Of a DNA stretch of 64,000 bases, positions 1 through 64,000 are shown piece after piece (position 1 is the stretch's first letter; each line of letters opens with the position of its first letter). A program made the translations under genes and the position numbers. Source of the DNA: an uncultured beta proteobacterium (GTDB lineage: Bacteria > Pseudomonadota > Gammaproteobacteria > Burkholderiales > Burkholderiaceae_C); NCBI GenBank assembly GCA_903897925.1, contig CAIUDG010000079.1, positions 1 to 64,000 on the forward strand. Reading direction: 5' to 3'. The notes under the pieces are model-generated. The model saw only the letters and a program-made list of their open reading frames with translations. It did not search any database and was not told where the DNA came from.

Positions 1-20
1 CTCAACCTCAACCTCAACCT
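1..20. repeat. Short tandem hexamer repeat (CTCAAC), cut by window edge
   Basis: Three perfect CTCAAC units plus two bases lie directly upstream of the YceI-family gene. The array may continue to the left of the window, so the copy number is unknown. It occupies the place where a promoter or ribosome-binding region would be expected, and no clear Shine-Dalgarno sequence is seen between it and the ATG. Confidence 0.6.
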
Positions 21-33
21 AGCAAATCACACC

Positions 34-612
34 ATGAAAAAACTCGTGAAACTCTCCGCCGCCCTCGCATTTACCGCCGCCATGGCTGCATCCGCCATCG
101 CGGCACCGGCCAGCTATTCGGTGGACCCGACGCACACTTTCCCGCGTTTTTCCTACAACCACCTGGGCATGTCGACCCAGCTGAGCCGCTTTAACACCAC
201 TTCCGGCACCGTGGTGTTGGACAAGACCGCCAAGACCGGTTCGGTGGACGTAACGATTGATATGAAGTCGGTAGACACCGGCTCCACCGTGTTCAACGGC
301 CACATCCAGGGCGAAGACTTCCTGGACACCGCCAAGTTCCCGACGGCCACCTTCAAGTCCACCAAAGTGGTGTTTGAAGGCGACAAGCCAGCCACCGTTG
401 AAGGCGAGCTGACCATCAAGGGCGTGACCAAACAAGTCACCCTGAAGGTCACCAACTTCATCGCCCAAATGCACCCCATGGCCAAGAAGGAAGCCATTGG
501 TGCAGATGCCACCACGGTGATCAAGCGCAGCGAATTCAACGCTGGCAAGTATGTTCCTTATGTGGGTGACGACGTCACCATCACGATTTCCCTGGAAGCG
601 CTGGCAAACTAA
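34..612 (+). CDS. YceI-family periplasmic protein
   Basis: This 192-residue protein starts with a typical Sec signal peptide (positive MKKLVK, hydrophobic stretch, cleavage near AIA-A at about residue 24). The rest fits the YceI fold, a lipocalin-like beta barrel: YSVDPTHTF at the mature N-terminus, then GHIQGEDFLD and the conserved GELTIKGVTKQVTL strand pair. Known family members bind long isoprenoid-type lipids in the periplasm, but the ligand here cannot be read from sequence. The ATG at 34 is chosen because the signal peptide begins there, although the ribosome site is poor. The gene is monocistronic and ends at a strong hairpin shared with the convergent phasin gene. Confidence 0.9.
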   Translation: MKKLVKLSAALAFTAAMAASAIAAPASYSVDPTHTFPRFSYNHLGMSTQLSRFNTTSGTVVLDKTAKTGSVDVTIDMKSVDTGSTVFNGHIQGEDFLDTAKFPTATFKSTKVVFEGDKPATVEGELTIKGVTKQVTLKVTNFIAQMHPMAKKEAIGADATTVIKRSEFNAGKYVPYVGDDVTITISLEALAN

Positions 613-662
613 TACGCGCCTGCGTTATGACCGGCTTATGCATGCGACGGATGTGCACGCAA

Positions 663-697
663 AAAAGTCCTGCTACTGATGCAATAGCAGGACTTTT
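663..697. terminator. Bidirectional intrinsic terminator
   Basis: A 13-bp perfect stem (AAAAGTCCTGCTA at 663-675 with TAGCAGGACTTTT at 685-697) closes a 9-nt loop. The A-rich left arm and T-rich right arm give a U-tract in both directions. It sits between two convergent genes, so it probably ends both transcripts. Confidence 0.85.
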
Positions 698-738
698 GCG
701 CACCATCGAACTGGCGCCGCTAGCGGCGCCGGTCTGAA

Positions 739-1221
739 TTAACGTGCCTTCTTGGCTTTGGCTTCCGGGTTCACTGCTGCAGCAGCTGCAGCACCCTTTT
801 CCAGCATCGTATTCAAAGTGCTTTCTGCAGTCGATGCAGCAGCCTTCAGGTTTTTGCCAACGCTGGCAAAAGCTTCCGGAGCGGGATGGCTCTTTTCCAG
901 CGCATCGACGCCGGTGTGGAACTGGTCCACGCTCAAGGCGGTAGCATCTTTCAGGTTCTTGGCAAACATGGCCATGCCGGCTTCAGCCGAAGCCTTCAGG
1001 GTTTCAAACGCAGTCTGTGGATCCTTGGCAGACTTGATCGATTCCACAGTTTCGGTAATCGAAGCCTGGGCTGCCTGGGCCTGTGCCTGGGCCAGATCAC
1101 CCCAAGCCTTCAGGTTGTCTTGCAGCGGCTTGATAGCGTCTTGCATAGCAGCCGGGTTGATGTTGGTGGCCGATTCCGACATGGTCTTGGCGATGGCTTC
1201 GAAGGGAGTGTTTTTAAACAT
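739..1221 (-). CDS. phaP: Phasin family protein (PHA granule-associated)
   Basis: This 160-residue, Ala/Lys-rich, helical protein contains the phasin pattern: MFKNTPFEAIAKTMSES at the start, then amphipathic segments such as LKAWGDLAQAQAQAAQ and a low-complexity AAAAAVNPEAKAKKAR tail. Phasins coat polyhydroxyalkanoate granules and control granule size, so the cell probably stores PHB/PHA. I start the gene at the ATG at 1221 rather than the upstream in-frame ATG at 1257, because family members begin MFxxPEQ or similar. It stands alone and converges on the YceI gene. The exact granule partner is not visible. Confidence 0.88.
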   Translation of the reverse strand: MFKNTPFEAIAKTMSESATNINPAAMQDAIKPLQDNLKAWGDLAQAQAQAAQASITETVESIKSAKDPQTAFETLKASAEAGMAMFAKNLKDATALSVDQFHTGVDALEKSHPAPEAFASVGKNLKAAASTAESTLNTMLEKGAAAAAAVNPEAKAKKAR

Positions 1222-1417
1222 TTGCAGGCCTTTGTAAAAAATGTTGCAGTGCAGCAATTATTGATCAAATAGCATCGACGTGCCGGAATTGCGGCTTGCC
1301 AGCACCTTATTAGTAGCGGCCACCTAGTCGCGTAAGCCCCAAGCCGGCCCCATTTGGCACAGACACACCTTATTTGATCTATCGCAATGCTTTCTTGTCC
1401 GAGAAGAATAGAGTGTG

Positions 1418-1507
1418 ACTCAGGCGGTTGCCTCTTACTCAGAACCCCGATTCTGAGACGCCCTGTACTCAGGGACATAACCCGGACATAGTTCCGGGTT
1501 TTGCTTT
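1418..1507 (+). ncRNA. Candidate small RNA ending in an orphan intrinsic terminator
   Basis: No open reading frame runs rightward into this point, yet an intrinsic terminator is present: AACCCGGA (1479-1486), loop CATAGT, TCCGGGTT (1493-1500), then a T-rich tail. Two more hairpins stand just before it: CTCAGAA (1438-1444) with TTCTGAG (1451-1457), and CCCTG (1461-1465) with CAGGG (1470-1474). ACTCAG occurs three times (1418, 1437, 1467). The terminator works only in the plus direction, and the upstream phasin gene reads the other way. I infer a short structured transcript from the 349-bp region 1222-1570. The 5' end and promoter are unclear, and it matches no RNA family I know. Confidence 0.35.
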
Positions 1508-1570
1508 TCTGGCCACCTTCGCCACCTCAGCTTATCAAGCGCCTATTCCTGTCCTGCTGCTGCACCGAAT

Positions 1571-2737
1571 ATGATGGCCGCTCACAACACAAGGCCGTTG
1601 CACGTGACGACAGAGAAGCTCTATCAATGGGTGTTTGGCGACGTCTTATTCCCACAAAGCGAGGAATACGACGAATTTCGATACAAGTTCCTGATCGCAC
1701 TAATGCTATGCGGTGCGCTATTAACCGCTGTCTTTGTTGCTGGCGAATACAGCAAGCTCAACCGAATTCAAACACCGCACATGGTGTCGATGCAGCTATT
1801 TACCCTGGCGTCATTTGGACTGTGGGCACTGTTGCGCGGGCGCAAGCACCTGTTTAAGCCTGTGGGCTGGGCCTATGAATTGATCTGCCTGATGGAGTAC
1901 ACATCGGCGCTTTGGCTGGTGCCGGGTGATGAATTAAGGCTGCTCTGGTTTTTTACCAATATTCCCGGTGTATTCATACTTCTTGGGCAGCGCGCTGGCT
2001 GGTTCATTACGGTTTTATCCGTGGTGTGGCTGGCCATCAGCAATACTTTGATGCCTGCGCCCTACTCCAGCAACGCCATGGCCACGGCCAGCTTTGGCAT
2101 GATTTACATGGGCGTTTTCTTCCACGCCTACGGTGCCCGCTCTATTTCCTATTTCACACGCATGCGGGATTACAACCGGCGCTTGGAACAATTGGCCAGC
2201 CACGACATGCTGACCGGCGTACTGAATGCGCGCGCCTACTATGCGGCCTGTGAACAGCACATCAGTATCGCGTCCCGCACTGGTCAGCCCTACGCCGTCA
2301 TTTTTATTGACCTGGACCACTTTAAGTCAGTGAATGACAAGCACGGGCATGCGGCGGGTGACGCCGTACTCAAGGCAACGGCCATCTGTCTGCAACAGTC
2401 GGTACGCCAAAGCGATGCACTCGGTCGCATCGGCGGCGAAGAGTTTTCCGTGTTTCTGCCCAATACCGCCAGCGCTGGTGCGCTCCAGCTGGCGGAGTCA
2501 CTGCGCCGGACGGTTGAGGAGCTGAACCCCTCCATTGGCGAGCGCAATCTGCACATCACCGCCAGCATTGGCGTAGCTGCATCCGGCGATGCGCCTGAAG
2601 AAATGCACGCCATCCAGCAACGTGCCGACCAGGCAATGTATGTGGCGAAGAAACTGGGCAGAAACCGCGTCTCTGCCATCGACCCAGGCATTCAATCCAA
2701 GTCCATATCTGACGCAGCCATGCAAGACTGGCGATGA
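1571..2737 (+). CDS. Membrane-bound diguanylate cyclase (GGDEF)
   Basis: This 388-residue protein should make cyclic di-GMP from two GTP at the inner membrane. The N-terminal ~190 residues hold about six hydrophobic segments (first around residues 38-60) with no recognised sensor family. The C-terminal GGDEF domain starts at SHDMLTGVLNARAYY. It has the active-site GGEEF at residues 288-292 and a feedback-inhibition I-site RQSD at 279-282, exactly five residues upstream, so product inhibition is expected. Two adjacent ATG codons (1571, 1574) are possible starts. It lies just after the orphan terminator and has no clear terminator of its own before the opposing tRNA gene. The signal sensed is unknown. 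Confidence 0.9.
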   Translation: MMAAHNTRPLHVTTEKLYQWVFGDVLFPQSEEYDEFRYKFLIALMLCGALLTAVFVAGEYSKLNRIQTPHMVSMQLFTLASFGLWALLRGRKHLFKPVGWAYELICLMEYTSALWLVPGDELRLLWFFTNIPGVFILLGQRAGWFITVLSVVWLAISNTLMPAPYSSNAMATASFGMIYMGVFFHAYGARSISYFTRMRDYNRRLEQLASHDMLTGVLNARAYYAACEQHISIASRTGQPYAVIFIDLDHFKSVNDKHGHAAGDAVLKATAICLQQSVRQSDALGRIGGEEFSVFLPNTASAGALQLAESLRRTVEELNPSIGERNLHITASIGVAASGDAPEEMHAIQQRADQAMYVAKKLGRNRVSAIDPGIQSKSISDAAMQDWR

Positions 2738-2938
2738 CTAACACGACCGGAGCAAAAACCGCTTGCTAGCACTGGATGAAACTATCAACTGCCCAGCCAC
2801 CACCTTAAGCAGCTTGAGCGCCAGTGCAAGTAAATAGGCCAGTGAGTCGACCGAGCCCCGGCTATTGAATAGCCCAGGGTTCAATGTTCGTGGCGCATTG
2901 TGCGGAGAGAAAAAACTGGTATTTCCGTCGCATTACCC

Positions 2939-2982
2939 CGAAAAACAAAATAGCGAACACCTAATTTCTCAGATGTTCGCTA
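2939..2982 (-). terminator. Intrinsic terminator of the tRNA-Pro transcript
   Basis: TAGCGAACA (2951-2959) pairs with TGTTCGCTA (2974-2982). On the minus strand the stem is followed by a T-rich run (complement of 2939-2950). It lies just downstream of the leftward tRNA-Pro gene. Confidence 0.7.
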
Positions 2983-3008
2983 AGTCATTGATTTACAACG
3001 TAAAACTG

Positions 3009-3085
<77 letters not shown>

Positions 3086-3171
3086 ACAGCTGGTATTCTA
3101 ACCTGCTGTTGAGGCCATACTGGCGCCGCAAGCATCTTATTTCTTTCACTCCACTGCAGCAGACCCGATTC

Positions 3172-3912
3172 ATGTCTTTTTCGCTCCCCTGGCTGCAACC
3201 CGGCGAAGCCTTTCCCGCCCCCTCCCAAGCCTGGTCCCGAGACTCACAGGCGCCCGGTTTGCTTGCCGCCGGCGGTACCCTGGATCCGGACAGCGTGCAG
3301 CGCGCCTATACCCAGGGCATCTTTCCCTGGTTCACCGAGGACCAGCCCATTCTGTGGTGGAGCCCGGACCCGCGCATGACACTGGCGGTCGCACAGTTTC
3401 GACTGCACCGATCACTGCGCAAGACCCTCAAGCAATTCCGCACCCGCAGCGATTGCAGAGTTCGCTTTGACTCGGCCTTTGATCAGGTTATTGAACATTG
3501 CGCACAAGCCGAGCGGCGCGGTCAGTCCGGTACATGGATCGTGCCGGACATGGTTGCGGTGTACCAGGAGCTGCACCGCAAAGGACTGGCGCACAGTATT
3601 GAAACCTGGATCGACGGCGAATTGGTGGGGGGCCTGTATTGCGTCGCTATCGGCCATGCCGTGTTTGGTGAGTCCATGTTTGCACTGCGTTCCGACGCAT
3701 CAAAAATCGCCCTGGCAGCACTGGTTGCCTTTTGCCGGGCGCATCAGATTGCGCTGATCGACTGCCAGCAAAATACCCGCCATCTGGCCTCGCTGGGTGC
3801 CAGCGAAATACCCCGCACCAGGTTTTTAAGCCACGTCCGCACCAGCGTGCAACAAGGCCCGCTGGTCTGGCAGTTCGAGCCTCTATACTGGAATCTCCTT
3901 CTGGATTCGTGA
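3172..3912 (+). CDS. aat: Leucyl/phenylalanyl-tRNA--protein transferase
   Basis: Aat moves Leu or Phe from tRNA to the N-terminal Arg or Lys of proteins, marking them for ClpS/ClpAP degradation. The 246-residue product shows the family signatures: [24 protein letters not shown] near residues 23-48, [18 protein letters not shown], and the catalytic-region block [18 protein letters not shown], followed by [15 protein letters not shown]. An in-frame ATG exists upstream at 3058, but it lies within the tRNA gene. The ATG at 3172 gives the usual N-terminus ([11 protein letters not shown]). It is followed after 10 bp by bpt, the partner transferase, so the two form an N-degron operon. Confidence 0.96.
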
Positions 3913-3922
3913 CGGTTTTCGT

Positions 3923-4681
3923 GTGACTGACCTCAAAGACCTGCCGCTGCAAACAATACAGTTTTACGCCACTGCGCCGTACGACTGCAGCTATCTGCCT
4001 GCACGGCAGGCGCGCTCCCAGGTTGCCACGCCGAACCACCTGATCAACCACAGCACTTACTCCGGGCTGGTCGACCGCGGCTTCCGCCGCAGCGGCATGT
4101 TCACCTACCGCCCTTATTGCGAGGGCTGCCAGGCCTGTACCCCGTTGCGTGTACCGGTAGCCAGTTTCCTGCCCAATCGCAGCCAGCGGCGTGCCCAGGC
4201 GGCACACCAGCACCTGGTGGTGCGGGTGCTGGACCTGGGCTTTCAGGCCGACCACTACGCACTCTATTTGCGTTACCAAAACACCCGCCACGCCGGCGGC
4301 GGCATGGACGAAGACAGTGTCGACCAGTACACCCAGTTCCTATTACAAAGCCGGGTCAACTCCCGCCTGGTCGAATTTCGCGAGCCATCCGCCGGCGGCA
4401 CCCTGGGCGCGCTGCGCATGGTGTCGGTGGTGGACGTTTTGGACCAGGGCCTATCAGCCGTCTACACGTTTTACGATCCGCAGGAAAAAGGCAGTTACGG
4501 CACCTATAACGTTCTGTGGCAAATCCAGCAAGCGCAGCGACTTGGTCTGGCCTATGTCTACCTCGGCTACTGGATTGCAGCGAGCCGCAAAATGAATTAC
4601 AAAATCCGCTTTCAGCCCTGTGAGATCCTGCAGCAAGGAATTTGGCAAACTATGCCCCTTGCATTGCCGAATTTGCCTTGA
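3923..4681 (+). CDS. bpt: Aspartate/glutamate leucyltransferase
   Basis: Bpt transfers Leu to N-terminal Asp or Glu and, like Aat, feeds the N-end rule pathway. The 252-residue protein begins at GTG 3923 and shows the family N-domain cluster YDCSYLP with RSQVATP, the cysteine pair CEGCQAC, and the C-domain blocks [15 protein letters not shown] and [15 protein letters not shown]. These match bacterial ATE-like enzymes of usual size. It lies 10 bp after aat and 9 bp before the IclR gene, so co-transcription is likely. Confidence 0.95.
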
Positions 4682-4690
4682 TACTCCCTT

Positions 4691-5482
4691 ATGGCCAAAA
4701 AAGATCCCGATTTACCAACCACCCCCACAGTGCAGGTGATTGAGCGCATGTTCACGCTGATTGATGTACTGGCTTCGCGTGAGGAAGCCCTGTCACTCAA
4801 GGAAATCAGCGAAAAGGCCGGTTTGCACCCCTCCACCGCGCACCGCATACTCAACGACCTGGCCTCTGGTCGTTTTGTCGACCGTCCCCAGCCCGGCAGC
4901 TACCGCCTGGGCATGCGCCTGCTGGAACTGGGCAACCTGGTCAAGGGGCGCCTGAGCGTGCGTGACGCAGCGATCGTGCCGATGCGCGAATTGCACAAGC
5001 TGATCCAGCAACCGGTCAACCTGAGCATGCGCCAGGGCGATGAAATCGTATACGTTGAGCGCGCCTTCAGCGAACGCTCCGGCATGCAGGTGGTGCGCGC
5101 CATTGGTGGCCGGGCGCCACTGCACCTGACCTCGGTGGGCAAATTGTTCCTGGCTGCCGACGACCCACAACGCATTCGCGCTTACGCAGCGCGCACCGGA
5201 CTGCAAGGCCACACCAAAAACAGCATCACCTCACTGGACACCCTGGAACGCGAACTCAGCCGGGTGCGGCAGTACGGTCAGGCCAACGACAACGAAGAAC
5301 TGGAACTGGGTGTGCGCTGCATGGCTGCAGGCATTTATGACGACCAAAACAAGCTGGTGGCCGGCCTGTCGATCTCGGCGCCGTCAGGCCGACTGGAAGA
5401 CGACTGGTTGCCCAAGCTCAAGGAAACCGCGCGCATGATTTCCGATGCGCTGGGCAACAAACCGGCTGGCAACAGCGCCTGA
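4691..5482 (+). CDS. IclR-family transcriptional regulator
   Basis: This 263-residue regulator has an N-terminal winged helix-turn-helix (VIERMFTLIDVLASREEALSLKEISEKAGLHPSTAHRILNDL, about residues 16-58). A C-terminal IclR effector domain follows (PVNLSMRQGDEIVYVER, then VRCMAAGIYDDQNKLVAGLSISAPSGR). Family members sense small aromatic or organic acids and control nearby catabolic genes, but no catabolic gene is present here. It is placed directly after bpt, so its target and ligand are unknown. Confidence 0.9.
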   Translation: MAKKDPDLPTTPTVQVIERMFTLIDVLASREEALSLKEISEKAGLHPSTAHRILNDLASGRFVDRPQPGSYRLGMRLLELGNLVKGRLSVRDAAIVPMRELHKLIQQPVNLSMRQGDEIVYVERAFSERSGMQVVRAIGGRAPLHLTSVGKLFLAADDPQRIRAYAARTGLQGHTKNSITSLDTLERELSRVRQYGQANDNEELELGVRCMAAGIYDDQNKLVAGLSISAPSGRLEDDWLPKLKETARMISDALGNKPAGNSA

Positions 5483-5523
5483 TTTCCGCTGGCGACGTGG
5501 CGCAGGTCGCCACGGAACCATGC

Positions 5524-6543
5524 TCAATTGAGGACCGGATGCTGCTCAGGCGTTACCGAGGAAACCATTGCAGCGGCAGCAGCTTTGTGGTTCAAGGACG
5601 GCGTGCTTTCGACCCAGTGCCGCACCCGCTCTGCATCGGCAATCCGGCTCAGCTTGCCTGCCGAATCCAGAAACACCATGATCAGCTTGCGTCCGGCAAT
5701 CTTTGCCTGCATCACCAGGCATTGACCGGCTTCGGTGATGTAGCCGGTTTTCTGCAAGCCGATGTCCCAGGCCGGGTTCTTTACCAGGCGATTGGTGTTG
5801 TTGTATTGGAGGGTGCGGTGACCGACTTCGACCTGGTACCCGGTCGACGTAGAGAGCTCACGCAGCGTCGGATTGCCATAGGCAAAGTTGACCAGTGTGG
5901 CCAGGTCACGCGCACTGGACTGGTTGTGGCTTGACAGGCCGGTTGGCTCGACATAACGGGTATCGGCCATGCCCAGAGACTTGGCACGGGAATTCATCAG
6001 ACCAACAAAAGTGCTCAGACCGCCGGGATAGGTGCGCCCCAGCGCGTGGGCCGCACGGTTTTCACTGGACATCAGCGCCAGATGGAGTAATTCGCCGCGG
6101 CTCAATTCGGTGCCAACAGCAAGGCGCGAGGAACTGCCCTTTTCAGTGTCCACATCGGCCTGGGTGATGGTGATCATTTCCTCATCGGGCAACCGCGCTT
6201 CGCTGATCAGCAGACCCGTCATCAGCTTGGTGATGGAAGCAATCGGCAACACCGCCTGCTCGTTCTTGCTGAGCAGGACTTCCTTGGTGTCCTGGTCGAC
6301 AACGAAAGCAACGCTGGACTTCAAGGCCAAGGCATCAGGCGCGGAATGCAGACCAGCCAGCTGTCCAAACGATGGCTTGGGCGCGACATACACCACTTTT
6401 TTCCGCGACGCCGTTTTCGAGACGTGCTTTTTGACCGCTGTCTTGTGGACAGCTGCCGTATCGCCGGCGGCGGCGACAGGTGACGAAAACACCAGCATAG
6501 AGCATGCTGCCAACACAAAAAGTTGCAAAGTATTTCGGTTCAC
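5524..6543 (-). CDS. pbpG: D-alanyl-D-alanine endopeptidase (PBP7-like)
   Basis: This is a periplasmic serine DD-peptidase of the S11 family, cutting cross-links in peptidoglycan. All three active-site motifs are visible: SxxK as SITK, SxN as SEN (within LMSSENRAAHALG), and KTG within LQKTGYITEAG. The open frame extends to 6657, but I choose the GTG at 6543. It has AGGA seven bases upstream and begins a clean signal peptide (VNRNTLQLFVLAACSML, cleaved after PVAA). A basic linker rich in Lys follows the signal. The gene stands alone between the IclR gene and leuA. Confidence 0.92.
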   Translation of the reverse strand: MNRNTLQLFVLAACSMLVFSSPVAAAGDTAAVHKTAVKKHVSKTASRKKVVYVAPKPSFGQLAGLHSAPDALALKSSVAFVVDQDTKEVLLSKNEQAVLPIASITKLMTGLLISEARLPDEEMITITQADVDTEKGSSSRLAVGTELSRGELLHLALMSSENRAAHALGRTYPGGLSTFVGLMNSRAKSLGMADTRYVEPTGLSSHNQSSARDLATLVNFAYGNPTLRELSTSTGYQVEVGHRTLQYNNTNRLVKNPAWDIGLQKTGYITEAGQCLVMQAKIAGRKLIMVFLDSAGKLSRIADAERVRHWVESTPSLNHKAAAAAMVSSVTPEQHPVLN

Positions 6544-6621
6544 AGTGATTCCTATTAGTTCGAGGCGGCACCAGCGCGAAAAACCCCGCACCGGCACCAA
6601 TCGATGGCTGTGAGTGTAAAC

Positions 6622-6655
6622 AAAAAAGTTACGCAAGATCAAGTACTTGCGCAAC
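6622..6655 (-). terminator. Intrinsic terminator after leuA
   Basis: GTTACGCAAG (6628-6637) pairs with CTTGCGCAAC (6646-6655), allowing one G-U pair. On the minus strand it is followed by a run of six T. It lies 33 bp past the leuA stop codon. Confidence 0.8.
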
Positions 6656-6688
6656 ATTCTTCAAGAAAAAAGCAAGCGCTGGACGAAA

Positions 6689-8227
<1,539 letters not shown>

Positions 8228-8244
8228 TTTTTTGCTCTCCTGAA

Positions 8245-9057
8245 TCAATGCAAGCCGCGCTCATCGGGCTCGTCGGTGGATGTGCTGATAACACTGGTGT
8301 GCAGGCCACGCGCCTTGCGAATGCCATACATCACATAGCCGCTAAAGCCGTACACCACGAACACGCCAAAGATTGCCGCTGGCGGATAGATATAGATCAC
8401 TCCAATACCCAGTGCCAGCAATACGATGACCACAAACGGCACGGTGCGCTTCCTGCTGACATCTTTAAAGCTGTAAAACGGCACATTGGTGACCATGGTC
8501 AGACCGGCATACAGCACCAGCGCAAAGGTGTACCAGGACACGCTGCCGCCGGCGATATCGCGGTCGGTCGCCAGCCAGATAAAGCCGGCAATCAGGGCTG
8601 CCGCCGCAGGCGAAGGCAAGCCCTGAAAGAAACGCTTGTCAACGACGCCGGTATTGACGTTGAAACGTGCCAGGCGCAGTGCCGCACAAGCACAGTACAC
8701 AAAGGCGGCAAACCAGCCCCAGCGCCCCAGGCCGCGCAACGCCCATTCATAGGAAATCAATGCCGGTGCCGCACCAAACGACACCATGTCGGACAGCGAA
8801 TCCATCTGCTCGCCGAAGGCGCTCTGGGTATTCGTCATGCGCGCAACACGGCCATCCAGGCTGTCCAGCACCATGGCACAAAACACGCCCATCGCCGCCT
8901 GGTCAAAGCGGCCATTCATGGCCATCACAATGGCGTAAAAGCCGCCAAACAAGGCGGCCAGTGTGAACAGATTGGGCAGGACATAAATTCCTTTGCGCGG
9001 TTTGCGCACCACTGCGGTTTCATGGTCGGTCGCAGCGGAATCGTTTTCGTCTTGCAT
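8245..9057 (-). CDS. pssA: CDP-diacylglycerol--serine O-phosphatidyltransferase
   Basis: PssA makes phosphatidylserine, the precursor of phosphatidylethanolamine, from CDP-diacylglycerol and serine in the inner membrane. The CDP-alcohol phosphatidyltransferase signature is complete: DG-x2-AR-x8-G-x3-D-x3-D is read as DGRVAR…G…D…D near residues 65-90. Several membrane helices follow ([37 protein letters not shown]). The size (270 residues) fits the Gram-positive/alpha-beta type II enzyme, not the larger E. coli type. It is co-directional with leuA (17-bp gap) and separated from ilvC by a strong terminator. Confidence 0.95.
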
Positions 9058-9169
9058 AGAACTCCTGATCTTTGGACAGCAATGGCTGTCGCCCCCAGCG
9101 GAAAGCGCGCGGGGTCAGCCCAAGTGTAAAGCAGCCGCGCATTGTGGCAGCTCCAAGGTGCGCGCCATG

Positions 9170-9193
9170 AAAAAAGGCCACCGAGGTGGCCTT
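9170..9193 (-). terminator. Intrinsic terminator of the ilvBHC operon
   Basis: AAGGCCACC (9174-9182) pairs with GGTGGCCTT (9185-9193). The minus strand then runs into six T. It lies 17 bp past the ilvC stop and separates this operon from pssA-leuA. Confidence 0.88.
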
Positions 9194-9210
9194 CAAGGGA
9201 TTTACCGGGA

Positions 9211-10742
<1,532 letters not shown>

Positions 10743-10846
10743 ATGAGTGGATTCCTCTTTTCGCCGCCCTCCCCCTGGCGCGGTAACGTCAGGGCTTGGC
10801 GGACAATAGATTCGTCAAAAAAATTAGCGATGGGTGGGCCTGGCGT

Positions 10847-12637
10847 TCACAGGTCTTCGGCGCCGAGCAGCATTTCGGTAATGCCCTTGCCGGCCTGCAC
10901 CATGGGGAACACGTTTTCTGTTGGATCGGTACGGAAATCCATGAACACGGTGCGGTCCTTCAGCTTGCGCGCCTCGCGCAGCGCCGGCTCAACGTCTTGC
11001 GGACGTTCAATCAGCATGCCAACGTGGCCATAGGCCTCGGCCAGCTTGACGAAGTTGGGCAGCGCATCCATGTAGCTGTGGCTGTAGCGGCCTTCGTATT
11101 CCACTTCCTGCCACTGGCGCACCATGCCCAGGTAACGGTTGTTCAGTGCGCAAATCTTGATGGGAGTGTTGTACTGCAGGCAGGTGGAGAGTTCCTGGAT
11201 GCACATCTGCACCGAACCTTCCCCGGTGACACAAAACACTTCGCTGTCCGGCTTGGCCAGCTTGATGCCCATGGCATAGGGAATGCCCACGCCCATGGTG
11301 CCCAGACCACCGGAATTGATCCAGCGGCGCGGCTCGTCAAAGCGGTAATACTGCGCCGCCCACATCTGGTGCTGACCGACGTCGGATGTGATGTAGGTGT
11401 CAGCGTCCTTGGTCATGTTCCAGAGCGTTTCCACCACATACTGGGGCTTGATCACGTCGGTACGCGAGCGGTCATAGCTCAGGCAGTTGCGGCTGCGCCA
11501 GCCTTCGATGGTGTCCCACCAAGCAGCCAGTGCCGCGGCATCCGGCTTGGTAGTGGCTTCACGGATCATGGAGATCATTTCGCTGAGCACGTCTTTCACG
11601 TCGCCAACGATTGGGATATCCACTTTCACGCGCTTGGAGATGCTCGACGGATCGATGTCGATGTGAATAATCTTGCGTTCGTTTTGTGCAAAGTGCTTGG
11701 GATTGCCAATCACACGGTCATCAAAACGTGCGCCCACGGCCAGCAGCACATCGCAGTTCTGCATGGCGTTGTTGGCTTCCACGGTACCGTGCATGCCCAG
11801 CATGCCGAGGAACTTGCGGTCGCTGGCGGGGTAAGCGCCCAGGCCCATCAGGGTGTTGGTGACCGGGCAGCCCAGCATGTCCACCAGAGTGCGTAACTCG
11901 TTCGAGGCATTGCTCAGCAACACACCGCCACCGGTATAAATATAGGGCCGCTTGGCCGCCAGCAACAATTGCAAAGCCTTGCGAATCTGTCCGCCATGGC
12001 CCTTGCGCACCGGGTTGTAGGAGCGCATTTCGACGGTGGCCGGATACCCTGCGTAGGGAACTTTCTTGAACGACACGTCCTTTGGAATGTCGACCAGCAC
12101 TGGGCCCGGGCGGCCGCTGCGCGCAATGTGGAAGGCCTTTTTCAGAACATCGGCCAGGTCCTTGGCGTCCTTGACCAGGAAGTTGTGCTTCACGATCGGG
12201 CGCGTAATACCCACGGCATCGCATTCCTGGAAGGCGTCCATGCCGATAGCATGGGTGGGCACCTGTCCGCTGATGATCACCATGGGAATGCTGTCCATGT
12301 AGGCGGTGGCAATGCCGGTCACGGCATTGGTCACGCCCGGACCGGAAGTTACCAGCGCGACGCCGACGTCACCGGTAGCGCGGGCATAGCCGTCGGCTGC
12401 ATGCACTGCGGCCTGTTCGTGGCGCACCAGCACATGCTGAATTGAATCCTGCTTGTAAAAAGCGTCATAAATGTGCAGCACTGCACCACCGGGGTAACCC
12501 CAGATGAACTTGACGTTTTCGGCCTGCAAGGCCTTGACCAGAATTTCTGCACCACGCAACTCAGGCACGGCGTTCGAAGACTTGGGGGAAGCGGAGGCGG
12601 TGGCCGCCGATGCGAGTTCTGCTTTGGAAATTTCCAT
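10847..12637 (-). CDS. ilvB: Acetolactate synthase large (catalytic) subunit
   Basis: This thiamine-diphosphate enzyme joins two pyruvates, or pyruvate and 2-oxobutyrate. The 596-residue protein has the three expected domains: the N-terminal PYR domain (ENVKFIWGYPGGAVLHIYDAF, catalytic Glu in RHEQAAVHAADGYAR), a central FAD-binding domain, and the C-terminal PP domain. The cofactor loop reads GEGSVQM…NN rather than the textbook GDG; this Glu variant occurs in beta- and gammaproteobacterial enzymes. The ATG at 12637 is chosen over the distal 12724 because MEISKAELAS leads into the domain. A 29-codon ORF ends 2 nt before it. Confidence 0.97.
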   Translation of the reverse strand: MEISKAELASAATASASPKSSNAVPELRGAEILVKALQAENVKFIWGYPGGAVLHIYDAFYKQDSIQHVLVRHEQAAVHAADGYARATGDVGVALVTSGPGVTNAVTGIATAYMDSIPMVIISGQVPTHAIGMDAFQECDAVGITRPIVKHNFLVKDAKDLADVLKKAFHIARSGRPGPVLVDIPKDVSFKKVPYAGYPATVEMRSYNPVRKGHGGQIRKALQLLLAAKRPYIYTGGGVLLSNASNELRTLVDMLGCPVTNTLMGLGAYPASDRKFLGMLGMHGTVEANNAMQNCDVLLAVGARFDDRVIGNPKHFAQNERKIIHIDIDPSSISKRVKVDIPIVGDVKDVLSEMISMIREATTKPDAAALAAWWDTIEGWRSRNCLSYDRSRTDVIKPQYVVETLWNMTKDADTYITSDVGQHQMWAAQYYRFDEPRRWINSGGLGTMGVGIPYAMGIKLAKPDSEVFCVTGEGSVQMCIQELSTCLQYNTPIKICALNNRYLGMVRQWQEVEYEGRYSHSYMDALPNFVKLAEAYGHVGMLIERPQDVEPALREARKLKDRTVFMDFRTDPTENVFPMVQAGKGITEMLLGAEDL

Positions 12638-12639
12638 GA

Positions 12640-12729
12640 TTAACCTTTGTGAATTTCTCTGACGAAAAACCTTGGGTGCCCCTTCGCAAACATTTGTGAC
12701 GTCGCGTCGGGACTTAAGGACCAAGCCAT
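12640..12729 (-). CDS. Possible 29-residue upstream ORF before ilvB
   Basis: An ATG at 12729 opens a 29-codon frame (starting MAWSLSPDATS) that ends with TAA two bases before the ilvB ATG. It is not rich in Ile, Val or Leu, so it does not look like a classic attenuation leader peptide. The close stop-start spacing could couple translation. It may equally be chance. Confidence 0.2.
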   Translation of the reverse strand: MAWSLSPDATSQMFAKGHPRFFVREIHKG

Positions 12730-12853
12730 GAACGCAGTGAATATTGCGCCGGACCAGGACCCGTTTGCCTTTTGAAGTGCAACGCGGATTATCGCACCAG
12801 ACCGCTTAATAAGGTAAACGAATTGTAAAAATAGCGTGGAGGCAATGCGATAA

Positions 12854-13450
12854 TTGGCCTTTTTTCGTGCGGATGTTTTTCACTTGGCATCAGAACAAGA
12901 ACTTGGCGAGTTCCTGAAAAGCGTTGAAAAGCGGGCCTTCAAACGATCGGTTTACCACGTTCGCAATGAGGAGTCGGCGCTCGACATCGTTCAGGAAAGC
13001 ATGATGAAGCTGGCAGAGCACTACGGGCACAAGCCCGTGGACGAACTGCCCATGCTGTTTCAGCGCATTCTCTCCAACTGCACATTGGACTGGTTTCGCC
13101 GGCAAAAAGTTCAAAACGCACTATTTTCCAACATGGGGGACTTCGAATCCTCCAACGAAGACGAAGATTTCAATCTGCTGGACACCCTCAGCGTGGCCGG
13201 CGGCTCGGACCTCGGAGAAAGCACCGAAAGCCAGACAGAACGGGCACAAACCTTGCGTGCAATAGAAATTGAGATTCAGCAACTGCCAGGACGTCAACGA
13301 GAAGCGTTCCTGATGCGTTACTGGGAGGATATGGACGTGGCGGAAACGGCCGCAGCGATGGGCTGCTCTCAGGGAAGTGTGAAAACACACTGCTCCAGAG
13401 CGGTTCAGGCACTGAGCCAGGCCTTGCATGCAAAGGGGATCAAGTTATGA
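12854..13450 (+). CDS. RNA polymerase sigma factor, ECF type
   Basis: This ~190-residue sigma factor has a region-2-like part (AFKRSVYHVRNEESALDIVQESMMKLAEHY, then DWFRRQK) and a region-4 helix-turn-helix (QQLPGRQREAFLMRYWEDMDVAETAAAMGCSQGSVKTHCSRAV). No ATG is available in frame near the N-terminus. Candidates are the TTG at 12854, with GGAGG 11-12 nt upstream, and the TTG at 12884, which would give the family-like start M-ASEQELGEFLKSVEKR. I use the first but the second is equally plausible. Its stop overlaps the next start (ATGA), and the next gene encodes a membrane protein that may act as its partner. The target promoters are unknown. Confidence 0.9.
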   Translation: MAFFRADVFHLASEQELGEFLKSVEKRAFKRSVYHVRNEESALDIVQESMMKLAEHYGHKPVDELPMLFQRILSNCTLDWFRRQKVQNALFSNMGDFESSNEDEDFNLLDTLSVAGGSDLGESTESQTERAQTLRAIEIEIQQLPGRQREAFLMRYWEDMDVAETAAAMGCSQGSVKTHCSRAVQALSQALHAKGIKL

Positions 13451-13887
13451 GTACACAGAGAATCACGTCGGCCCCGACCGATCTTGACCAGTTTGGAGTG
13501 GTCATTGCCAATCGTCTTTCGGACGGTCTGAATGACCTGCCGCACGACATCAGCGAGCGCCTGCGCGCGGCGCGCGTGCGCGCTGTCGCCAACCGCCAGG
13601 CTTCCAGCATTAAGGTGGCCGAGGTCGCCAGCGAAATTTCCTACTCCGGTGGCGCCGCCACCCTGGGCCAGGACGATGCCAATCCGATCTGGTGGCAGCG
13701 CCTGGCAAATCTGCTGCCCTTGCTGGCACTGGTGATTGGTCTGATCACGATTGCCGTCATCCAAGACGAGATCCGGGTTCGCGAGCTGGCAGAAGTCGAC
13801 GCCGAACTGCTGACCGACGAATTGCCGCCCTCGGCCTATGTCGATCCAGGTTTCGCGCAATTCATGCGAAGCAATCAACCGAAGTAG
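13447..13887 (+). CDS. DUF3619 family membrane protein, possible anti-sigma partner
   Basis: This 146-residue protein has one membrane-spanning stretch (about residues 87-107, LANLLPLLALVIGLITIAVI). The cytoplasmic N-terminal part is about 85 residues, starting with LDQFGVVIANRLSDGLNDLPHDISERLRAARVRAV. I recognise it as the DUF3619 type found next to this sigma factor in Burkholderiales. The four-base overlap with the sigma gene and the soluble-N/membrane-C layout suggest an anti-sigma role. That role is inferred, since no ZAS zinc motif (HxxxCxxC) is present. Confidence 0.85.
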   Translation: MSTQRITSAPTDLDQFGVVIANRLSDGLNDLPHDISERLRAARVRAVANRQASSIKVAEVASEISYSGGAATLGQDDANPIWWQRLANLLPLLALVIGLITIAVIQDEIRVRELAEVDAELLTDELPPSAYVDPGFAQFMRSNQPK

Positions 13888-13902
13888 TGGCCCAGGGGAT
13901 TC

Positions 13903-14649
13903 ATGCGTTTCGCTTTAGGTCTTTCTTGCAGCCAGGTCAATGTACGAATTGACCGTCGGCTGCGCGTGCTCCTTTGCTGTTTGCTGGCGCTTGGCGCCTT
14001 TTCCACGGCCCAGGCCCAGACGGCGGCAATAAGCAACGGCGTTGCGTCGGCGCCGAGCGCTGCACCGACCGTTGTGCCGGCCAGCGCACCAAGCCTGTCC
14101 GGCAATACCGGCAAGGCCCACGCCAGCGCGGCATTCTCCAACATACCCTGGTCCGCATTGACGCCCAGTCAGCACCAGGCACTGGCACCACTGGCCGACA
14201 CCTGGAGCGCGTTCAGCGAAGCCCGCAAACGCAAATGGATCACGATTGCCGACAGCCTGCCTACCCTGAGTGAAGCCGAACGCAACAAGCTGCACGAGCG
14301 CATGGAAGACTGGGCCAAGCTGTCGCGCAAGGAACGCGAGCTGGCGCGGCTGAACTTTGCCCAGAGCAAGAATCTGGCGAAATCCGACCGCGCCGCCAAT
14401 TGGGAAGCCTACCAGGCACTCAGCCCCGAAGAACGGCGCCGGCTCGCCGCACAGGCGCAACACAAGCCAACCGGAGCAGCGCTGGCCGTCAAGCCGGCGC
14501 CGGCAGAGCGTCTGGTGCCAGTCCCCCTGACCCGGCACACGCCAGAATCCGCACGCAACGCACTCGCGCTGCAGATGCAGCTGGACCCCAACACCTTGTT
14601 GCCGCGCAAAATTCCAGCCAGTGGTGCCAGCGCGCCAGGCAAACCCTGA
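13903..14649 (+). CDS. DUF3106 domain-containing exported protein
   Basis: This 248-residue protein has a signal peptide after a short basic extension (RRLRVLLCCLLALGAFSTAQA, about residues 23-43). An Ala/Pro-rich linker follows, then a charged helical DUF3106 region from ~residue 85 (SALTPSQHQALAPLADTWSAF, then ERMEDWAKLSRKERELARLNF and YQALSPEERRRLA). It probably acts in the periplasm in the same pathway as the sigma factor and DUF3619 protein, but no activity is known to me. Its stop shares one base with the next start (TGATG). Confidence 0.85.
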   Translation: MRFALGLSCSQVNVRIDRRLRVLLCCLLALGAFSTAQAQTAAISNGVASAPSAAPTVVPASAPSLSGNTGKAHASAAFSNIPWSALTPSQHQALAPLADTWSAFSEARKRKWITIADSLPTLSEAERNKLHERMEDWAKLSRKERELARLNFAQSKNLAKSDRAANWEAYQALSPEERRRLAAQAQHKPTGAALAVKPAPAERLVPVPLTRHTPESARNALALQMQLDPNTLLPRKIPASGASAPGKP

Positions 14650-15143
14650 TGGCGCCCCCACTCATGCGCCGTATGGCCTGCTGGCTGTACGAGGGAGTTT
14701 TGTTGTTCGCCGTGATGTTCATTTCCGGCTATCTGTTCGGCACACTCAGCCAGACCCGCAACGCCATGGACAACCGGCATGCCCTGCAGGCCTTTGTGCT
14801 GGTGATTCTTGGCATTTATTTCGGCTGGTTCTGGTCCAAGGGGCAAACCCTGGCCATGAAAACCTGGGACATCCGCATTGTTGACCGCGCCGGTCGCCCC
14901 ATCACCCAGGGCCGGGCTTTGCTGCGTTATGCGCTGTGCTGGGTCTGGCTGCTGCCACCGCTGATGGCGGTGGCGCCGTTCAGCCTGTCGGTCGGAGAAA
15001 TATCCGTCATCACGCTGGGCTGGATTGCAGTCTGGGCGCTGTTGAGCCGATTTCAACCCGAGCAGCAGTTTTGGCACGATGTGTGGGCGGGCACCCAATT
15101 GGTAAGCTCTGCCCCTCCGTCGAAAAAAGCCAAAACTCCATGA
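14649..15143 (+). CDS. RDD family membrane protein
   Basis: This 164-residue protein has the RDD pattern: an N-terminal RRMACWLYEGVLLF helix, a second helix (AFVLVILGIYFGWFW), the conserved GQTLAMKTWDIRIVD segment, GRALLRYALCWVWLLPP, and a final helix before WHDVWAGT. RDD proteins are small integral membrane proteins, some linked to ion or metabolite transport. No specific substrate can be assigned. It is translationally coupled to the genes on both sides. Confidence 0.85.
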   Translation: MAPPLMRRMACWLYEGVLLFAVMFISGYLFGTLSQTRNAMDNRHALQAFVLVILGIYFGWFWSKGQTLAMKTWDIRIVDRAGRPITQGRALLRYALCWVWLLPPLMAVAPFSLSVGEISVITLGWIAVWALLSRFQPEQQFWHDVWAGTQLVSSAPPSKKAKTP

Positions 15144-15535
15144 ACCCTCGCACCACTGCACCGGTCAACCCGCAAAAAGAACGCAAAGGCCTGAGCCGCG
15201 TCTGGCACGCTGCGGGCTACTCGCTTTCCGGGCTGCGCGCCGGCTGGGGCGAGCCAGCGTTTCGCCAGGAGGCCTTGCTGGCCATGGTGCTGTTGCCGCT
15301 GGCCTTCTGGATCGGCCAGAACTGGATTGAAATAGCCCTGCTGAGCGGCACCATACTGCTGGTCATGGTGGTCGAGCTGCTCAACACGGCAATTGAAGCG
15401 GCGATTGATCGCATCGGGCCGGAGTGGCATGACCTGTCAAAACGCGCCAAAGACATGGGCAGCGCGGCGGTGCTGCTGGCCCTGCTGCTAACGGCCGGCG
15501 TCTGGTGTGCTGCTGTTTACCATCGAATCTTATGA
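15140..15535 (+). CDS. dgkA: Diacylglycerol kinase
   Basis: DgkA phosphorylates diacylglycerol to phosphatidic acid, recycling lipid left from osmoregulated glucan or other envelope synthesis. The 131-residue protein is near the usual 120. It has three hydrophobic segments and the prokaryotic DgkA signature E-x-LNTAIEAAIDRIG…KRAKDMGSAAV around residues 75-112. The start overlaps the RDD stop by four bases (ATGA). It links this operon to membrane lipid turnover. Confidence 0.94.
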   Translation: MNPRTTAPVNPQKERKGLSRVWHAAGYSLSGLRAGWGEPAFRQEALLAMVLLPLAFWIGQNWIEIALLSGTILLVMVVELLNTAIEAAIDRIGPEWHDLSKRAKDMGSAAVLLALLLTAGVWCAAVYHRIL

Positions 15536-16119
15536 GCGAACCGACCTTTTCTCTCTGCGTCTACTGCGGCTCACGCCCCGGCACCAACCCCTTGTACGCC
15601 GAAGCGGCACGCGCCACCGGCCAGTGGATTGCCGAGCACGGCGGCCAGTTGGTCTATGGCGGTGGCCGCGGCGGCCTGATGGGCATCGTCGCGGATGCTG
15701 CACTGCAAGCGGGAGCACGCGTCATTGGCGTGATTCCACACGCCCTGGTGGAAAAAGAATGGGCACATGACGGCTGCACCGAGCTGCACGTGGTGGAAAC
15801 CATGCACGACCGCAAACGCATCATGGCGGAAAAGGCCGATGCCTTTGTCGCCCTGCCCGGCGGCATCGGAACCCTGGAAGAATTGTTTGAGGTCTGGACC
15901 TGGCGCCAACTGGCCTACCACGACAAACCGATCGGACTGCTCAACACCGCCGGCTATTACGACGGCATGCTGGGCTTTCTGCACAGTGCCGTAGAGCAGC
16001 AATTTCTCGGCGACTGGCAACTCGGTCTGATCAGCAGCGCAGCCACGCCCCAGGACTTGCTGCCAGAGCTGGTGCAGTCGGCCGGCATGCCCTGTGAGTC
16101 GCGCCTGAACCAGGTCTAG
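15532..16119 (+). CDS. LOG family nucleotide phosphoribohydrolase (TIGR00730)
   Basis: This 195-residue Rossmann-type protein carries the LOG signature PGGIGTLEELFEVWTW (about residues 109-124) and the early VYCGSRPGTNPLYAEAAR and VYGGGRGGLMGIVADAAL blocks. LOG proteins cleave cytokinin riboside 5'-monophosphates or AMP into base and ribose-5-phosphate. In bacteria without plant hosts the true substrate is usually uncertain. The start overlaps dgkA (ATGA). It ends the plus-strand run that began with the sigma factor. Confidence 0.9.
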   Translation: MSEPTFSLCVYCGSRPGTNPLYAEAARATGQWIAEHGGQLVYGGGRGGLMGIVADAALQAGARVIGVIPHALVEKEWAHDGCTELHVVETMHDRKRIMAEKADAFVALPGGIGTLEELFEVWTWRQLAYHDKPIGLLNTAGYYDGMLGFLHSAVEQQFLGDWQLGLISSAATPQDLLPELVQSAGMPCESRLNQV

Positions 16120-16167
16120 GCGGCAGGGCTTGCAGAGCCCAACGCCAGACCTGCGCTGGCCAGAAAA

Positions 16168-16515
<348 letters not shown>

Positions 16516-16528
16516 CTAATGGTCAGGG

Positions 16529-18205
16529 TCAGGCCCGAAAACGGTTCGTAATAGGATAACGCCAATCCTTACCGAAACTCCTATGGGTCACGCGAATTCC
16601 GACAGGCGACTGGCGTCTTTTGTATTCGTTGATTTTGATGAGGCGGGTTACCTTCTCGACATCGGCGGGCGCAAAACCGTCGGCAATGATCGATTCAATG
16701 CTCTGGTCGTTCTCCATATAGCGCTCCAGGATGGCGTCCAGCACCTCGTACGGCGGCAGGCTGTCCTGATCGGTCTGGTCTGGCCGCAGCTCGGCGCTCG
16801 GCGGGCGCGTGATGATGCGCTCGGGAATCGGCTCCACGCCAGTTCCAAAGGGGTCATTTTGGTTGCGCCAGCGCGCCAGCTTGAATACCGTGGTTTTGGC
16901 CAGGTCCTTGATCACCGCAAAACCACCGGCCATATCCCCGTATAGCGTGCAATAGCCGGTGGCCATCTCGGACTTATTGCCGGTGGTCAGCACGATGCTG
17001 CCGAGCTTGTTGCTCAGGGCCATCAGCAGCGTGCCGCGGATACGCGCCTGGATGTTTTCTTCCGTGGCATCGAGCGGCAGGCCCGCAAACTCCGCCGCCA
17101 GCGACTCATTGAAGGCCTCAAACTCGGGCACGATGGAAATTTCGTCGTAGCGCACACCCAGCCGCTGCGCCATGTCACGCGCGTCAATCCAGCTAATGTC
17201 GGCGGTATAGGGCGATGGCATCATCACCGCACGCACGCGCTGCGGCCCCAGCGCATCCACCGCCAGCGCCAGCACCAGCGCCGAATCGATGCCGCCGGAC
17301 AGCCCCAGCAAGGCGCCCGGGAAGCGGTTTTTCTCAATGTAATCGCGCACCCCCAGCACCAGGGCATCCCAGAGATCGGCCAGCGGACTGCGTTGCGGCT
17401 CCACGCTGGCTGCCAGTTGCAGGCCCGAAGCGCCACGCTGGAGGGTGATCTCGAACAAGTCTTCCCGAAAACTCGGCGCACGCCCGGCCACCGCACCGTC
17501 CGCTGCCAGGGCAAACGAGTGTCCTTCAAACACGACTTCGTCCTGGCCGCCCACCAGATGGGCATAAACCAGCGGCAAATCGCAGGCACGGGCGCGCTGC
17601 GCCATTACCGCCTCGCGCTCGTAACCCTTGCCGATGTGGAACGGTGAGGCATTGATGACGGCCAACAATTCGGCCCCGGCGGCGCTGGCAGCGCGCGCCG
17701 GCGCTTCGAACCAGGCGTCCTCGCAAATCAGCAGGCCGACCCGCAGCGCGTCGCTGCCCGCACCCACTTCAAACACACAGACGCCGTCGCCCGGCGTGAA
17801 ATAACGGCGCTCATCAAACACCTGGTAGTTCGGCAATTCGCGTTTGGCGTAGTGGGCCACCACCTGGCCTTCACGCAACACGCTAGCCGCGTTGTAACGC
17901 AGAGAAGTGGACACCGAGCGGGTGCGCTGGTCGCCGCCGGTGGGATGCCCCACCACTACGCTCAGGCCTTTCAGGTCGGCCATGCGCGCGGCCATCGAAA
18001 TCAGGGCATCATCGCAGGCTTGGATAAATGCGGGGCGCAGGAACAAGTCTTCGGCGGCATAGCCGCACAGTGATAGCTCGGGCGTCAACAGCAGTTGTGC
18101 GCCGCGTGCATGGGCTTGCTGCGCGGCCTGGACAATTTTTTGGGCGTTACCCTCCAGGTCGCCAACGACAAAATTAAGTTGCGCAATGCACAGTTTGAGA
18201 GTCAT
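16529..18205 (-). CDS. nadE: NAD+ synthase, glutamine-hydrolysing
   Basis: NadE amidates nicotinic acid adenine dinucleotide to NAD+ using glutamine. The 558-residue two-domain form is seen. The N-terminal nitrilase-type glutaminase (about residues 1-255) has the Glu (LLTPELSLCGYAAEDL), Lys (YAKRELPNYQVFDE) and Cys (GLLICEDAW) triad. The C-terminal synthetase has the PP-loop LGLSGGIDSALVLALA and LTTGNKSEMATGYCTLYGD. It is upstream of and co-directional with the PII gene, an arrangement suggesting nitrogen control of NAD synthesis. Confidence 0.97.
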   Translation of the reverse strand: MTLKLCIAQLNFVVGDLEGNAQKIVQAAQQAHARGAQLLLTPELSLCGYAAEDLFLRPAFIQACDDALISMAARMADLKGLSVVVGHPTGGDQRTRSVSTSLRYNAASVLREGQVVAHYAKRELPNYQVFDERRYFTPGDGVCVFEVGAGSDALRVGLLICEDAWFEAPARAASAAGAELLAVINASPFHIGKGYEREAVMAQRARACDLPLVYAHLVGGQDEVVFEGHSFALAADGAVAGRAPSFREDLFEITLQRGASGLQLAASVEPQRSPLADLWDALVLGVRDYIEKNRFPGALLGLSGGIDSALVLALAVDALGPQRVRAVMMPSPYTADISWIDARDMAQRLGVRYDEISIVPEFEAFNESLAAEFAGLPLDATEENIQARIRGTLLMALSNKLGSIVLTTGNKSEMATGYCTLYGDMAGGFAVIKDLAKTTVFKLARWRNQNDPFGTGVEPIPERIITRPPSAELRPDQTDQDSLPPYEVLDAILERYMENDQSIESIIADGFAPADVEKVTRLIKINEYKRRQSPVGIRVTHRSFGKDWRYPITNRFRA

Positions 18206-18267
18206 GAAACACGAATATTGGGTTGGTCAGCGCGACGGAAATTCGCGCACAGCGTGCGAAAAACAGC

Positions 18268-19428
18268 ATGGATGATTATGTCATTCACACCTGCAGCGCG
18301 CCCGGCGAGCTCCATGCGGCGTCCTGGGACGCGCTGCTGAGCAGCCAGTCGCAGCCCACGCCCTTCATGCGCCACGCCTATCTGCTGGCGTTGCACCAGA
18401 GCGCCAGCGCCTGCCCCGACACGGGCTGGACACCGCACTACGTCACCCTGTGCGACGCCCAAGGACTGGCCGCCGCGGCGGTGCTATTCATCAAGACCCA
18501 CTCCTACGGCGAATATGTCTTTGACTGGGCCTGGGCCCGCGCCTACCAGGAACATGGCGTGCCCTACTACCCGAAAGGCGTGCTCGCAGTGCCCTTCACA
18601 CCCGTGCCTGGCGCCCGGCTGCTGGCACGCGACGCAGCGGCACGAAGCCGGCTGCTGCAGGTGCTGATTGGACAGTGCCGGCAGCTCGGCCTGTCCTCCA
18701 TGCACCTGCTATTTGCCGCCGATGACGATGTACAGGCCGCCACTGCCGCCGGCCTGCTGCTGCGCAGCACTGTGCAATTCCATTGGCACAACCAGCATCC
18801 CGGCTACCAGTCTTTTGAAGACTTCCTGGCCCGCCTGGCACAGGACAAACGCAAAAAAATCCGCCAGGAACGGCGCAAGGTCGCCGCCGCCGGAGTGCAG
18901 TTTCGGCACTCCAGCGGTGCCGGCATCAGTTCCCGGGACTGGGACTTCTTCTACCAATGCTATGAGCGCACCTACCTGGAACACGGCAATCTGCCTTACC
19001 TGACACGGGACTTCTTTGCCCGCATGGCGCAGCAGATGGCGGACAGCTGGCTGCTATTTATTGCCGAACGCGATGGCCAGCCGATCGCCAGCAGCCTGCT
19101 GGCGATCGATCCGCAGCAGAAGGTCGCTTATGGCCGCTACTGGGGCGCACTGGAACGCGTGGACTGCCTGCACTTTGAAGCCTGCTACTACCAACCGCTG
19201 GAATGGTGCATCGCCCAGGGCTACCAGCGCTTTGAAGGCGGCGCCCAGGGCGAGCACAAAATGGCGCGCGCCCTGATGCCGGTGGCAACCACCAGCGCCC
19301 ACTGGATTGCCCATCCGGGCTTCGCCCAAGCGCTGACGCATTACCTGGAGCGCGAAGACCAGGGCATGCGCGGCTATCTGCAGGATCTGGAACAGCACAC
19401 GCCGTTCCGCGAGACCGTAGGCGATTGA
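18268..19428 (+). CDS. GNAT/FemAB-like N-acyltransferase (COG3146 type)
   Basis: This 386-residue protein matches the conserved COG3146 family. It has WDALLSSQSQPTPFMRHAYLLAL at the N-terminus, PYYPKGVLAVPFTPVPG, a central LAQDKRKKIRQERRKV basic helix, and YGRYWGALERVDCLHFEACYYQPLEWCI with GAQGEHKMARAL near the C-terminus. The fold is that of GNAT/FemX-type acyltransferases, but the substrate is not known to me. I start at ATG 18268 rather than the upstream TTG 18223. It is divergent from nadE, 62 bp away. Confidence 0.85.
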   Translation: MDDYVIHTCSAPGELHAASWDALLSSQSQPTPFMRHAYLLALHQSASACPDTGWTPHYVTLCDAQGLAAAAVLFIKTHSYGEYVFDWAWARAYQEHGVPYYPKGVLAVPFTPVPGARLLARDAAARSRLLQVLIGQCRQLGLSSMHLLFAADDDVQAATAAGLLLRSTVQFHWHNQHPGYQSFEDFLARLAQDKRKKIRQERRKVAAAGVQFRHSSGAGISSRDWDFFYQCYERTYLEHGNLPYLTRDFFARMAQQMADSWLLFIAERDGQPIASSLLAIDPQQKVAYGRYWGALERVDCLHFEACYYQPLEWCIAQGYQRFEGGAQGEHKMARALMPVATTSAHWIAHPGFAQALTHYLEREDQGMRGYLQDLEQHTPFRETVGD

Positions 19429-19449
19429 ACCCCGGCAACTGAACCCGTC

Positions 19450-19938
19450 TCAGTCGGCAACGCCCAACTCGGCATTGCTCAGCAAGGCCTCGACGTTCAT
19501 CACAATCAGGGTGCGCTCGCCAATTTTGACCAGGCCGCGAATAAAACGGGCATCGACCCGGGTATCAAACTGGGGTGCCGGCTTGATTGATTCCGACTGG
19601 ATCGTCAGGACGTCGGCCACCGAATCCACCACCGCGCCAACCACCGTACCCAGAATGTTGAGAATGATGACCACAGTGAAATCGTTGTATTGCACCGTGC
19701 TGATGCCGAGCTTCAAACGCAAATCCGCAATCGGCACAATAACGCCCCGCAAATTGATCACGCCCTTGATGAAATCGGGCGAATTCACCATGCGCGTCGG
19801 CTCTTCGTAAGAACGGATTTCCTGCACTTTCAGAATATCAATCGCATATTCCTCAGAACCTAAGCGCAGTGTCAGGTATTGCGAGGACTGGTCGGCAGAC
19901 GGACCAGGCGTTGACGAAAGTATTTTGGGGGCGTCCAT
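19450..19938 (-). CDS. cheW: Chemotaxis coupling protein CheW
   Basis: CheW links methyl-accepting chemoreceptors to the kinase CheA. The 162-residue protein shows the CheW beta-barrel: QYLTLRLGSEEYAIDILKVQEIRSYEEPTRMVNSPDFIKGVINLRGVIVPI, then VGAVVDSVADVLTI. I choose the ATG at 19938 (MDAPKILSST), since the long upstream extension is Pro-rich and unlike the family. No cheA, receptor or flagellar gene is in the window, so this is an isolated copy downstream of ppa. Gene order alone does not tell which pathway it serves. Confidence 0.93.
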   Translation of the reverse strand: MDAPKILSSTPGPSADQSSQYLTLRLGSEEYAIDILKVQEIRSYEEPTRMVNSPDFIKGVINLRGVIVPIADLRLKLGISTVQYNDFTVVIILNILGTVVGAVVDSVADVLTIQSESIKPAPQFDTRVDARFIRGLVKIGERTLIVMNVEALLSNAELGVAD

Positions 19939-20069
19939 GCAGTTACTCCTTGACGGCGTTGGCTCCAACGGCGGCCGTTGCGCAGAGTCATCATACACGG
20001 GGGCATGCCCTGCCTGCGCAGGCAGAGGCAGCAGCAAGCGCGCCAGTGCGCGCCTGCATCAGGGCCGCA

Positions 20070-20606
20070 TCAGGCCAGCGATTTGTTGTAGTTGTTGATA
20101 CCGTCAACAATTTCCTGACGCGCCGCTTCCGGGCCTTCCCAACCCAGAATTTTCACCCACTTGCCTTCTTCCAGATCCTTGTAGTGCTCGAAGAAATGGG
20201 CAATCGTCTTCAGGCGCAGGGGCTGCAGGTCTTCCGGCTTTTCCCAACGGCTGTACAGCGACAAAATCTTGTTGACAGGCACGGCCAGGACTTTTCCGTC
20301 CATGCCGGCTTCGTCTTCCATCTTCAGGATACCGATGGCACGGCAGGTCACCACCACGCCCGGAATCAGCGGCACCGGCGTAATCACCAGCACATCCACC
20401 GGATCGCCGTCACCGGAAATCGTCTTCGGCACATAGCCATAGTTGGTCGGATAGTGCATCGCTGTGCTCATGAAGCGATCCACAAAAATAGCGCCCGAAG
20501 CCTTGTCCACTTCGTACTTCACCGGGTCCGCATTCATCGGGATTTCGATGATGACATTGAACGCGTCGGGAACATTTTTGCCAGGGCTAACGTTGTCTAG
20601 AGACAT
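20070..20606 (-). CDS. ppa: Inorganic pyrophosphatase, soluble family I
   Basis: Ppa hydrolyses pyrophosphate to drive biosynthetic reactions. The 178-residue length is standard. The signature DGDPVDVLV (about residues 67-75) supplies the metal-binding aspartates, and [19 protein letters not shown] precedes it. It is divergent from the membrane H+-pyrophosphatase gene across 314 bp, so two enzymes for the same substrate share one control region. Confidence 0.98.
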
Positions 20607-20920
20607 GAATCAAATCTTTCCAGTGAAAAAATCAATATAGGAACGGGTCACCCTTGATTCTGCCGCACTTCCCTTACGCAAGACTTCCAGCACAAAGCGC
20701 GCCCAATGCTTTGCTAAAGATCAACAAAAATCGGGATAAACCCTGCTTTTTCCACCAAGGCCCCAAGCCGGACTTAGCGCTGACATTTTTTCACGTTACA
20801 TTCCGCCCGTTGGCCAATCTTCTCCAAAGGCACCTTTGCGGTGCGGAGCAATGAGGAAGCAACGCAGCGGGACAGCGCTTGCGTTGCCCCTTTTTTGCGA
20901 AACAACAAGGAGAACTTCTT
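20607..20920. other. Divergent control region between ppa and hppA
   Basis: This 314-bp stretch holds no convincing gene. It must contain the promoters of the leftward ppa and rightward hppA genes. The only clear element is AAGGAG about 10 bases before the hppA ATG. I could not assign -35/-10 boxes with confidence. Confidence 0.5.
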
Positions 20921-22984
20921 ATGACGGGCAACTCGGCGCTGGTACTGGCGCTCGTATGCAGCTTGATTGCCGTGGCTTACGGCATTTGGGCACGCAGTTG
21001 GATTCTTTCCCAAGATGCAGGCAATGCACGAATGCAGGAAATTGCTGCCGCCATTCAAACCGGCGCAGCGGCTTACCTGGCACGGCAATACAAAACCATC
21101 GCTGTCGTTGGCGTGGTACTGGCGATTTTGATCGCCTTGTTCCTGGACGGTCTTAGCGCGGTCGGCTTCGTCGTCGGCGCGGTGCTGTCCGGTGCCTGCG
21201 GCTTTATCGGCATGAACGTCTCGGTGCGCGCCAACGTGCGTACCGCCCAGGCTGCCACCAAAGGCATTGGCCCGGCGCTGGACGTGGCCTTCCGGGGCGG
21301 CGCCATCACCGGCATGCTGGTGGTCGGACTCGGCCTGCTTGGCGTCACCGCCTTTTACTGGTTCCTGGTCCCGGACGGTCTGGCCACTCCGGCCAAACTC
21401 AATCCGCTGATCGGCTTTGCTTTCGGCTCCTCGCTGATTTCCATCTTTGCGCGCGTGGGCGGCGGCATCTTCACCAAGGGCGCTGACGTTGGCGCCGACT
21501 TGGTTGGCAAGGTCGAAGCCGGCATCCCGGAAGACGATCCACGCAACCCGGCCGTGATCGCCGATAACGTTGGTGACAACGTGGGCGACTGCGCCGGTAT
21601 GGCTGCCGACCTGTTTGAGACCTACGCCGTGACGCTGATTGCGACCATGGTGCTGGGCGTGCTCTTGCTCGGCGCCAGCAGCGCCAATGCGGTGCTGTAC
21701 CCGCTCAGCCTGGGCGCGGTTTCCATCGTTGCTTCCATCATCGGGTGCTTCTTTGTCAAGGCCTCGCCGGGCATGAAAAATGTGATGCCGGCGTTGTACA
21801 AAGGTCTGGCGGTGGCAGGTGGTCTGTCGCTGGTGGCGTTTTACTTCGTCACACAAAGCCTGTTCCCAACCGCCATCACGCTCGCCGACGGACACGTTAT
21901 CGGTGCCGGCAGCCTGTTCACGTCCTGCGCCGTCGGCCTGATCCTGACTGGTGCGCTGGTCTGGGTCACCGAGTACTACACCGGCACCCAGTACGCTCCG
22001 GTGCGCCACATTGCGCAAGCATCGACCACCGGCCACGGCACCAACATCATTGCCGGTCTGGGTGTGTCCATGCGCTCCACCGCCTGGCCGGTGATTTTTG
22101 TCTGCATCGCGATCTACACCGCCTTTGCGCAAGCCGGCCTGTACGGCATTGCCATCGCCGCCACCTCCATGCTGAGCATGGCCGGCATCGTGGTGGCGCT
22201 GGACGCCTACGGCCCGATCACCGACAACGCCGGTGGTATTGCCGAAATGGCCGAATTGCCAGCCAGCGTGCGTGACATCACCGACCCGCTGGATGCCGTG
22301 GGCAACACCACCAAGGCCGTGACCAAAGGTTATGCCATCGGCTCTGCCGGTCTGGCTGCGCTGGTGCTGTTTGCCGACTACACCCACAAGCTGGAAAGCT
22401 ATGGACAGCACATCACCTTCGATCTGAGCAATCCGATGGTCATCATCGGCCTGTTCATTGGCGGCCTGATTCCCTACCTGTTCGGCGCCATGGCAATGGA
22501 AGCTGTCGGCCGTGCTGCTGGCGCGGTGGTGGTGGAAGTGCGACGCCAGTTCAGCACCATCAAGGGCATCATGGACGGCAGCGGCAAACCGGAGTACGAC
22601 ACTGCGGTGGACATGCTGACCAGCGCTGCCATCAAGGAAATGATGATCCCCAGCCTGCTGCCCGTGGTGGTGCCGATTATTGTCGGCCTGGCACTCGGCC
22701 CTGCCGCCCTGGGCGGACTGCTGATGGGCACCATCGTGACCGGTCTGTTCGTGGCAATCTCCATGTGTACCGGCGGCGGCGCCTGGGACAACGCCAAGAA
22801 ATACATCGAAGACGGCAACTTTGGCGGCAAGGGTTCTGAAACCCACAAGGCGGCAGTGACCGGTGACACCGTCGGCGACCCCTATAAGGACACCGCCGGT
22901 CCGGCCATCAACCCGCTCATCAAGATCATCAACATCGTGGCGCTGCTGATTGTGCCGCTGATGATGAAACTGCACGGCGGTTAA
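20921..22984 (+). CDS. hppA: K+-independent H+-translocating membrane pyrophosphatase
   Basis: This 687-residue, multi-spanning enzyme couples pyrophosphate hydrolysis to proton pumping across the inner membrane. The catalytic loops are clear: [23 protein letters not shown], then [19 protein letters not shown], and the C-terminal [21 protein letters not shown]. The sequence [10 protein letters not shown] carries Lys where K+-dependent enzymes have Ala, so it should be K+-independent. The ATG at 20921, with AAGGAG upstream, is preferred over the earlier in-frame start at 20879. Two tandem terminators follow. Confidence 0.97.
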
Positions 22985-22999
22985 TTCTTCACACCTAGG

Positions 23000-23023
23000 A
23001 AAAGCCCGCTGACGTGGGCTTTT
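23000..23023 (+). terminator. First terminator after hppA
   Basis: AAAAGCCC (23000-23007) pairs with GGGCTTTT (23016-23023). It lies 15 bp past the hppA stop and directly before a second hairpin. Confidence 0.7.
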
Positions 23024-23032
23024 ACCAGGCAC

Positions 23033-23054
23033 AGCCCGCTTCGGCGGGCTTTTT
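23033..23054 (+). terminator. Second terminator after hppA, UUCG loop
   Basis: AGCCCGC (23033-23039), loop TTCG, GCGGGCT (23044-23050), then TTTT. The GC-rich stem with a stable UUCG tetraloop is a textbook intrinsic terminator. Confidence 0.9.
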
Positions 23055-23150
23055 CATGCCTGCTACAAGGCGCGCTGTAAAGTTGTTGTAATAAAGTCGC
23101 GGCCTGATCGACTAGGATGTGAGCCAACAAGAAAAAATCTGAAGCCCGCC

Positions 23151-23789
23151 GTGAAAATACTCGTTGTCGATGACCATGCCCTGGTTCGTGAGGGCCTGCG
23201 CCAGGTGCTCAAAGGACTGGACGAACAGATTGAAGTGCTGCAAGCCGGCACCTGCGAGCAGGCGTTTGCGCACGCCCGCAACCACAGTGACATCGATCTG
23301 GTCCTGCTCGACTACCACTTGCCCGACCAAAACGGTCTGGATGCGCTGGCGGTGTTTGGCGAACGCCATCCCGAATTGCCGGTGATCCTGCTGTCCGGCT
23401 CGGCCAATATCGAAATCATGCGCCAGGTACTGCAGGCCGGCGCCGCCGGCTTCGTTACCAAGTCCAGTCTCAGCGATGAACTGCTGCAGGCGGTGCGCAG
23501 CGTGCTCAATGGGGACGTCCATCTGCCACAGGAACTCCAGCAGGCCAGCGCCACACCCGGCGACGGCAGCCAGGGTCCGCGCACTGCGCTGACGCAGCGC
23601 CAGGAGCTGGTGCTCAAATGCCTGCTCGACGGCAAATCCAACCGCGACATTGCCGAGCAACTGTTTCTGTCGGAAGAAACCGTCAAGTCGCATGTGGCTG
23701 CCATCCTGCGCCACTTTGACGTACAAAACCGAACCCAGGCCGTGGTCGCGGCGGCACGCATCGGCTACCGCCCGCTGACCGCCAAGTAG
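23151..23789 (+). CDS. Response regulator, NarL/LuxR (FixJ) type
   Basis: This 212-residue regulator has an N-terminal receiver domain (KILVVDDHALVREGLRQVL; phospho-acceptor Asp in LVLLDYHLPDQNGLDAL) and a C-terminal LuxR helix-turn-helix (TQRQELVLKCLLDGKSNRDIAEQLFLSEETVKSHVAAILRHF). The start is GTG 23151. No sensor kinase gene is adjacent, so it is an orphan. It lies 53 bp before moaA but nothing shows it controls molybdenum cofactor synthesis. Confidence 0.93.
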   Translation: MKILVVDDHALVREGLRQVLKGLDEQIEVLQAGTCEQAFAHARNHSDIDLVLLDYHLPDQNGLDALAVFGERHPELPVILLSGSANIEIMRQVLQAGAAGFVTKSSLSDELLQAVRSVLNGDVHLPQELQQASATPGDGSQGPRTALTQRQELVLKCLLDGKSNRDIAEQLFLSEETVKSHVAAILRHFDVQNRTQAVVAAARIGYRPLTAK

Positions 23790-23842
23790 CCACGCCAGCA
23801 TCGCAGGCATAGCGATGGGCCCGCATGCGTGGACAATAGCGC

Positions 23843-25003
23843 ATGGCTGAAAATTCGCTGAAACGCATCATCCCGCTGGCAGACCAGCGCCCTACCGCAC
23901 TGGCTGTGCCCGCTGCCGCACTGGCGCCGTCCAGCCGCATCCACCCCAGCGGATTGCTAAGCGACACGCGCCAGCGCCCGCTGCGTGACCTGCGCATCAG
24001 CGTGACCGACCGTTGCAACTTCCGCTGCAGCTACTGCATGCCCAAGGAAGTGTTCCACAAGGACTACCCCTACCTGCCGCACGCGGCCCTGCTGTCGTTC
24101 GAAGAAATCACCCGCCTGACGCAGCAATTTGTTGCCCATGGCGTGCAGAAAATCCGCCTGACCGGCGGCGAGCCGCTGCTGCGCCGAAACCTTGAAATCC
24201 TGATCCAACAACTGGCGGCCTTGCGCACCCCCGACGGTCGGCCACTCGACCTGACCCTCACCACCAACGGCGCCCTGCTCGAACGCAAGGCCCAGGCCCT
24301 GAAAGACGCCGGTCTGCGCCGCCTCACCATCAGCCTGGACAGCCTCAGTGACACGGTGTTTCGGGCCATGAACGATGTCGACTTCCCGGTGCAGGAAGTG
24401 CTGGCCGGCATTGCTGCCGCGCAACGCGTGGGCTTTAGCGCCATCAAGATCAATATGGTGGTCAAGCGTGGCGTCAATGACGACCAGATAGTCGCCATGG
24501 CGCGGCATTTTCGCGGCAGTGGCCTGGTGCTGCGCTTTATCGAATACATGGATGTCGGCAGTTCCAATGGCTGGCGCATGGACGACGTGCTGCCCTCGTC
24601 CGAACTGATCGCCCGCCTGCAGGCCGAGATGCCGCTGCTGCGCCTGCCCAGCAACAGCCCGGGTGAAACCGCACAGCGCTGGGGCTATGCCACAGCCGAC
24701 GGCCGGCACGACCCGCAGGCCGGCGAAATCGGCGTTATCAGCAGCGTCACCCAGGCTTTCTGTGGCGACTGCAACCGGGCCCGGCTGTCCACCGAAGGCC
24801 AGCTTTACCTGTGCCTGTTCGCCCAGCAGGGCCACGACCTGCGCAGCTTGCTGCGCGGCGGCGCCAGCGATGCCGACCTGGCTTCAGCGATTGGCCACAT
24901 CTGGGGCGCCCGCGACGACCATTATTCAGAACTGCGCAGCGCCCTGCGCGCGGCCGACGCACCAGCGCGCGCGCGCCCGGAAATGAGCTACATCGGCGGC
25001 TGA
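23843..25003 (+). CDS. moaA: GTP 3',8-cyclase (molybdenum cofactor)
   Basis: MoaA is a radical-SAM enzyme that starts molybdopterin synthesis from GTP. The 386-residue protein has the SAM cluster [10 protein letters not shown] (about residues 57-66), the C-terminal cluster [21 protein letters not shown], and the C-terminal Gly-Gly that MoaA needs (SYIGG). About 40 extra N-terminal residues precede the core, common in this group. It heads moaA-mobA-moeA with a 3-bp gap to mobA. Confidence 0.97.
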
Positions 25004-25006
25004 GGC

Positions 25007-25660
25007 ATGAACACATCTTCCATCCCGGCAAGCCGGGTCTGGGCCGTAGTGCTGGCCGGTGGCCGGGCATCGCGCATGGGTGGTGCCGACAAGGGCCTGC
25101 AGACCTTGCACGGTGCAACACTGGCGGCCATTGCGGTGCGCCGCCTGCGCGAACAACGCGGCGGCAGCCCCGGGCAGATCGCCATCAGCGCCAACCGCAA
25201 CCAGGCCCGCTACGCCGCCTTGCAGGTGCCGGTATGGGGCGACACGGTGCCCGACTTTGCCGGTCCACTGGCCGGCATGCTGAGCGCCTTGCAGCAGTGC
25301 CAGCAGCAGGCCGACTACCTGCTCACCGTGCCCTGTGACTCACCACGCTTTCCCCTGGATCTGCTGCAGCGGCTGGGCCATGCGCTGACCACCGCCCACG
25401 CCGACATCGCCATGGCGCAGGCGCCGGACACGGAAGCCGACGGCACACCAGTGCTGCGACGCCAGCCGGTGTTCTGCCTGCTGCGCAGCCAGCTGGCCGC
25501 AGACCTGGCGGCGTTTCTGCAATCCGGCGGCCGCAAGATTGGCGCCTGGACACAAACCCATGCCACGGTGCTGGTGCCTTTTGACGCTGTTGGCGACGAC
25601 CCGCAGGCCTTCGCCAACGCCAACACCCTGGACGAATTACACCGACTGGAAACCCCATGA
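25007..25660 (+). CDS. mobA: Molybdenum cofactor guanylyltransferase
   Basis: MobA attaches GMP to molybdopterin, making the bis-MGD cofactor used by DMSO-reductase-type enzymes such as nitrate reductase or formate dehydrogenase. The 217-residue protein has the nucleotidyltransferase motif LAGGRASRMGGADKGLQTL (about residues 14-32) and YLLTVPCDSPRFPLDLL. It overlaps moeA by four bases (ATGA). Confidence 0.94.
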   Translation: MNTSSIPASRVWAVVLAGGRASRMGGADKGLQTLHGATLAAIAVRRLREQRGGSPGQIAISANRNQARYAALQVPVWGDTVPDFAGPLAGMLSALQQCQQQADYLLTVPCDSPRFPLDLLQRLGHALTTAHADIAMAQAPDTEADGTPVLRRQPVFCLLRSQLAADLAAFLQSGGRKIGAWTQTHATVLVPFDAVGDDPQAFANANTLDELHRLETP

Positions 25661-26937
25661 AAACCCTGGACCAAGTAGCCGCCCAACTCGAAGGCTATGA
25701 CCCGCAAGCCTTGCGCGCAGACACGGCCCTGGCCTTCCTGCAAGCCCTGGTCAGTCCGGTGCGCGATTGCGAGACCGTGCCGCTGCGGGAAGCCCTGGGC
25801 CGGGTGCTGGCATACGACCTGATTTCGCCGATCGATGTGCCGGCCCATGACAACTCGGCAATGGACGGCTATGCCTTCGATGGCGCGCTGCTGGAAAACC
25901 GCAGCGCCAGCCTGCGCTTGCGGGTCGTCGCCACAGCGCTGGCCGGCTCGGCCTGGCACGGGCAGCTCGGCCCAGAAGACTGCGTCCGGATCATGACCGG
26001 TGCCGTCATGCCGACCGGACTCGATACCGTGGTGCCGCAGGAAATGGTGCAGGCCGAAGGCGAATACATCACCCTGTCGCCGACTGCGCTGCGGCGTGGC
26101 GACAACCGCCGCTTCCAGGGCGAAGACCTGCGCCGCGATACGCCAGCACTGCTGGCCGGCGCACGCATCGGCCCCGCCGCCCTGGGCCTGCTGGCAAGTC
26201 TGGGCCTGCCCAGCGTCAGCGTGCGACGCAAATTGCGCGTGGCCTTCTTTTCCACCGGCGACGAAATTCTCAGCCTGGGCGAAGCAGCGCGCGAAGGCGC
26301 GGTCTACGACAGCAACCGCTACACCCTGCTTGGGTTGCTCACGCGTCTGGGCGTGGAACTGCTGGACATGGGCGTCGTAGCCGACGACCCACAGGCACTG
26401 GAAGCCGCGTTTCAGGCGGCGGCGCAGCAAGCCGACGCCGTCATCACCAGCGGCGGTGTCAGCGTTGGCGAAGCCGACCACACCAAAGCCACCATGCGCA
26501 AAATGGCCGGCGGATCGTCCGGCATCGCATTCTGGAAAATTGCCATGCGCCCGGGGCGTCCAATGGCCGTCGGACGCCTGGGCAATGCAGTGTTGTTTGG
26601 CCTGCCCGGCAACCCGGTGGCGGTGATGGTCACCTTCCTGGCCTTTGTCCGCCCGGCGCTGCTGCAAATGATGGGCTGCAGCCGCTGTGCCACGCCGCTG
26701 CTCAAGGCGCGCAGCGTGCAGGCGATCCGCAAAAAGCCCGGGCGCACCGAATACCAGCGCGCCATCGTTGACAGCGCGCCGGACGGCAGCTTGCAGGTGC
26801 GCATTACCGGGCAGCAGGGCTCGGGCGTGCTGAGCTCCATGGTGCAGGCCAATGGCCTGCTGGTACTGCGCCACGACCAGGGCGACATTGCCGCTGGCGC
26901 CGAGGTCGATGTGCAGATGTTTGAAGGTGTGATTTAG
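25657..26937 (+). CDS. moeA: Molybdopterin molybdenumtransferase
   Basis: MoeA inserts molybdate into adenylated molybdopterin. The 426-residue protein shows all domains: [33 protein letters not shown] at the N-terminus, the MoCF_biosynth core with STGDEIL, YDSNRY and [15 protein letters not shown], and the C-terminal domain IV after [13 protein letters not shown]. The stop overlaps the stop of the convergent rnhA gene by four bases, leaving no room for a terminator between them. Confidence 0.96.
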
Positions 26938-27392
26938 CCGCGCCGCGCCGCGGTCACCATTTCGACGCCACGATTGGCCAGCCCGTCGGCACGCTCGTTC
27001 CCAGGGTCGCCGGCGTGGCCTTTCACCCAGCACCAGGTAATGCGGTGGCCGGAGGTGGCCACCAGCGCATCCAGTTGCTGCCATAGATCCACATTTTTCA
27101 CCGGCTGTTTGGCCGCCGTCTTCCAGCCTTTGGCCTTCCAGCCGGCCAGCCACTCGGTGATGCCTTTTAAAACATACTGGCTGTCCAGATGCAAGGCCAC
27201 CTCACAGGGCCGCGTGAGTGCGCCCAAAGCCTGAATCACCGCCATCATTTCCATGCGGTTGTTGGTCGTACCCAGCTCGCCGCCACACATCTCTTTTTCG
27301 GTACCGTCCTCCGCGCGCAACAGCACACCCCAGCCACCCGGGCCGGGGTTGCCTTTGCAGGCGCCATCGGTATAAATCACAACCTGCGTCAA
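26934..27392 (-). CDS. rnhA: Ribonuclease HI
   Basis: RNase HI cuts the RNA strand of RNA-DNA hybrids. The 152-residue protein has the catalytic set: Asp in [16 protein letters not shown], Glu in [11 protein letters not shown], Asp in LDSQYVLKG, and Asp in [10 protein letters not shown]. The open frame runs further upstream, but the family start is at TTG 27392 ([12 protein letters not shown]), with GGGAG 8 bp before it. This TTG overlaps the methyltransferase stop as TTGA, so the two genes are coupled. Confidence 0.95.
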
Positions 27393-28186
27393 TCCTTGTT
27401 CTCCCAAATCGAATAACCACTGCTGTGGTGGGTCAGTGAAACCGACTGGCCGGCCCGCACCGGTTTGGCCTTCCAGGCCGGCCCCAGCAGGCGCATGCCG
27501 CGCACCCGCTTTACCGCCACCATGAAGTAGGCGGCGCCAAAAATCGGCCACCAGCGCGCGCCGACACGGTCCATCCAGTCCAGCCGCTGCATCCAGTGCT
27601 CACTGTGCAGCCCCGGACGGTAACAGCCAAAATCGTGCAGCTCGACCTCAAAGCTCAATAAATGCAACCAATCCCGCAAACGCCAGGAAGCAATGAACTC
27701 GCCACTGTCCGGCAAAAACTGGCGCGCCAGGCCAAAGCGCTGGTAAAGGCGGCTGCGCCGCTGCTGCAAGCCCCACAGGCTGGCCGGATTCAAACCGGCA
27801 ATCACCAGCCGGCCCTCGGGCACCAAGACCCGCTCCACTTCACGCAGTGTGGCATGGGGGTCCTGGCTGAACTCCAGCGTGTGTGGCAGCACCACCAGAT
27901 CAAGACTGCTGGCGGGAAACGGCAAAGCGGAAAAATCGGTGTACAAGGCCAACGCGCGCAGCCCCGGCTGCAAATCGGCATCCGGCGCCAGCGGGTTCAG
28001 TGCCAGCCACTGGTGCGGCATACGATTGCAACGCAAGCCATCCACCGCCGCCAGACCCAGCTGGATCGCGTGGTAACCAAATATATCGGCCACCGCCGCA
28101 TCCAACTGGGCGCTTTCCCACGCCAGCAGGTAGCGCCCGGCGGGTGTCTGAAACCATTCCTGCAAACCTATAATCGACGCGCTCAT
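27389..28186 (-). CDS. Class I SAM-dependent methyltransferase (type 11-like)
   Basis: This 265-residue protein resembles the Methyltransf_11-type proteins found beside rnhA and gloB in Burkholderiales. Recognisable parts are [17 protein letters not shown] at the start, [40 protein letters not shown], and a C-terminal YFMVAVKRV strand. No clear GxGxG SAM motif is present, so activity is uncertain. The ATG at 28186 is chosen over 28219 because it begins the conserved region. Its start codon shares two bases with the divergent gloB start. It ends overlapping the rnhA start. Confidence 0.8.
28169..28174 (+). promoter_or_regulatory. Consensus -10 box immediately before gloB
   Basis: A perfect TATAAT lies 10 bases before the gloB ATG (28185). 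A start 6-7 bases downstream would fall at about 28181, giving a transcript with a leader of four bases or none. The -35 region at the right distance is weak. The box sits inside the coding sequence of the divergent methyltransferase. Confidence 0.5.
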
Positions 28187-28955
28187 GAAGTTAATACCGC
28201 TGCCCGCATTGAATGACAACTACATCTGGATGCTGCACGATGGGCAGCAGGCTATGGTGGTTGACCCTGGTGATGCCCAGCCGGTGCTGGCGGCCCTGCA
28301 ACGCGAAGGCCTGCAACTGCAGAGCATTTTAGTCACGCATCACCATGGCGACCACACCGCCGGTATCGAACCCCTGCGTAAAGCTACCGCAGCACCGGTG
28401 TATGGCCCCGCCACCGAAGCCATTCCTGGCCCGCTGACGGGCTTGGCAGACGGCGACCAGGTAAGCCTGCTCGGAGTGGTCTTTAGCGTTCTGCTGCTGC
28501 CCGGACATACCGCCGGTCACATCGCTTTTTATGCCGACGACATCGATGGTGCGCCGCTGCTGTTTTGCGGCGACACGCTGTTCAGTGGCGGCTGCGGGCG
28601 GCTGTTTGAAGGCACGCCAGCGCAAATGCTGGCCTCGCTTGACCGGCTGGCGGCGCTACCCGCCGCAACGCGGGTATGCTGCACCCACGAATACACCTTG
28701 AGCAATCTGAAATTTGCCCTGGAAATCGAGCCCGACAACGCCGCCTTGCGGCAGTACCATGCACGTTGCCTGGAGCTGCGTGCACGCGGCCTGCCGACAC
28801 TGCCCGCAGCGCTCGGCCTGGAACTGCAAATCAATCCGTTTTTGCGCAGCCGCGTCCCTGCAGTGATTGCCGCGGCACAGCGCCATGATGCGACTTTGAC
28901 AAATCAATCCGGCGCATTTGCCTGTTTGCGCCAATGGAAGAATGGTTACCAATGA
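28185..28955 (+). CDS. gloB: Hydroxyacylglutathione hydrolase (glyoxalase II)
   Basis: GloB hydrolyses S-lactoylglutathione, the second step of methylglyoxal detoxification. The 256-residue metallo-beta-lactamase-fold protein has THHHGDHTAG (metal site), LLPGHTAGHIAFY, CGDTLFSGGCGRLFEG, CCTHEYT with LSNLKFA, and the C-terminal HAGH domain. The N-terminus [17 protein letters not shown] is the typical start. It overlaps mltD by four bases. Confidence 0.96.
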   Translation: MKLIPLPALNDNYIWMLHDGQQAMVVDPGDAQPVLAALQREGLQLQSILVTHHHGDHTAGIEPLRKATAAPVYGPATEAIPGPLTGLADGDQVSLLGVVFSVLLLPGHTAGHIAFYADDIDGAPLLFCGDTLFSGGCGRLFEGTPAQMLASLDRLAALPAATRVCCTHEYTLSNLKFALEIEPDNAALRQYHARCLELRARGLPTLPAALGLELQINPFLRSRVPAVIAAAQRHDATLTNQSGAFACLRQWKNGYQ

Positions 28956-30484
28956 ATTTTCTCAAGATCGCAGCCGTGCTCTGCCTGCTCTGGCTGAGCG
29001 GCTGCGCCAATGTGCCGCCGGGCCCGGCACAAGCCATCGACAGTGACGAAAACGCACTGCAGCTGGCGCCCAGCCGGGAACTGAAACCGGCAGCCAACAC
29101 CGTGCCAGCAAGCAGTCGCAGCAACCGGTCCGCCGCGGCGCCGACGCCGGCCCTGGTCCGTGCCCCCGACGTTGGTCACTTCGCACTCGACAGCGAACTG
29201 CCCAGCTCACGCGCCATTGCTTCGCTGTCGGCGCCGAAAGACCTGTGGGAACGCATCCGCCGCGGCTATGCCATGCCGGACCTGGACAACGACCTGGTGC
29301 ACGACCGCGAACAGTGGTACGCCGCGCGCCCGGATTACATCCTGCGCATGACCGAACGCTCGCGCAAGTACCTGTTCCACATCGTCGAAGAACTCGAATT
29401 GCGCGGCATGCCAACCGAACTGGCCTTGCTGCCCTTTGTCGAAAGTGCCTTCAACCCACAGGCCGTGTCGGTGGCCAAGGCCGCAGGCATGTGGCAATTC
29501 ATGCCCGCTACCGGCCGCACCTACGAACTCAAACAAAATGTATTCCGCGACGACCGGCGCGACGTGCTGGCCTCGACACGGGCCGCACTGGGCTATCTGC
29601 AACGGCTCTATGCCATGTTCGGCGACTGGCAGCTGGCACTGGCGGCCTACAACTGGGGCGAAGGCAGCGTTGGCAAGGCCATTGCAAAGAACCAGCGCAG
29701 CGGACTCAACACTGGCTACCTGGACCTGAGCATGCCGATGGAAACGCGCCTGTATGTGCCCAAGCTGCAGGCCATAAAAAACATCGTGTCCGACCCGGAG
29801 CGCTTCAACTCCAGCCTGCCGCTGATAGAAAACCACCCTTACTTCCAGAGCGTCACCATCCGGCGCGACATCGACGTGTCGCTGGCCGCGAAGCTGGCCG
29901 AAGTCAGCCTGGACGACTTCAAAGCCTTGAACCCCTCGGTCAACAAACCGGTGATTCTGGCCGCTGGCACCTCACAAATTTTGCTGCCCTGGGACAACGC
30001 CGAAACATTTCAAAGCAATCTGGAATCCTACGCCGGCGGTCGCCTGGCCAGCTGGACGGTGTGGGTGGCGCCAAGCACCATGCGTGCCGCCGATGCAGCC
30101 AAGAAAGTGGGCATGGGCGAAGCCGAATTCCGCAGCATCAACAATATTCCGCCGCGCATGCTGATTCGGCCCGGCTCGGCGCTGTTGGTACCGCGCTCTG
30201 CGCACACCGAACAGGACGTGACCAGCAAGGTGGCCGACAACGGTCAGGTGTCGCTGGCGCCAGAAATTGTGCTGCGCAAAACCCTGGTGCGCGCTGGCAA
30301 GGGCGCCACGGTGGCGAACATTGCACAGAAGTACAAAGTCTCGGTGGCCAACGTCGCCCAATGGAACAATGTGCGCCCGAACGCCAGCTTCAAGCCGAAG
30401 CAGCAGGTGGTGCTGTTCCTGCCACAGGCGCCAGTGCGGGCGCGCCCGGCTGCGGCAACGCGCAAGCGCGCCAAGAAGCGCTGA
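28952..30484 (+). CDS. mltD: Membrane-bound lytic murein transglycosylase D
   Basis: MltD is an outer-membrane lipoprotein that cleaves peptidoglycan glycan strands to 1,6-anhydro ends. The 510-residue protein begins with a lipoprotein signal (LLWLSGC, Cys about residue 17). The SLT domain has its catalytic Glu in VESAFNPQAVSVAKAAGMWQF and the block LALAAYNWGEGSVGKAI. LysM-type repeats follow near the C-terminus (VRAGKGATVANIAQKYKVSVANVAQWN), then a basic tail. ATG 28952 overlaps the gloB stop (ATGA). It converges without a gap on the MAPEG gene. Confidence 0.94.
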   Translation: MNFLKIAAVLCLLWLSGCANVPPGPAQAIDSDENALQLAPSRELKPAANTVPASSRSNRSAAAPTPALVRAPDVGHFALDSELPSSRAIASLSAPKDLWERIRRGYAMPDLDNDLVHDREQWYAARPDYILRMTERSRKYLFHIVEELELRGMPTELALLPFVESAFNPQAVSVAKAAGMWQFMPATGRTYELKQNVFRDDRRDVLASTRAALGYLQRLYAMFGDWQLALAAYNWGEGSVGKAIAKNQRSGLNTGYLDLSMPMETRLYVPKLQAIKNIVSDPERFNSSLPLIENHPYFQSVTIRRDIDVSLAAKLAEVSLDDFKALNPSVNKPVILAAGTSQILLPWDNAETFQSNLESYAGGRLASWTVWVAPSTMRAADAAKKVGMGEAEFRSINNIPPRMLIRPGSALLVPRSAHTEQDVTSKVADNGQVSLAPEIVLRKTLVRAGKGATVANIAQKYKVSVANVAQWNNVRPNASFKPKQQVVLFLPQAPVRARPAAATRKRAKKR

Positions 30485-30898
30485 TCAGCGATAGCCGATA
30501 AACAGGATTCCCAGATTGACGGCAAACGCCAGCGCCCAGATGACGCTGCGCAGCGCCGCCATGTCGGCGATGTACATCATGATGTAGACCATGCGCAGCA
30601 CCACAAACAGGAACGCCAGAATATCCAGCCGGCCCTGGTGCGCGCCCAGCTGGTGGGCAATGATCACGGCCCCAATGAACAGCGGCAAGGCCTCAAAACT
30701 GTTGGCCTGCGCGGCGTTGGCGCGGGCACGCCAGTCGGTCTGGCGCGACAGCCAAACGCGCGGGTTGGCATTGTCATAACCGCCCTGTTCACGCGACTTG
30801 CCAAACATGCCCGACTTGGCAATGCCCGCGCAAGCAATCGGCAGCAGCGCCGCCACCAATACACACCAGTATGCAAGCGTGAAGTGAACATATTGCAT
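30485..30898 (-). CDS. MAPEG family membrane protein
   Basis: This 137-residue protein with four hydrophobic segments matches the MAPEG family. It has YVHFTLAYWCVLVAALLPI at the N-terminus, the conserved ANAAQANSFEALPLFIGAVIIA block, and VLRMVYIMMYIADMAALRSVIW. Some MAPEG members are glutathione transferases or peroxidases. The bacterial short forms mostly lack assigned function. It ends exactly where mltD ends. Confidence 0.88.
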   Translation of the reverse strand: MQYVHFTLAYWCVLVAALLPIACAGIAKSGMFGKSREQGGYDNANPRVWLSRQTDWRARANAAQANSFEALPLFIGAVIIAHQLGAHQGRLDILAFLFVVLRMVYIMMYIADMAALRSVIWALAFAVNLGILFIGYR

Positions 30899-30936
30899 GA
30901 AGCCTCAACCTTTCAAATATTGGATGGTAGGAGGAA

Positions 30937-31527
30937 CTAACGCCGATCCACCAAGGCGTGGGCGATAGTACCCAGATCGACATATTCCAGTTCACTGCCG
31001 ACCGGCACGCCACGCGCCAATCGGGTCGGATGCAGACCGCGCGCTTTCAGCCCTTCGCTGATAACGTAGGCCGTGGCTTCGCCTTCGGCGGTGAAATTGG
31101 TCGCCAGGATGACTTCGTGCACGATGCCGTCGCAGGCGCGTTCAAACAGTTTTTTCAGACCCAGCTCATTCGGACCAATACCGTCGAGCGGACTGAGCTT
31201 GCCCATCAGCACGAAATACAGGCCGCGGTAGGCACCGGTACGCTCCATCGCTGCCTGGTCGGCAGGCGTCTCGACCACGCACAATTGGGTCTGGTCGCGG
31301 CGCTCGTCGCGGCAGGTAGCGCACAGAGTGTGTTCGGTAAACGTGTGGCAATGTTCGCAGTGCTGGGTTTGCTTGGCCGCAGCCAGCAAGGCCTGGGCCA
31401 GGTGCTGGGCACCGACCCGGTCATGTTGCAACAAATGAAACGCCATGCGCTGCGCCGACTTGACCCCGACGCCGGGCAAGCGTTTGAGGGCCTGGATCAG
31501 CGCGTCCAGCGAATTGGCGTCAGACAT
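30937..31527 (-). CDS. recR: Recombination protein RecR
   Basis: RecR acts with RecF and RecO to load RecA on gapped DNA. The 196-residue protein shows the helix-hairpin-helix ([20 protein letters not shown]), the zinc finger C-x2-C…C-x2-C ([16 protein letters not shown]), and the TOPRIM domain ([28 protein letters not shown]). It is the last gene of dnaX-ybaB-recR, the usual bacterial order. Confidence 0.97.
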
Positions 31528-31548
31528 GCAACAAGGCCTGGCGGGAAA

Positions 31549-31881
31549 TCAGAACGGGAACTTCATGCCGCCCGGCAGACCCGGCATGCCGGCAGTGATT
31601 TTGCCCATTTTCTCGCTCGAGGTTTCTTCCGCCTTGCGCACTGCAGCGTTGAACGCGGCGGCAACCAGGTCTTCCAGCATGTCCTTGTCATCGGCCAGCA
31701 GGCTGGGGTCGATGCGGATGCGTTTGACTTCATGTTTGCAGGTCATGGTGACCTGCACCAGACCGGCGCCAGATTCGCCGGACACTTCGATATTGCCCAG
31801 TTCGTCCTGCGCCTTTTTCATGTTGTCCTGCATGGCCTGGGCTTGCTTCATCAGGCCGGCGAGTTGTCCTTTATTGAACAT
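31549..31881 (-). CDS. YbaB/EbfC family nucleoid-associated protein
   Basis: This 110-residue protein has the family form: an N-terminal coiled helix ([28 protein letters not shown]), the [25 protein letters not shown] core, and a C-terminal helix before [13 protein letters not shown]. Family members are dimeric DNA-binding proteins. The position between dnaX and recR, 21 bp before recR, is conserved in many bacteria. Confidence 0.95.
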
Positions 31882-31929
31882 GGGGTTCCTTCAATGGGGT
31901 TAACAAATGAGAAAAAGCTGCCGCCAACG

Positions 31930-33861
31930 CTAGAGCGGCTTGATTGATCCGGGCACGATTTTCGCGCCAAAGTCGCGCATCAATTCCTGCACGAACGGAT
32001 CGTCAAAAATAATTTTTTCAGCAGCCAACTGCTTTTGTGCTGCAGCTGCCGCATTGCGCCGGCCCGGAGAGTCGGTCACGCGACCGACTTCCACCACCAG
32101 CCGCACCTGTACTTGGAGGGTGCTCAAGGCCTGGGTCAAACGGTCACGCGAACCGGGTTGGTTCAGGCTTTCGCGCTCCACCCGCAAAATCCATTGGTCA
32201 GTGTCACGCGCCACCAGCTGCGATTGCAGCGCCAGCTCGCGCACCATGGCGGTGATGGATTCATTCGCAATCAGCTGCTGCACGGTGGCGTGCCAGAAAT
32301 CACCCTCGGCGGTGCGCACCAGGGTTGGCGCCGCCTGCGCCATATCGGCGCGCGACTCGGTCTGCTGGCGCACCGGCACTGCCAGCAAGCGCTCATTCGG
32401 CTGAGCCACGCTGGTCGGCGCCGGCGGCGGCGCAGCGCTGTCGCGCACGGGCAAAACCTGTCCGACCGGGGCGGCAAGGGGACGCGGTGGCACTCTTGGG
32501 GCCGCAACCGGTGCGGCCTCAGACACAGACACCGCATGTGCTGGTGCTGGTGCTGGTGCTGGTGCTGGTGCTGGTGCTGGTGCTGGAGCCGGCGATGGTG
32601 CCGGCGATGGTGCCAGGGCAGAAGCGTCTGCCACGGCGGTCACTGGCGCCGGTACCGGCGCTGCTGCAATGGGCGCGGTCACTGGAACAGGAGTGGCCGC
32701 CGGTGGCAGCGGCACCACGGGTGCCGGAGTTTCAGCTTTCGCTAGAGTTTTTTTTTCAGCCTGCGGCTTGAACGCCAGCAATCGCAGCAACACCATGGTC
32801 AGCGCCGCGTACTCGTCAGGCGCCAGGCCAAGTTCGCTGCGCCCGTGCAGGCAAATGCTGTACAACAACTGGGTTTCGTCGCTGGGCATCAGGGCGGCCA
32901 GCCGCGCCGTGGCCTGGGCGTCAGGGTCGAGTTCATCGACCGCCTCGGCACCGACCGCCTGCAGCACCGCCATGCGTTGCAAAATGGTGGCCATTTCTTC
33001 CAGGGTGGACGCCGCGCTCAAACCGTTCAGGCGCAAGGCTTCGCTGGTCTGCACCACCGACTTGCCGTCACCGGCCGCCAGTGCCTCGATCAGGCCAAAC
33101 ACATAACTGCGATCCACGCTGCCCAGCATCTGGCGCACGCTGGCTTCCTGCAACTGGCCGGAACCAAAGGCAATTGCCTGATCGCACAGGCTCAGGGCGT
33201 CACGCATGGAACCGCGCGCGGCGCGGGCCAGCAAACGCAAGGCCTGCGCCTCGGCGGGAACCTGCTCCACTTCCAGCACTTTTTGCAAATGTTCCAGAAT
33301 GGTTTGCCCATCCATAGGCCGCAGATTGAATTGCAGGCAGCGCGACAGCACGGTCACCGGCACTTTTTGCGGGTCGGTGGTGGCCAGCACAAATTTCAGG
33401 TACTCGGGCGGCTCTTCCAGCGTCTTCAACATGGCGTTGAAAGCGGTGTTGGTCAGCATGTGCACTTCGTCGATCATGAAGACCTTGAAGCGCCCCTGCA
33501 CCGGTTTGTAGACTGCCTGTTCGAGCAGGGCCTGGACTTCGTCGACACCGCGATTGGAGGCGGCATCGAGTTCGGTGTAATCCACAAAACGGCCGCTGTC
33601 GATATCGGTACAGGCCTGGCAAACGCCACACGGCGTGGCAGTAATACCGCCCTGCCCGTCGAGCCCCTGGCAGTTCAGCGACTTGGCCAGAATGCGCGAC
33701 ACCGTGGTCTTGCCCACGCCACGCGTACCGGTAAACAGGTATGCGTGGTGCAGACGCTGGGTGGTCAGGGCATTGGTCAAGGCCTGCACCACGTGGTCCT
33801 GCCCCACCATTTCCGTGAAATTGCGGGGCCGGTACTTGCGAGCGAGCACGAGATAAGACAT
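31930..33861 (-). CDS. dnaX: DNA polymerase III tau/gamma subunit
   Basis: DnaX is the clamp-loader ATPase, and its C-terminal part binds the polymerase and helicase. The 643-residue protein has Walker A GTRGVGKTT, a zinc module (CQGLDGQGG…CGVCQAC), DEVHMLTNTAFNAMLKTLEEPP, and the sensor region LSRCLQF. Domain III ends near residue 365. Next come an A9 tract (codons 369-372), then a long Ala/Pro linker (about residues 385-445) made partly by a hexamer repeat, and the tau-specific C-terminal domain. The A9 tract is a candidate slippage site for a short gamma form. The ffs gene is divergent. Confidence 0.96.
   Translation of the reverse strand: MSYLVLARKYRPRNFTEMVGQDHVVQALTNALTTQRLHHAYLFTGTRGVGKTTVSRILAKSLNCQGLDGQGGITATPCGVCQACTDIDSGRFVDYTELDAASNRGVDEVQALLEQAVYKPVQGRFKVFMIDEVHMLTNTAFNAMLKTLEEPPEYLKFVLATTDPQKVPVTVLSRCLQFNLRPMDGQTILEHLQKVLEVEQVPAEAQALRLLARAARGSMRDALSLCDQAIAFGSGQLQEASVRQMLGSVDRSYVFGLIEALAAGDGKSVVQTSEALRLNGLSAASTLEEMATILQRMAVLQAVGAEAVDELDPDAQATARLAALMPSDETQLLYSICLHGRSELGLAPDEYAALTMVLLRLLAFKPQAEKKTLAKAETPAPVVPLPPAATPVPVTAPIAAAPVPAPVTAVADASALAPSPAPSPAPAPAPAPAPAPAPAPAHAVSVSEAAPVAAPRVPPRPLAAPVGQVLPVRDSAAPPPAPTSVAQPNERLLAVPVRQQTESRADMAQAAPTLVRTAEGDFWHATVQQLIANESITAMVRELALQSQLVARDTDQWILRVERESLNQPGSRDRLTQALSTLQVQVRLVVEVGRVTDSPGRRNAAAAAQKQLAAEKIIFDDPFVQELMRDFGAKIVPGSIKPL
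32538..32585. repeat. Eight perfect GTGCTG hexamers within dnaX
   Basis: Eight uninterrupted GTGCTG units run in tandem and degenerate copies follow to about 32613. On the coding strand they encode an alternating Ala-Pro tract in the linker between the clamp-loader and tau-specific domains. Because the unit is six bases, copy-number change would lengthen or shorten the linker without a frameshift. Confidence 0.95.
32748..32756 (-). promoter_or_regulatory. A9 slippery tract in dnaX
   Basis: The coding strand reads G, nine A, then CTCTAG. Frame 0 gives Glu-Lys-Lys-Thr-Leu at codons 369-373. Shifting -1 reads Asn-Ser-Ser-Glu-Ser and then TGA. Shifting +1 reads Leu and then TAG. So slippage in either direction ends the protein at about 372-377 residues, just past domain III. 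In Thermus a run of nine A in dnaX causes transcriptional slippage to make gamma; E. coli uses ribosomal frameshifting at A6G. Confidence 0.5.
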
Positions 33862-33947
33862 GCCGGGATTCTACGGTGTCAGCCTACGGTGTCGGCCCAA
33901 TGCAGAAATGTCACCCGAACGAGAAGCCGCAGTGGCGGCGAAACCGT

Positions 33948-33953
33948 TACAAT
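33948..33953 (+). promoter_or_regulatory. -10 box of the ffs gene
   Basis: TACAAT lies seven bases before the first base of the ffs terminal helix (33961), the spacing expected for transcription initiation. A good -35 match is not evident 17 bp upstream. Confidence 0.55.
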
Positions 33954-33960
33954 CGCTGCT

Positions 33961-34054
33961 GACGGGCCTTCCCGCATGGTAAAGCGGCCAACCGAGTCAG
34001 GTGGGGAACCAAGCAGCTCTAACTGTAGAGCCAGTGCCGGGGTCAAGGCTCGTC
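33961..34054 (+). ncRNA. ffs: Signal recognition particle 4.5S RNA
   Basis: The conserved SRP helix-8 core is present as GTCAGGTGGGGAACCAAGCAG (split by its asymmetric loop, about 33996-34016), the site that binds Ffh. The ends pair as GACGGGCCTT (33961-33970) with AAGGCTCGTC (34045-34054), with one G-U pair, closing one long hairpin of about 94 nt. The RNA pairs with Ffh to target membrane proteins. It starts about 100 bp from the divergent dnaX gene. Exact ends could differ by a few bases. Confidence 0.88.
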
Positions 34055-34404
34055 AACCTCATTTTGGAATGCAAACCGAATCAACAGCTTAGGGCCAGTG
34101 GCGGTCCTCCGCTTGAAGTTTGTATCACCCTGCTGTGACCCCCAAGCAACTTGGGTAAAGCACCAAGTCACGGCGCACCGGCCCCTTCCAACGTAGCCAC
34201 CCGTTCTTCGTTCTGCCCAATGCAGGCAGCACTGCGCCCTGCCCCGTTGCAAGGCCGCGCCAAGCCACCACCACATACAAAACCTGCGCCTTTGGCACGG
34301 CGAAAGCTTGAACGCCAACGGAGCACCAGTGAAAGTCCGGCGGCGCTTCTTGATGCGGGTTCCGCCGTGCCAGAACAACTGGCGCCTCATCGCAAAGGTT
34401 ATAA

Positions 34405-34451
34405 GCGCTCACATTCGTGACAAAAACGTCTTTATTAGCTTTTATGTGAGC
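34405..34451. repeat. Inverted repeat in the non-coding region
   Basis: CGCTCACAT (34405-34413) is perfectly repeated in reverse complement at 34443-34451, with an AT-rich 29-bp spacer. No T-tract follows, so it is not a clear terminator. Function unknown. Confidence 0.6.
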
Positions 34452-34646
34452 GATTAACAAGCAAGTTGATTGACGAAATTGCTGCTGTAGTTGAGTCGAT
34501 GACCACCTGCAAAACCATGGTTTTCTCCACGTCGCGCATGGCCAGTGGTGCCTGATGCCATTGTCGAACGGACCAGTTATTTCAGGCGCGAATATGGCCA
34601 AGGGCTGGAAAAAACCTGCCAAGCCGGGAGCCAGCCCCTCTAAAAT

Positions 34647-34705
34647 ATGCCAAGCCATGCGAATAACTTGGCATCTTGCGCGAAGCAACTAGTGCTTCCT
34701 GCGCA
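34647..34705. repeat. Two adjacent hairpins upstream of the MASE4-GGDEF gene
   Basis: ATGCCAAG (34647-34654) pairs with CTTGGCAT (34667-34674). Two bases later TGCGCGAAGCA (34677-34687) pairs with TGCTTC (34693-34698) and GCGCA (34701-34705), with a two-base bulge. The pair ends 33 bp before the GTG start of the cyclase gene. It could be a regulator site or a leader RNA structure. Confidence 0.55.
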
Positions 34706-34738
34706 TTGTCGTTGGCGATAGATAAATAAAACGTCGTT

Positions 34739-36136
34739 GTGAAACACTCTATAAACGCCGAAGGCACCTGCCTTTTGTCCGCGCTTCCGGCAGGCGCTGC
34801 GCAGCGGCGCCTGGTCCAGGTCGTAATGACCGCGACGGTACTGTTCTTTGTGCTTGCGCTTCCTTTTGCGCGCGCGCCCTTGGTCCGGGTCGCTGCCTTC
34901 ATACCCATCTATGAATCAGCCTCGGCATTGAACGATCTGATCACCGCGGTACTGCTCATCGGACAGTTCCACGTCAGTCGTTCCAAATCCATTCTTGCGC
35001 TGATAGCCGGCTACACCTTCACGTGGATGATGACGTCCCTGCACGCGTTGAGCTTTCCCGGCCTGTTCGCCGAACATGGGTTGATTGGCGGCAATGCACA
35101 AACCACTGCGTGGCTGTACATGTTCTGGCATGCGGGGTTCCCGATGAGCGTCATTGCCTATACGCGACTCGAAGGTGATATTCGCGGTAGCGCACGCCGC
35201 AACCTGTTAATCGCCTTTTTGGGGGTAGCGCTGGCAGCCGGACTATTCGGCACGTTGGCCGTCTGGCAAGGCTTCATACCCTTGCCTGCGCTCATGGTGG
35301 AAGACCACTACACGCCGTCCATGCTTGGCGTGGTATCGACAATTTGGCTGCTAAGCCTGATGGGGCTGGCGGCGCTTTGGCAAAAGCGCCCACGCTCGAT
35401 ACTGGACCTTTGGCTGATGGCGGTGTTGTGCGCCTGGCTGTGCGATGTCGCCTTGTCAGCGGTGCTCAATGGGGGACGTTTTGACCTCGGGTTTTACGCT
35501 GGCCGCATTTATGGCTTGCTGTCAGCAAGCTTCGTGCTGCTCGTGCTATTGGTTGAAAATGGCTGGCTCTACGCGCGTTTGCTGGATGCCACCGCAGAAC
35601 TGCGCCTTTTGATGACTGCCGACGCATTGACCGGAATTGCCAACCGCCGTGCCTTCGACGAATCCCTGGAGCGGGAATGGCGGCGTGCGGCCCGTACCCA
35701 GGCGCCACTGTCACTGTTGATGATTGACGTCGACCACTTCAAGAATTTCAACGATTGCTATGGCCACGTCCTTGGCGACGAATGCCTGCGCAAAGTGGCA
35801 GGTGTACTGGCACGCTCGGCGAAACGTGGTGGCGAAGTTGCTGCGCGCTATGGAGGTGAGGAATTTGCAGTGCTGCTACCGGACACTGACGCGCCCGCGG
35901 CCACCAACATTGGCCAAAACATCTGTGACGCGGTGCAGGCCTTGGCGATACCACACGCCCAATCGATTACCGGCCCTTGCGTTACGGTGAGTATCGGCGT
36001 GGCATGCATATATCCGAATAAGGAATTGCAGAATGGCATCGAAGCGAGCAGCGTGAAATTGGTGGAACTCGCCGACCATGCACTGTATAAAGCGAAAGCC
36101 GATGGGCGAAACCGGCTACATGGGCCTGGCATGTAA
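34739..36136 (+). CDS. MASE4-type membrane diguanylate cyclase (GGDEF)
   Basis: This 465-residue protein should make cyclic di-GMP. The N-terminal ~290 residues form a MASE4-like membrane sensor (FIPIYESASALNDLITAVLLIGQF, then AWLYMFWHAGFPMSVIAYTRLEG) with about eight hydrophobic segments. The GGDEF domain begins at TADALTGIANRRAFDESLEREW, with GGEEF at residues 372-376. The I-site position reads RGGE instead of RxxD, so product inhibition may be weak or absent, unlike the cyclase at 1.6 kb. The start is GTG 34739 (MKHSINAEGT). The signal sensed is unknown. Confidence 0.9.
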   Translation: MKHSINAEGTCLLSALPAGAAQRRLVQVVMTATVLFFVLALPFARAPLVRVAAFIPIYESASALNDLITAVLLIGQFHVSRSKSILALIAGYTFTWMMTSLHALSFPGLFAEHGLIGGNAQTTAWLYMFWHAGFPMSVIAYTRLEGDIRGSARRNLLIAFLGVALAAGLFGTLAVWQGFIPLPALMVEDHYTPSMLGVVSTIWLLSLMGLAALWQKRPRSILDLWLMAVLCAWLCDVALSAVLNGGRFDLGFYAGRIYGLLSASFVLLVLLVENGWLYARLLDATAELRLLMTADALTGIANRRAFDESLEREWRRAARTQAPLSLLMIDVDHFKNFNDCYGHVLGDECLRKVAGVLARSAKRGGEVAARYGGEEFAVLLPDTDAPAATNIGQNICDAVQALAIPHAQSITGPCVTVSIGVACIYPNKELQNGIEASSVKLVELADHALYKAKADGRNRLHGPGM

Positions 36137-36240
36137 GGCGATGTCTGCCATTGCGGGGATTTTCCCGTAACACCGTTAGCGCGTGGCACAGCCACTATTA
36201 TTCGCAGTCACGCCCTCAACGCCGAATCACCATAAAGACT

Positions 36241-36630
36241 ATGCGCTGCAACACTTGCAAAACATTTTGCTCGACATGGCTCACCCGAACCGCGGTGCTG
36301 CTGGTGTTGGGGGCCAGCCTGGCGACTGCCACGCTGGCCATGTCGATACGTGAATTGCGCACACTGGAAAAATCCGGCAAGCAGGGTGATGCCTACGCGA
36401 GCTATTACCTGGTCGGCGTCATGGAAGGTTCCGTCGAGTCACTTGCGCAAAGTGTCCGCAATGGCGCCGCGCCCATCGTCTGCCTCAATGGTCGCCGTCT
36501 GGAGCCGCAAAACGCACGCAGCCTGTATGCCACCGAACTCCAGCGCAACGCAGATTTGTACGAAGCTGACATGCCGGTGCAACTGGTACTGGTGAATGCA
36601 CTGGCGACCGTCTATGCCTGTCCGCAATAG
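36241..36630 (+). CDS. Small exported protein, Rap1a/Tai-like
   Basis: This 129-residue protein has an N-terminal signal peptide (LTRTAVLLVLGASLATATLA, cut near residue 33). The mature domain is helical, with GDAYASYYLVGVMEGSVESLAQ, a Cys in IVCLNGR, a helix ending in LVLVNALATVYAC, and two conserved-looking Cys that could form a disulfide. The pattern resembles Rap1a/Tai immunity proteins, which neutralise type VI amidase effectors in the periplasm. The match is by eye only, and no effector gene is adjacent. I start at ATG 36241, not the frame start at 36151. It converges on the caspase-Sel1 gene 43 bp away. Confidence 0.55.
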   Translation: MRCNTCKTFCSTWLTRTAVLLVLGASLATATLAMSIRELRTLEKSGKQGDAYASYYLVGVMEGSVESLAQSVRNGAAPIVCLNGRRLEPQNARSLYATELQRNADLYEADMPVQLVLVNALATVYACPQ

Positions 36631-36673
36631 CCGCGCCCGGCGCCAACGCTGCCCCGCTGACCACACCGGCCCA

Positions 36674-39316
36674 TCACAACTTCTTCAGGTTTTCTTTCGC
36701 CCTTTCATTGCCCAAGTCAGCGGCACGCTGGTACCAATGCCGCGCCAGGTCCTTGCTTTTCTCTAGCCCGCCAATGCCGGCTGCGTAGCACGCGCCCAAA
36801 TTATTCATTGCCTGGCTGTCACCGAGGTCCGCGCCCTTGCGGTACCAACTGACGGCTTGCAACGCATCCTTCGGTACACCACCGCGTCCGGTCTGGTACA
36901 TATAACCCAGGTTGGTCATTCCAAGGGCGGAGCCCTGGTCGGCCGCCTTTCGGTACCAATTGGCCGCTTGGACGTCGTCCTTGTCCAGCCCGCCACGCCC
37001 ATTGCTGTACATATAGCCCAGGTTCAGCATGGCTTGGTTTACGCCAAGTTCCGCGCCCTTGCGGTACCACGCCACCGCTTGCACGTCGTCCTTGTCGAGT
37101 CCGCCCCGGCCATTGGCATACATCTGCCCGAGGTTGGACATCCCCAGGCCGTTCCCCAGTTCCGCAGACTTGCGGTGCCAGCTGAGCGCTTGGACTTCAT
37201 CTTTGCCGAGTCCGCCCCTGCCTGCCGCATAAGCAGCTCCCAGGTTTGTCATGGCCTGGCCATCCCCCATGTCGGCGCCTTTGCGGTACCAAGCCACTGC
37301 CTGCACGTCGTCCCGTGGCAAACCACCGCGCCCGTTGGCATACATGACGCCAAGATTTCCCATGGCCGTTCCATTGCCTTGTTCTGCTGCGCGGCGGTAC
37401 ATCAGCACGGCTTGCGCGTCGTCTTTCGCCAGGCCACCACGTCCGATTTCGTATAGAAAGCCCAATCGCAGCATGGCGCCACTTTCACCAGCATCGGCGC
37501 CGTTTCGAAACAATTGCAGTGCTTGCTCTTCGTTTTTGGCAATGCCGGCCCGGCCCGCGGCATAGAGGTTGGCCAGATTAACCATCGCCATACCGTTGCC
37601 CGCATCTGCGGCACGGCGGATCAATTCGGCACCCCTGATTTCGTCCTTGCCCAAGCCGCCCAAACCATTCAAATACATAAATCCCAGCCCATTCAAGCCC
37701 AGCGGGCTACCGGCCTTGGCTGCATCGGTAAACCAGCGCAGTGCGTCGGCAGGACTTTTTGCCAGGCCACCCTGGCCGTTGAGGTACATCGAGCCCATCA
37801 GTCCCATTGCACTGGCATCCCCGGCGCGGGCGCGCTGTTGCACATCGGCTTCGACGCCGGGGCTCTTTGCCAGCAAGGCTTTGCGTAGCCAAAGCGCGGC
37901 TTTCGCTTCGTCTTTTGCGACCAGCTCACCATCCAGATAGGCCAGCCCAAGCTGCTTCAGTGCCGTGCTGTCACCAATCTGTGCGGCGTCGTTCAAGCGC
38001 CGCAGCGCCAGCGCATTGGCATTCAATTGGTCTTGTCGCTGCCGACTCGCCGATGCAAACTGCCCTGTTGGATAGTGCAGGTCATACACCTTGTAGGCCT
38101 CGATGGTGTCGGCCTTTGCTGCAGCCTCCCAGGCGCTTTCTTCCTGGTTGAGTCGCATCAACAACTGCTTGGCATCGACCGCGAAACTGCCTGAGGGATA
38201 GCGCTCCAGATAGGCCACAAGCTCTTTGCGGTCGCCATTTTTTGCGCTCTGCCACAACTGCTCTTCTTGCCGCTGCGCCAGTTCGGCAGCGCTGCCTGTG
38301 TGCTTTGCCCCGGCCTTGACACGCGCTATGGCCACCCGCGCCTGCCCGACATGCCGTCCCTTGGGGTACTGGCGCAAATACTCATTCAGACTGGCCAGGT
38401 CGGTGCTGTCCTTCACACTGTCCCAGGTGTCATCCTCAATCTGCTCGGCCGTTTTCGCGGGTGCAGCATAGGGTGCCGAAGCCTCTCCTGCCGGACTCGC
38501 CTGCAGCGCCGCAGGGGCAAAGAAATAGAAGTTCCCGCGCAAGTCATTCACCAACGACGGGCGTTGCTCGTGGTTCACTTTCTTGGCCACATCGTCCACG
38601 GTTTCCTTGACCGTCTCCAACGCCGTCCTGATCTCGACCCCGGGCTGTTGCAGCACCTGCGCCAGCTCATAGGTAAATAGCCCGTTGTCGGCCTTCACGC
38701 CAGGCACGCTGTCCAGAGCCTTCTGATTGCGCCCGGCCGACATGATGATTACCTGGCCGGTGGCCGGCTCAGGCGGTAGCAGTCCACGCGTGGTGCCAAT
38801 GCTGCGGGTGCCTTGCTTCGGAAAAGGATTATCGCGACACGCGTCGATCACAAACATGGCAAAGCGGGCATCCTTGAGCGCGTCCTGCACATCGACCAGC
38901 GACACGCCGTCGCGCTGTACCTGCCCGTCGTTCTGGGCCTTGATATCTACCGGCAGCAGCAGCTGGTTTGACGCTATTTGCACGCCGTGCCCGGCGTAAT
39001 AGAAAACCACCTCATCGCCCTTGTTGATGCGGCCCTTGAAGGTGTCTACCGCCGCCCAGAAACCGTCGCGGCCGACATCCAATACGGTGGTGACACTGAA
39101 CCCGGCGCGCTTGAGCACACTGGCGAACAAGCGGGCGTCGTTACGCGCGTTGGTCAGCGGATCGACATTTTTGTAGGCGTCGTTGCCGATCACCAACGCC
39201 AGCCGCCTGGGACTGCTATCCAGTGCCAGCGCCGGCTGCAAGGCCGCCAGTACGGCACAGGCGAGCAGCAGTGCCAGAAAATGCCGTGGCCGCAGCCAGG
39301 AGCAGATGTGTCGCAT
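36674..39316 (-). CDS. Exported caspase-fold (C14/metacaspase-like) protein with Sel1 repeats
   Basis: This 880-residue protein starts with a signal peptide (FLALLLACAVLAALQPALA, cut near residue 31). A caspase p20-type domain (about 35-265) follows with both catalytic residues: His110 in YYAGHG and Cys160 in DACRDNP. Next come three ~40-residue units with a YP-G pattern (YLRQYPKGRHVGQA, YLERYPSGSFAVDA, YDLHYPTGQFASAS), then eleven Sel1-like repeats to the C-terminus. The last eight repeats are 37 residues long with a GRGGLxKDDxQA signature. It should be a periplasmic or surface peptidase specific for Arg/Lys, with a protein-binding scaffold. The target and trigger are unknown. ATG 39316 is chosen for the signal peptide. 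Confidence 0.9.
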   Translation of the reverse strand: MRHICSWLRPRHFLALLLACAVLAALQPALALDSSPRRLALVIGNDAYKNVDPLTNARNDARLFASVLKRAGFSVTTVLDVGRDGFWAAVDTFKGRINKGDEVVFYYAGHGVQIASNQLLLPVDIKAQNDGQVQRDGVSLVDVQDALKDARFAMFVIDACRDNPFPKQGTRSIGTTRGLLPPEPATGQVIIMSAGRNQKALDSVPGVKADNGLFTYELAQVLQQPGVEIRTALETVKETVDDVAKKVNHEQRPSLVNDLRGNFYFFAPAALQASPAGEASAPYAAPAKTAEQIEDDTWDSVKDSTDLASLNEYLRQYPKGRHVGQARVAIARVKAGAKHTGSAAELAQRQEEQLWQSAKNGDRKELVAYLERYPSGSFAVDAKQLLMRLNQEESAWEAAAKADTIEAYKVYDLHYPTGQFASASRQRQDQLNANALALRRLNDAAQIGDSTALKQLGLAYLDGELVAKDEAKAALWLRKALLAKSPGVEADVQQRARAGDASAMGLMGSMYLNGQGGLAKSPADALRWFTDAAKAGSPLGLNGLGFMYLNGLGGLGKDEIRGAELIRRAADAGNGMAMVNLANLYAAGRAGIAKNEEQALQLFRNGADAGESGAMLRLGFLYEIGRGGLAKDDAQAVLMYRRAAEQGNGTAMGNLGVMYANGRGGLPRDDVQAVAWYRKGADMGDGQAMTNLGAAYAAGRGGLGKDEVQALSWHRKSAELGNGLGMSNLGQMYANGRGGLDKDDVQAVAWYRKGAELGVNQAMLNLGYMYSNGRGGLDKDDVQAANWYRKAADQGSALGMTNLGYMYQTGRGGVPKDALQAVSWYRKGADLGDSQAMNNLGACYAAGIGGLEKSKDLARHWYQRAADLGNERAKENLKKL

Positions 39317-39524
39317 TGCCTGGAGGTCCTCTCCTGTGGGTTCAAATAGGTGTGCCGCTAGGGACTTGGTGCCGTCTATTCGACACCGCGTCAGCCACAT
39401 TATGAATCAGGGGTATAGCGCTCCTGCGCACGTGCGCAGTGCTGCCACCCAAGGGATGAATCCAGTCCTTGCTCGCCAAGCGCTACTGGCAGCTGCCCTG
39501 CGTGAAGAATGAAATAATCGCCGC

Positions 39525-40025
39525 ATGAAAATATGCCTGCTTCTCCTATTCACCCTGTTCCTCGGTGGCAACAGCTGCGCTGCAGACTTGCTGGTCGGAC
39601 AAGCAATGCCGGAAGTGCAGGCCAAACTGCTGGACAGCCCGGATACCTTTCGCATTTCGCAACAGCGCGGCAAAGTGCTGATTGTCAATTTTTGGGCCAC
39701 ATGGTGCGCACCTTGCAAGGCAGAGATGCCAACGCTTCAAGCGTATTTCGAGGCGCACAAAACCGAGGGCCTGGAAATCCTTGCCATCAGCATGGACGAA
39801 ACGCGCGATCTACCAGCTGTCCGACAATGGGCGCAGCAATTCAGCTTCCTGGTGGCGCTCAAAGCGGATGCCGACTACAAGGCCCTGGGCCGCATCTGGC
39901 GCATGCCCACAACCTTTGTCATTGACCGGGACGGCATCCTGCGCAAGAACGGCCATGTCGGCGACGCAGAAATAAGCATGAGCGAACTCGAAGCACTCGT
40001 CACGCCACTGCTCAAGAAACGGTAG
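39525..40025 (+). CDS. TlpA/ResA-like thioredoxin-fold protein
   Basis: This 166-residue protein has a signal peptide (MKICLLLLFTLFLGGNSCA) and a thioredoxin domain with the redox motif WCAPCK in VNFWATWCAPCKAEMPTLQAYFE, plus the cis-Pro region MPTTFVIDRDG. It is a periplasmic disulfide reductase or thiol-disulfide exchange protein of the TlpA/ResA class, often serving cytochrome c maturation or oxidative protection. No cytochrome gene is nearby, so its client is unknown. Confidence 0.92.
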   Translation: MKICLLLLFTLFLGGNSCAADLLVGQAMPEVQAKLLDSPDTFRISQQRGKVLIVNFWATWCAPCKAEMPTLQAYFEAHKTEGLEILAISMDETRDLPAVRQWAQQFSFLVALKADADYKALGRIWRMPTTFVIDRDGILRKNGHVGDAEISMSELEALVTPLLKKR

Positions 40026-40110
40026 CTTGAAACACCAGCCTGGCACCCACAGAAACCCGGTCACTACCAGTCCTCGTGCACCTTTCACTATCCAACCCAG
40101 CACATGCCCC

Positions 40111-40767
40111 ATGCTCAGTGACACCGAACGCCGAGAAATCCAGCAGGCCAGCGCCGCCGTACAGCGCCTGGCTGCGCTGCATCTGCAGCGCGCGCGCAGT
40201 CCGCAGTCGGTGATTGCCTTCATCGGCAATTTGCATCGTGGCGTCGATCAGGTGGTTCAGCAAGCGCAGCAAGCGGGCCAGGCTTTGGCCTGTGAATCCG
40301 GCTGCAGTGGCTGTTGTAGCGCGCGTGTCTACGCCAGCGAGCCAGAAATATTCCAGATCGCCGCGACATTGAAAACCCGTCCCTCCGCGCAATTTCAAGC
40401 CGTTCTGGGCCGGCTGCAGACGCATGCGGCGCTGGCCGCCCATTTGTCGACTGCCACGCACCGAAGCCCATGCCCCTTGCTGGAAAACCATTTATGTTCG
40501 GTCTACGCGGTTCGCCCGGCGGTATGCCGGAAAGCGCATTCGCTGGACCTTGCGGCGTGTCTAAGGCCGGGCGCCGCGATACCGCAGAATTTGAATATCC
40601 TGCTCCAGGCGGAAACGCTGATCGCCGGTACCGCCGCAGCCTACCAGCAAACCGGCCGGGCGGTGCGTGGACACGAATTGGGCCAGGCCGTGCTGCTGGC
40701 GCTGAACGACGCTTCCCTGCTGTCCCGGTGGCACGCCGGGGAAACCGTATTTCCAACCGCAGGCTAG
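40111..40767 (+). CDS. YkgJ family cysteine-cluster protein
   Basis: This 218-residue protein carries the CxxxCxxCC-like cluster (ACESGCSGCCSARVYAS, about residues 61-77) and a second set (CPLLENHLCSVYAVRPAVCR, about 127-146). The pattern is that of the YkgJ/UPF0153 zinc- or iron-chelating family. The biochemical role is not known. The frame also has a TTG at 40027 right after the TlpA gene. I choose ATG 40111 because the extra 28 residues look non-conserved. The ribosome site is weak in both cases. Confidence 0.85.
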   Translation: MLSDTERREIQQASAAVQRLAALHLQRARSPQSVIAFIGNLHRGVDQVVQQAQQAGQALACESGCSGCCSARVYASEPEIFQIAATLKTRPSAQFQAVLGRLQTHAALAAHLSTATHRSPCPLLENHLCSVYAVRPAVCRKAHSLDLAACLRPGAAIPQNLNILLQAETLIAGTAAAYQQTGRAVRGHELGQAVLLALNDASLLSRWHAGETVFPTAG

Positions 40768-40795
40768 GCGCCTGGCGCAGACACAGGAGATCCGC

Positions 40796-41059
40796 ATGGA
40801 GTTGCTCATAGGACTGGGAATTGTCATCGTGGTTCTGGCAGTGGTACTGGCCACGCACAGCGACGCAGCGCCAGAACAGCTCAGCGACGCTGGCCTGGAG
40901 GCGCAGATCCACAGCATCCAGGGCCGGATCCAGCGCTTGCACGCACCACCCGGCCACCGCCCACGGTCACTGCAAAAAATCCAGCAGCTGCAGCGCTACC
41001 TGGCGCAGCTGCAGTCGGAGCAGCAACAACGCCAGGCGGCACAGCACAGCGCAACCTAA
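40796..41059 (+). CDS. Small membrane-anchored hypothetical protein
   Basis: This 87-residue protein has one N-terminal membrane helix (LLIGLGIVIVVLAVVLA) and a Gln-rich helical tail (QKIQQLQRYLAQLQSEQQQRQ) that could form a coiled coil. AGGAGA lies 6-11 bases before the ATG, a good ribosome site, so it is probably real. I do not recognise a family. It follows the YkgJ gene by 28 bp and overlaps the end of the convergent flavoprotein gene by four bases. Confidence 0.7.
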   Translation: MELLIGLGIVIVVLAVVLATHSDAAPEQLSDAGLEAQIHSIQGRIQRLHAPPGHRPRSLQKIQQLQRYLAQLQSEQQQRQAAQHSAT

Positions 41060-42327
41060 GGCAGCACCGAACCCGCAACACCACGCAATGCGCGTACCGC
41101 CCCCAGCCCGGCCTTGCGGCCGCTGGCAAAACAGGCTTGCAACAAATAGCCGCCGGTCGGCGCTTCCCAATCCAGCATTTCACCCGCGCAGAACACGCCC
41201 GGCAGTTGCTCCAGCATCAAGTCTCCCGTCAGCACCTCGAACAGCACACCGCCGGCGGTGCTGATCGCCTCATCCAACGGTCGCGCTGCCTGCAAGGTCA
41301 GCGGCAAGGCTTTGATGGCGGCCGCCAGCTGTGCCGGGTCGTTGCGCACCTCTGGCGCCAGCAACTCATGCAGCAAGGCACTCTTGATGCCGTCCAGGTG
41401 CAGGCGGCTCTTCAGATGGCTGCTCAGGGAACGCGAGCCACGCGGGTGGGCCACTTCCTGGCGCACTTTTTCCAGCGCCATGTCCGGCAACAGATCCAGA
41501 TGAAAGGTGGCGCTGCCGTGGCGCAGGATATCGTCGCGCAACATCGGCGAGGCGGCATAAATCAGACTGCCCTCGACACCCGTTGCGGTGGCCACAAACT
41601 CACCCTTGCGGCGCCAAGCTGGCGCCCCCGGACGATCCAGTGCAATGGCGACCGACTTGAACGGCTGCCCGGCAAAGCCATCACGGAAAAATGGCGTCCA
41701 GCCGCCACGCACATCAAAACCGCAATTGCTCGGCAACAGCGGCGCCACCGCCACCCCTTTTTCCGCCAGCAAGGGGACCCAGGCCCCGTTCGAGCCCAGC
41801 CGCGCCCAACTGCCGCCCCCCAAGGCCAGCACCACCGTCTGCGCCACCACCTCCACAGCGCCAAGGGGCGTCTCGAACACCAGAGCGCCGGCAGCATTCC
41901 AACCGGTCCAGCGATGGCGCATATGGAATTGCACACCAGGGCCCTGGGCCGGATGGCGCAAGCGCTGCAGCCAAGCGCGCAGCAAAGGCGCCGCCTTCAT
42001 ATCCTTGGGAAAGACCCGGCCGGAAGAACCGACAAAGGTCGGAATGCCCAGGCCCTCGGCCCAGGCGCGCAGTGCCGTGGCGTCAAAGTCCTGCAACAGC
42101 TGCGCAATCGCATCACGGCGTGCCCCGTAACGCCCGGCAAAGGCATCGGCATTCTCCGAGTGGGTCAGATTCAGACCGCCTTTGCCGGCAAGCAAGAACT
42201 TGCGGCCAATCGACGGCATGGCGTCGTACAAATGCACGGCTATACCAGCATCGAGCAGCATCTGCGCCGCCATCAGGCCAGCGGGTCCGCCGCCAATAAT
42301 GGCAACAGGAATTCGGGTGTTTGTCAT
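41056..42327 (-). CDS. TIGR03862/HI0933 (BaiN-like) flavoprotein
   Basis: This 423-residue FAD protein has the dinucleotide fold PVAIIGGGPAGLMAAQMLLDAG at the N-terminus, GRKFLLAGKGGLNLTHSE, VLALGGGSWARLGSNG, and the C-terminal FCAGEMLDWEAPTGGYLLQACFASGRKAG. The family contains oxidoreductases of mostly unknown substrate. The start at ATG 42327 directly precedes the Rossmann motif. It is divergent from trxA. Confidence 0.92.
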   Translation of the reverse strand: MTNTRIPVAIIGGGPAGLMAAQMLLDAGIAVHLYDAMPSIGRKFLLAGKGGLNLTHSENADAFAGRYGARRDAIAQLLQDFDATALRAWAEGLGIPTFVGSSGRVFPKDMKAAPLLRAWLQRLRHPAQGPGVQFHMRHRWTGWNAAGALVFETPLGAVEVVAQTVVLALGGGSWARLGSNGAWVPLLAEKGVAVAPLLPSNCGFDVRGGWTPFFRDGFAGQPFKSVAIALDRPGAPAWRRKGEFVATATGVEGSLIYAASPMLRDDILRHGSATFHLDLLPDMALEKVRQEVAHPRGSRSLSSHLKSRLHLDGIKSALLHELLAPEVRNDPAQLAAAIKALPLTLQAARPLDEAISTAGGVLFEVLTGDLMLEQLPGVFCAGEMLDWEAPTGGYLLQACFASGRKAGLGAVRALRGVAGSVLP

Positions 42328-42489
42328 TGTTCAGTTCCATCGACGCGCCTTTCGGCGCCAAAAAAGCCCGATGTACCGCGCATCGATTTTAGCTATCACA
42401 GCGATAGCGCTGGCGCCTAGCCGGTGCCACTTGCTTTCTGTCACAATGCCGCAAACTCAAGCGCAACTACAACTCGCAAAGGAAAGTCC

Positions 42490-42822
42490 ATGGCTAGCGA
42501 TCTCATCAAGCACGTCACCGACGCAACATTTGAAGCCGACGTACTGAAATCGGCACAACCCGTTCTGATCGACTACTGGGCCGAATGGTGCGGTCCCTGC
42601 AAAATGATTGCCCCGATCCTGGACGAAGTTTCCACCACCTACCAGGGCAAGCTGCAAGTGGCCAAGATGAATGTCGACGAAAACCGCGACATTCCGGCCA
42701 AGTTTGGTATTCGCGGCATTCCGACCCTGATGCTGTTCAAAGACGGCCAACTGGCAGCCACCAAAGTGGGCGCCATGAGCAAGGCCCAGCTGATTGCATT
42801 CATCGACCAGCAAGTCGCCTGA
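42490..42822 (+). CDS. trxA: Thioredoxin
   Basis: This 110-residue cytoplasmic thioredoxin has the active site WCGPC in [14 protein letters not shown] and the cis-Pro segment [14 protein letters not shown]. It reduces protein disulfides, including those of ribonucleotide reductase and PAPS reductase. The ATG at 42490, with AAAGGAAAG upstream, is preferred over earlier in-frame starts. A terminator follows before rho. Confidence 0.97.
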
Positions 42823-42842
42823 TTCTGGCGCTATTTAGTAGC

Positions 42843-42874
42843 ACGACCGCGACACTGCTGCGCGGTCGTATTTT
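42843..42874 (+). terminator. Intrinsic terminator after trxA
   Basis: ACGACCGCG (42843-42851) pairs with CGCGGTCGT (42861-42869), followed by ATTTT. It lies 21 bp past the trxA stop. Confidence 0.82.
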
Positions 42875-43046
42875 CCTGTCATAATTCGACCCGTTCACCG
42901 TCCTTTACCAAAGGGCCGGATCCGCAGCGCGGTGCAGAACACCGAGGCCCGGGCACCAAATCCAGCCTTCGCCCCCTTTCCCCAGAATTTCGATTTTTTC
43001 CGGTTTTCCTCCGACATTTCGGTTAACCCCCTACGGGATCCATTCC

Positions 43047-44309
43047 ATGCATTTAAACGAACTCAAGGCACTGCACGTGTCGGAAGTGCTGAAGCAGGCT
43101 GAAGAGCTTGAGATTGAAAACACCGGCCGCATGCGCAAGCAGGAGCTGATGTTTGCCATCATCAAAAAGCGTGCCCGTACCGGTGAACAGATCATCGCCG
43201 ATGGGGTGTTGGAAATTCTGCCCGACGGCTTTGGCTTTTTGCGCAGTCCCGACACCAGCTACACCGCCAGCACCGACGACATCTACATCAGCCCGAGCCA
43301 GGTGCGCCGCTTCAACCTGCACACCGGCGACATGATCGAAGGCGAAGTGCGCACCCCCAAAGACGGCGAACGTTACTTTGCGCTGAACAAGCTGGACAAG
43401 GTCAATGGCGACTCCCCCGAGAGCAACAAGCACAAGGTGATGTTTGAAAATCTGACGCCGCTGTTCCCCAAGGATCAGATGCGCCTGGAACGCGACACCA
43501 AGGGTGAAGAGAACATCACTGGCCGCGTGATCGACATCATCGCCCCGATCGGCAAAGGCCAGCGCGCCCTGCTGGTGGCCCCGCCCAAGAGCGGCAAGAC
43601 GGTGATGATGCAGCACATTGCGCACGCCATTTCGGCCAACTACCCGAACAGCCACATGATGGTGCTGCTGGTCGATGAGCGGCCCGAAGAAGTGACCGAA
43701 ATGCAACGCACCGTCAAGGGCGAAGTGATTGCCTCCACCTTTGACGAACCCGCGGCCCGCCACGTGCACGTCGCCGAAATGGTGATCGAGCGCGCCAAGC
43801 GCCTGGTGGAACTGAAAAAAGACGTGGTCATCCTGCTTGACTCCATCACCCGCCTGGCACGCGCCTACAACAATGTGGTGCCCTCCTCCGGCAAGGTGCT
43901 GACCGGCGGTGTCGACGCCAATGCCCTGCAGCGCCCCAAGCGCTTCCTGGGTGCTGCCCGTAACGTTGAAGAAGGTGGTTCCCTGACCATTATTGCCACC
44001 GCACTGGTGGACACCGGCAGCCGCATGGACGAAGTGATTTTTGAAGAATTCAAGGGCACTGGCAATTCCGAAATCCACCTGGACCGCCGCCTCTATGAAA
44101 AGCGCGTGTTCCCGTCGATCCAGCTCAATCGCAGCGGCACACGCCGTGAAGAGTTGCTGCTGCAACCGGAAATTCTGCAAAAAACGCGCATCCTGCGCCA
44201 GTTCCTCTACAACATGGACGAAATCGAATCCATGGAGATGGTATTGAAGCAAATGCGCGCTACCAAGACCAACAGCGAGTTCTTCGACATGATGCGTCGC
44301 GGCGGCTAA
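43047..44309 (+). CDS. rho: Transcription termination factor Rho
   Basis: Rho is a hexameric RNA-dependent helicase that ends transcription. The 420-residue protein has the N-terminal helical and cold-shock RNA-binding domain ([20 protein letters not shown]), Walker [13 protein letters not shown], Walker [17 protein letters not shown], and the Q- and R-loops in the C-terminal part. The 224-bp leader from the trxA stop contains the trxA terminator. Rho commonly regulates its own leader, which I cannot see directly. Confidence 0.98.
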
Positions 44310-44322
44310 GGATTGCGTAGGC

Positions 44323-44328
44323 TATAAT
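44323..44328 (+). promoter_or_regulatory. -10 box before rpmE2
   Basis: A perfect TATAAT sits 66 bases before the rpmE2 ATG, just after the rho stop codon. It implies a separate promoter for the ribosomal protein gene. The matching -35 region would lie within the end of rho. Confidence 0.6.
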
Positions 44329-44393
44329 CTTGGGTTTTCGCGATAAGTACCCCGGAATAGGCTGGGGCGGCTGGCGCAACTGATGGAGAAAGT

Positions 44394-44651
44394 ATGAAAG
44401 AAGGAATTCACCCCAACTACCGTGAAGTGTGCTTCATGGACCTGTCCAACAACTTCAAGTTCGTGACACGTTCCTGCGCCAACACGAAGGAAATGATCAA
44501 GATGGAAGACGGCCGCGAACTGCCGTTGTACAAGCTTGATACTTCCAGCGAATCGCACCCGTTCTACACTGGCACCCAGAAGTCCGTGGACAACATGGGC
44601 GGACGCGTGGAGAAATTCCGCAACCGTTTCGGCAAAACCGCAGCGAAATAA
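44394..44651 (+). CDS. rpmE2: 50S ribosomal protein L31, type B
   Basis: This 85-residue protein is the zinc-free (type B) form of L31: [19 protein letters not shown], then [29 protein letters not shown]. It lacks the CxxC pairs of the zinc-binding form. In many bacteria type B replaces the zinc form under zinc shortage. No second L31 gene is in this window, so whether it is the sole copy is unknown. A strong terminator follows. Confidence 0.96.
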
Positions 44652-44683
44652 GTCGTCTTCAGGTTTGCACCTGATTCGCATCC

Positions 44684-44718
44684 AAAAGGCAGCCCGGGTT
44701 TCCGTGCTGCCTTTTTTT
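44684..44718 (+). terminator. Intrinsic terminator after rpmE2
   Basis: AAAAGGCAGC (44684-44693) pairs with GCTGCCTTTT (44706-44715), followed by further T. A strong Rho-independent terminator 32 bp past the stop. Confidence 0.92.
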
Positions 44719-44748
44719 CGATTCCAACCGAATGCTTACTGACTGCCT

Positions 44749-46452
44749 GTGAACCAACCGAATCCCGCCATCGTGACGCAAGCTGCGGTACGGCGTTTGC
44801 CGCGCCCGGCGCTGCTGCTGTTCTGTCTTGCCTATTTGATTCCGGGATTTGTCGGACGCGACGCCTGGAAGGGCGCCGACGTGGCAACCCTGGGCTGGAT
44901 CCTGGAACTGGCACAAGGCAGCGCCAGCTGGTTGCACCCGACCTTGGTCGGCAACGCGCCGGAAAACCCGGCCTTGCTGCCCTATTGGCTGGGTGCCTGG
45001 ATGCTGCAATGCTGTCCCAGCTGGATCGCCGGTGATTTTGCCGTGCGCATACCGTTTGCGCTGCTACTGGGCGTGGTCATGGCCAGCACCTGGCAGGGCA
45101 CGTACTACCTGGCACGCAGCCCACGCGCCCAGCCCGTGGCCTTTGCCTTCGGCGGCGAAGCGCAACCCAAGGACTACGCCCGGGCCATGGCCGACGGCGG
45201 CCTGCTGGCCCTGATTGCCTGCCTCGGCCTGGCACAACTGGCGCATGAAACCAGCCCGGCGCTAACCCAGCTCGGTTGTACCAGCCTGCTGTTTTATGCA
45301 CTGGCCGCACTGCCCTACCGGCCACGCCTTGCCGGCCTGCTGACCGTGCTGGCGCAACTTGGCCTGAGCCTGAGCGGGGCGCCGGCGCTGGCACTGTTCT
45401 ACGGTGCTGGTGGCGCCTTGCTTTACCTGCTGGACCGGCAAGCGGCCAGCGAACTGTCCCAAGAGTCGTTGCCAGCACGGCGCGCCAGCGCCTGGCTGCT
45501 GCTCAGCGCACTGGCGGCTGCGGCTTGCAGCTACCGGCTCGACCTGTGGCGCTGGAAAGTGGTGCTGCCGGCCGCCAGTTATGCCGAACTCAACGGTTAT
45601 GCACAGTTGCTGACCTGGTTCACCTGGCCGGCCTGGCCACTGGCGCTTTGGACACTCTGGAGCTGGCGGCGCCAGCTGTTCAACCGCCATTTCAGCCGCC
45701 ATCTGCTGTTGCCGGCCTGGTTCGTCGGCGTCACGCTGCTGGCCACAGTGTGCAGTAGCGCATCCGACCGGACCCTGCTGCTGGCGCTGCCAGCACTGGC
45801 GGCACTGGCCGCCTTTGCCCTGCCGACACTCAAACGCCAGGTGGCGTCCCTGATTGACTGGTTTACCTTGATTTTCTTTTCCGGCTGCGGCTTCATCATC
45901 TGGGTGGTGTGGATCGCCATGCTGACCGGCTTTCCGAGCCAGCCCTCGGCCAACGTGGCGCGCCTGGCGCCCGGTTTTCAGGCGGCATTTTCCTGGCTGG
46001 CGTTTGCCTTTGCGCTGGCCGCCACCCTGACCTGGGCCTGGCTGGTGCACTGGCGCGTCGGCCGGCACCGCGCCGCCATCTGGAAAAGTCTGGTGTTACC
46101 GGCCGGCGGCGCGGCCCTGTGCTGGCTGCTGCTCATGACACTCTGGATGCCACTGCTCAACTATGCGCAAAGCTATAGCGCCCTGGTGCGCAGCACCGTG
46201 CGCCAGATGCAACCCGCAGGCTGTGTCGAAACCCTGCATCTGGGGGCCGGAAAAATGGCGGCCTTTGCCTACTACGGCAATCTGCAGCTACGAGCAGCAG
46301 CAGAAACACCGGCATGCCCCTGGCTGATTGCCGAGCCGGCCTCGGATATGGCGGCACCGGATGGGCTCGACCAGCGCTACTGGATTGTCATGGCAGCAGT
46401 GACGCACCCGACCGACGGTAACGAGTCGGTGCTGCTGTTCAAGCGTCGATAA
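44749..46452 (+). CDS. Multi-span membrane protein, possible GT-C glycosyltransferase
   Basis: This 567-residue protein begins at GTG 44749 and has ten or more membrane helices. The first external loop carries FVGRDAWKGADVATLGWILELAQG, whose acidic residues and position recall the first loop of GT-C (ArnT/PMT-type) glycosyltransferases. A C-terminal soluble part of ~90 residues follows the last helix. I regard the glycosyltransferase call as tentative. The same kind of protein is found next to rpmE in related genomes, as far as I recall. Its stop overlaps the convergent phoR stop by 14 bp. Confidence 0.6.
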   Translation: MNQPNPAIVTQAAVRRLPRPALLLFCLAYLIPGFVGRDAWKGADVATLGWILELAQGSASWLHPTLVGNAPENPALLPYWLGAWMLQCCPSWIAGDFAVRIPFALLLGVVMASTWQGTYYLARSPRAQPVAFAFGGEAQPKDYARAMADGGLLALIACLGLAQLAHETSPALTQLGCTSLLFYALAALPYRPRLAGLLTVLAQLGLSLSGAPALALFYGAGGALLYLLDRQAASELSQESLPARRASAWLLLSALAAAACSYRLDLWRWKVVLPAASYAELNGYAQLLTWFTWPAWPLALWTLWSWRRQLFNRHFSRHLLLPAWFVGVTLLATVCSSASDRTLLLALPALAALAAFALPTLKRQVASLIDWFTLIFFSGCGFIIWVVWIAMLTGFPSQPSANVARLAPGFQAAFSWLAFAFALAATLTWAWLVHWRVGRHRAAIWKSLVLPAGGAALCWLLLMTLWMPLLNYAQSYSALVRSTVRQMQPAGCVETLHLGAGKMAAFAYYGNLQLRAAAETPACPWLIAEPASDMAAPDGLDQRYWIVMAAVTHPTDGNESVLLFKRR

Positions 46453-47782
46453 GAATCGGTTCCCGGCAACGCACCCGCTGCGCCGGAAACGCTATGGAAA
46501 AGCGCGAGCCCTTGCCGGGTGTGCTGTCGATGCTCAAGGCGGCACCGTGGCGTTGCGCCACATGTTTCACAATCGCCAGCCCCAGGCCGGTGCCGCCGGT
46601 TTCACGCGAACGGCTGCGGTCAACTCGGTAAAAACGCTCGGTCAGGCGCGGGATGTGCTCAGCCGCAATGCCCTGCCCCTTGTCGACCACACTGAACATC
46701 AGGCCGCCGGCAGCGGTCGTCACAAAGCGCACGTCGATCGGCTTGTCCACCGGTGAATAGCGAATCGCATTGCCAATCAGGTTCGACATGGCGCTGTGCA
46801 ATTCAACCGTCGATCCAGCAATCTCCAGCCCCGGGTCGAACTGAAAATGCAGACTCTGCGCCGTACCCCAGAGCACCATCGACAGGTCATGGGCATCCTG
46901 CTCGCACTGGGCCATCAGCAATGCCACGGAAACCCAATCATCGGCCGGCGGCGGCGGGCTGCCTTCGAGCCGCGACAAGGTCAGCAAATCACTGACCAGC
47001 GTCTGCATGCGCTGCGCCTGCTGCGCCATCAGCGCCAGGTAGCGGCTGCGCTGATCTTCCGGCAGGGGCAGCGTTTGCAAGGTCTCGACAAAACCCGCCA
47101 GCACGGTCAGCGGGGTGCGAATCTCGTGCGACACATTGGCGACGAAATCGCGCCGCATGGCTTCGGCCTGCTCAACCGCCGTGACATCTCGCGACAGCAA
47201 CAGGCTGCGTCCTTCGCCATACACATGCAGATGCACCGACAGCATCACCTGCACCCCGCCACCATGGTCGCGCCCGGCCATCAGCACCTCGCGGTCAAAG
47301 TTTTTGGCGGCGTAATAGGCGGCAAACACCGGGTCGCGCACCAGATTGCCAAAATGCTGCAGCATGTCGCGCTGGGCATCCAGACCAAAATGGCTGGATG
47401 CGGTCTGGTTGAACCATTCGATACGGCAGTCGGCATCCAGCAGCACCACGCCATTGGGCGAAGCCTGAATCGCCGCCAGGAACTCCTGCAGACGCCGTTC
47501 GCCCTCGGCCAAGGCGCGTTCATGGGTGCGCACCACGCGGCGCACCCGGTCCGCCACCTCGGCCCACAGTCCGCGCCCGGGCGAAGGCTGCTGCATATCG
47601 CCAGCACGCAGCCAGCGTAACAAATGCAAACCGCGCACTGCGTCCAGCGCTAACCAGAGGTAAGCGCCGACCAGCGCCGCCAGCAACAAGGGCACCGACG
47701 CATCCTTGAAGTCAGCAAAACTCCACACCAGCACCAGCGGCACCAATTGGCACAGTGCCAGTGAGAAAAAACGCCAGAACAT
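46439..47782 (-). CDS. phoR: Phosphate regulon sensor kinase
   Basis: PhoR senses phosphate status through the Pst-PhoU complex and phosphorylates PhoB. The 447-residue protein has two N-terminal membrane helices (FFSLALCQLVPLVLVWSF and SVPLLLAALVGAYLWLAL), a PAS domain (AIQASPNGVVLLDADCRIEWFN), the HisKA motif VSHEIRTPLTVLAGFVETL, and the HATPase block GTGLGLAIVKHVAQRHGA. ATG 47782, with GGAG upstream, is chosen over the frame start. It follows phoB by 16 bp and ends the pst-pho operon. Confidence 0.96.
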   Translation of the reverse strand: MFWRFFSLALCQLVPLVLVWSFADFKDASVPLLLAALVGAYLWLALDAVRGLHLLRWLRAGDMQQPSPGRGLWAEVADRVRRVVRTHERALAEGERRLQEFLAAIQASPNGVVLLDADCRIEWFNQTASSHFGLDAQRDMLQHFGNLVRDPVFAAYYAAKNFDREVLMAGRDHGGGVQVMLSVHLHVYGEGRSLLLSRDVTAVEQAEAMRRDFVANVSHEIRTPLTVLAGFVETLQTLPLPEDQRSRYLALMAQQAQRMQTLVSDLLTLSRLEGSPPPPADDWVSVALLMAQCEQDAHDLSMVLWGTAQSLHFQFDPGLEIAGSTVELHSAMSNLIGNAIRYSPVDKPIDVRFVTTAAGGLMFSVVDKGQGIAAEHIPRLTERFYRVDRSRSRETGGTGLGLAIVKHVAQRHGAALSIDSTPGKGSRFSIAFPAQRVRCREPILIDA

Positions 47783-47798
47783 GCAGCTCCAGACGCGC

Positions 47799-48524
47799 TC
47801 AGGCGCCGGTTTTTTCCACGCTGGTGACTGGCACCAGCGGCTTGGCGGTAAGCCGGTAGCCGGCGCCGCGTACGGTCTCAATCATGTTGCCGGCACCGCA
47901 CAGCGCCTCGCGCAAACGCTTGACGTGAACGTCCACCGTGCGCTCTTCGATATACACATGGTCACCCCAGACCTTGTCCAGCAACTGCGCCCGGCTGTGC
48001 ACACGCTCGGCCGCATTGAGGAAAAATTGCAGCAACTTGAATTCGGTGGGGCCGAGTTTGAGCGGCTGTTCCTCAAACGTAACGCGGTAGGTTGAAGGAT
48101 CCAGCGCGAGGCCGCCAACGGCGACTTTTTCACCAACCTGCTCCGGCGTTTTGCGGCGCAACACAGCACGCACCCGGGCCAGCAATTCGCGGGTGGAAAA
48201 CGGCTTGGCAATATAGTCATCGGCGCCCGCATCCAGGCCGGCCACGCGATCGGCTTCATCGCCGCGTGCGGTCAGCATGATGATGGGAACTTCCTTGGTG
48301 CGGGGATGGGCGCGCCAGCGCTTGGCCAGCACCAGCCCGCTTTCGCCCGGCAACATCCAGTCGAGCAGGATCAGGTCCGGCACCGCGGCCAGAATCTCGC
48401 GCTCTGCGCTGGCACTGTCCAGTGCCCAGGTGGTACGAAAGCCGTTGTGCCGCAAGTTCACGGCAATCAGCTCAGCGATCGACGGCTCGTCTTCGACCAC
48501 CAGCACAGCGGGCATGTTTTTCAT
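47799..48524 (-). CDS. phoB: Phosphate regulon response regulator
   Basis: PhoB activates phosphate-starvation genes by binding PHO boxes. The 241-residue protein has the receiver domain (VLVVEDEPSIAELIAVNLRH; acceptor Asp in DLILLDWMLPGESG; KPFSTREL) and an OmpR-type winged helix (LKLGPTEFKLLQFFLNAAERVHSRAQLLDKVWG, then RTVDVHVKRLREAL). It overlaps the phoU stop by four bases. PHO-box-like sites for it appear in front of pstS, ppk and elsewhere in this window. Confidence 0.97.
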   Translation of the reverse strand: MKNMPAVLVVEDEPSIAELIAVNLRHNGFRTTWALDSASAEREILAAVPDLILLDWMLPGESGLVLAKRWRAHPRTKEVPIIMLTARGDEADRVAGLDAGADDYIAKPFSTRELLARVRAVLRRKTPEQVGEKVAVGGLALDPSTYRVTFEEQPLKLGPTEFKLLQFFLNAAERVHSRAQLLDKVWGDHVYIEERTVDVHVKRLREALCGAGNMIETVRGAGYRLTAKPLVPVTSVEKTGA

Positions 48525-49222
48525 CGGATGACAGACTCAATTTTTTCCATGCTGCTATGGCGAACATCTTCGCCCTTCACCACATAGATGATGAACTCGG
48601 CAATATTCTTGGAGTGGTCGCCAATGCGTTCGATCGCCTTGGCCAGGAACAGCAAGTCCAGGCTTGGCGAAATCATGCGCGGGTCTTCCATCATGTAGGT
48701 CACCAGCTTGCGCACAAAGCCATCGAACTCCTGGTCGATCAGATCGTCTTCTTTCAGAATCGCCACCGCAGCCGAGACGTCCAGGCGGGCAAAGGCATCC
48801 AGCGCCTTGTTCAACAAGCCCGAAGCCAGATCCGCCGCCACGCGCAACTCCAGCGATGGCAAGGAACGCGGCGCGCCACTCTGGATGATGGAGCGCACCA
48901 TGCGGGCAATCTTCTCGGCTTCGTCGCCGACGCGCTCGAGGTTGGCCGTGGTCTTGGAAATCGCAATCAGCAGACGCAGGTCGCGTGCCGTCGGCTGGCG
49001 CCGCGCAATGATGGACGACAGCGCATGGTCGATCTCAACTTCCATGGCATTGACGCGCGACTCGTTGGCGGTGACACGCTCGGACGCCTCCATACTGAAC
49101 TGGGACAGCGAATAAATGGCCTGGCGAATCTGCGATTCGACCAGTCCCCCCATTTCCATCACCTGGCTGGAAACCGATGTCAGTTCGCTATCGAATTGGG
49201 TGGATAAATGTTTTTCGGGCAT
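48521..49222 (-). CDS. phoU: Phosphate-specific transport regulator PhoU
   Basis: PhoU links the Pst transporter to PhoR and represses the Pho regulon when phosphate is ample. The 233-residue all-helical protein has two PhoU repeats with the metal-binding patterns (ERVGDEAEKIARMVRS and ERIGDHSKNIAEFIIY). It lies between pstB (37 bp) and phoB (four-base overlap). In other bacteria loss of PhoU leads to polyphosphate build-up. Confidence 0.97.
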   Translation of the reverse strand: MPEKHLSTQFDSELTSVSSQVMEMGGLVESQIRQAIYSLSQFSMEASERVTANESRVNAMEVEIDHALSSIIARRQPTARDLRLLIAISKTTANLERVGDEAEKIARMVRSIIQSGAPRSLPSLELRVAADLASGLLNKALDAFARLDVSAAVAILKEDDLIDQEFDGFVRKLVTYMMEDPRMISPSLDLLFLAKAIERIGDHSKNIAEFIIYVVKGEDVRHSSMEKIESVIR

Positions 49223-49259
49223 GAAGTCTCCTGGTGATCAAGGCAATAAGCAAGGACGA

Positions 49260-50039
49260 TCAGCCGAAACGGCCGGTAATGTAGTCTTCCGTTTCCTTGC
49301 GGCTGGGCTTGAAGAACATTTGTTCGGTGGCACCAAACTCCATCAGGTCGCCCAGGTACATATACGCCGTGTAGTCACTGCAACGCGCTGCCTGCTGCAT
49401 ATTGTGGGTCACGATCACCACGGTGTAGTCTTCTTTCAATTCCACAATCAGCTCTTCCACTTTGGCAGTGGAAATAGGGTCCAGCGCGGAACACGGTTCG
49501 TCCAGCAGCAGCACTTCGGGCTTGATGGCAATACCGCGCGCAATGCACAGACGCTGCTGCTGACCACCGGACAGGCTGCTGCCGCTCTGGTGCAGCTTGT
49601 CTTTCACTTCGGTCCACAGCGCCGATTTGCGCAGAGCCCACTCAACCCGCTCTTCCATGTCGGTGGTATTCAAACTCTCGAACAGTTTCACGCCAAAGGC
49701 GATGTTGTCGTAGATCGACATCGGAAACGGTGTCGGCTTCTGAAACACCATACCGACCTTGGCGCGCAACAGCGCTACGTCGTCGCGCGAGGTCAGCAGA
49801 TTTTCGCCATCCAGCATCACCTGCCCTTCGGCACGCTGCTCCGGATACAACTCGAACATGCGGTTGAACACGCGCAACAGAGTCGATTTACCACAACCCG
49901 ACGGACCAATAAAAGCCGTCACCTTGTTTTCTGGAATCTCCAGATTGATGCCCTTGAGTGCGTGGAATTTCCCGTAATAGAAATTCAAATCCTTGACCGC
50001 AATCTTGGTCGTATCGACGCTAGCGCTTGCATCCATCAT
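49260..50039 (-). CDS. pstB: Phosphate ABC transporter ATPase
   Basis: PstB energises phosphate uptake by PstCA. The 259-residue protein has Walker [17 protein letters not shown], the signature [13 protein letters not shown], Walker [16 protein letters not shown], and the switch His in VTHNMQQA. The size fits the family. The gene lies 36 bp after pstA. Confidence 0.98.
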
Positions 50040-50075
50040 GTTGAAATAACTTCCAAATAAGTGGCCAGGCGGCCG

Positions 50076-50939
50076 TTAATGTTTTCCGCGCGTCAGAACC
50101 CGCGCCAGGATATTGAGTGCCAACACCGCCAAAGTAATCAGGAACACACCGGCCCAGGCCAGCTTTTGCCAGTTTTCATAGGGGCTCATGGCGAACTTGA
50201 AAATCGTCACCGGCAAACTGGCCATCGGCTGGGTCAGGCTGGAAGTCCAGAACTGGTTGCTCAGTGCCGTAAACAGCAAGGGTGCGGTCTCGCCGGAAAT
50301 CCGTGCCACAGCCAGCAAAATGCCGGTAATAACGCCGGTTCTGGCGGCCTTCAGTGTGATGCTCAGAATCACTTTCCACTTCGGTGCACCCAGCGCATAA
50401 GCCGCCTCACGCAGCCCCGAGGGCACCAGTTGCAACATGTTTTCAGTGGTACGAATCACCACCGGAATCACGATCAGCGACAGCGACAGCACACCGGCCA
50501 GCGCCGAGAAACCGTGAAACGGGTGCACCACGATGGAGTAGACGAACAGGCCAATCACGATGGACGGCGCCGACAGCAAAATATCGTTCACAAAACGCGT
50601 CAGATTCGCCAGCCAGCTCTTGCTGTCAAACTCGGCCAGATAAATGCCGGCCATCACGCCAATGGGGGTACCCACGCAGGTGGCCAGCGCTACCATCAGG
50701 AACGATCCGTAGATCGCATTGGCCAGACCACCGTCTTCGTTCGGGCCCGGCGTCATCTGGGTCAGGGTGGCAAAAGTCAGCCCGCCAAAACCGCGGTACA
50801 CGGTCTCCCACAAAATCCAGAACAGCCAGCACAGACCAAATGCCATGGCCGCCAGGGACATGGTGGTGGCCATCTGGTTCACCAGTTTGCGCCGTGCAAA
50901 CTTGGCGCGGCGCTCGCTCAGTTCCATCTCCGTCATCAT
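50076..50939 (-). CDS. pstA: Phosphate ABC transporter permease PstA
   Basis: PstA is one of the two inner-membrane channel subunits. The 287-residue protein has six membrane helices and the ATPase-contact EAA loop ([30 protein letters not shown]). A conserved GIYLAEF segment is present. Its ATG overlaps the pstC stop by four bases. Confidence 0.97.
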
Positions 50940-51967
50940 GATTTGGCTCCTTCGCTCTTGCGCAGGCGCATCAACAGCAGTTTGGACAATGAAAGAATCA
51001 CAAAAGTAATGAAGAACAGCACCAGTCCGAGGTACATCAACGATGCCTGGTGCAGGCCCTCGCCGGCTTCGGCAAATTCGTTGGCCAGGGCCGAGGTGAT
51101 GCTGTTGGCCGACTGAAACAGGCTCAGGGTGTTGAGCTGATTGAAGTTACCGATGACGAAAGTTACCGCCATGGTCTCACCAATAGCGCGTCCCAGGCCG
51201 AGCATGATGCCGCCGATAACACCGGTTTTGGTGAATGGCAACACCACTTTGTAAACCACTTCCCAGGTGGTTGCCCCGAGGCCGTATGCCGATTCCTTGA
51301 GCATCGGCGGCGTCACCTCAAACACATCGCGCATCACCGCCGAAATGAACGGAATGATCATGATGGCCAGAATGATGCCGGCGGAAAAAATACCAATGCC
51401 AACCGGCGGACCGGAGACGAAGGCACCCAGATAGGGAACATCGGACAGCAGCGCTTGCAGCGGTTGCTGGACATAGGTTGCCAGCACCGGGCCAAAAATC
51501 AGCAGGCCCCACATACCGTACACAATCGACGGAATGGCCGCCAGCAATTCGATGGCTGTACCGAGGGGACGGCGCAGCCAGGCTGGTGACAGTTCGGTCA
51601 GGAACAAGGCAATACCGAAACTCACTGGCACCGCCACCACCAGCGCAATGAACGATGTGGCCAGCGTGCCATAAATCATCACCAGGCCGCCAAAGTCTTC
51701 CTGCACCGGGTCCCAGGTGGCACTGGTCAGAAAGCCCAGCCCATACTTGTTAATGGCCGGCCAGGCATTGATCGTCAAAGACACCAGAATCGCCAGCAAC
51801 AAACTCAGCGTCAGAATCGCGGCCAGCTTGGCCAGCAGGCCAAACATCCGGTCCGCCATCGGGCCGGAGCGAACCTGTTTGACAGGGGGAGGCTGGGTCA
51901 AGGTAGCAGCCCTTTCATTTGGTTGCAGCGTCGCCGGGGAATCCCCATGTGCAAGTGTGGAGGACAT
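50936..51967 (-). CDS. pstC: Phosphate ABC transporter permease PstC
   Basis: PstC is the second channel subunit. The 343-residue protein has a cytoplasmic Pro-rich N-terminus of about 45 residues, then six membrane helices. The EAA loop reads [30 protein letters not shown]. Family blocks [12 protein letters not shown] and [16 protein letters not shown] are present. It follows pstS by 33 bp and overlaps pstA. Confidence 0.97.
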
Positions 51968-52000
51968 AGGGATTCGCCTTACTTCGTTGATTGCGCCGGA

Positions 52001-53044
52001 TTATTTGTAAGCCACCGATTTACCGGCGCCGTCCTTGATCTCACCCCAGGACTTCTGGATCGCCGACACCACGCTGGCTGGCAAGGGCACGTAGTCGAGT
52101 TCCACTGCAGTCTTGGCACCGTTGGCATAGGCCCAATTGAAGAACTTCAGCACTTCGGAACCCGTAGCTGGCTTGTCCTGCTTGGCATGCATCAGGATGA
52201 AGGTCGCGCCGCTGATAGGCCAGGATTCTTTGCCCGGCTGGTTGGTCAGAATCTGGTAGAAGGACTTGTTCCAGTCGGCACCGGCAGCGGCGGCCTTGAA
52301 GGCGTTTTCTTCCGGATGAACAAAGGCGCCCGCCGCGTTTTGCATCAACGCGTAGTTCATCTTGTTCTGCTTCACGTAGGAATATTCAACGTAGCCAATC
52401 GAGTTCGGCAGGTGATTGACGAAGGCCGACACGCCTTCGTTGCCCTTGCCGCCGGCACCCAGGGGCCAGTTCACTGCGGTACCCTCGCCAACCTTGGACT
52501 TCCACTCAGCATTCACCTTGCTCAGGTAGTTGGTGAAAATGAAGGTGGTGCCGGAACCGTCGGCACGGCGCACCGGGGCGATTGCTGCATCGGGCAGTGC
52601 CACACCGGGGTTCAGCGCTGCGATGGCGGCGTCATTCCACTTGGTGATCTTGCCCAGGTAAATGTCACCCAGCACCTGGCCACTCAGGCGCAACTGGCCG
52701 GGCGCAATGCCTTGCACGTTGATCACCGGAACCACGCCACCGATCACCGTCGGAAACTGAACCTGGCCCTTGGTCTTGAGCACATCGTCCGCCAAAGGCA
52801 TGTCGGATGCACCAAAATCAATGGTCTTGGAGTCGATCTGCTTGATACCGCCACCCGAACCGATGGACTGGTAATTCACCTTGACGCCGGTCGCCTTGTT
52901 GTAATCCGATGCCCACTTGGAATAGATGGGAGCAGGAAAGCTTGCTCCCGCACCATTGACCTCTTGTGCCGACACTGTGACGGTAAAGCCCAGGGTAGAG
53001 ACCGCAGCCAGCGCCAGAAGCGAGTAACCGAACGACTTTTTCAT
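52001..53044 (-). CDS. pstS: Phosphate-binding periplasmic protein
   Basis: PstS captures phosphate in the periplasm for PstCAB. The 347-residue protein has a signal peptide (MKKSFGYSLLALAAVSTLGF, cut after VSA) and the binding motifs GAGASFPAPIYSKW at the mature start, GSGGGIKQI, and RADGSGTTFIFTNYL. It is the first gene of the operon. A PHO-box-like pair of repeats lies 49-68 bp upstream of the start. Confidence 0.98.
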   Translation of the reverse strand: MKKSFGYSLLALAAVSTLGFTVTVSAQEVNGAGASFPAPIYSKWASDYNKATGVKVNYQSIGSGGGIKQIDSKTIDFGASDMPLADDVLKTKGQVQFPTVIGGVVPVINVQGIAPGQLRLSGQVLGDIYLGKITKWNDAAIAALNPGVALPDAAIAPVRRADGSGTTFIFTNYLSKVNAEWKSKVGEGTAVNWPLGAGGKGNEGVSAFVNHLPNSIGYVEYSYVKQNKMNYALMQNAAGAFVHPEENAFKAAAAGADWNKSFYQILTNQPGKESWPISGATFILMHAKQDKPATGSEVLKFFNWAYANGAKTAVELDYVPLPASVVSAIQKSWGEIKDGAGKSVAYK

Positions 53045-53092
53045 TGCGAACCTTTGACGGGTTAATTAAGACAGTCGGACTTTAAGAACTAT

Positions 53093-53112
53093 TTGTGACA
53101 ACTGTATGACAT
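53093..53112 (-). promoter_or_regulatory. PHO box for the pst-pho operon
   Basis: Read toward pstS the site is ATGTCAT, spacer ACAG, TTGTCAC, then AA. It is two 7-mers at 11-bp period, close to the E. coli PhoB consensus CTGTCAT-N4-CTGTCAC. A TTAAAG element lies nine bp downstream where a -10 is expected. This is the natural site for PhoB activation of pstS. Confidence 0.8.
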
Positions 53113-53164
53113 GTGCCAGCCCCGGGCAATCAATCCGCAAAAGCGTCACCCCAGATTCAATGAA

Positions 53165-53183
53165 AAGTCATTTAACTGTCACA
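53165..53183 (+). promoter_or_regulatory. PHO box facing ppx
   Basis: The plus strand reads AAGTCAT, TTAA, CTGTCAC, A, matching the PhoB consensus at 16 of 19 positions by eye. A TAnnnT element (TAGGCT, 53193-53198) lies about 10 bp downstream. The 436-bp region 53045-53480 between pstS and ppx thus holds two PHO boxes in opposite orientation. Between this site and the ppx start there are 298 bp with no convincing gene; a 36-codon frame at 53225-53335 is weak. Confidence 0.7.
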
Positions 53184-53480
53184 AAAACGCCCTAGGCTTG
53201 CGACTTTTACACGGAATACGTTTCATGCTGCCGCCCACCCTTGCCCCCGCACGCCGCGCCCGGTTGGCGGCCTGCGCCCGCAACCGGCGGGTGCCCGACA
53301 GGAAACGTGTTTTGCCTCCTCCAACCCAAAAATAAACCCGATTCAAGCCGGTGCTGCGCAATGCACCCGGACACTCCAAATATGCCGGTCCACACTAGGA
53401 AACCCTGCGCCCTTCGTCCCAGAGCGCGCCAGGCGAATGCTATGCTTGCCGCGCCAGTATCAATTCATAAAGCAACGCCA

Positions 53481-54989
53481 ATGCAAACCGGAAATCGCCT
53501 CGCTGCCGTGGACCTGGGTTCCAACAGCTTCCGTCTGGAAATCGGCCGTGTCGAACACGGCCAGTTTCAACGCACCGAATACCTCAAAGAAACGGTGCGC
53601 CAGGGCGGCGGACTGGATGAGAACCGCAATCTCACCGCGCAGGCCATGCAGGCCGGTTGGGATTGTCTGGCCCGTTTTGGCGAACGTCTGGCCGGCTTCA
53701 AAGCCTCTGAAGTGCGTGCGGTCGCCACCCAGACCCTGCGCGAAGCGCGCAACCGCGACGAATTCCTGGACCGTGCCAACAGCGTGCTCGGCTTTCCGAT
53801 CGACGTGATTTCCGGCCGCGAAGAAGCGCGCCTGATCTACCAGGGCGTGGCGCAAATGCTGCCCGACACCCAGGAACGCCGGTTTGCCATCGACATCGGC
53901 GGGCGCTCGACCGAACTCATCCTGGGTGTCGGACGCGTGCCGCACACCATGGAGTCGTTCCGCGTCGGCAGCATTGCCTGGTCAAAACGCTATTTCCCCG
54001 ACGGTCAGTTCACCCGCAGCGCGTTTGAAATTGCCGAAATCGCGGCCATGGCGGTGCTGGACGAAGCCTTCGATGCCTACCACCCGGACCACTGGGACGC
54101 CTGCTACGGCTCGGCCGGCACCGTCAGCGCCATTGGCGACGTGCTGGTGGCTGCCGGCTGGCCAGTCGGCCACATCACCAAAGAAGGCCTGGACTGGCTG
54201 CTCGAACGCCTGGTCAACGCACAAAGTGCCGAACGCCTGCGCATTGCCGGCATGCGCGAAGACCGCAAGGCCATCATTGGCGGCGGTGTCAGCGTCATGC
54301 GCGCCATCTTCCGGCTGCTGAATATTGAATCCATGGAAATGGCCAGCGGCGGCTTGCGCCATGGCCTGATTTGCGACCTGCTCGGCAACACCGAGAACAT
54401 CGGTGACCTGCGCGTCAGCAGCGTGGCCCGACTGGCGCACAAATTCGGTGTGGATACGGTGCACGGCCAGCGGGTTGGCGCAGTCGCCAGCCAGCTCTAC
54501 GCGATGCTGGCGAATCCGACCAAGAGGCCGGCAGACCCGGACGTCGAACGCGCCATTCGGAAACTGAACTGGGCCGCCGAACTGCATGAAATTGGCAGCC
54601 ACATTTCGCACAGCGACTACCACAAACATGGCGCCTACATCTTGGACAATGCCGACGCCATGGGCTTCTCGCTGTCCGAAATGCACCGCCTGAGTCTGCT
54701 GGTGCTGGGCCACCGTGGCAAGTTGCGCAAGATCGAAGCCGCCATGACCGATACCGAAATCGTGCACCAGGTGTTGGCGCTGCGTCTGGCGGTGATTTTG
54801 TGCCACGCACGCCGCGACCCCGACCTCAGTGGCATGGCGCTCAAGCCTGCCGACGCCAGCGCCGGCCCGATCCGCCTGAGCTGCCGCCCGGACTGGGCCC
54901 AGGCCTACCCGCAATCGGCACATTTGCTGCGTGAAGAAGTGCAGGCCTGGGAAAAACTGGCCTGCAGGTTTGAAGTGAAAGGCCTCTGA
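53481..54989 (+). CDS. ppx: Exopolyphosphatase (Ppx/GppA family)
   Basis: Ppx removes terminal phosphates from polyphosphate; the same fold also contains GppA, which acts on pppGpp. The 502-residue protein has the ASKHA nucleotide motif AAVDLGSNSFRLEIGRV at the start, VISGREEARLIYQGV, AIDIGGRSTELILG, and the C-terminal HD-like half. The long upstream frame (from 53241) lacks conservation, so ATG 53481 is chosen. It is divergent from pst and faces a PHO box, consistent with a polyphosphate role. Confidence 0.93.
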   Translation: MQTGNRLAAVDLGSNSFRLEIGRVEHGQFQRTEYLKETVRQGGGLDENRNLTAQAMQAGWDCLARFGERLAGFKASEVRAVATQTLREARNRDEFLDRANSVLGFPIDVISGREEARLIYQGVAQMLPDTQERRFAIDIGGRSTELILGVGRVPHTMESFRVGSIAWSKRYFPDGQFTRSAFEIAEIAAMAVLDEAFDAYHPDHWDACYGSAGTVSAIGDVLVAAGWPVGHITKEGLDWLLERLVNAQSAERLRIAGMREDRKAIIGGGVSVMRAIFRLLNIESMEMASGGLRHGLICDLLGNTENIGDLRVSSVARLAHKFGVDTVHGQRVGAVASQLYAMLANPTKRPADPDVERAIRKLNWAAELHEIGSHISHSDYHKHGAYILDNADAMGFSLSEMHRLSLLVLGHRGKLRKIEAAMTDTEIVHQVLALRLAVILCHARRDPDLSGMALKPADASAGPIRLSCRPDWAQAYPQSAHLLREEVQAWEKLACRFEVKGL

Positions 54990-55101
54990 GGCGGGCCTGC
55001 GCCGCATTGCGTTGACAGCCGAAGCCTGCCGGCGCAGCCAAGAACAGTGACAAAAAGGGCATAAACTGTATTCATCGTTTTAACCCACCAGGAATCAGCC
55101 C

Positions 55102-55482
55102 ATGGCCACTGCTGTCAAGAAAGCCACCGCAAGCAGCGTCAACGCAAAACCGGCAACTCCCGGCAGCGCCGGCGCTGCCGAAAAGCCCGCCCCAACCGCG
55201 CTGAAGCCGGCAGCGCACAGCGCGACCAAAGTGGTGGCGCCAAAGTCCGACAAAGATAAAAAAATCAAGATGGTGCGCGACAGCATTGCCATCCCGAAAG
55301 CCGAATACCTGGTGCTGGACAGCCTCAAGTTGCGCGCCGCCACGCTGGCGATACCAGCCAAGAAAACCGAAATCCTGCGCGCTGGCATCAAGGCCCTGGC
55401 GGCCATGTCGGACAAGGCCTTTCTGAGCGCCGTGCGCAGCGTGCCAAACCTGAAAACCGGCCGCCCAGCCAAGGGCGAGTAA
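55102..55482 (+). CDS. Ala/Lys-rich hypothetical protein with conserved C-terminal domain
   Basis: This 126-residue protein has an Ala/Lys/Pro-rich N-terminal half of ~50 residues, like histone-H1-type or PAKKA tails. A conserved C-terminal half follows: KKIKMVRDSIAIPKAEYLVLDSLKLRA, then PAKKTEILRAGIKALAAM and NLKTGRPAKGE. The second half resembles a ribbon-helix-helix-like DNA-binding region, by eye only. AGGA sits 10 bases before the ATG. It lies 112 bp after ppx. Basic proteins of this kind bind DNA or polyphosphate in some bacteria, but that is a guess here. Confidence 0.75.
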   Translation: MATAVKKATASSVNAKPATPGSAGAAEKPAPTALKPAAHSATKVVAPKSDKDKKIKMVRDSIAIPKAEYLVLDSLKLRAATLAIPAKKTEILRAGIKALAAMSDKAFLSAVRSVPNLKTGRPAKGE

Positions 55483-55491
55483 GGCGCCGAC

Positions 55492-56253
55492 TCACAGCTC
55501 GGGCAGCGCCCTTTCACGGGTCCAGCGACGTACCTGTGCCGCGACCCAAGGTCCGTCATCCAGTGGCAGGTCGTGCCCGGCGCTGGGATGCAAGCGCAAG
55601 TCGCAGCCCCAGTGCTGCGCCAGCGCCAGCGAACACTGCACCGACACCAGCTGGTCGCCCTGCCCACCCAGCACCAGCACCGGCATTCCGGGGGCCTGGG
55701 CCGCAGATTGGTAACGCCAGGCGGCCCAGAGCTGGCGCAACGCATTGGCCGGCGCCACCGGCTGGCGCTTGCGCAACAACACCCAATCGAGCAAGACCGG
55801 ATATTGCGCATGGCGGCTGGTCATGCGCAGAATTTCGCGTTCGATGGTCGGGTCACTGCACGGCCAGCACAGCAAGCGCAGCAAAGCCGCGTAGTTGGCC
55901 GGACGCAAGCGGGCATAAAACGGGCTGAAGCGGCGCAGGCTGGTATTGATCAGCACCAATGCCTGCACCTCCTGCGGATACTGGCGCGCCCACTCCAATG
56001 CCACCATGGCGCCCAGCGACATCGCCAGCAGGCGCACCGGCCCGGTGCCGCCGCTGGCCAGCCACTGCGCCCGGCACGCCTGCGCCAGCGCGGCCACACT
56101 GGCCGGGCTGCGTTGCGCGTACAGGGCGCCGTTGCCGGGCATATCCAAGGCCAGCACACGCGCCTGCGGGTGCTGTGCGGAAAATTCGGCGACAAAAGCC
56201 CCCCAGTGGCCTGCGCCACGGGTCAGTCCGCGCAAAAAAATCCATTGTTCCAT
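55492..56253 (-). CDS. Alpha/beta hydrolase (BioH-like)
   Basis: This 253-residue protein has the alpha/beta-hydrolase triad: Ser in LLAMSLGAMVALEWA, Asp in VLGGQGDQLVSVQ, and His in PSAGHDLPLDDGPW. The nucleophile elbow reads AMSLG where GxSxG is usual. It resembles BioH and related carboxylesterases, but no biotin genes are present, so the substrate is open. ATG 56253 (MEQWIFLRGL) is chosen. It follows the M14 gene by 35 bp on the same strand. Confidence 0.83.
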   Translation of the reverse strand: MEQWIFLRGLTRGAGHWGAFVAEFSAQHPQARVLALDMPGNGALYAQRSPASVAALAQACRAQWLASGGTGPVRLLAMSLGAMVALEWARQYPQEVQALVLINTSLRRFSPFYARLRPANYAALLRLLCWPCSDPTIEREILRMTSRHAQYPVLLDWVLLRKRQPVAPANALRQLWAAWRYQSAAQAPGMPVLVLGGQGDQLVSVQCSLALAQHWGCDLRLHPSAGHDLPLDDGPWVAAQVRRWTRERALPEL

Positions 56254-56288
56254 GCAGCCCTTCGTTGGAGTCACAGCGCAGTATCGGT

Positions 56289-57299
56289 TCAGTACCAGTC
56301 TTGCAAGGCCATGGCATGTTGTGCCTCGCGCGCCTCACCTTGCGGCAGCCAGCGCTGGTAGCTGGAGGCTGCACGCGATAAAAAATCCAGCAGCATCTGG
56401 TGCTGGCGCAACACCCGTTGCTGCCGGTGCGCAATCAGCGGATTGAAAATGCCATGGCGCGAAAACAGCTGGCGCGGATTTTTCTTCACCCACAACCAGG
56501 AGCCCATTTCCAGTGTCAGGGGCAAAAAGATGGCATCGGCGCGGGCACTGCCCTGCTGGTAGAGGTAATCCCAGAGATCGCCATGGGCCAGGTATTGCAG
56601 ACTTTGCGGCTCGAAAATGTAGCGGTGCTGGCTCAGCGAACGCGAAAAAATCGTTTTCAAGGCATGCACTTCGGCCAGGTGCCGAATCGGCGCACGGGTG
56701 TGCGCGTACGGAATCCAAATCCGGTCGGTGGCGCCAAAGCCGGAGTGGCAATCCAGCGCCAGGCTGAACGGACGCGACTGCAACTCCTGCTGCACCACTT
56801 CGCAAACTGCCCGGTTTTCGGCTTCCATGGGCTCGTGTTCCCAGCCCTGAAACCAGGGCAAACGTGCACTCCAGCGCTGGCCGCCCACCAGAAACGGCAC
56901 CTGCTCCAGCGCCTGCACCGGCGCATTGCGCATCAGGTCCACGCCACGCGGATTGGCCCGGGTGCCCATGGCCATGCCGCCCGGGTTGACCAGTGGCATA
57001 AACACCAGGCGCAAAGACTCCAGTTGCCGGTGCAGGGTGCTGTCCCACTGCATGCGCATCACCAGGCTGTGCAAGTGCGCCAACACCACCTCGGCGCCAA
57101 TGCGCTCCAATCCGTGCACGCCACCAAAAAAACCCACTGCGGGCACGGCCGGGTCCGGGTTACCCAGCGTCACCACCTGCACCGGATAGGCGCCACCACC
57201 GGCCATCTCCACCTCGCACACGGTGCGGCATTGCAGATGCGCGGCCCCGAGTTCAACAATACGCTGAAGGGCGGCGAGTTCAGGAAGTTCGGTAAGCAT
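56289..57299 (-). CDS. M14 family zinc carboxypeptidase-like protein
   Basis: This 336-residue protein has the zinc motif HxxE in FGGVHGLERIGAE (about residues 61-73) and a downstream zinc His in LALDCHSGFG, as in M14 peptidases and succinylglutamate desuccinylase/aspartoacylase relatives. RANPRGVDLMRN and VNPGGM support the fold. The substrate is unknown. It may trim peptides or peptidoglycan stems. The ATG at 57299 is chosen over 57356. It forms an operon with the hydrolase gene. Confidence 0.85.
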   Translation of the reverse strand: MLTELPELAALQRIVELGAAHLQCRTVCEVEMAGGGAYPVQVVTLGNPDPAVPAVGFFGGVHGLERIGAEVVLAHLHSLVMRMQWDSTLHRQLESLRLVFMPLVNPGGMAMGTRANPRGVDLMRNAPVQALEQVPFLVGGQRWSARLPWFQGWEHEPMEAENRAVCEVVQQELQSRPFSLALDCHSGFGATDRIWIPYAHTRAPIRHLAEVHALKTIFSRSLSQHRYIFEPQSLQYLAHGDLWDYLYQQGSARADAIFLPLTLEMGSWLWVKKNPRQLFSRHGIFNPLIAHRQQRVLRQHQMLLDFLSRAASSYQRWLPQGEAREAQHAMALQDWY

Positions 57300-57372
57300 G
57301 GCTGCGTGCCAGCATAGCCGCGCCGTGTGACAACTCCGTGCAGCTGTCGGTGCCATTTGCGTGACTTTGTGC

Positions 57373-57406
57373 TTTACACACGCCTGTCATATGTGCGCGC
57401 TACCTT
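57373..57406 (+). promoter_or_regulatory. PHO-box-like site before the first microprotein
   Basis: TTTACAC (57373-57379), spacer ACGC, CTGTCAT (57384-57390). The second 7-mer is a perfect consensus half; the first is weak. Exactly 10 bp later TACCTT (57401-57406) could be the -10. The following ORF starts at 57436. Confidence 0.4.
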
Positions 57407-57435
57407 GAGGCCTTCCGCACTTTCAGGATCAACCC

Positions 57436-57558
57436 ATGATGCACCGCTTTGCTTTTATTCGCGCGCTGGCACTGCCCGCCTGCCTGCTGTGGGCCGTGAT
57501 GGAGTGCATCGCACTGCAGCGCGCACACCACCGCCAACGCAAATTGCCGCTGCGTTAA
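57436..57558 (+). CDS. 40-residue basic membrane microprotein
   Basis: This small ORF encodes MMHRFAFIRALALPACLLWA and 20 further residues, ending in a strongly basic tail (HHRQRKLPLR). The central stretch from about residue 6 to 27 is hydrophobic and fits one membrane helix. AGGA lies about nine bases before the ATG. A PHO-like box and a -10-like element precede it. I do not recognise a family. It is too short for most gene finders. Its neighbour is a second 40-residue ORF. Confidence 0.5.
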   Translation: MMHRFAFIRALALPACLLWAVMECIALQRAHHRQRKLPLR

Positions 57559-57569
57559 AGCAGCAAGAA

Positions 57570-57614
57570 CTGTCACAACAGATTCACCAAAGCGTCACCC
57601 GCGCTTGCTATCTT
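57570..57614 (+). promoter_or_regulatory. Triple PHO-type repeat before the second microprotein
   Basis: CTGTCAC (57570-57576), GATTCAC (57581-57587) and GCGTCAC (57592-57598) recur at an exact 11-bp period. Exactly 10 bp after the last unit comes TATCTT (57609-57614), a good -10. This is the layout of PhoB-activated promoters. The next ORF starts at 57649, about 28 bases after the predicted transcription start. Confidence 0.6.
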
Positions 57615-57648
57615 TACACCTGTCAGCCACTACACCAAGGTGAAACCC

Positions 57649-57771
57649 ATGTTCTGGAAACTCTTTAGCGTAAAGAAAATGCTGGATGCACTGTTTGACG
57701 ACGGATGGTGCACGCTGGGGCTGCCGGAAGGCGCCGATGCCAATGATGCCGTCTGGAGCGAAATCTACTGA
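57649..57771 (+). CDS. 40-residue acidic microprotein
   Basis: This small ORF encodes MFWKLFSVKKMLDALFDDGW and then a Gly/Asp/Ala-rich acidic half ending in VWSEIY. The N-terminal half could be an amphipathic, membrane-facing helix with a basic face (KKM), and the rest is acidic. AAGG lies nine bases before the ATG. A triple PHO-type repeat and a -10 box precede it at correct spacing. No family is recognised. It converges on sixA and is separated from it by a perfect hairpin (57801-57821). Confidence 0.55.
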   Translation: MFWKLFSVKKMLDALFDDGWCTLGLPEGADANDAVWSEIY

Positions 57772-57800
57772 GACCCGAGACCCGTGCCCCGGCCCCGAAC

Positions 57801-57821
57801 GCTGTAGCGCGCTGCTACAGC
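57801..57821. terminator. Perfect hairpin at the convergent microprotein/sixA ends
   Basis: GCTGTAGC (57801-57808), loop GCGCT, GCTACAGC (57814-57821). The sixA stop codon (57815-57817) lies inside the right arm. No T-tract follows in either direction, so termination may need Rho. The hairpin may instead protect the RNA 3' end. Confidence 0.45.
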
Positions 57822-58276
57822 AGATCCGGGGTCTGCACCGTGACCACCACGGTCTGCCCCGATTCATCGCGTTCCCGGAAACGCAACCACCAGACCGCGC
57901 CTTTTTTGATGGCGCAGTCTTCGGCACGCAAACCCAGCAAGCGCGCCACGGTCTGGCCCAGTGTCGGCTGATGCCCGACCACCAGCACACAGGCGCGCGC
58001 ATGCGGCCATTGCACCAGCCCCAGCAACTGGTCCGGATTCGCCAGCGGTGCCAGCGCCGCACTGACCTTGAATTTTCGCCCCAGGGCAGCCGCGGTCTGC
58101 TCGGCCCGTACCGCCGGACTGGACCAGACCTTGGCGCCATCCGGCAATTGGCGGTCCAGCCAGGCGCCCATGCGTGCCGCCTGCTTTTCGCCACGCGGCG
58201 TCAGGTAACGCGCCAGGTCGTCCCCCACCAGATCGAGTTCAATGGCCTCAGCGTGCCGCCACAAAATCAAATCCAT
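57815..58276 (-). CDS. sixA: Phosphohistidine phosphatase SixA
   Basis: SixA is a small histidine phosphatase that removes phosphate from histidine residues. Known targets include the HPt domain of ArcB and the nitrogen phosphotransferase protein NPr. The 153-residue protein has the catalytic motif MDLILWRHAEA at the N-terminus and the second His in VLVVGHQPTLGQTV. It starts four bp after the ppk stop, so it belongs to a ppk-sixA operon downstream of a PHO box. Confidence 0.93.
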   Translation of the reverse strand: MDLILWRHAEAIELDLVGDDLARYLTPRGEKQAARMGAWLDRQLPDGAKVWSSPAVRAEQTAAALGRKFKVSAALAPLANPDQLLGLVQWPHARACVLVVGHQPTLGQTVARLLGLRAEDCAIKKGAVWWLRFRERDESGQTVVVTVQTPDLL

Positions 58277-58280
58277 AGCG

Positions 58281-60386
58281 CTATCCCCTGCGTTGTCCTT
58301 GAATGTTGCGGCTGTAACGTGCCATCAGCACGGCCTGCGCTCCGGCCAGCTTTCTCTTGGCCGGCACCGCAAAGCGCTGGTACTGGCCGTCGGCACCGAG
58401 TTCCCAGGCGTCCACCGGCTCACGCAGATAGGCCGTCAGGCACTCTTCAATAATGCGCTGGCGCTGTTGCGGATCGGTCACAGGCCAGGCCAGTTCCACG
58501 CGTCGCACCATGTTGCGATTCATCCAGTCGGCGCTCGACAAATACAAATCTTCCTTGTCACCCTCGCGGAAATAAAACACCCGGGAGTGCTCCAGAAAAC
58601 GGCCGATCACCGAGCGCACGCGGATGTTGTCGGTACGCCCCGGCAACTGCGGCGGCAAGATGCAGGCGCCGCGCACAATCAGGTCAATTTGCACGCCCTG
58701 TTGACCGGCACGGATCAGGCTGTGCGTCAGTGCTTCGTCGGTCAGTGCGTTCATCTTGACCACGATCTGACACAGCTGGCCGCTGGCAGCAGCCTTGCCC
58801 AGCGCATCTATGCGTGCCAGCAGATTGCGCTGCAAATGGAACGGCGCCATCCACAATTTTTTCAGTCGCGGCAATTTGCTCTGGCTGGCCAGGTGCACGA
58901 ATACATGCTCCATGTCGGTGGTCAGCGCGGCGTCGGCAGTAATCTGGCTGATGTCGGTGTACAGCTTGGCGGTGCGCGGGTTGTAGTTGCCGGTCGACAA
59001 ATGGCCGTAGCGCTTGAGCATTTTGCCTTCGCGGCGCGTCACCAGCATCATCTTGGCGTGTGTCTTCAGTCCGACCACGCCGTACACCACCTGGGCACCA
59101 ATCGACTCCAGCATTTCGGCCCAATTGATATTGGCCTCTTCGTCAAAGCGCGCTTTAAGCTCCACCACCACGGTGACTTCCTTGCCGCGCCGCACCGCTT
59201 CGCGCAGCAGGTCCATCAGTTCGGAGTCGGCACCGGTGCGGTAAATGGTCTGCTTGATCGCCAACACCTGCGGGTCGTTCACGGCTTGACGCAAAAAATC
59301 CAGCACCCCGTCAAAACTTTCAAACGGCTGGTGGATCAGGATATCGCCCAATTTGAGCTGGTCAAAAATCGACTGTCCGGGATCAATCTGCTTCGGATAG
59401 GAACCCCGGTATTGCGGGAAACACAAGTCCGGCCGGTCGATCAGGTCAATCATCTGCGTCAGGCGCACCAGATTCACCGGCCCGGGCACGCGAAACAGCG
59501 CCCCCTGCGGCAACTCAAACTGGTTCAGCAGCAGATTGGCCAGGTAATCCGAGCACCCGGCCGAAACTTCCAGACGCACGGCCTGGCCATAGTGGCGATG
59601 GACCAGTCCCTGGCGCAAGGCGGTGCGCAGATTCTTCACGTCTTCCTCGTCCACCGCCAGATCAGAATGGCGCGTGACGCGGAACTGGGAAAACTGTTCC
59701 ACCGTGCGACCAATGAACAAGTCGCTCAAGTGCGCCCGAATGATGCTCGACAGCGACATCAGCAGCACCTCGCCGCCGGACACCTTCTCCGGCATGCGCA
59801 CCAGGCGTGGCAATACGCGCGGTACCTTGACGATGGCGATTTCATTTTGCCGACCGAAAGCATCCTTGCCACCCAGACGCACAATGAAATTCAAGGACTT
59901 GTTGGCGACCTGGGGAAACGGGTGCGAGGGGTCCAGCCCGACCGGAATCAGCAAGGGCCGCACTTCACGGTTGAAATAGGCGCGCACCCAGGCGCGTTGC
60001 GCCGGGTTGCGCTCGCCATGCGAAATGATGTGGATGTGCTGCTTGGCAAACGCTGGCAGCAATTGCTCGTTGTAGAGCGCGTACTGGCGCTCCACCACCG
60101 CGTGCAAGGCTTGCGACAAACGGTCGAAACTGTCACTGGTATAGAGCCCTTTGCCATCGTTGGCCTGTTTGGCCAGCAAATGCGGCTCGGCGCGGACTTC
60201 AAAGAATTCGTCCAGATTGGACGACACAATACACAGGTAGCGCAAACGCTCCAGCAAGGGCACGTCGTCGCGCTCGGCCCAGTTCAATACGCGCGCATTG
60301 AAGCCAAGAATACTGTGGTCGCGGTCCAGCAAGGCCGGCAAGGCAGCCTCAGACGTCCGGACCGGCAACTCAGATGACTGCGACAT
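58281..60386 (-). CDS. ppk1: Polyphosphate kinase 1
   Basis: Ppk1 makes polyphosphate from ATP, and can run in reverse. The 701-residue protein has the expected four domains: the N domain (LDRDHSILGFNARVLNWAERDDVPLLERLRYLCIVSSNLDEFFEVR), a PHP-like head domain, and the two catalytic C domains with RFDEEANINWAEMLE, GLKTHAKMMLVTRREG (catalytic His) and ADWMNRNMVRRVE. A PHO-box-like pair sits 51-68 bp upstream of its ATG, so phosphate-starvation control is likely. Confidence 0.97.
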   Translation of the reverse strand: MSQSSELPVRTSEAALPALLDRDHSILGFNARVLNWAERDDVPLLERLRYLCIVSSNLDEFFEVRAEPHLLAKQANDGKGLYTSDSFDRLSQALHAVVERQYALYNEQLLPAFAKQHIHIISHGERNPAQRAWVRAYFNREVRPLLIPVGLDPSHPFPQVANKSLNFIVRLGGKDAFGRQNEIAIVKVPRVLPRLVRMPEKVSGGEVLLMSLSSIIRAHLSDLFIGRTVEQFSQFRVTRHSDLAVDEEDVKNLRTALRQGLVHRHYGQAVRLEVSAGCSDYLANLLLNQFELPQGALFRVPGPVNLVRLTQMIDLIDRPDLCFPQYRGSYPKQIDPGQSIFDQLKLGDILIHQPFESFDGVLDFLRQAVNDPQVLAIKQTIYRTGADSELMDLLREAVRRGKEVTVVVELKARFDEEANINWAEMLESIGAQVVYGVVGLKTHAKMMLVTRREGKMLKRYGHLSTGNYNPRTAKLYTDISQITADAALTTDMEHVFVHLASQSKLPRLKKLWMAPFHLQRNLLARIDALGKAAASGQLCQIVVKMNALTDEALTHSLIRAGQQGVQIDLIVRGACILPPQLPGRTDNIRVRSVIGRFLEHSRVFYFREGDKEDLYLSSADWMNRNMVRRVELAWPVTDPQQRQRIIEECLTAYLREPVDAWELGADGQYQRFAVPAKRKLAGAQAVLMARYSRNIQGQRRG

Positions 60387-60436
60387 GAAGCACGACCCTG
60401 TAATGACAAATCAAAGTCAGATTGTTAACACTTTAA

Positions 60437-60454
60437 ATGACATTTGTGTGACAA
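60437..60454 (-). promoter_or_regulatory. PHO box for ppk-sixA
   Basis: Read toward ppk the site is TTGTCAC (60454-60448), spacer ACAA, ATGTCAT (60443-60437): two 7-mers at 11-bp period close to the PhoB consensus. A TTAACAAT element follows where a -10 is expected. The ppk ATG is 50 bp further on. Confidence 0.75.
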
Positions 60455-60485
60455 CACACGTGTGCCGCACCGCAGTGGTGCGTTT

Positions 60486-61286
60486 TTAAGCGCCCAGAAA
60501 ATGCTTGCGGTAGCGTGCGGGCAGGTCGGCAATGCGCATCAGCATCGGCAAATCGGCAGAATTGAAATCCGGGTCCCAGGCCGGAGCGCCCAGCACTTTG
60601 GCGCCCAGGCGCAAATAGCCTTTGATCAGCGCCGGTGGCTCTACCGCGAGCGTGCTGTCGAGCCGATCGATCGGCAAAGGCAGACGCGGCCGTACATGGT
60701 ATTCAATGGATGCCAGGTGCGTGTGCCGCAGTTGCTGCCAAATGCTGGCAGCCACATCGCCGCTGACCACGCCGTTGTGCAGCATCGGCACACTGGCGCA
60801 GCCAATCATGGTGTCAAGCTGATTGCGCGTCATGAACTCGGCCAGTGCGCCCCACAGCGCCATGATGACGCCGCCATGGCGGTAGTCAGCATGCACACAG
60901 CTGCGGCCCAATTCGACCATGCGCTCGCGCAGGCCGCGCAAGCGCGTCAAATCGAACTCGGTATCACTGTAGGTGCTGCCGACGCGCTTGGCCTGCACCG
61001 GCGTCAGCACCCGATAGGTACCAATCACCTGCTGGGTTTCAGCATCGCGCACCAGCAGGTGCTCGCAATAGTTGTCAAACAGATCAATGTCGTGCCCGGC
61101 CACCGTGGTGCTCAAGCGCGCGCCCATTTCGCCGGCGAAGACGTCATAGCGCAAGCGCTGTGCCGCACGGACCTCGTCCAGATGCTGGGCCCAGGCGACC
61201 TGGATGCTGCGCGCAGGCCGCGCTTCAGTGCCCAGCGGCAACGGCTCGCGGGCGACAGTAATGAGGTGTTGGTTGCTGGTGTTCAT
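60486..61286 (-). CDS. OlsB-like acyltransferase (GNAT, hemolysin family)
   Basis: This 266-residue protein matches the COG3176/OlsB group of GNAT acyltransferases: AAQRLRYDVFAGEMGA near residue 37, then VIGTYRVLTP, VELGRSCVHADYRHGGVIMALW, and GYLRLGAKVLGAPAWDPDF. OlsB adds a 3-hydroxyacyl chain to ornithine to make lyso-ornithine lipid. Ornithine lipids replace phospholipids under phosphate limitation in many proteobacteria, which fits the neighbouring pho genes, but no olsA is visible here. ATG 61286 is chosen; the upstream frame is not conserved. Confidence 0.85.
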   Translation of the reverse strand: MNTSNQHLITVAREPLPLGTEARPARSIQVAWAQHLDEVRAAQRLRYDVFAGEMGARLSTTVAGHDIDLFDNYCEHLLVRDAETQQVIGTYRVLTPVQAKRVGSTYSDTEFDLTRLRGLRERMVELGRSCVHADYRHGGVIMALWGALAEFMTRNQLDTMIGCASVPMLHNGVVSGDVAASIWQQLRHTHLASIEYHVRPRLPLPIDRLDSTLAVEPPALIKGYLRLGAKVLGAPAWDPDFNSADLPMLMRIADLPARYRKHFLGA

Positions 61287-61375
61287 GCGGGAAATTGTGC
61301 TGACCCACAGTGAAGCAATCATGGCATTGCAATGAAGAATTGGTGACACCCCCGGGTGGGCGGCCAACACAACCA

Positions 61376-63991
61376 TCAGGCGGTAGAGGTGCGCACGTCG
61401 GCGTCGAGTTGTTGGACCAGCCGTTCCAGTCCAAACAAATCGGCCGCCTGCGCCAGGCGCACCACCTGCTCGGAAAATTCGTGGTAACTGTGGTCCCGGT
61501 GTGCCAGGTCCTGTGCCCATTCGGCAATCCGCACGACCCGGCCGAGATCGAGCAGCTGGCGAAAGTTCTGCAAGTCGCTCGACGCCAGCAAGGTGCGCGG
61601 CCGCGCGGTATGCGCCGCCGCAGGCGTCGGCGACAGTTCGTCGGCACGCGGTGTCAGACCCAGAACCTCACAGACAAAACCCACCAGAACCTGGTAATCC
61701 AGTGGTTTGCCCATGACCAGATCAAAGCTCCACTGGGCAGGGAAATCGCGTGGACGGCGCGCATCGGAAGCCGATATCAGCGCCACCGGCATGGCAGCAA
61801 AGCGGGGCTGCTGGCGCAACTGGCGCAGCAAATCCCAACCACTGCAGCCGACCATCCACTGGTCAACCAGCACCGCATCAAAGGTCTGCGCGCCATCGTT
61901 CAGCCGGGCCAGGGCTTGTGTGACACCGTCGGCCTCCGCCACCTGGCAACCCCACTGCGTACACACCTGGCGCAGCAGACGCCGGTTTTCCTCCATGTCA
62001 TCCACCACCAGCAAGGTACAAACGCGCCCGGGCGGAAGCGTGAAAGCGTGCGGACCATTCAGCACATCGGCTGGCAGCGCTTGCGAGACTTCCGGAAAAT
62101 CCACCACAAACGCAAAACGGCTGCCCTGGCCCAGCGTTGACTCCACTTCAATGTCGCTGCCCATGGCGCGCACCCATTGCCGTGCAATCGACAGCCCGAG
62201 CCCGAGTCCGGGCGACAACTGATTGCCTTCCAGGCGCACAAACGGTTCAAATATCTTGTCCAGATCTTTCGGCTCCATACCGGTGCCACTGTCCTGCACG
62301 GAAAAACGCAGACGGCATTTCTGGGCATCGTCGGGGACTGTGCCGTGGCGCGAAATCTGCAAGCTGATGTCCCCCGCGCGGGTGAATTTGCAGGCATTGC
62401 TGATCAGGTTGTCGAGCACCTGCATCAGCCGGTACTCATCCATGTGCACGATCTTCGGCAAGCCCGGATCCAGCTGCAGCGAAAAACGGTTCGTGCCGGC
62501 CTGCGCCAGAATCATGCCGGTGCGTTCAATCTGCTCGATCACCGAGCGCAATTCGACGGCCTCGGGCTGCAGCGTGCCCAGCTGCTTGTCGAGCCGGTTG
62601 AAACTCAGCAAGTCGCCAATCTGCTTCAGCAACTGGCGTCCGCTGCGTTCGGCAATTTGCAAATGCTCGCGCACCTCGCCCTCGCTGCCGAGCATGGCCA
62701 GCCGCAGATAGCCCAGCAGCGTGTGCAAGGGCGTACGCAGTTCGTGGCTCACGGTCGACAGGAAACGCGAACGGATCACGTTTACCGATTCCGCCTCCAG
62801 GCTGCGCAGTTTCATTTCTGCATTCAGTTCTTCCAGCCGCACCTTGGCATTGCGGGCCTCGGTCACATCGAAGCCGGTGCCCATGAGGCCAATAATGTCG
62901 CCTCGCGCATCGCGGCGCGCGCGCAGCGTCACATCAATATACGCCACACTGCCATCGCGGCGCAGCATGGCCAGCTCCTGGCGCACCGGCATGCCGGTCA
63001 ACAACACCCCGCGCTTGAGTTCCATCACCACCTGCGCCGCTTGCGCATCCATAATCTCGGCGTCGGTTTTTCCCATCAGGAATGCAGTCTCAAAGCCCAG
63101 GTTGGAATTGCAATGCCAGGTATAGCGCAGCGCCGCGTCCTGCTCGAACAGCGTCACCGGAGAAGCGTTCAGGGCCAGTTCAAAGCGCTGCTGCGACTCC
63201 AACAATTCCTGCTTGACCTGCATGCGGTCGGTGATGTCGATCAACAGGCCGTTGATTTCAGTGGCCCGGCGCTTGCCACGTACCACCGAAAACACCACCT
63301 TGCCAATCACCTGAACCCAACGCAGGGCGCCATCGCACTCCCGGATGATGCGGTGAATGCTGTCGAGCTTTCCGTCGCTGGACGGGTCCCGAGCATGGTT
63401 GATCGCCATCTGCACGAATTCCTGGTCGTCCGGATGCACAAAGTCCAGCACGCCGCCCGAGGCCATCTGCATCGCATGCGTGTCAACGCCAACGATGTTG
63501 CGAAACTCTTTGGACCAATACACCTGGCAGGTCACCAGGTTGTCCGAAAATATTCCGCACTGCGCGGCGCGGGCCGCCTGTTGGTAGCGTTCTTCGCTTA
63601 AGCGCAGGGCGTTTTGCAAGCCCTGCCAGGACGACTGCTCCCGCACCGTGGCAACATACACGCGCTGCCCCTCCAGGAGCAGCAATCCAAGATGCACTTC
63701 GGCCAAAAATTCGTGCCCATCGCCGCGCTGCATTTGCCAGTGCAGGGTCAGGGTCTGACCGGCTTCCAGTTTGCACCACTGAAACTGCGCCTCTTCCAGA
63801 TTGAAATTTTGCGCAATATCCAGAACCGACATCGACAACAGCTGGTCTCTGGAATACCCGACACAGTCACAGGCCAGCTGATTGGCTTCGAGCAACTGGC
63901 CCTCGTTGTCGTGGATAAAGACCACATCCGGCACAGCGGCCATGGCCTGTGCAAACCAGCGCAAACCCGGGTTTTGGTTCGATGACGGCAT
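61376..63991 (-). CDS. Multi-PAS hybrid histidine kinase
   Basis: This 871-residue protein has no clear membrane helix. At least three PAS/PAC units lie in the first ~390 residues (QAMAAVPDVVFIHDNEGQLLEANQLAC; then NALRLSEERYQQAARAAQCGIF; then FELALNASPVTLFEQD). Then come HisKA (STVSHELRTPLHTLLGYLRLAM), a HATPase (GLGLGLSIARQWVRAMG), and a receiver domain (LLVVDDMEENRRLLRQVC; acceptor Asp in DAVLVDQWM). It is a cytoplasmic sensor with internal phosphorelay. The signal is unknown. The ATG at 63991 has GTGAGAAG before it, but the frame stays open to the window edge, so the true start may lie outside. Confidence 0.9.
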   Translation of the reverse strand: MPSSNQNPGLRWFAQAMAAVPDVVFIHDNEGQLLEANQLACDCVGYSRDQLLSMSVLDIAQNFNLEEAQFQWCKLEAGQTLTLHWQMQRGDGHEFLAEVHLGLLLLEGQRVYVATVREQSSWQGLQNALRLSEERYQQAARAAQCGIFSDNLVTCQVYWSKEFRNIVGVDTHAMQMASGGVLDFVHPDDQEFVQMAINHARDPSSDGKLDSIHRIIRECDGALRWVQVIGKVVFSVVRGKRRATEINGLLIDITDRMQVKQELLESQQRFELALNASPVTLFEQDAALRYTWHCNSNLGFETAFLMGKTDAEIMDAQAAQVVMELKRGVLLTGMPVRQELAMLRRDGSVAYIDVTLRARRDARGDIIGLMGTGFDVTEARNAKVRLEELNAEMKLRSLEAESVNVIRSRFLSTVSHELRTPLHTLLGYLRLAMLGSEGEVREHLQIAERSGRQLLKQIGDLLSFNRLDKQLGTLQPEAVELRSVIEQIERTGMILAQAGTNRFSLQLDPGLPKIVHMDEYRLMQVLDNLISNACKFTRAGDISLQISRHGTVPDDAQKCRLRFSVQDSGTGMEPKDLDKIFEPFVRLEGNQLSPGLGLGLSIARQWVRAMGSDIEVESTLGQGSRFAFVVDFPEVSQALPADVLNGPHAFTLPPGRVCTLLVVDDMEENRRLLRQVCTQWGCQVAEADGVTQALARLNDGAQTFDAVLVDQWMVGCSGWDLLRQLRQQPRFAAMPVALISASDARRPRDFPAQWSFDLVMGKPLDYQVLVGFVCEVLGLTPRADELSPTPAAAHTARPRTLLASSDLQNFRQLLDLGRVVRIAEWAQDLAHRDHSYHEFSEQVVRLAQAADLFGLERLVQQLDADVRTSTA

Positions 63992-64000
63992 CTTCTCACT

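Follow-up and report, generated by a model that had tools for sequence, protein, structure and literature searches.

Small proteins encoded in the regulons of two-component systems are known to tune their own systems, and the known examples come mostly from Escherichia coli and its kin. MgrB is reported to inhibit the kinase of its own regulon, PhoQ (PMC8404706), and YoaI, which is regulated by PhoR-PhoB, is described as an activator of EnvZ-OmpR that connects both systems (PMC11853020). Transcription of yoaI starts from a promoter bound by PhoB, with the site given as TGTCATCAAACTGCCATT (PMC10294691). The small DUF1127 proteins, including YjiS, are often shorter than 50 aa and are described as binding PhoR and acting on phosphate metabolism (PMC12501420).

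The locus considered here lies in a stretch of 64,000 nucleotides, the whole of which was analysed and is called the window. It encodes two microproteins without a family model on PHO-type promoters, A and B (Table 1). Around them is a Pho cluster in which PhoB, PhoR and PPK1 pass the NCBIfam cut-offs and a SixA-like protein scores just under its own (68.6 bits, cut-off 74.5); phoU, pstB, pstA, pstC, pstS and ppx were recognised from sequence reading, without a model scan. A preliminary description of this DNA dealt with A and its promoter and overlooked B, the other half of the pair.

Table 1. Features of the A/B locus and of the neighbouring Pho cluster (positions in the window)
Feature	Position	Strand	Evidence
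PHO-type box of A, triple 11-bp direct repeat	57570..57598	+	same geometry (mostly two half-sites) in relatives
-10 hexamer TATCTT	57609..57614	+	10-bp spacer after last repeat; TANNNT equally spaced in relatives
likely ribosome-binding site AAGGTG	57637..57642	+	SD-like 4-mer in 53/54 relatives' loci
microprotein A, 40 aa (MFWKLFSVKKMLDALFDDGW...), acidic	57649..57771	+	conservation, pN/pS 0.20
PHO-type box and -10 of B, TTTACAC-N4-CTGTCAT-N10-TACCTT	57373..57406	+	top PWM score of the window, 23.8 bits
microprotein B, 40 aa, one predicted membrane helix, basic C-terminal tail	57436..57558	+	pN/pS 0.39
M14-family zinc carboxypeptidase, divergent from B/A	56289..57299	-	Pfam PF00246, E 3.4e-17
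weak PHO-like box before the M14 gene	57311..57344	-	13.0 bits vs resampled maximum 12.6
alpha/beta hydrolase behind the M14 gene, recurring neighbour	55492..56274	-	Pfam scan, synteny
reference PHO box of pstS, A-like geometry	53079..53112	-	also before pstS in 5/5 relatives (those whose pstS start was at hand)
PHO-type box facing ppx	53165..53198	+	pattern and PWM, 14.0 bits; not found at ppx of 4/4 relatives

The preliminary description had proposed a 40-codon frame with a ribosome site, encoding an acidic microprotein, and had named conservation of the frame and its start codon in related genomes as one test that could refute it. The frame came through that test. It ends with a TGA at 57769-57771, 40 codons after the ATG at 57649, and an in-frame GTG at 57640 falls within the ribosome site. 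A single-sequence query matched A in 24 of the 61 genomes from the genus (E<=1e-3; that of the window among them), and a profile gave matches at E<1e-10 in 14 of the 399 genomes from the family, across six genera; the other matches of the profile up to E 0.1 start at E 0.006 and look chance-like. A scan of titled genome records, one genome per species, yielded 54 A loci from Rhodoferax, Acidovorax, Hydrogenophaga, Curvibacter and Hylemonella and from MAGs without a genus name, two of the loci (L084 and L085) coming from a single MAG; we take these genera to be Comamonadaceae. ATG is the start codon in 54/54 of them, a count slightly favoured by the fact that one of the two peptide search patterns begins with Met, and an SD-like 4-mer precedes it in 53/54. 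The consensus reads M-x-W-K-L-L-G-L-Q-K-x-L-D-x-L-F-D-D-G-W-x-x-L-G-L-P, followed by a variable tail, and the net charge, -4 in the window, has a family median of -5 and a range of -8 to +3. Three sets of sequences were used: alignment A1 (48 loci, of which eight, L041-L048, were left out as chance matches and one duplicate was dropped, leaving 39 rows), A2 (18 A sequences picked for the conserved motif) and A3 (35 of 55 A sequences, that is, the window and the 54 loci). Short forms of 29 aa (e.g. MILKLLGLQRLLDELFDDEWLAPIALIEV) occur in some genus genomes (L026-L030, L164-L168), and in L164-L168 B-like ORFs with ALRR or ALQR lie downstream of them.

The frame is under purifying selection. In the core (codons 2-24) pN/pS is 0.20 over 404 pairs with at most 25% difference (74 distinct coding sequences) and 0.32 over 2551 pairs with up to 45% difference, and in the tail it is 0.49 over 229 pairs, the pairs not being independent of each other; differences at codon positions 1/2/3 number 333/26/473 in 124 close pairs. 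That the PHO promoter drives an RNA or a frame arisen by chance, with no protein made, would suit a frame so very short. It is nonetheless extremely improbable in view of the nearly invariant second codon position and the conserved start and ribosome site, and a chance frame or leader RNA was rejected on the core pN/pS. Judged by its conservation, A is almost certainly a genuine protein family. AlphaFold2 predicts a helix at residues 3-23 and an unstructured tail, with a modest mean pLDDT of 65.7. The hydrophobic moment of the helix is barely above that of shuffles (median z 0.53; 16% above 1), and the Kyte-Doolittle maximum, 0.53 in the window and 0.40 as the family median, is too low for a membrane-spanning helix.

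Outside its GTDB family, A has no convincing match in 399 sampled genomes of the order, the window's own apart; two partial matches in this sample (E 1e-3 and 9e-3) lie within long frames, and the single match among plasmids is at chance level (E 0.4). Neither A nor B reaches a Pfam, NCBIfam, PHROGs or PADLOC family above cut-off: Pfam lists no family for A at E<=10 and for B a single one that falls below cut-off, DUF5337 (E 0.087). When 35 A homologues were compared with Pfam, three families were touched at E<=1, DUF1127 (PF06568) not among them; membership of A or B in DUF1127 was rejected for want of a model match, and a search of the window's genome gave no DUF1127 match at all. An identity of A or B as a phage or defence protein was likewise rejected, there being no PADLOC or PHROGs match, as was a known fold by sequence, the best PDB match of A having E 0.23 and B having none.

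The preliminary description had also placed A behind a PHO promoter made of three 7-mers at 11-bp spacing with TATCTT 10 bp further on. This geometry proved exact: CTGTCAC (57570-57576), GATTCAC (57581-57587) and GCGTCAC (57592-57598) stand in perfect 11-bp register, and a search of both strands for the looser pattern TCAC-N7-TCAC-N7-TCAC gives one occurrence in the window and none in 100 dinucleotide shuffles. The pattern TCAY-N6-GTCAY-N10-TANNNT has three matches in the window, before pstS, ppx and A, and none of 100 shuffles contains any. Its variant KTCAY-N6-GTCAY-N10-TANNNT matches six times in the whole 4.18-Mb genome, three of the six being the pstS, ppx and A sites, and not once when read backwards. 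Two sequence features of a promoter of the Pho regulon, TGTCAC-like half-sites repeated in 11-bp register and a -10 element about 10 bp on, are present at A, with the geometry seen at pstS.

In relatives, a PHO-type box (N7-N4-NNGTCAY-N9-11-TANNNT, a pstS-like geometry) is found upstream of A in 45/54 loci, and its distance from box start to ATG is 65-69 bp in 40 of these and 86-87 bp in the other five. The positions not fixed by the pattern (half-site 1 and spacer) have a pairwise identity of 0.67 vs 0.29-0.35 in the flanks (44 distinct sequences), and the consensus is nnGACGCnAAACCGTCACAnnnnnnCGnTAnCTT. Half-site 1 is mostly GACGC rather than GTCAC and two half-sites are usual, so that the triple repeat claimed at first, which is indeed present in the window, is not general: the third repeat is an elaboration. 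Among the nine A loci without a box, five (L082, L083, L092, L108, L112) carry B immediately upstream of A, and there a site of 20.8-33.9 bits precedes B. These scores refer to a position weight matrix (PWM) built from 40 distinct A boxes of relatives, the window excluded. Scanned over the 64-kb window, it gave its four highest scores within the Pho cluster, at 57373+ (23.8 bits, before B), 57581+ (14.4, A), 53165+ (14.0, ppx) and 57311- (13.0, M14). The pstS site at 53079- came fifth (8.1 bits) and ppk tenth (2.6 bits); since the maxima of 20 Markov-resampled windows range from 5.3 to 12.6, these two scores are not significant and that of M14 is barely so. By its sequence, the promoter of A is of PHO type, and A is very probably under Pho control.

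Matches to the PHO pattern were also seen elsewhere in the window's genome. One (L142 2830-2861, G000:C167:14329-14360; also L262) lies behind three transporter genes and before a 41-aa ORF (MIYRNILKWY...DWDHN); we read the three genes as phnC, phnD and phnE, Pfam giving a permease. Homologues of the ORF occur in 16/61 genus genomes (its own counted), with a second copy in its own genome on contig C91. No PHO box was seen in 9/9 relatives' loci read, and the ORF is therefore not counted in the Pho regulon. Another match (L141 2801-2832, G000:C91:8300-8331) lies between a calcineurin-like phosphoesterase, presumably PlcP-like, and a 221-aa frame that has no Pfam match and the look of a membrane protein, with a similar frame of 225 aa after it. 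A further match (L140 3176-3207, G000:C24:22175-22206) precedes a 40-aa Cys-rich ORF (MRTYKTCSHCHTEKPPEGG...) and a 601-aa frame with the look of an ABC-transporter permease.

B has a PHO-type box of its own, which outscores that of A. Its core pN/pS is 0.39 (103 pairs), and its Kyte-Doolittle maximum, 1.83 in the window and 1.57-1.98 in 10/10 sequences, predicts a single membrane-spanning helix. The predicted structure is a helix at residues 3-36 (mean pLDDT 79.5), a signature E-x-x-A-L-Q-R is shared, and the tail after ALQ carries a net charge of +3 to +6 in 10/10 sequences, the whole protein ranging from +4 to +7 in ten sequences. The B profile (A4), built of ten sequences from the window and nine of the ten loci with B upstream of A, matches 26/61 genus genomes and, at E<=0.01, 66/399 family genomes (26 at E<=1e-5, but many of the others weakly) and 43/141 family genera, again with many weak matches. 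B also stands without A in many genera: of the 29 best family B loci, the window apart, 19 show no detectable A over a distance of 600 bp. A PHO-type box, searched from -400 to +50 of B, is found in 12 of these 19 at -61 to -94.

A search with this profile over 1.2 kb on each side of A placed B beside A in 49/54 loci (E up to 4e-4), 10 times upstream, as in the window, and 39 times downstream. The profile itself contains nine of the ten upstream cases, which match by construction, and none of the 39 downstream ones. In 37 of these 39 the downstream B has a possible in-frame start between -59 and +28 of the stop of A, positions that, read from the sequence, are as in a coupled operon. No B was found within 1.2 kb on either side of A in five loci (L091, L096, L098, L121, L133); in the genome of L098 (G198), a B-like frame adjoins M14 on a different contig. 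The best argument for joint action of A and B is that the pair is kept despite a changed gene order, and a functional link between the two is likely. One sort of small membrane-active peptide is TisB, and B, which is short, hydrophobic and basic and is encoded together with a mostly acidic A, could be likened to it: B would lower membrane energy and slow growth on phosphate exhaustion, and A would restrain it. This is most unlikely, as B occurs without A in 19 of the 29 family loci, so that A is no obligate antidote; A stands without B beside it in five of its 54 loci, and PADLOC and PHROGs give no match. Nor do the two genes always occur together, as those of a toxin-antitoxin pair would.

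A second reading turns to the gene that diverges from the pair. In it the two microproteins, chiefly B, would serve the M14 peptidase, and with it the alpha/beta hydrolase, B bringing the cytosolic enzyme to the membrane or modulating it under phosphate starvation, and A being a later addition. The M14 protein itself scores far below the cut-off of the model for the murein tripeptide amidase MpaA. Upstream of A, 46/54 loci have a divergent M14 gene, two of the eight exceptions (L099, L126) ending at a contig or locus edge. This gene also lies divergent and upstream of B in 26 of the 29 best family loci (window apart), the set in which 19 lack a detectable A. From the other side, 30 independently fetched M14 loci include 19 with a B-like frame (by motif) and 13 with a PHO-type box on the divergent side. 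Across 140 family genomes, M14 is present in 24/26 B-positive vs 16/114 others (Fisher p 2e-14, relatedness ignored and unlisted negatives taken as the same genomes by inference). Against this, joint inheritance alone can yield a conserved adjacency, the pair adjoins sixA/ppk and not M14 in L081, and no box above 5.8 bits (best in L090) precedes any of 46 relatives' M14 genes, vs 13.0 bits in the window. General Pho control of M14 was rejected on that figure, the gene as a rule not being driven by Pho in such a manner. A role of the pair in the service of M14 is rather doubtful.

The gene order around A in the window had suggested, in the preliminary description, that a place among ppx, ppk and sixA was meaningful, which comparison did not bear out. 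Only two of the 54 loci (L096, L081) have ppx or sixA less than 1 kb away from A, and 15/54 have at least one of ppx, ppk and sixA in the flanks (up to 10 kb, some shorter); adjacency to these genes as a rule was therefore rejected. Three other kinds of gene recur within 6 kb of A: a metallophosphoesterase (10/54 loci), a glycosyltransferase (9/54) and a PF13444 acyltransferase (9/54). Enzymes of the PlcP, Agt and OlsB kinds replace phospholipids under phosphate starvation, and we assume that the three clusters are of these kinds, Pfam giving folds only. These neighbours, together with ppx, sixA and ppk near A in the window, leave room for a pair that would adapt membranes or polyphosphate stores by way of a lipid-remodelling enzyme (PlcP-, Agt- or OlsB-like) or a polyphosphate enzyme. 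Such a role is unlikely: none of the three clusters is found in any locus titled Acidovorax, which places them outside the core unit, they are perhaps just other Pho genes of one island, and the same box pattern is missing in relatives at ppx (4 loci), ppk (13) and the acyltransferase (7). A gene that we take from the look of its sequence to be of CYTH/CHAD type lies within 6 kb of A in 8/54 loci (L082-L103, Rhodoferax-type). A basic Ala/Lys-rich protein of 126 aa (window 55102-55482) has no Pfam or NCBIfam match; several loci have it near ppk or A, and it may be a DNA- or polyphosphate-binding protein.

The reading that we prefer is feedback on Pho signalling. When phosphate is short, phosphorylated PhoB would bind the direct repeats and RNA polymerase would be recruited to the promoters of A and B, whose geometry is identical to that at pstS. 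B would insert as a single membrane helix, its basic tail predicted to be probably cytoplasmic, and A, which is acidic in most cases and has a helix at its N-terminus, would associate with this tail and with the membrane surface. Binding of A to the membrane or to B is weakly founded, as the helix is not strikingly amphipathic and the charge of the family runs from -8 to +3. The pair may then modulate a larger membrane-associated partner, for which the PhoR-PstSCAB-PhoU signalling complex would be the first choice, in a feedback like that of MgrB, YoaI and the DUF1127 proteins. PhoR or Pst as the target is a tentative choice. PhoR was found in 29/30 genomes checked, whether or not they have A, and hence is not distributed as the pair is; with B tracking M14 and PhoR near universal, a service to M14 is almost as good a reading. 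The cytoplasmic linker of PhoR, compared over 29 PhoR loci (of which L251 gave no usable sequence), has a mean charge of +2.5 in A-bearing sequences (15), +2.6 in those with B only (5) and +3.1 in those without A or B (9). A-bearing and A/B-lacking sequences do not differ (p 0.24). A mostly basic linker fits an acidic ligand without singling out A-bearing species, and electrostatic fit of A to the linker was discarded as a test since no difference was found.

The whole chain, from induction by PhoB to a membrane pair that feeds back on Pho signalling, is thus put forward with reserve. With the same caution, B may be described as an inner-membrane microprotein across Comamonadaceae and A as the cytosolic protein, acidic in most cases, that partners it in Rhodoferax, Acidovorax and their kin. 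It is conceivable, at a similarly guarded level, that a PhoB-induced A/B complex either resets signalling by PhoR/Pst or anchors the neighbouring M14 peptidase to the membrane. If true, the pair would be a new regulatory unit, made of two microproteins, in the response to phosphate starvation. Tests at this locus should be simple: both genes are short, the promoter is defined, and isolates with a name are at disposal, among them Acidovorax delafieldii DSM 64 and A. soli. In A. delafieldii DSM 64 both A and B are present (L110), and the locus L133, which has A but no adjoining B, is from Rhodoferax lacus.

How the pair relates to the described systems can be stated feature by feature. The promoter of A has the 11-bp repeats and the 10-bp spacing to the -10 element of pstS-type Pho promoters, with three repeats in the window vs their two. 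In the literature searched, mostly outside subscription journals, no description of A or B was found among the matches listed. In the comparison with Pfam and NCBIfam family models, no MgrB or YoaI family was among the matches of A and B, and no likeness in sequence to YoaI was noticed. YoaI, a microprotein of 34 aa in E. coli, is expressed from a PhoB-bound promoter (PMC10294691), and in this A and B would resemble it. Unlike YoaI, A is acidic and by hydropathy not membrane-spanning, and it is paired with a second microprotein. A positive charge is described for the DUF1127 proteins (PMC12501420), whereas A is acidic. MgrB, a membrane microprotein of 47 aa in a two-component regulon of E. coli, offers a model for the possible action of B (PMC8404706), but it belongs to PhoQ/PhoP and not to PhoR/PhoB, and A and B reach no Pfam family cut-off. 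A microprotein encoded in a regulon is of a known kind; the families of A and B, and their pairing, appear to be new.
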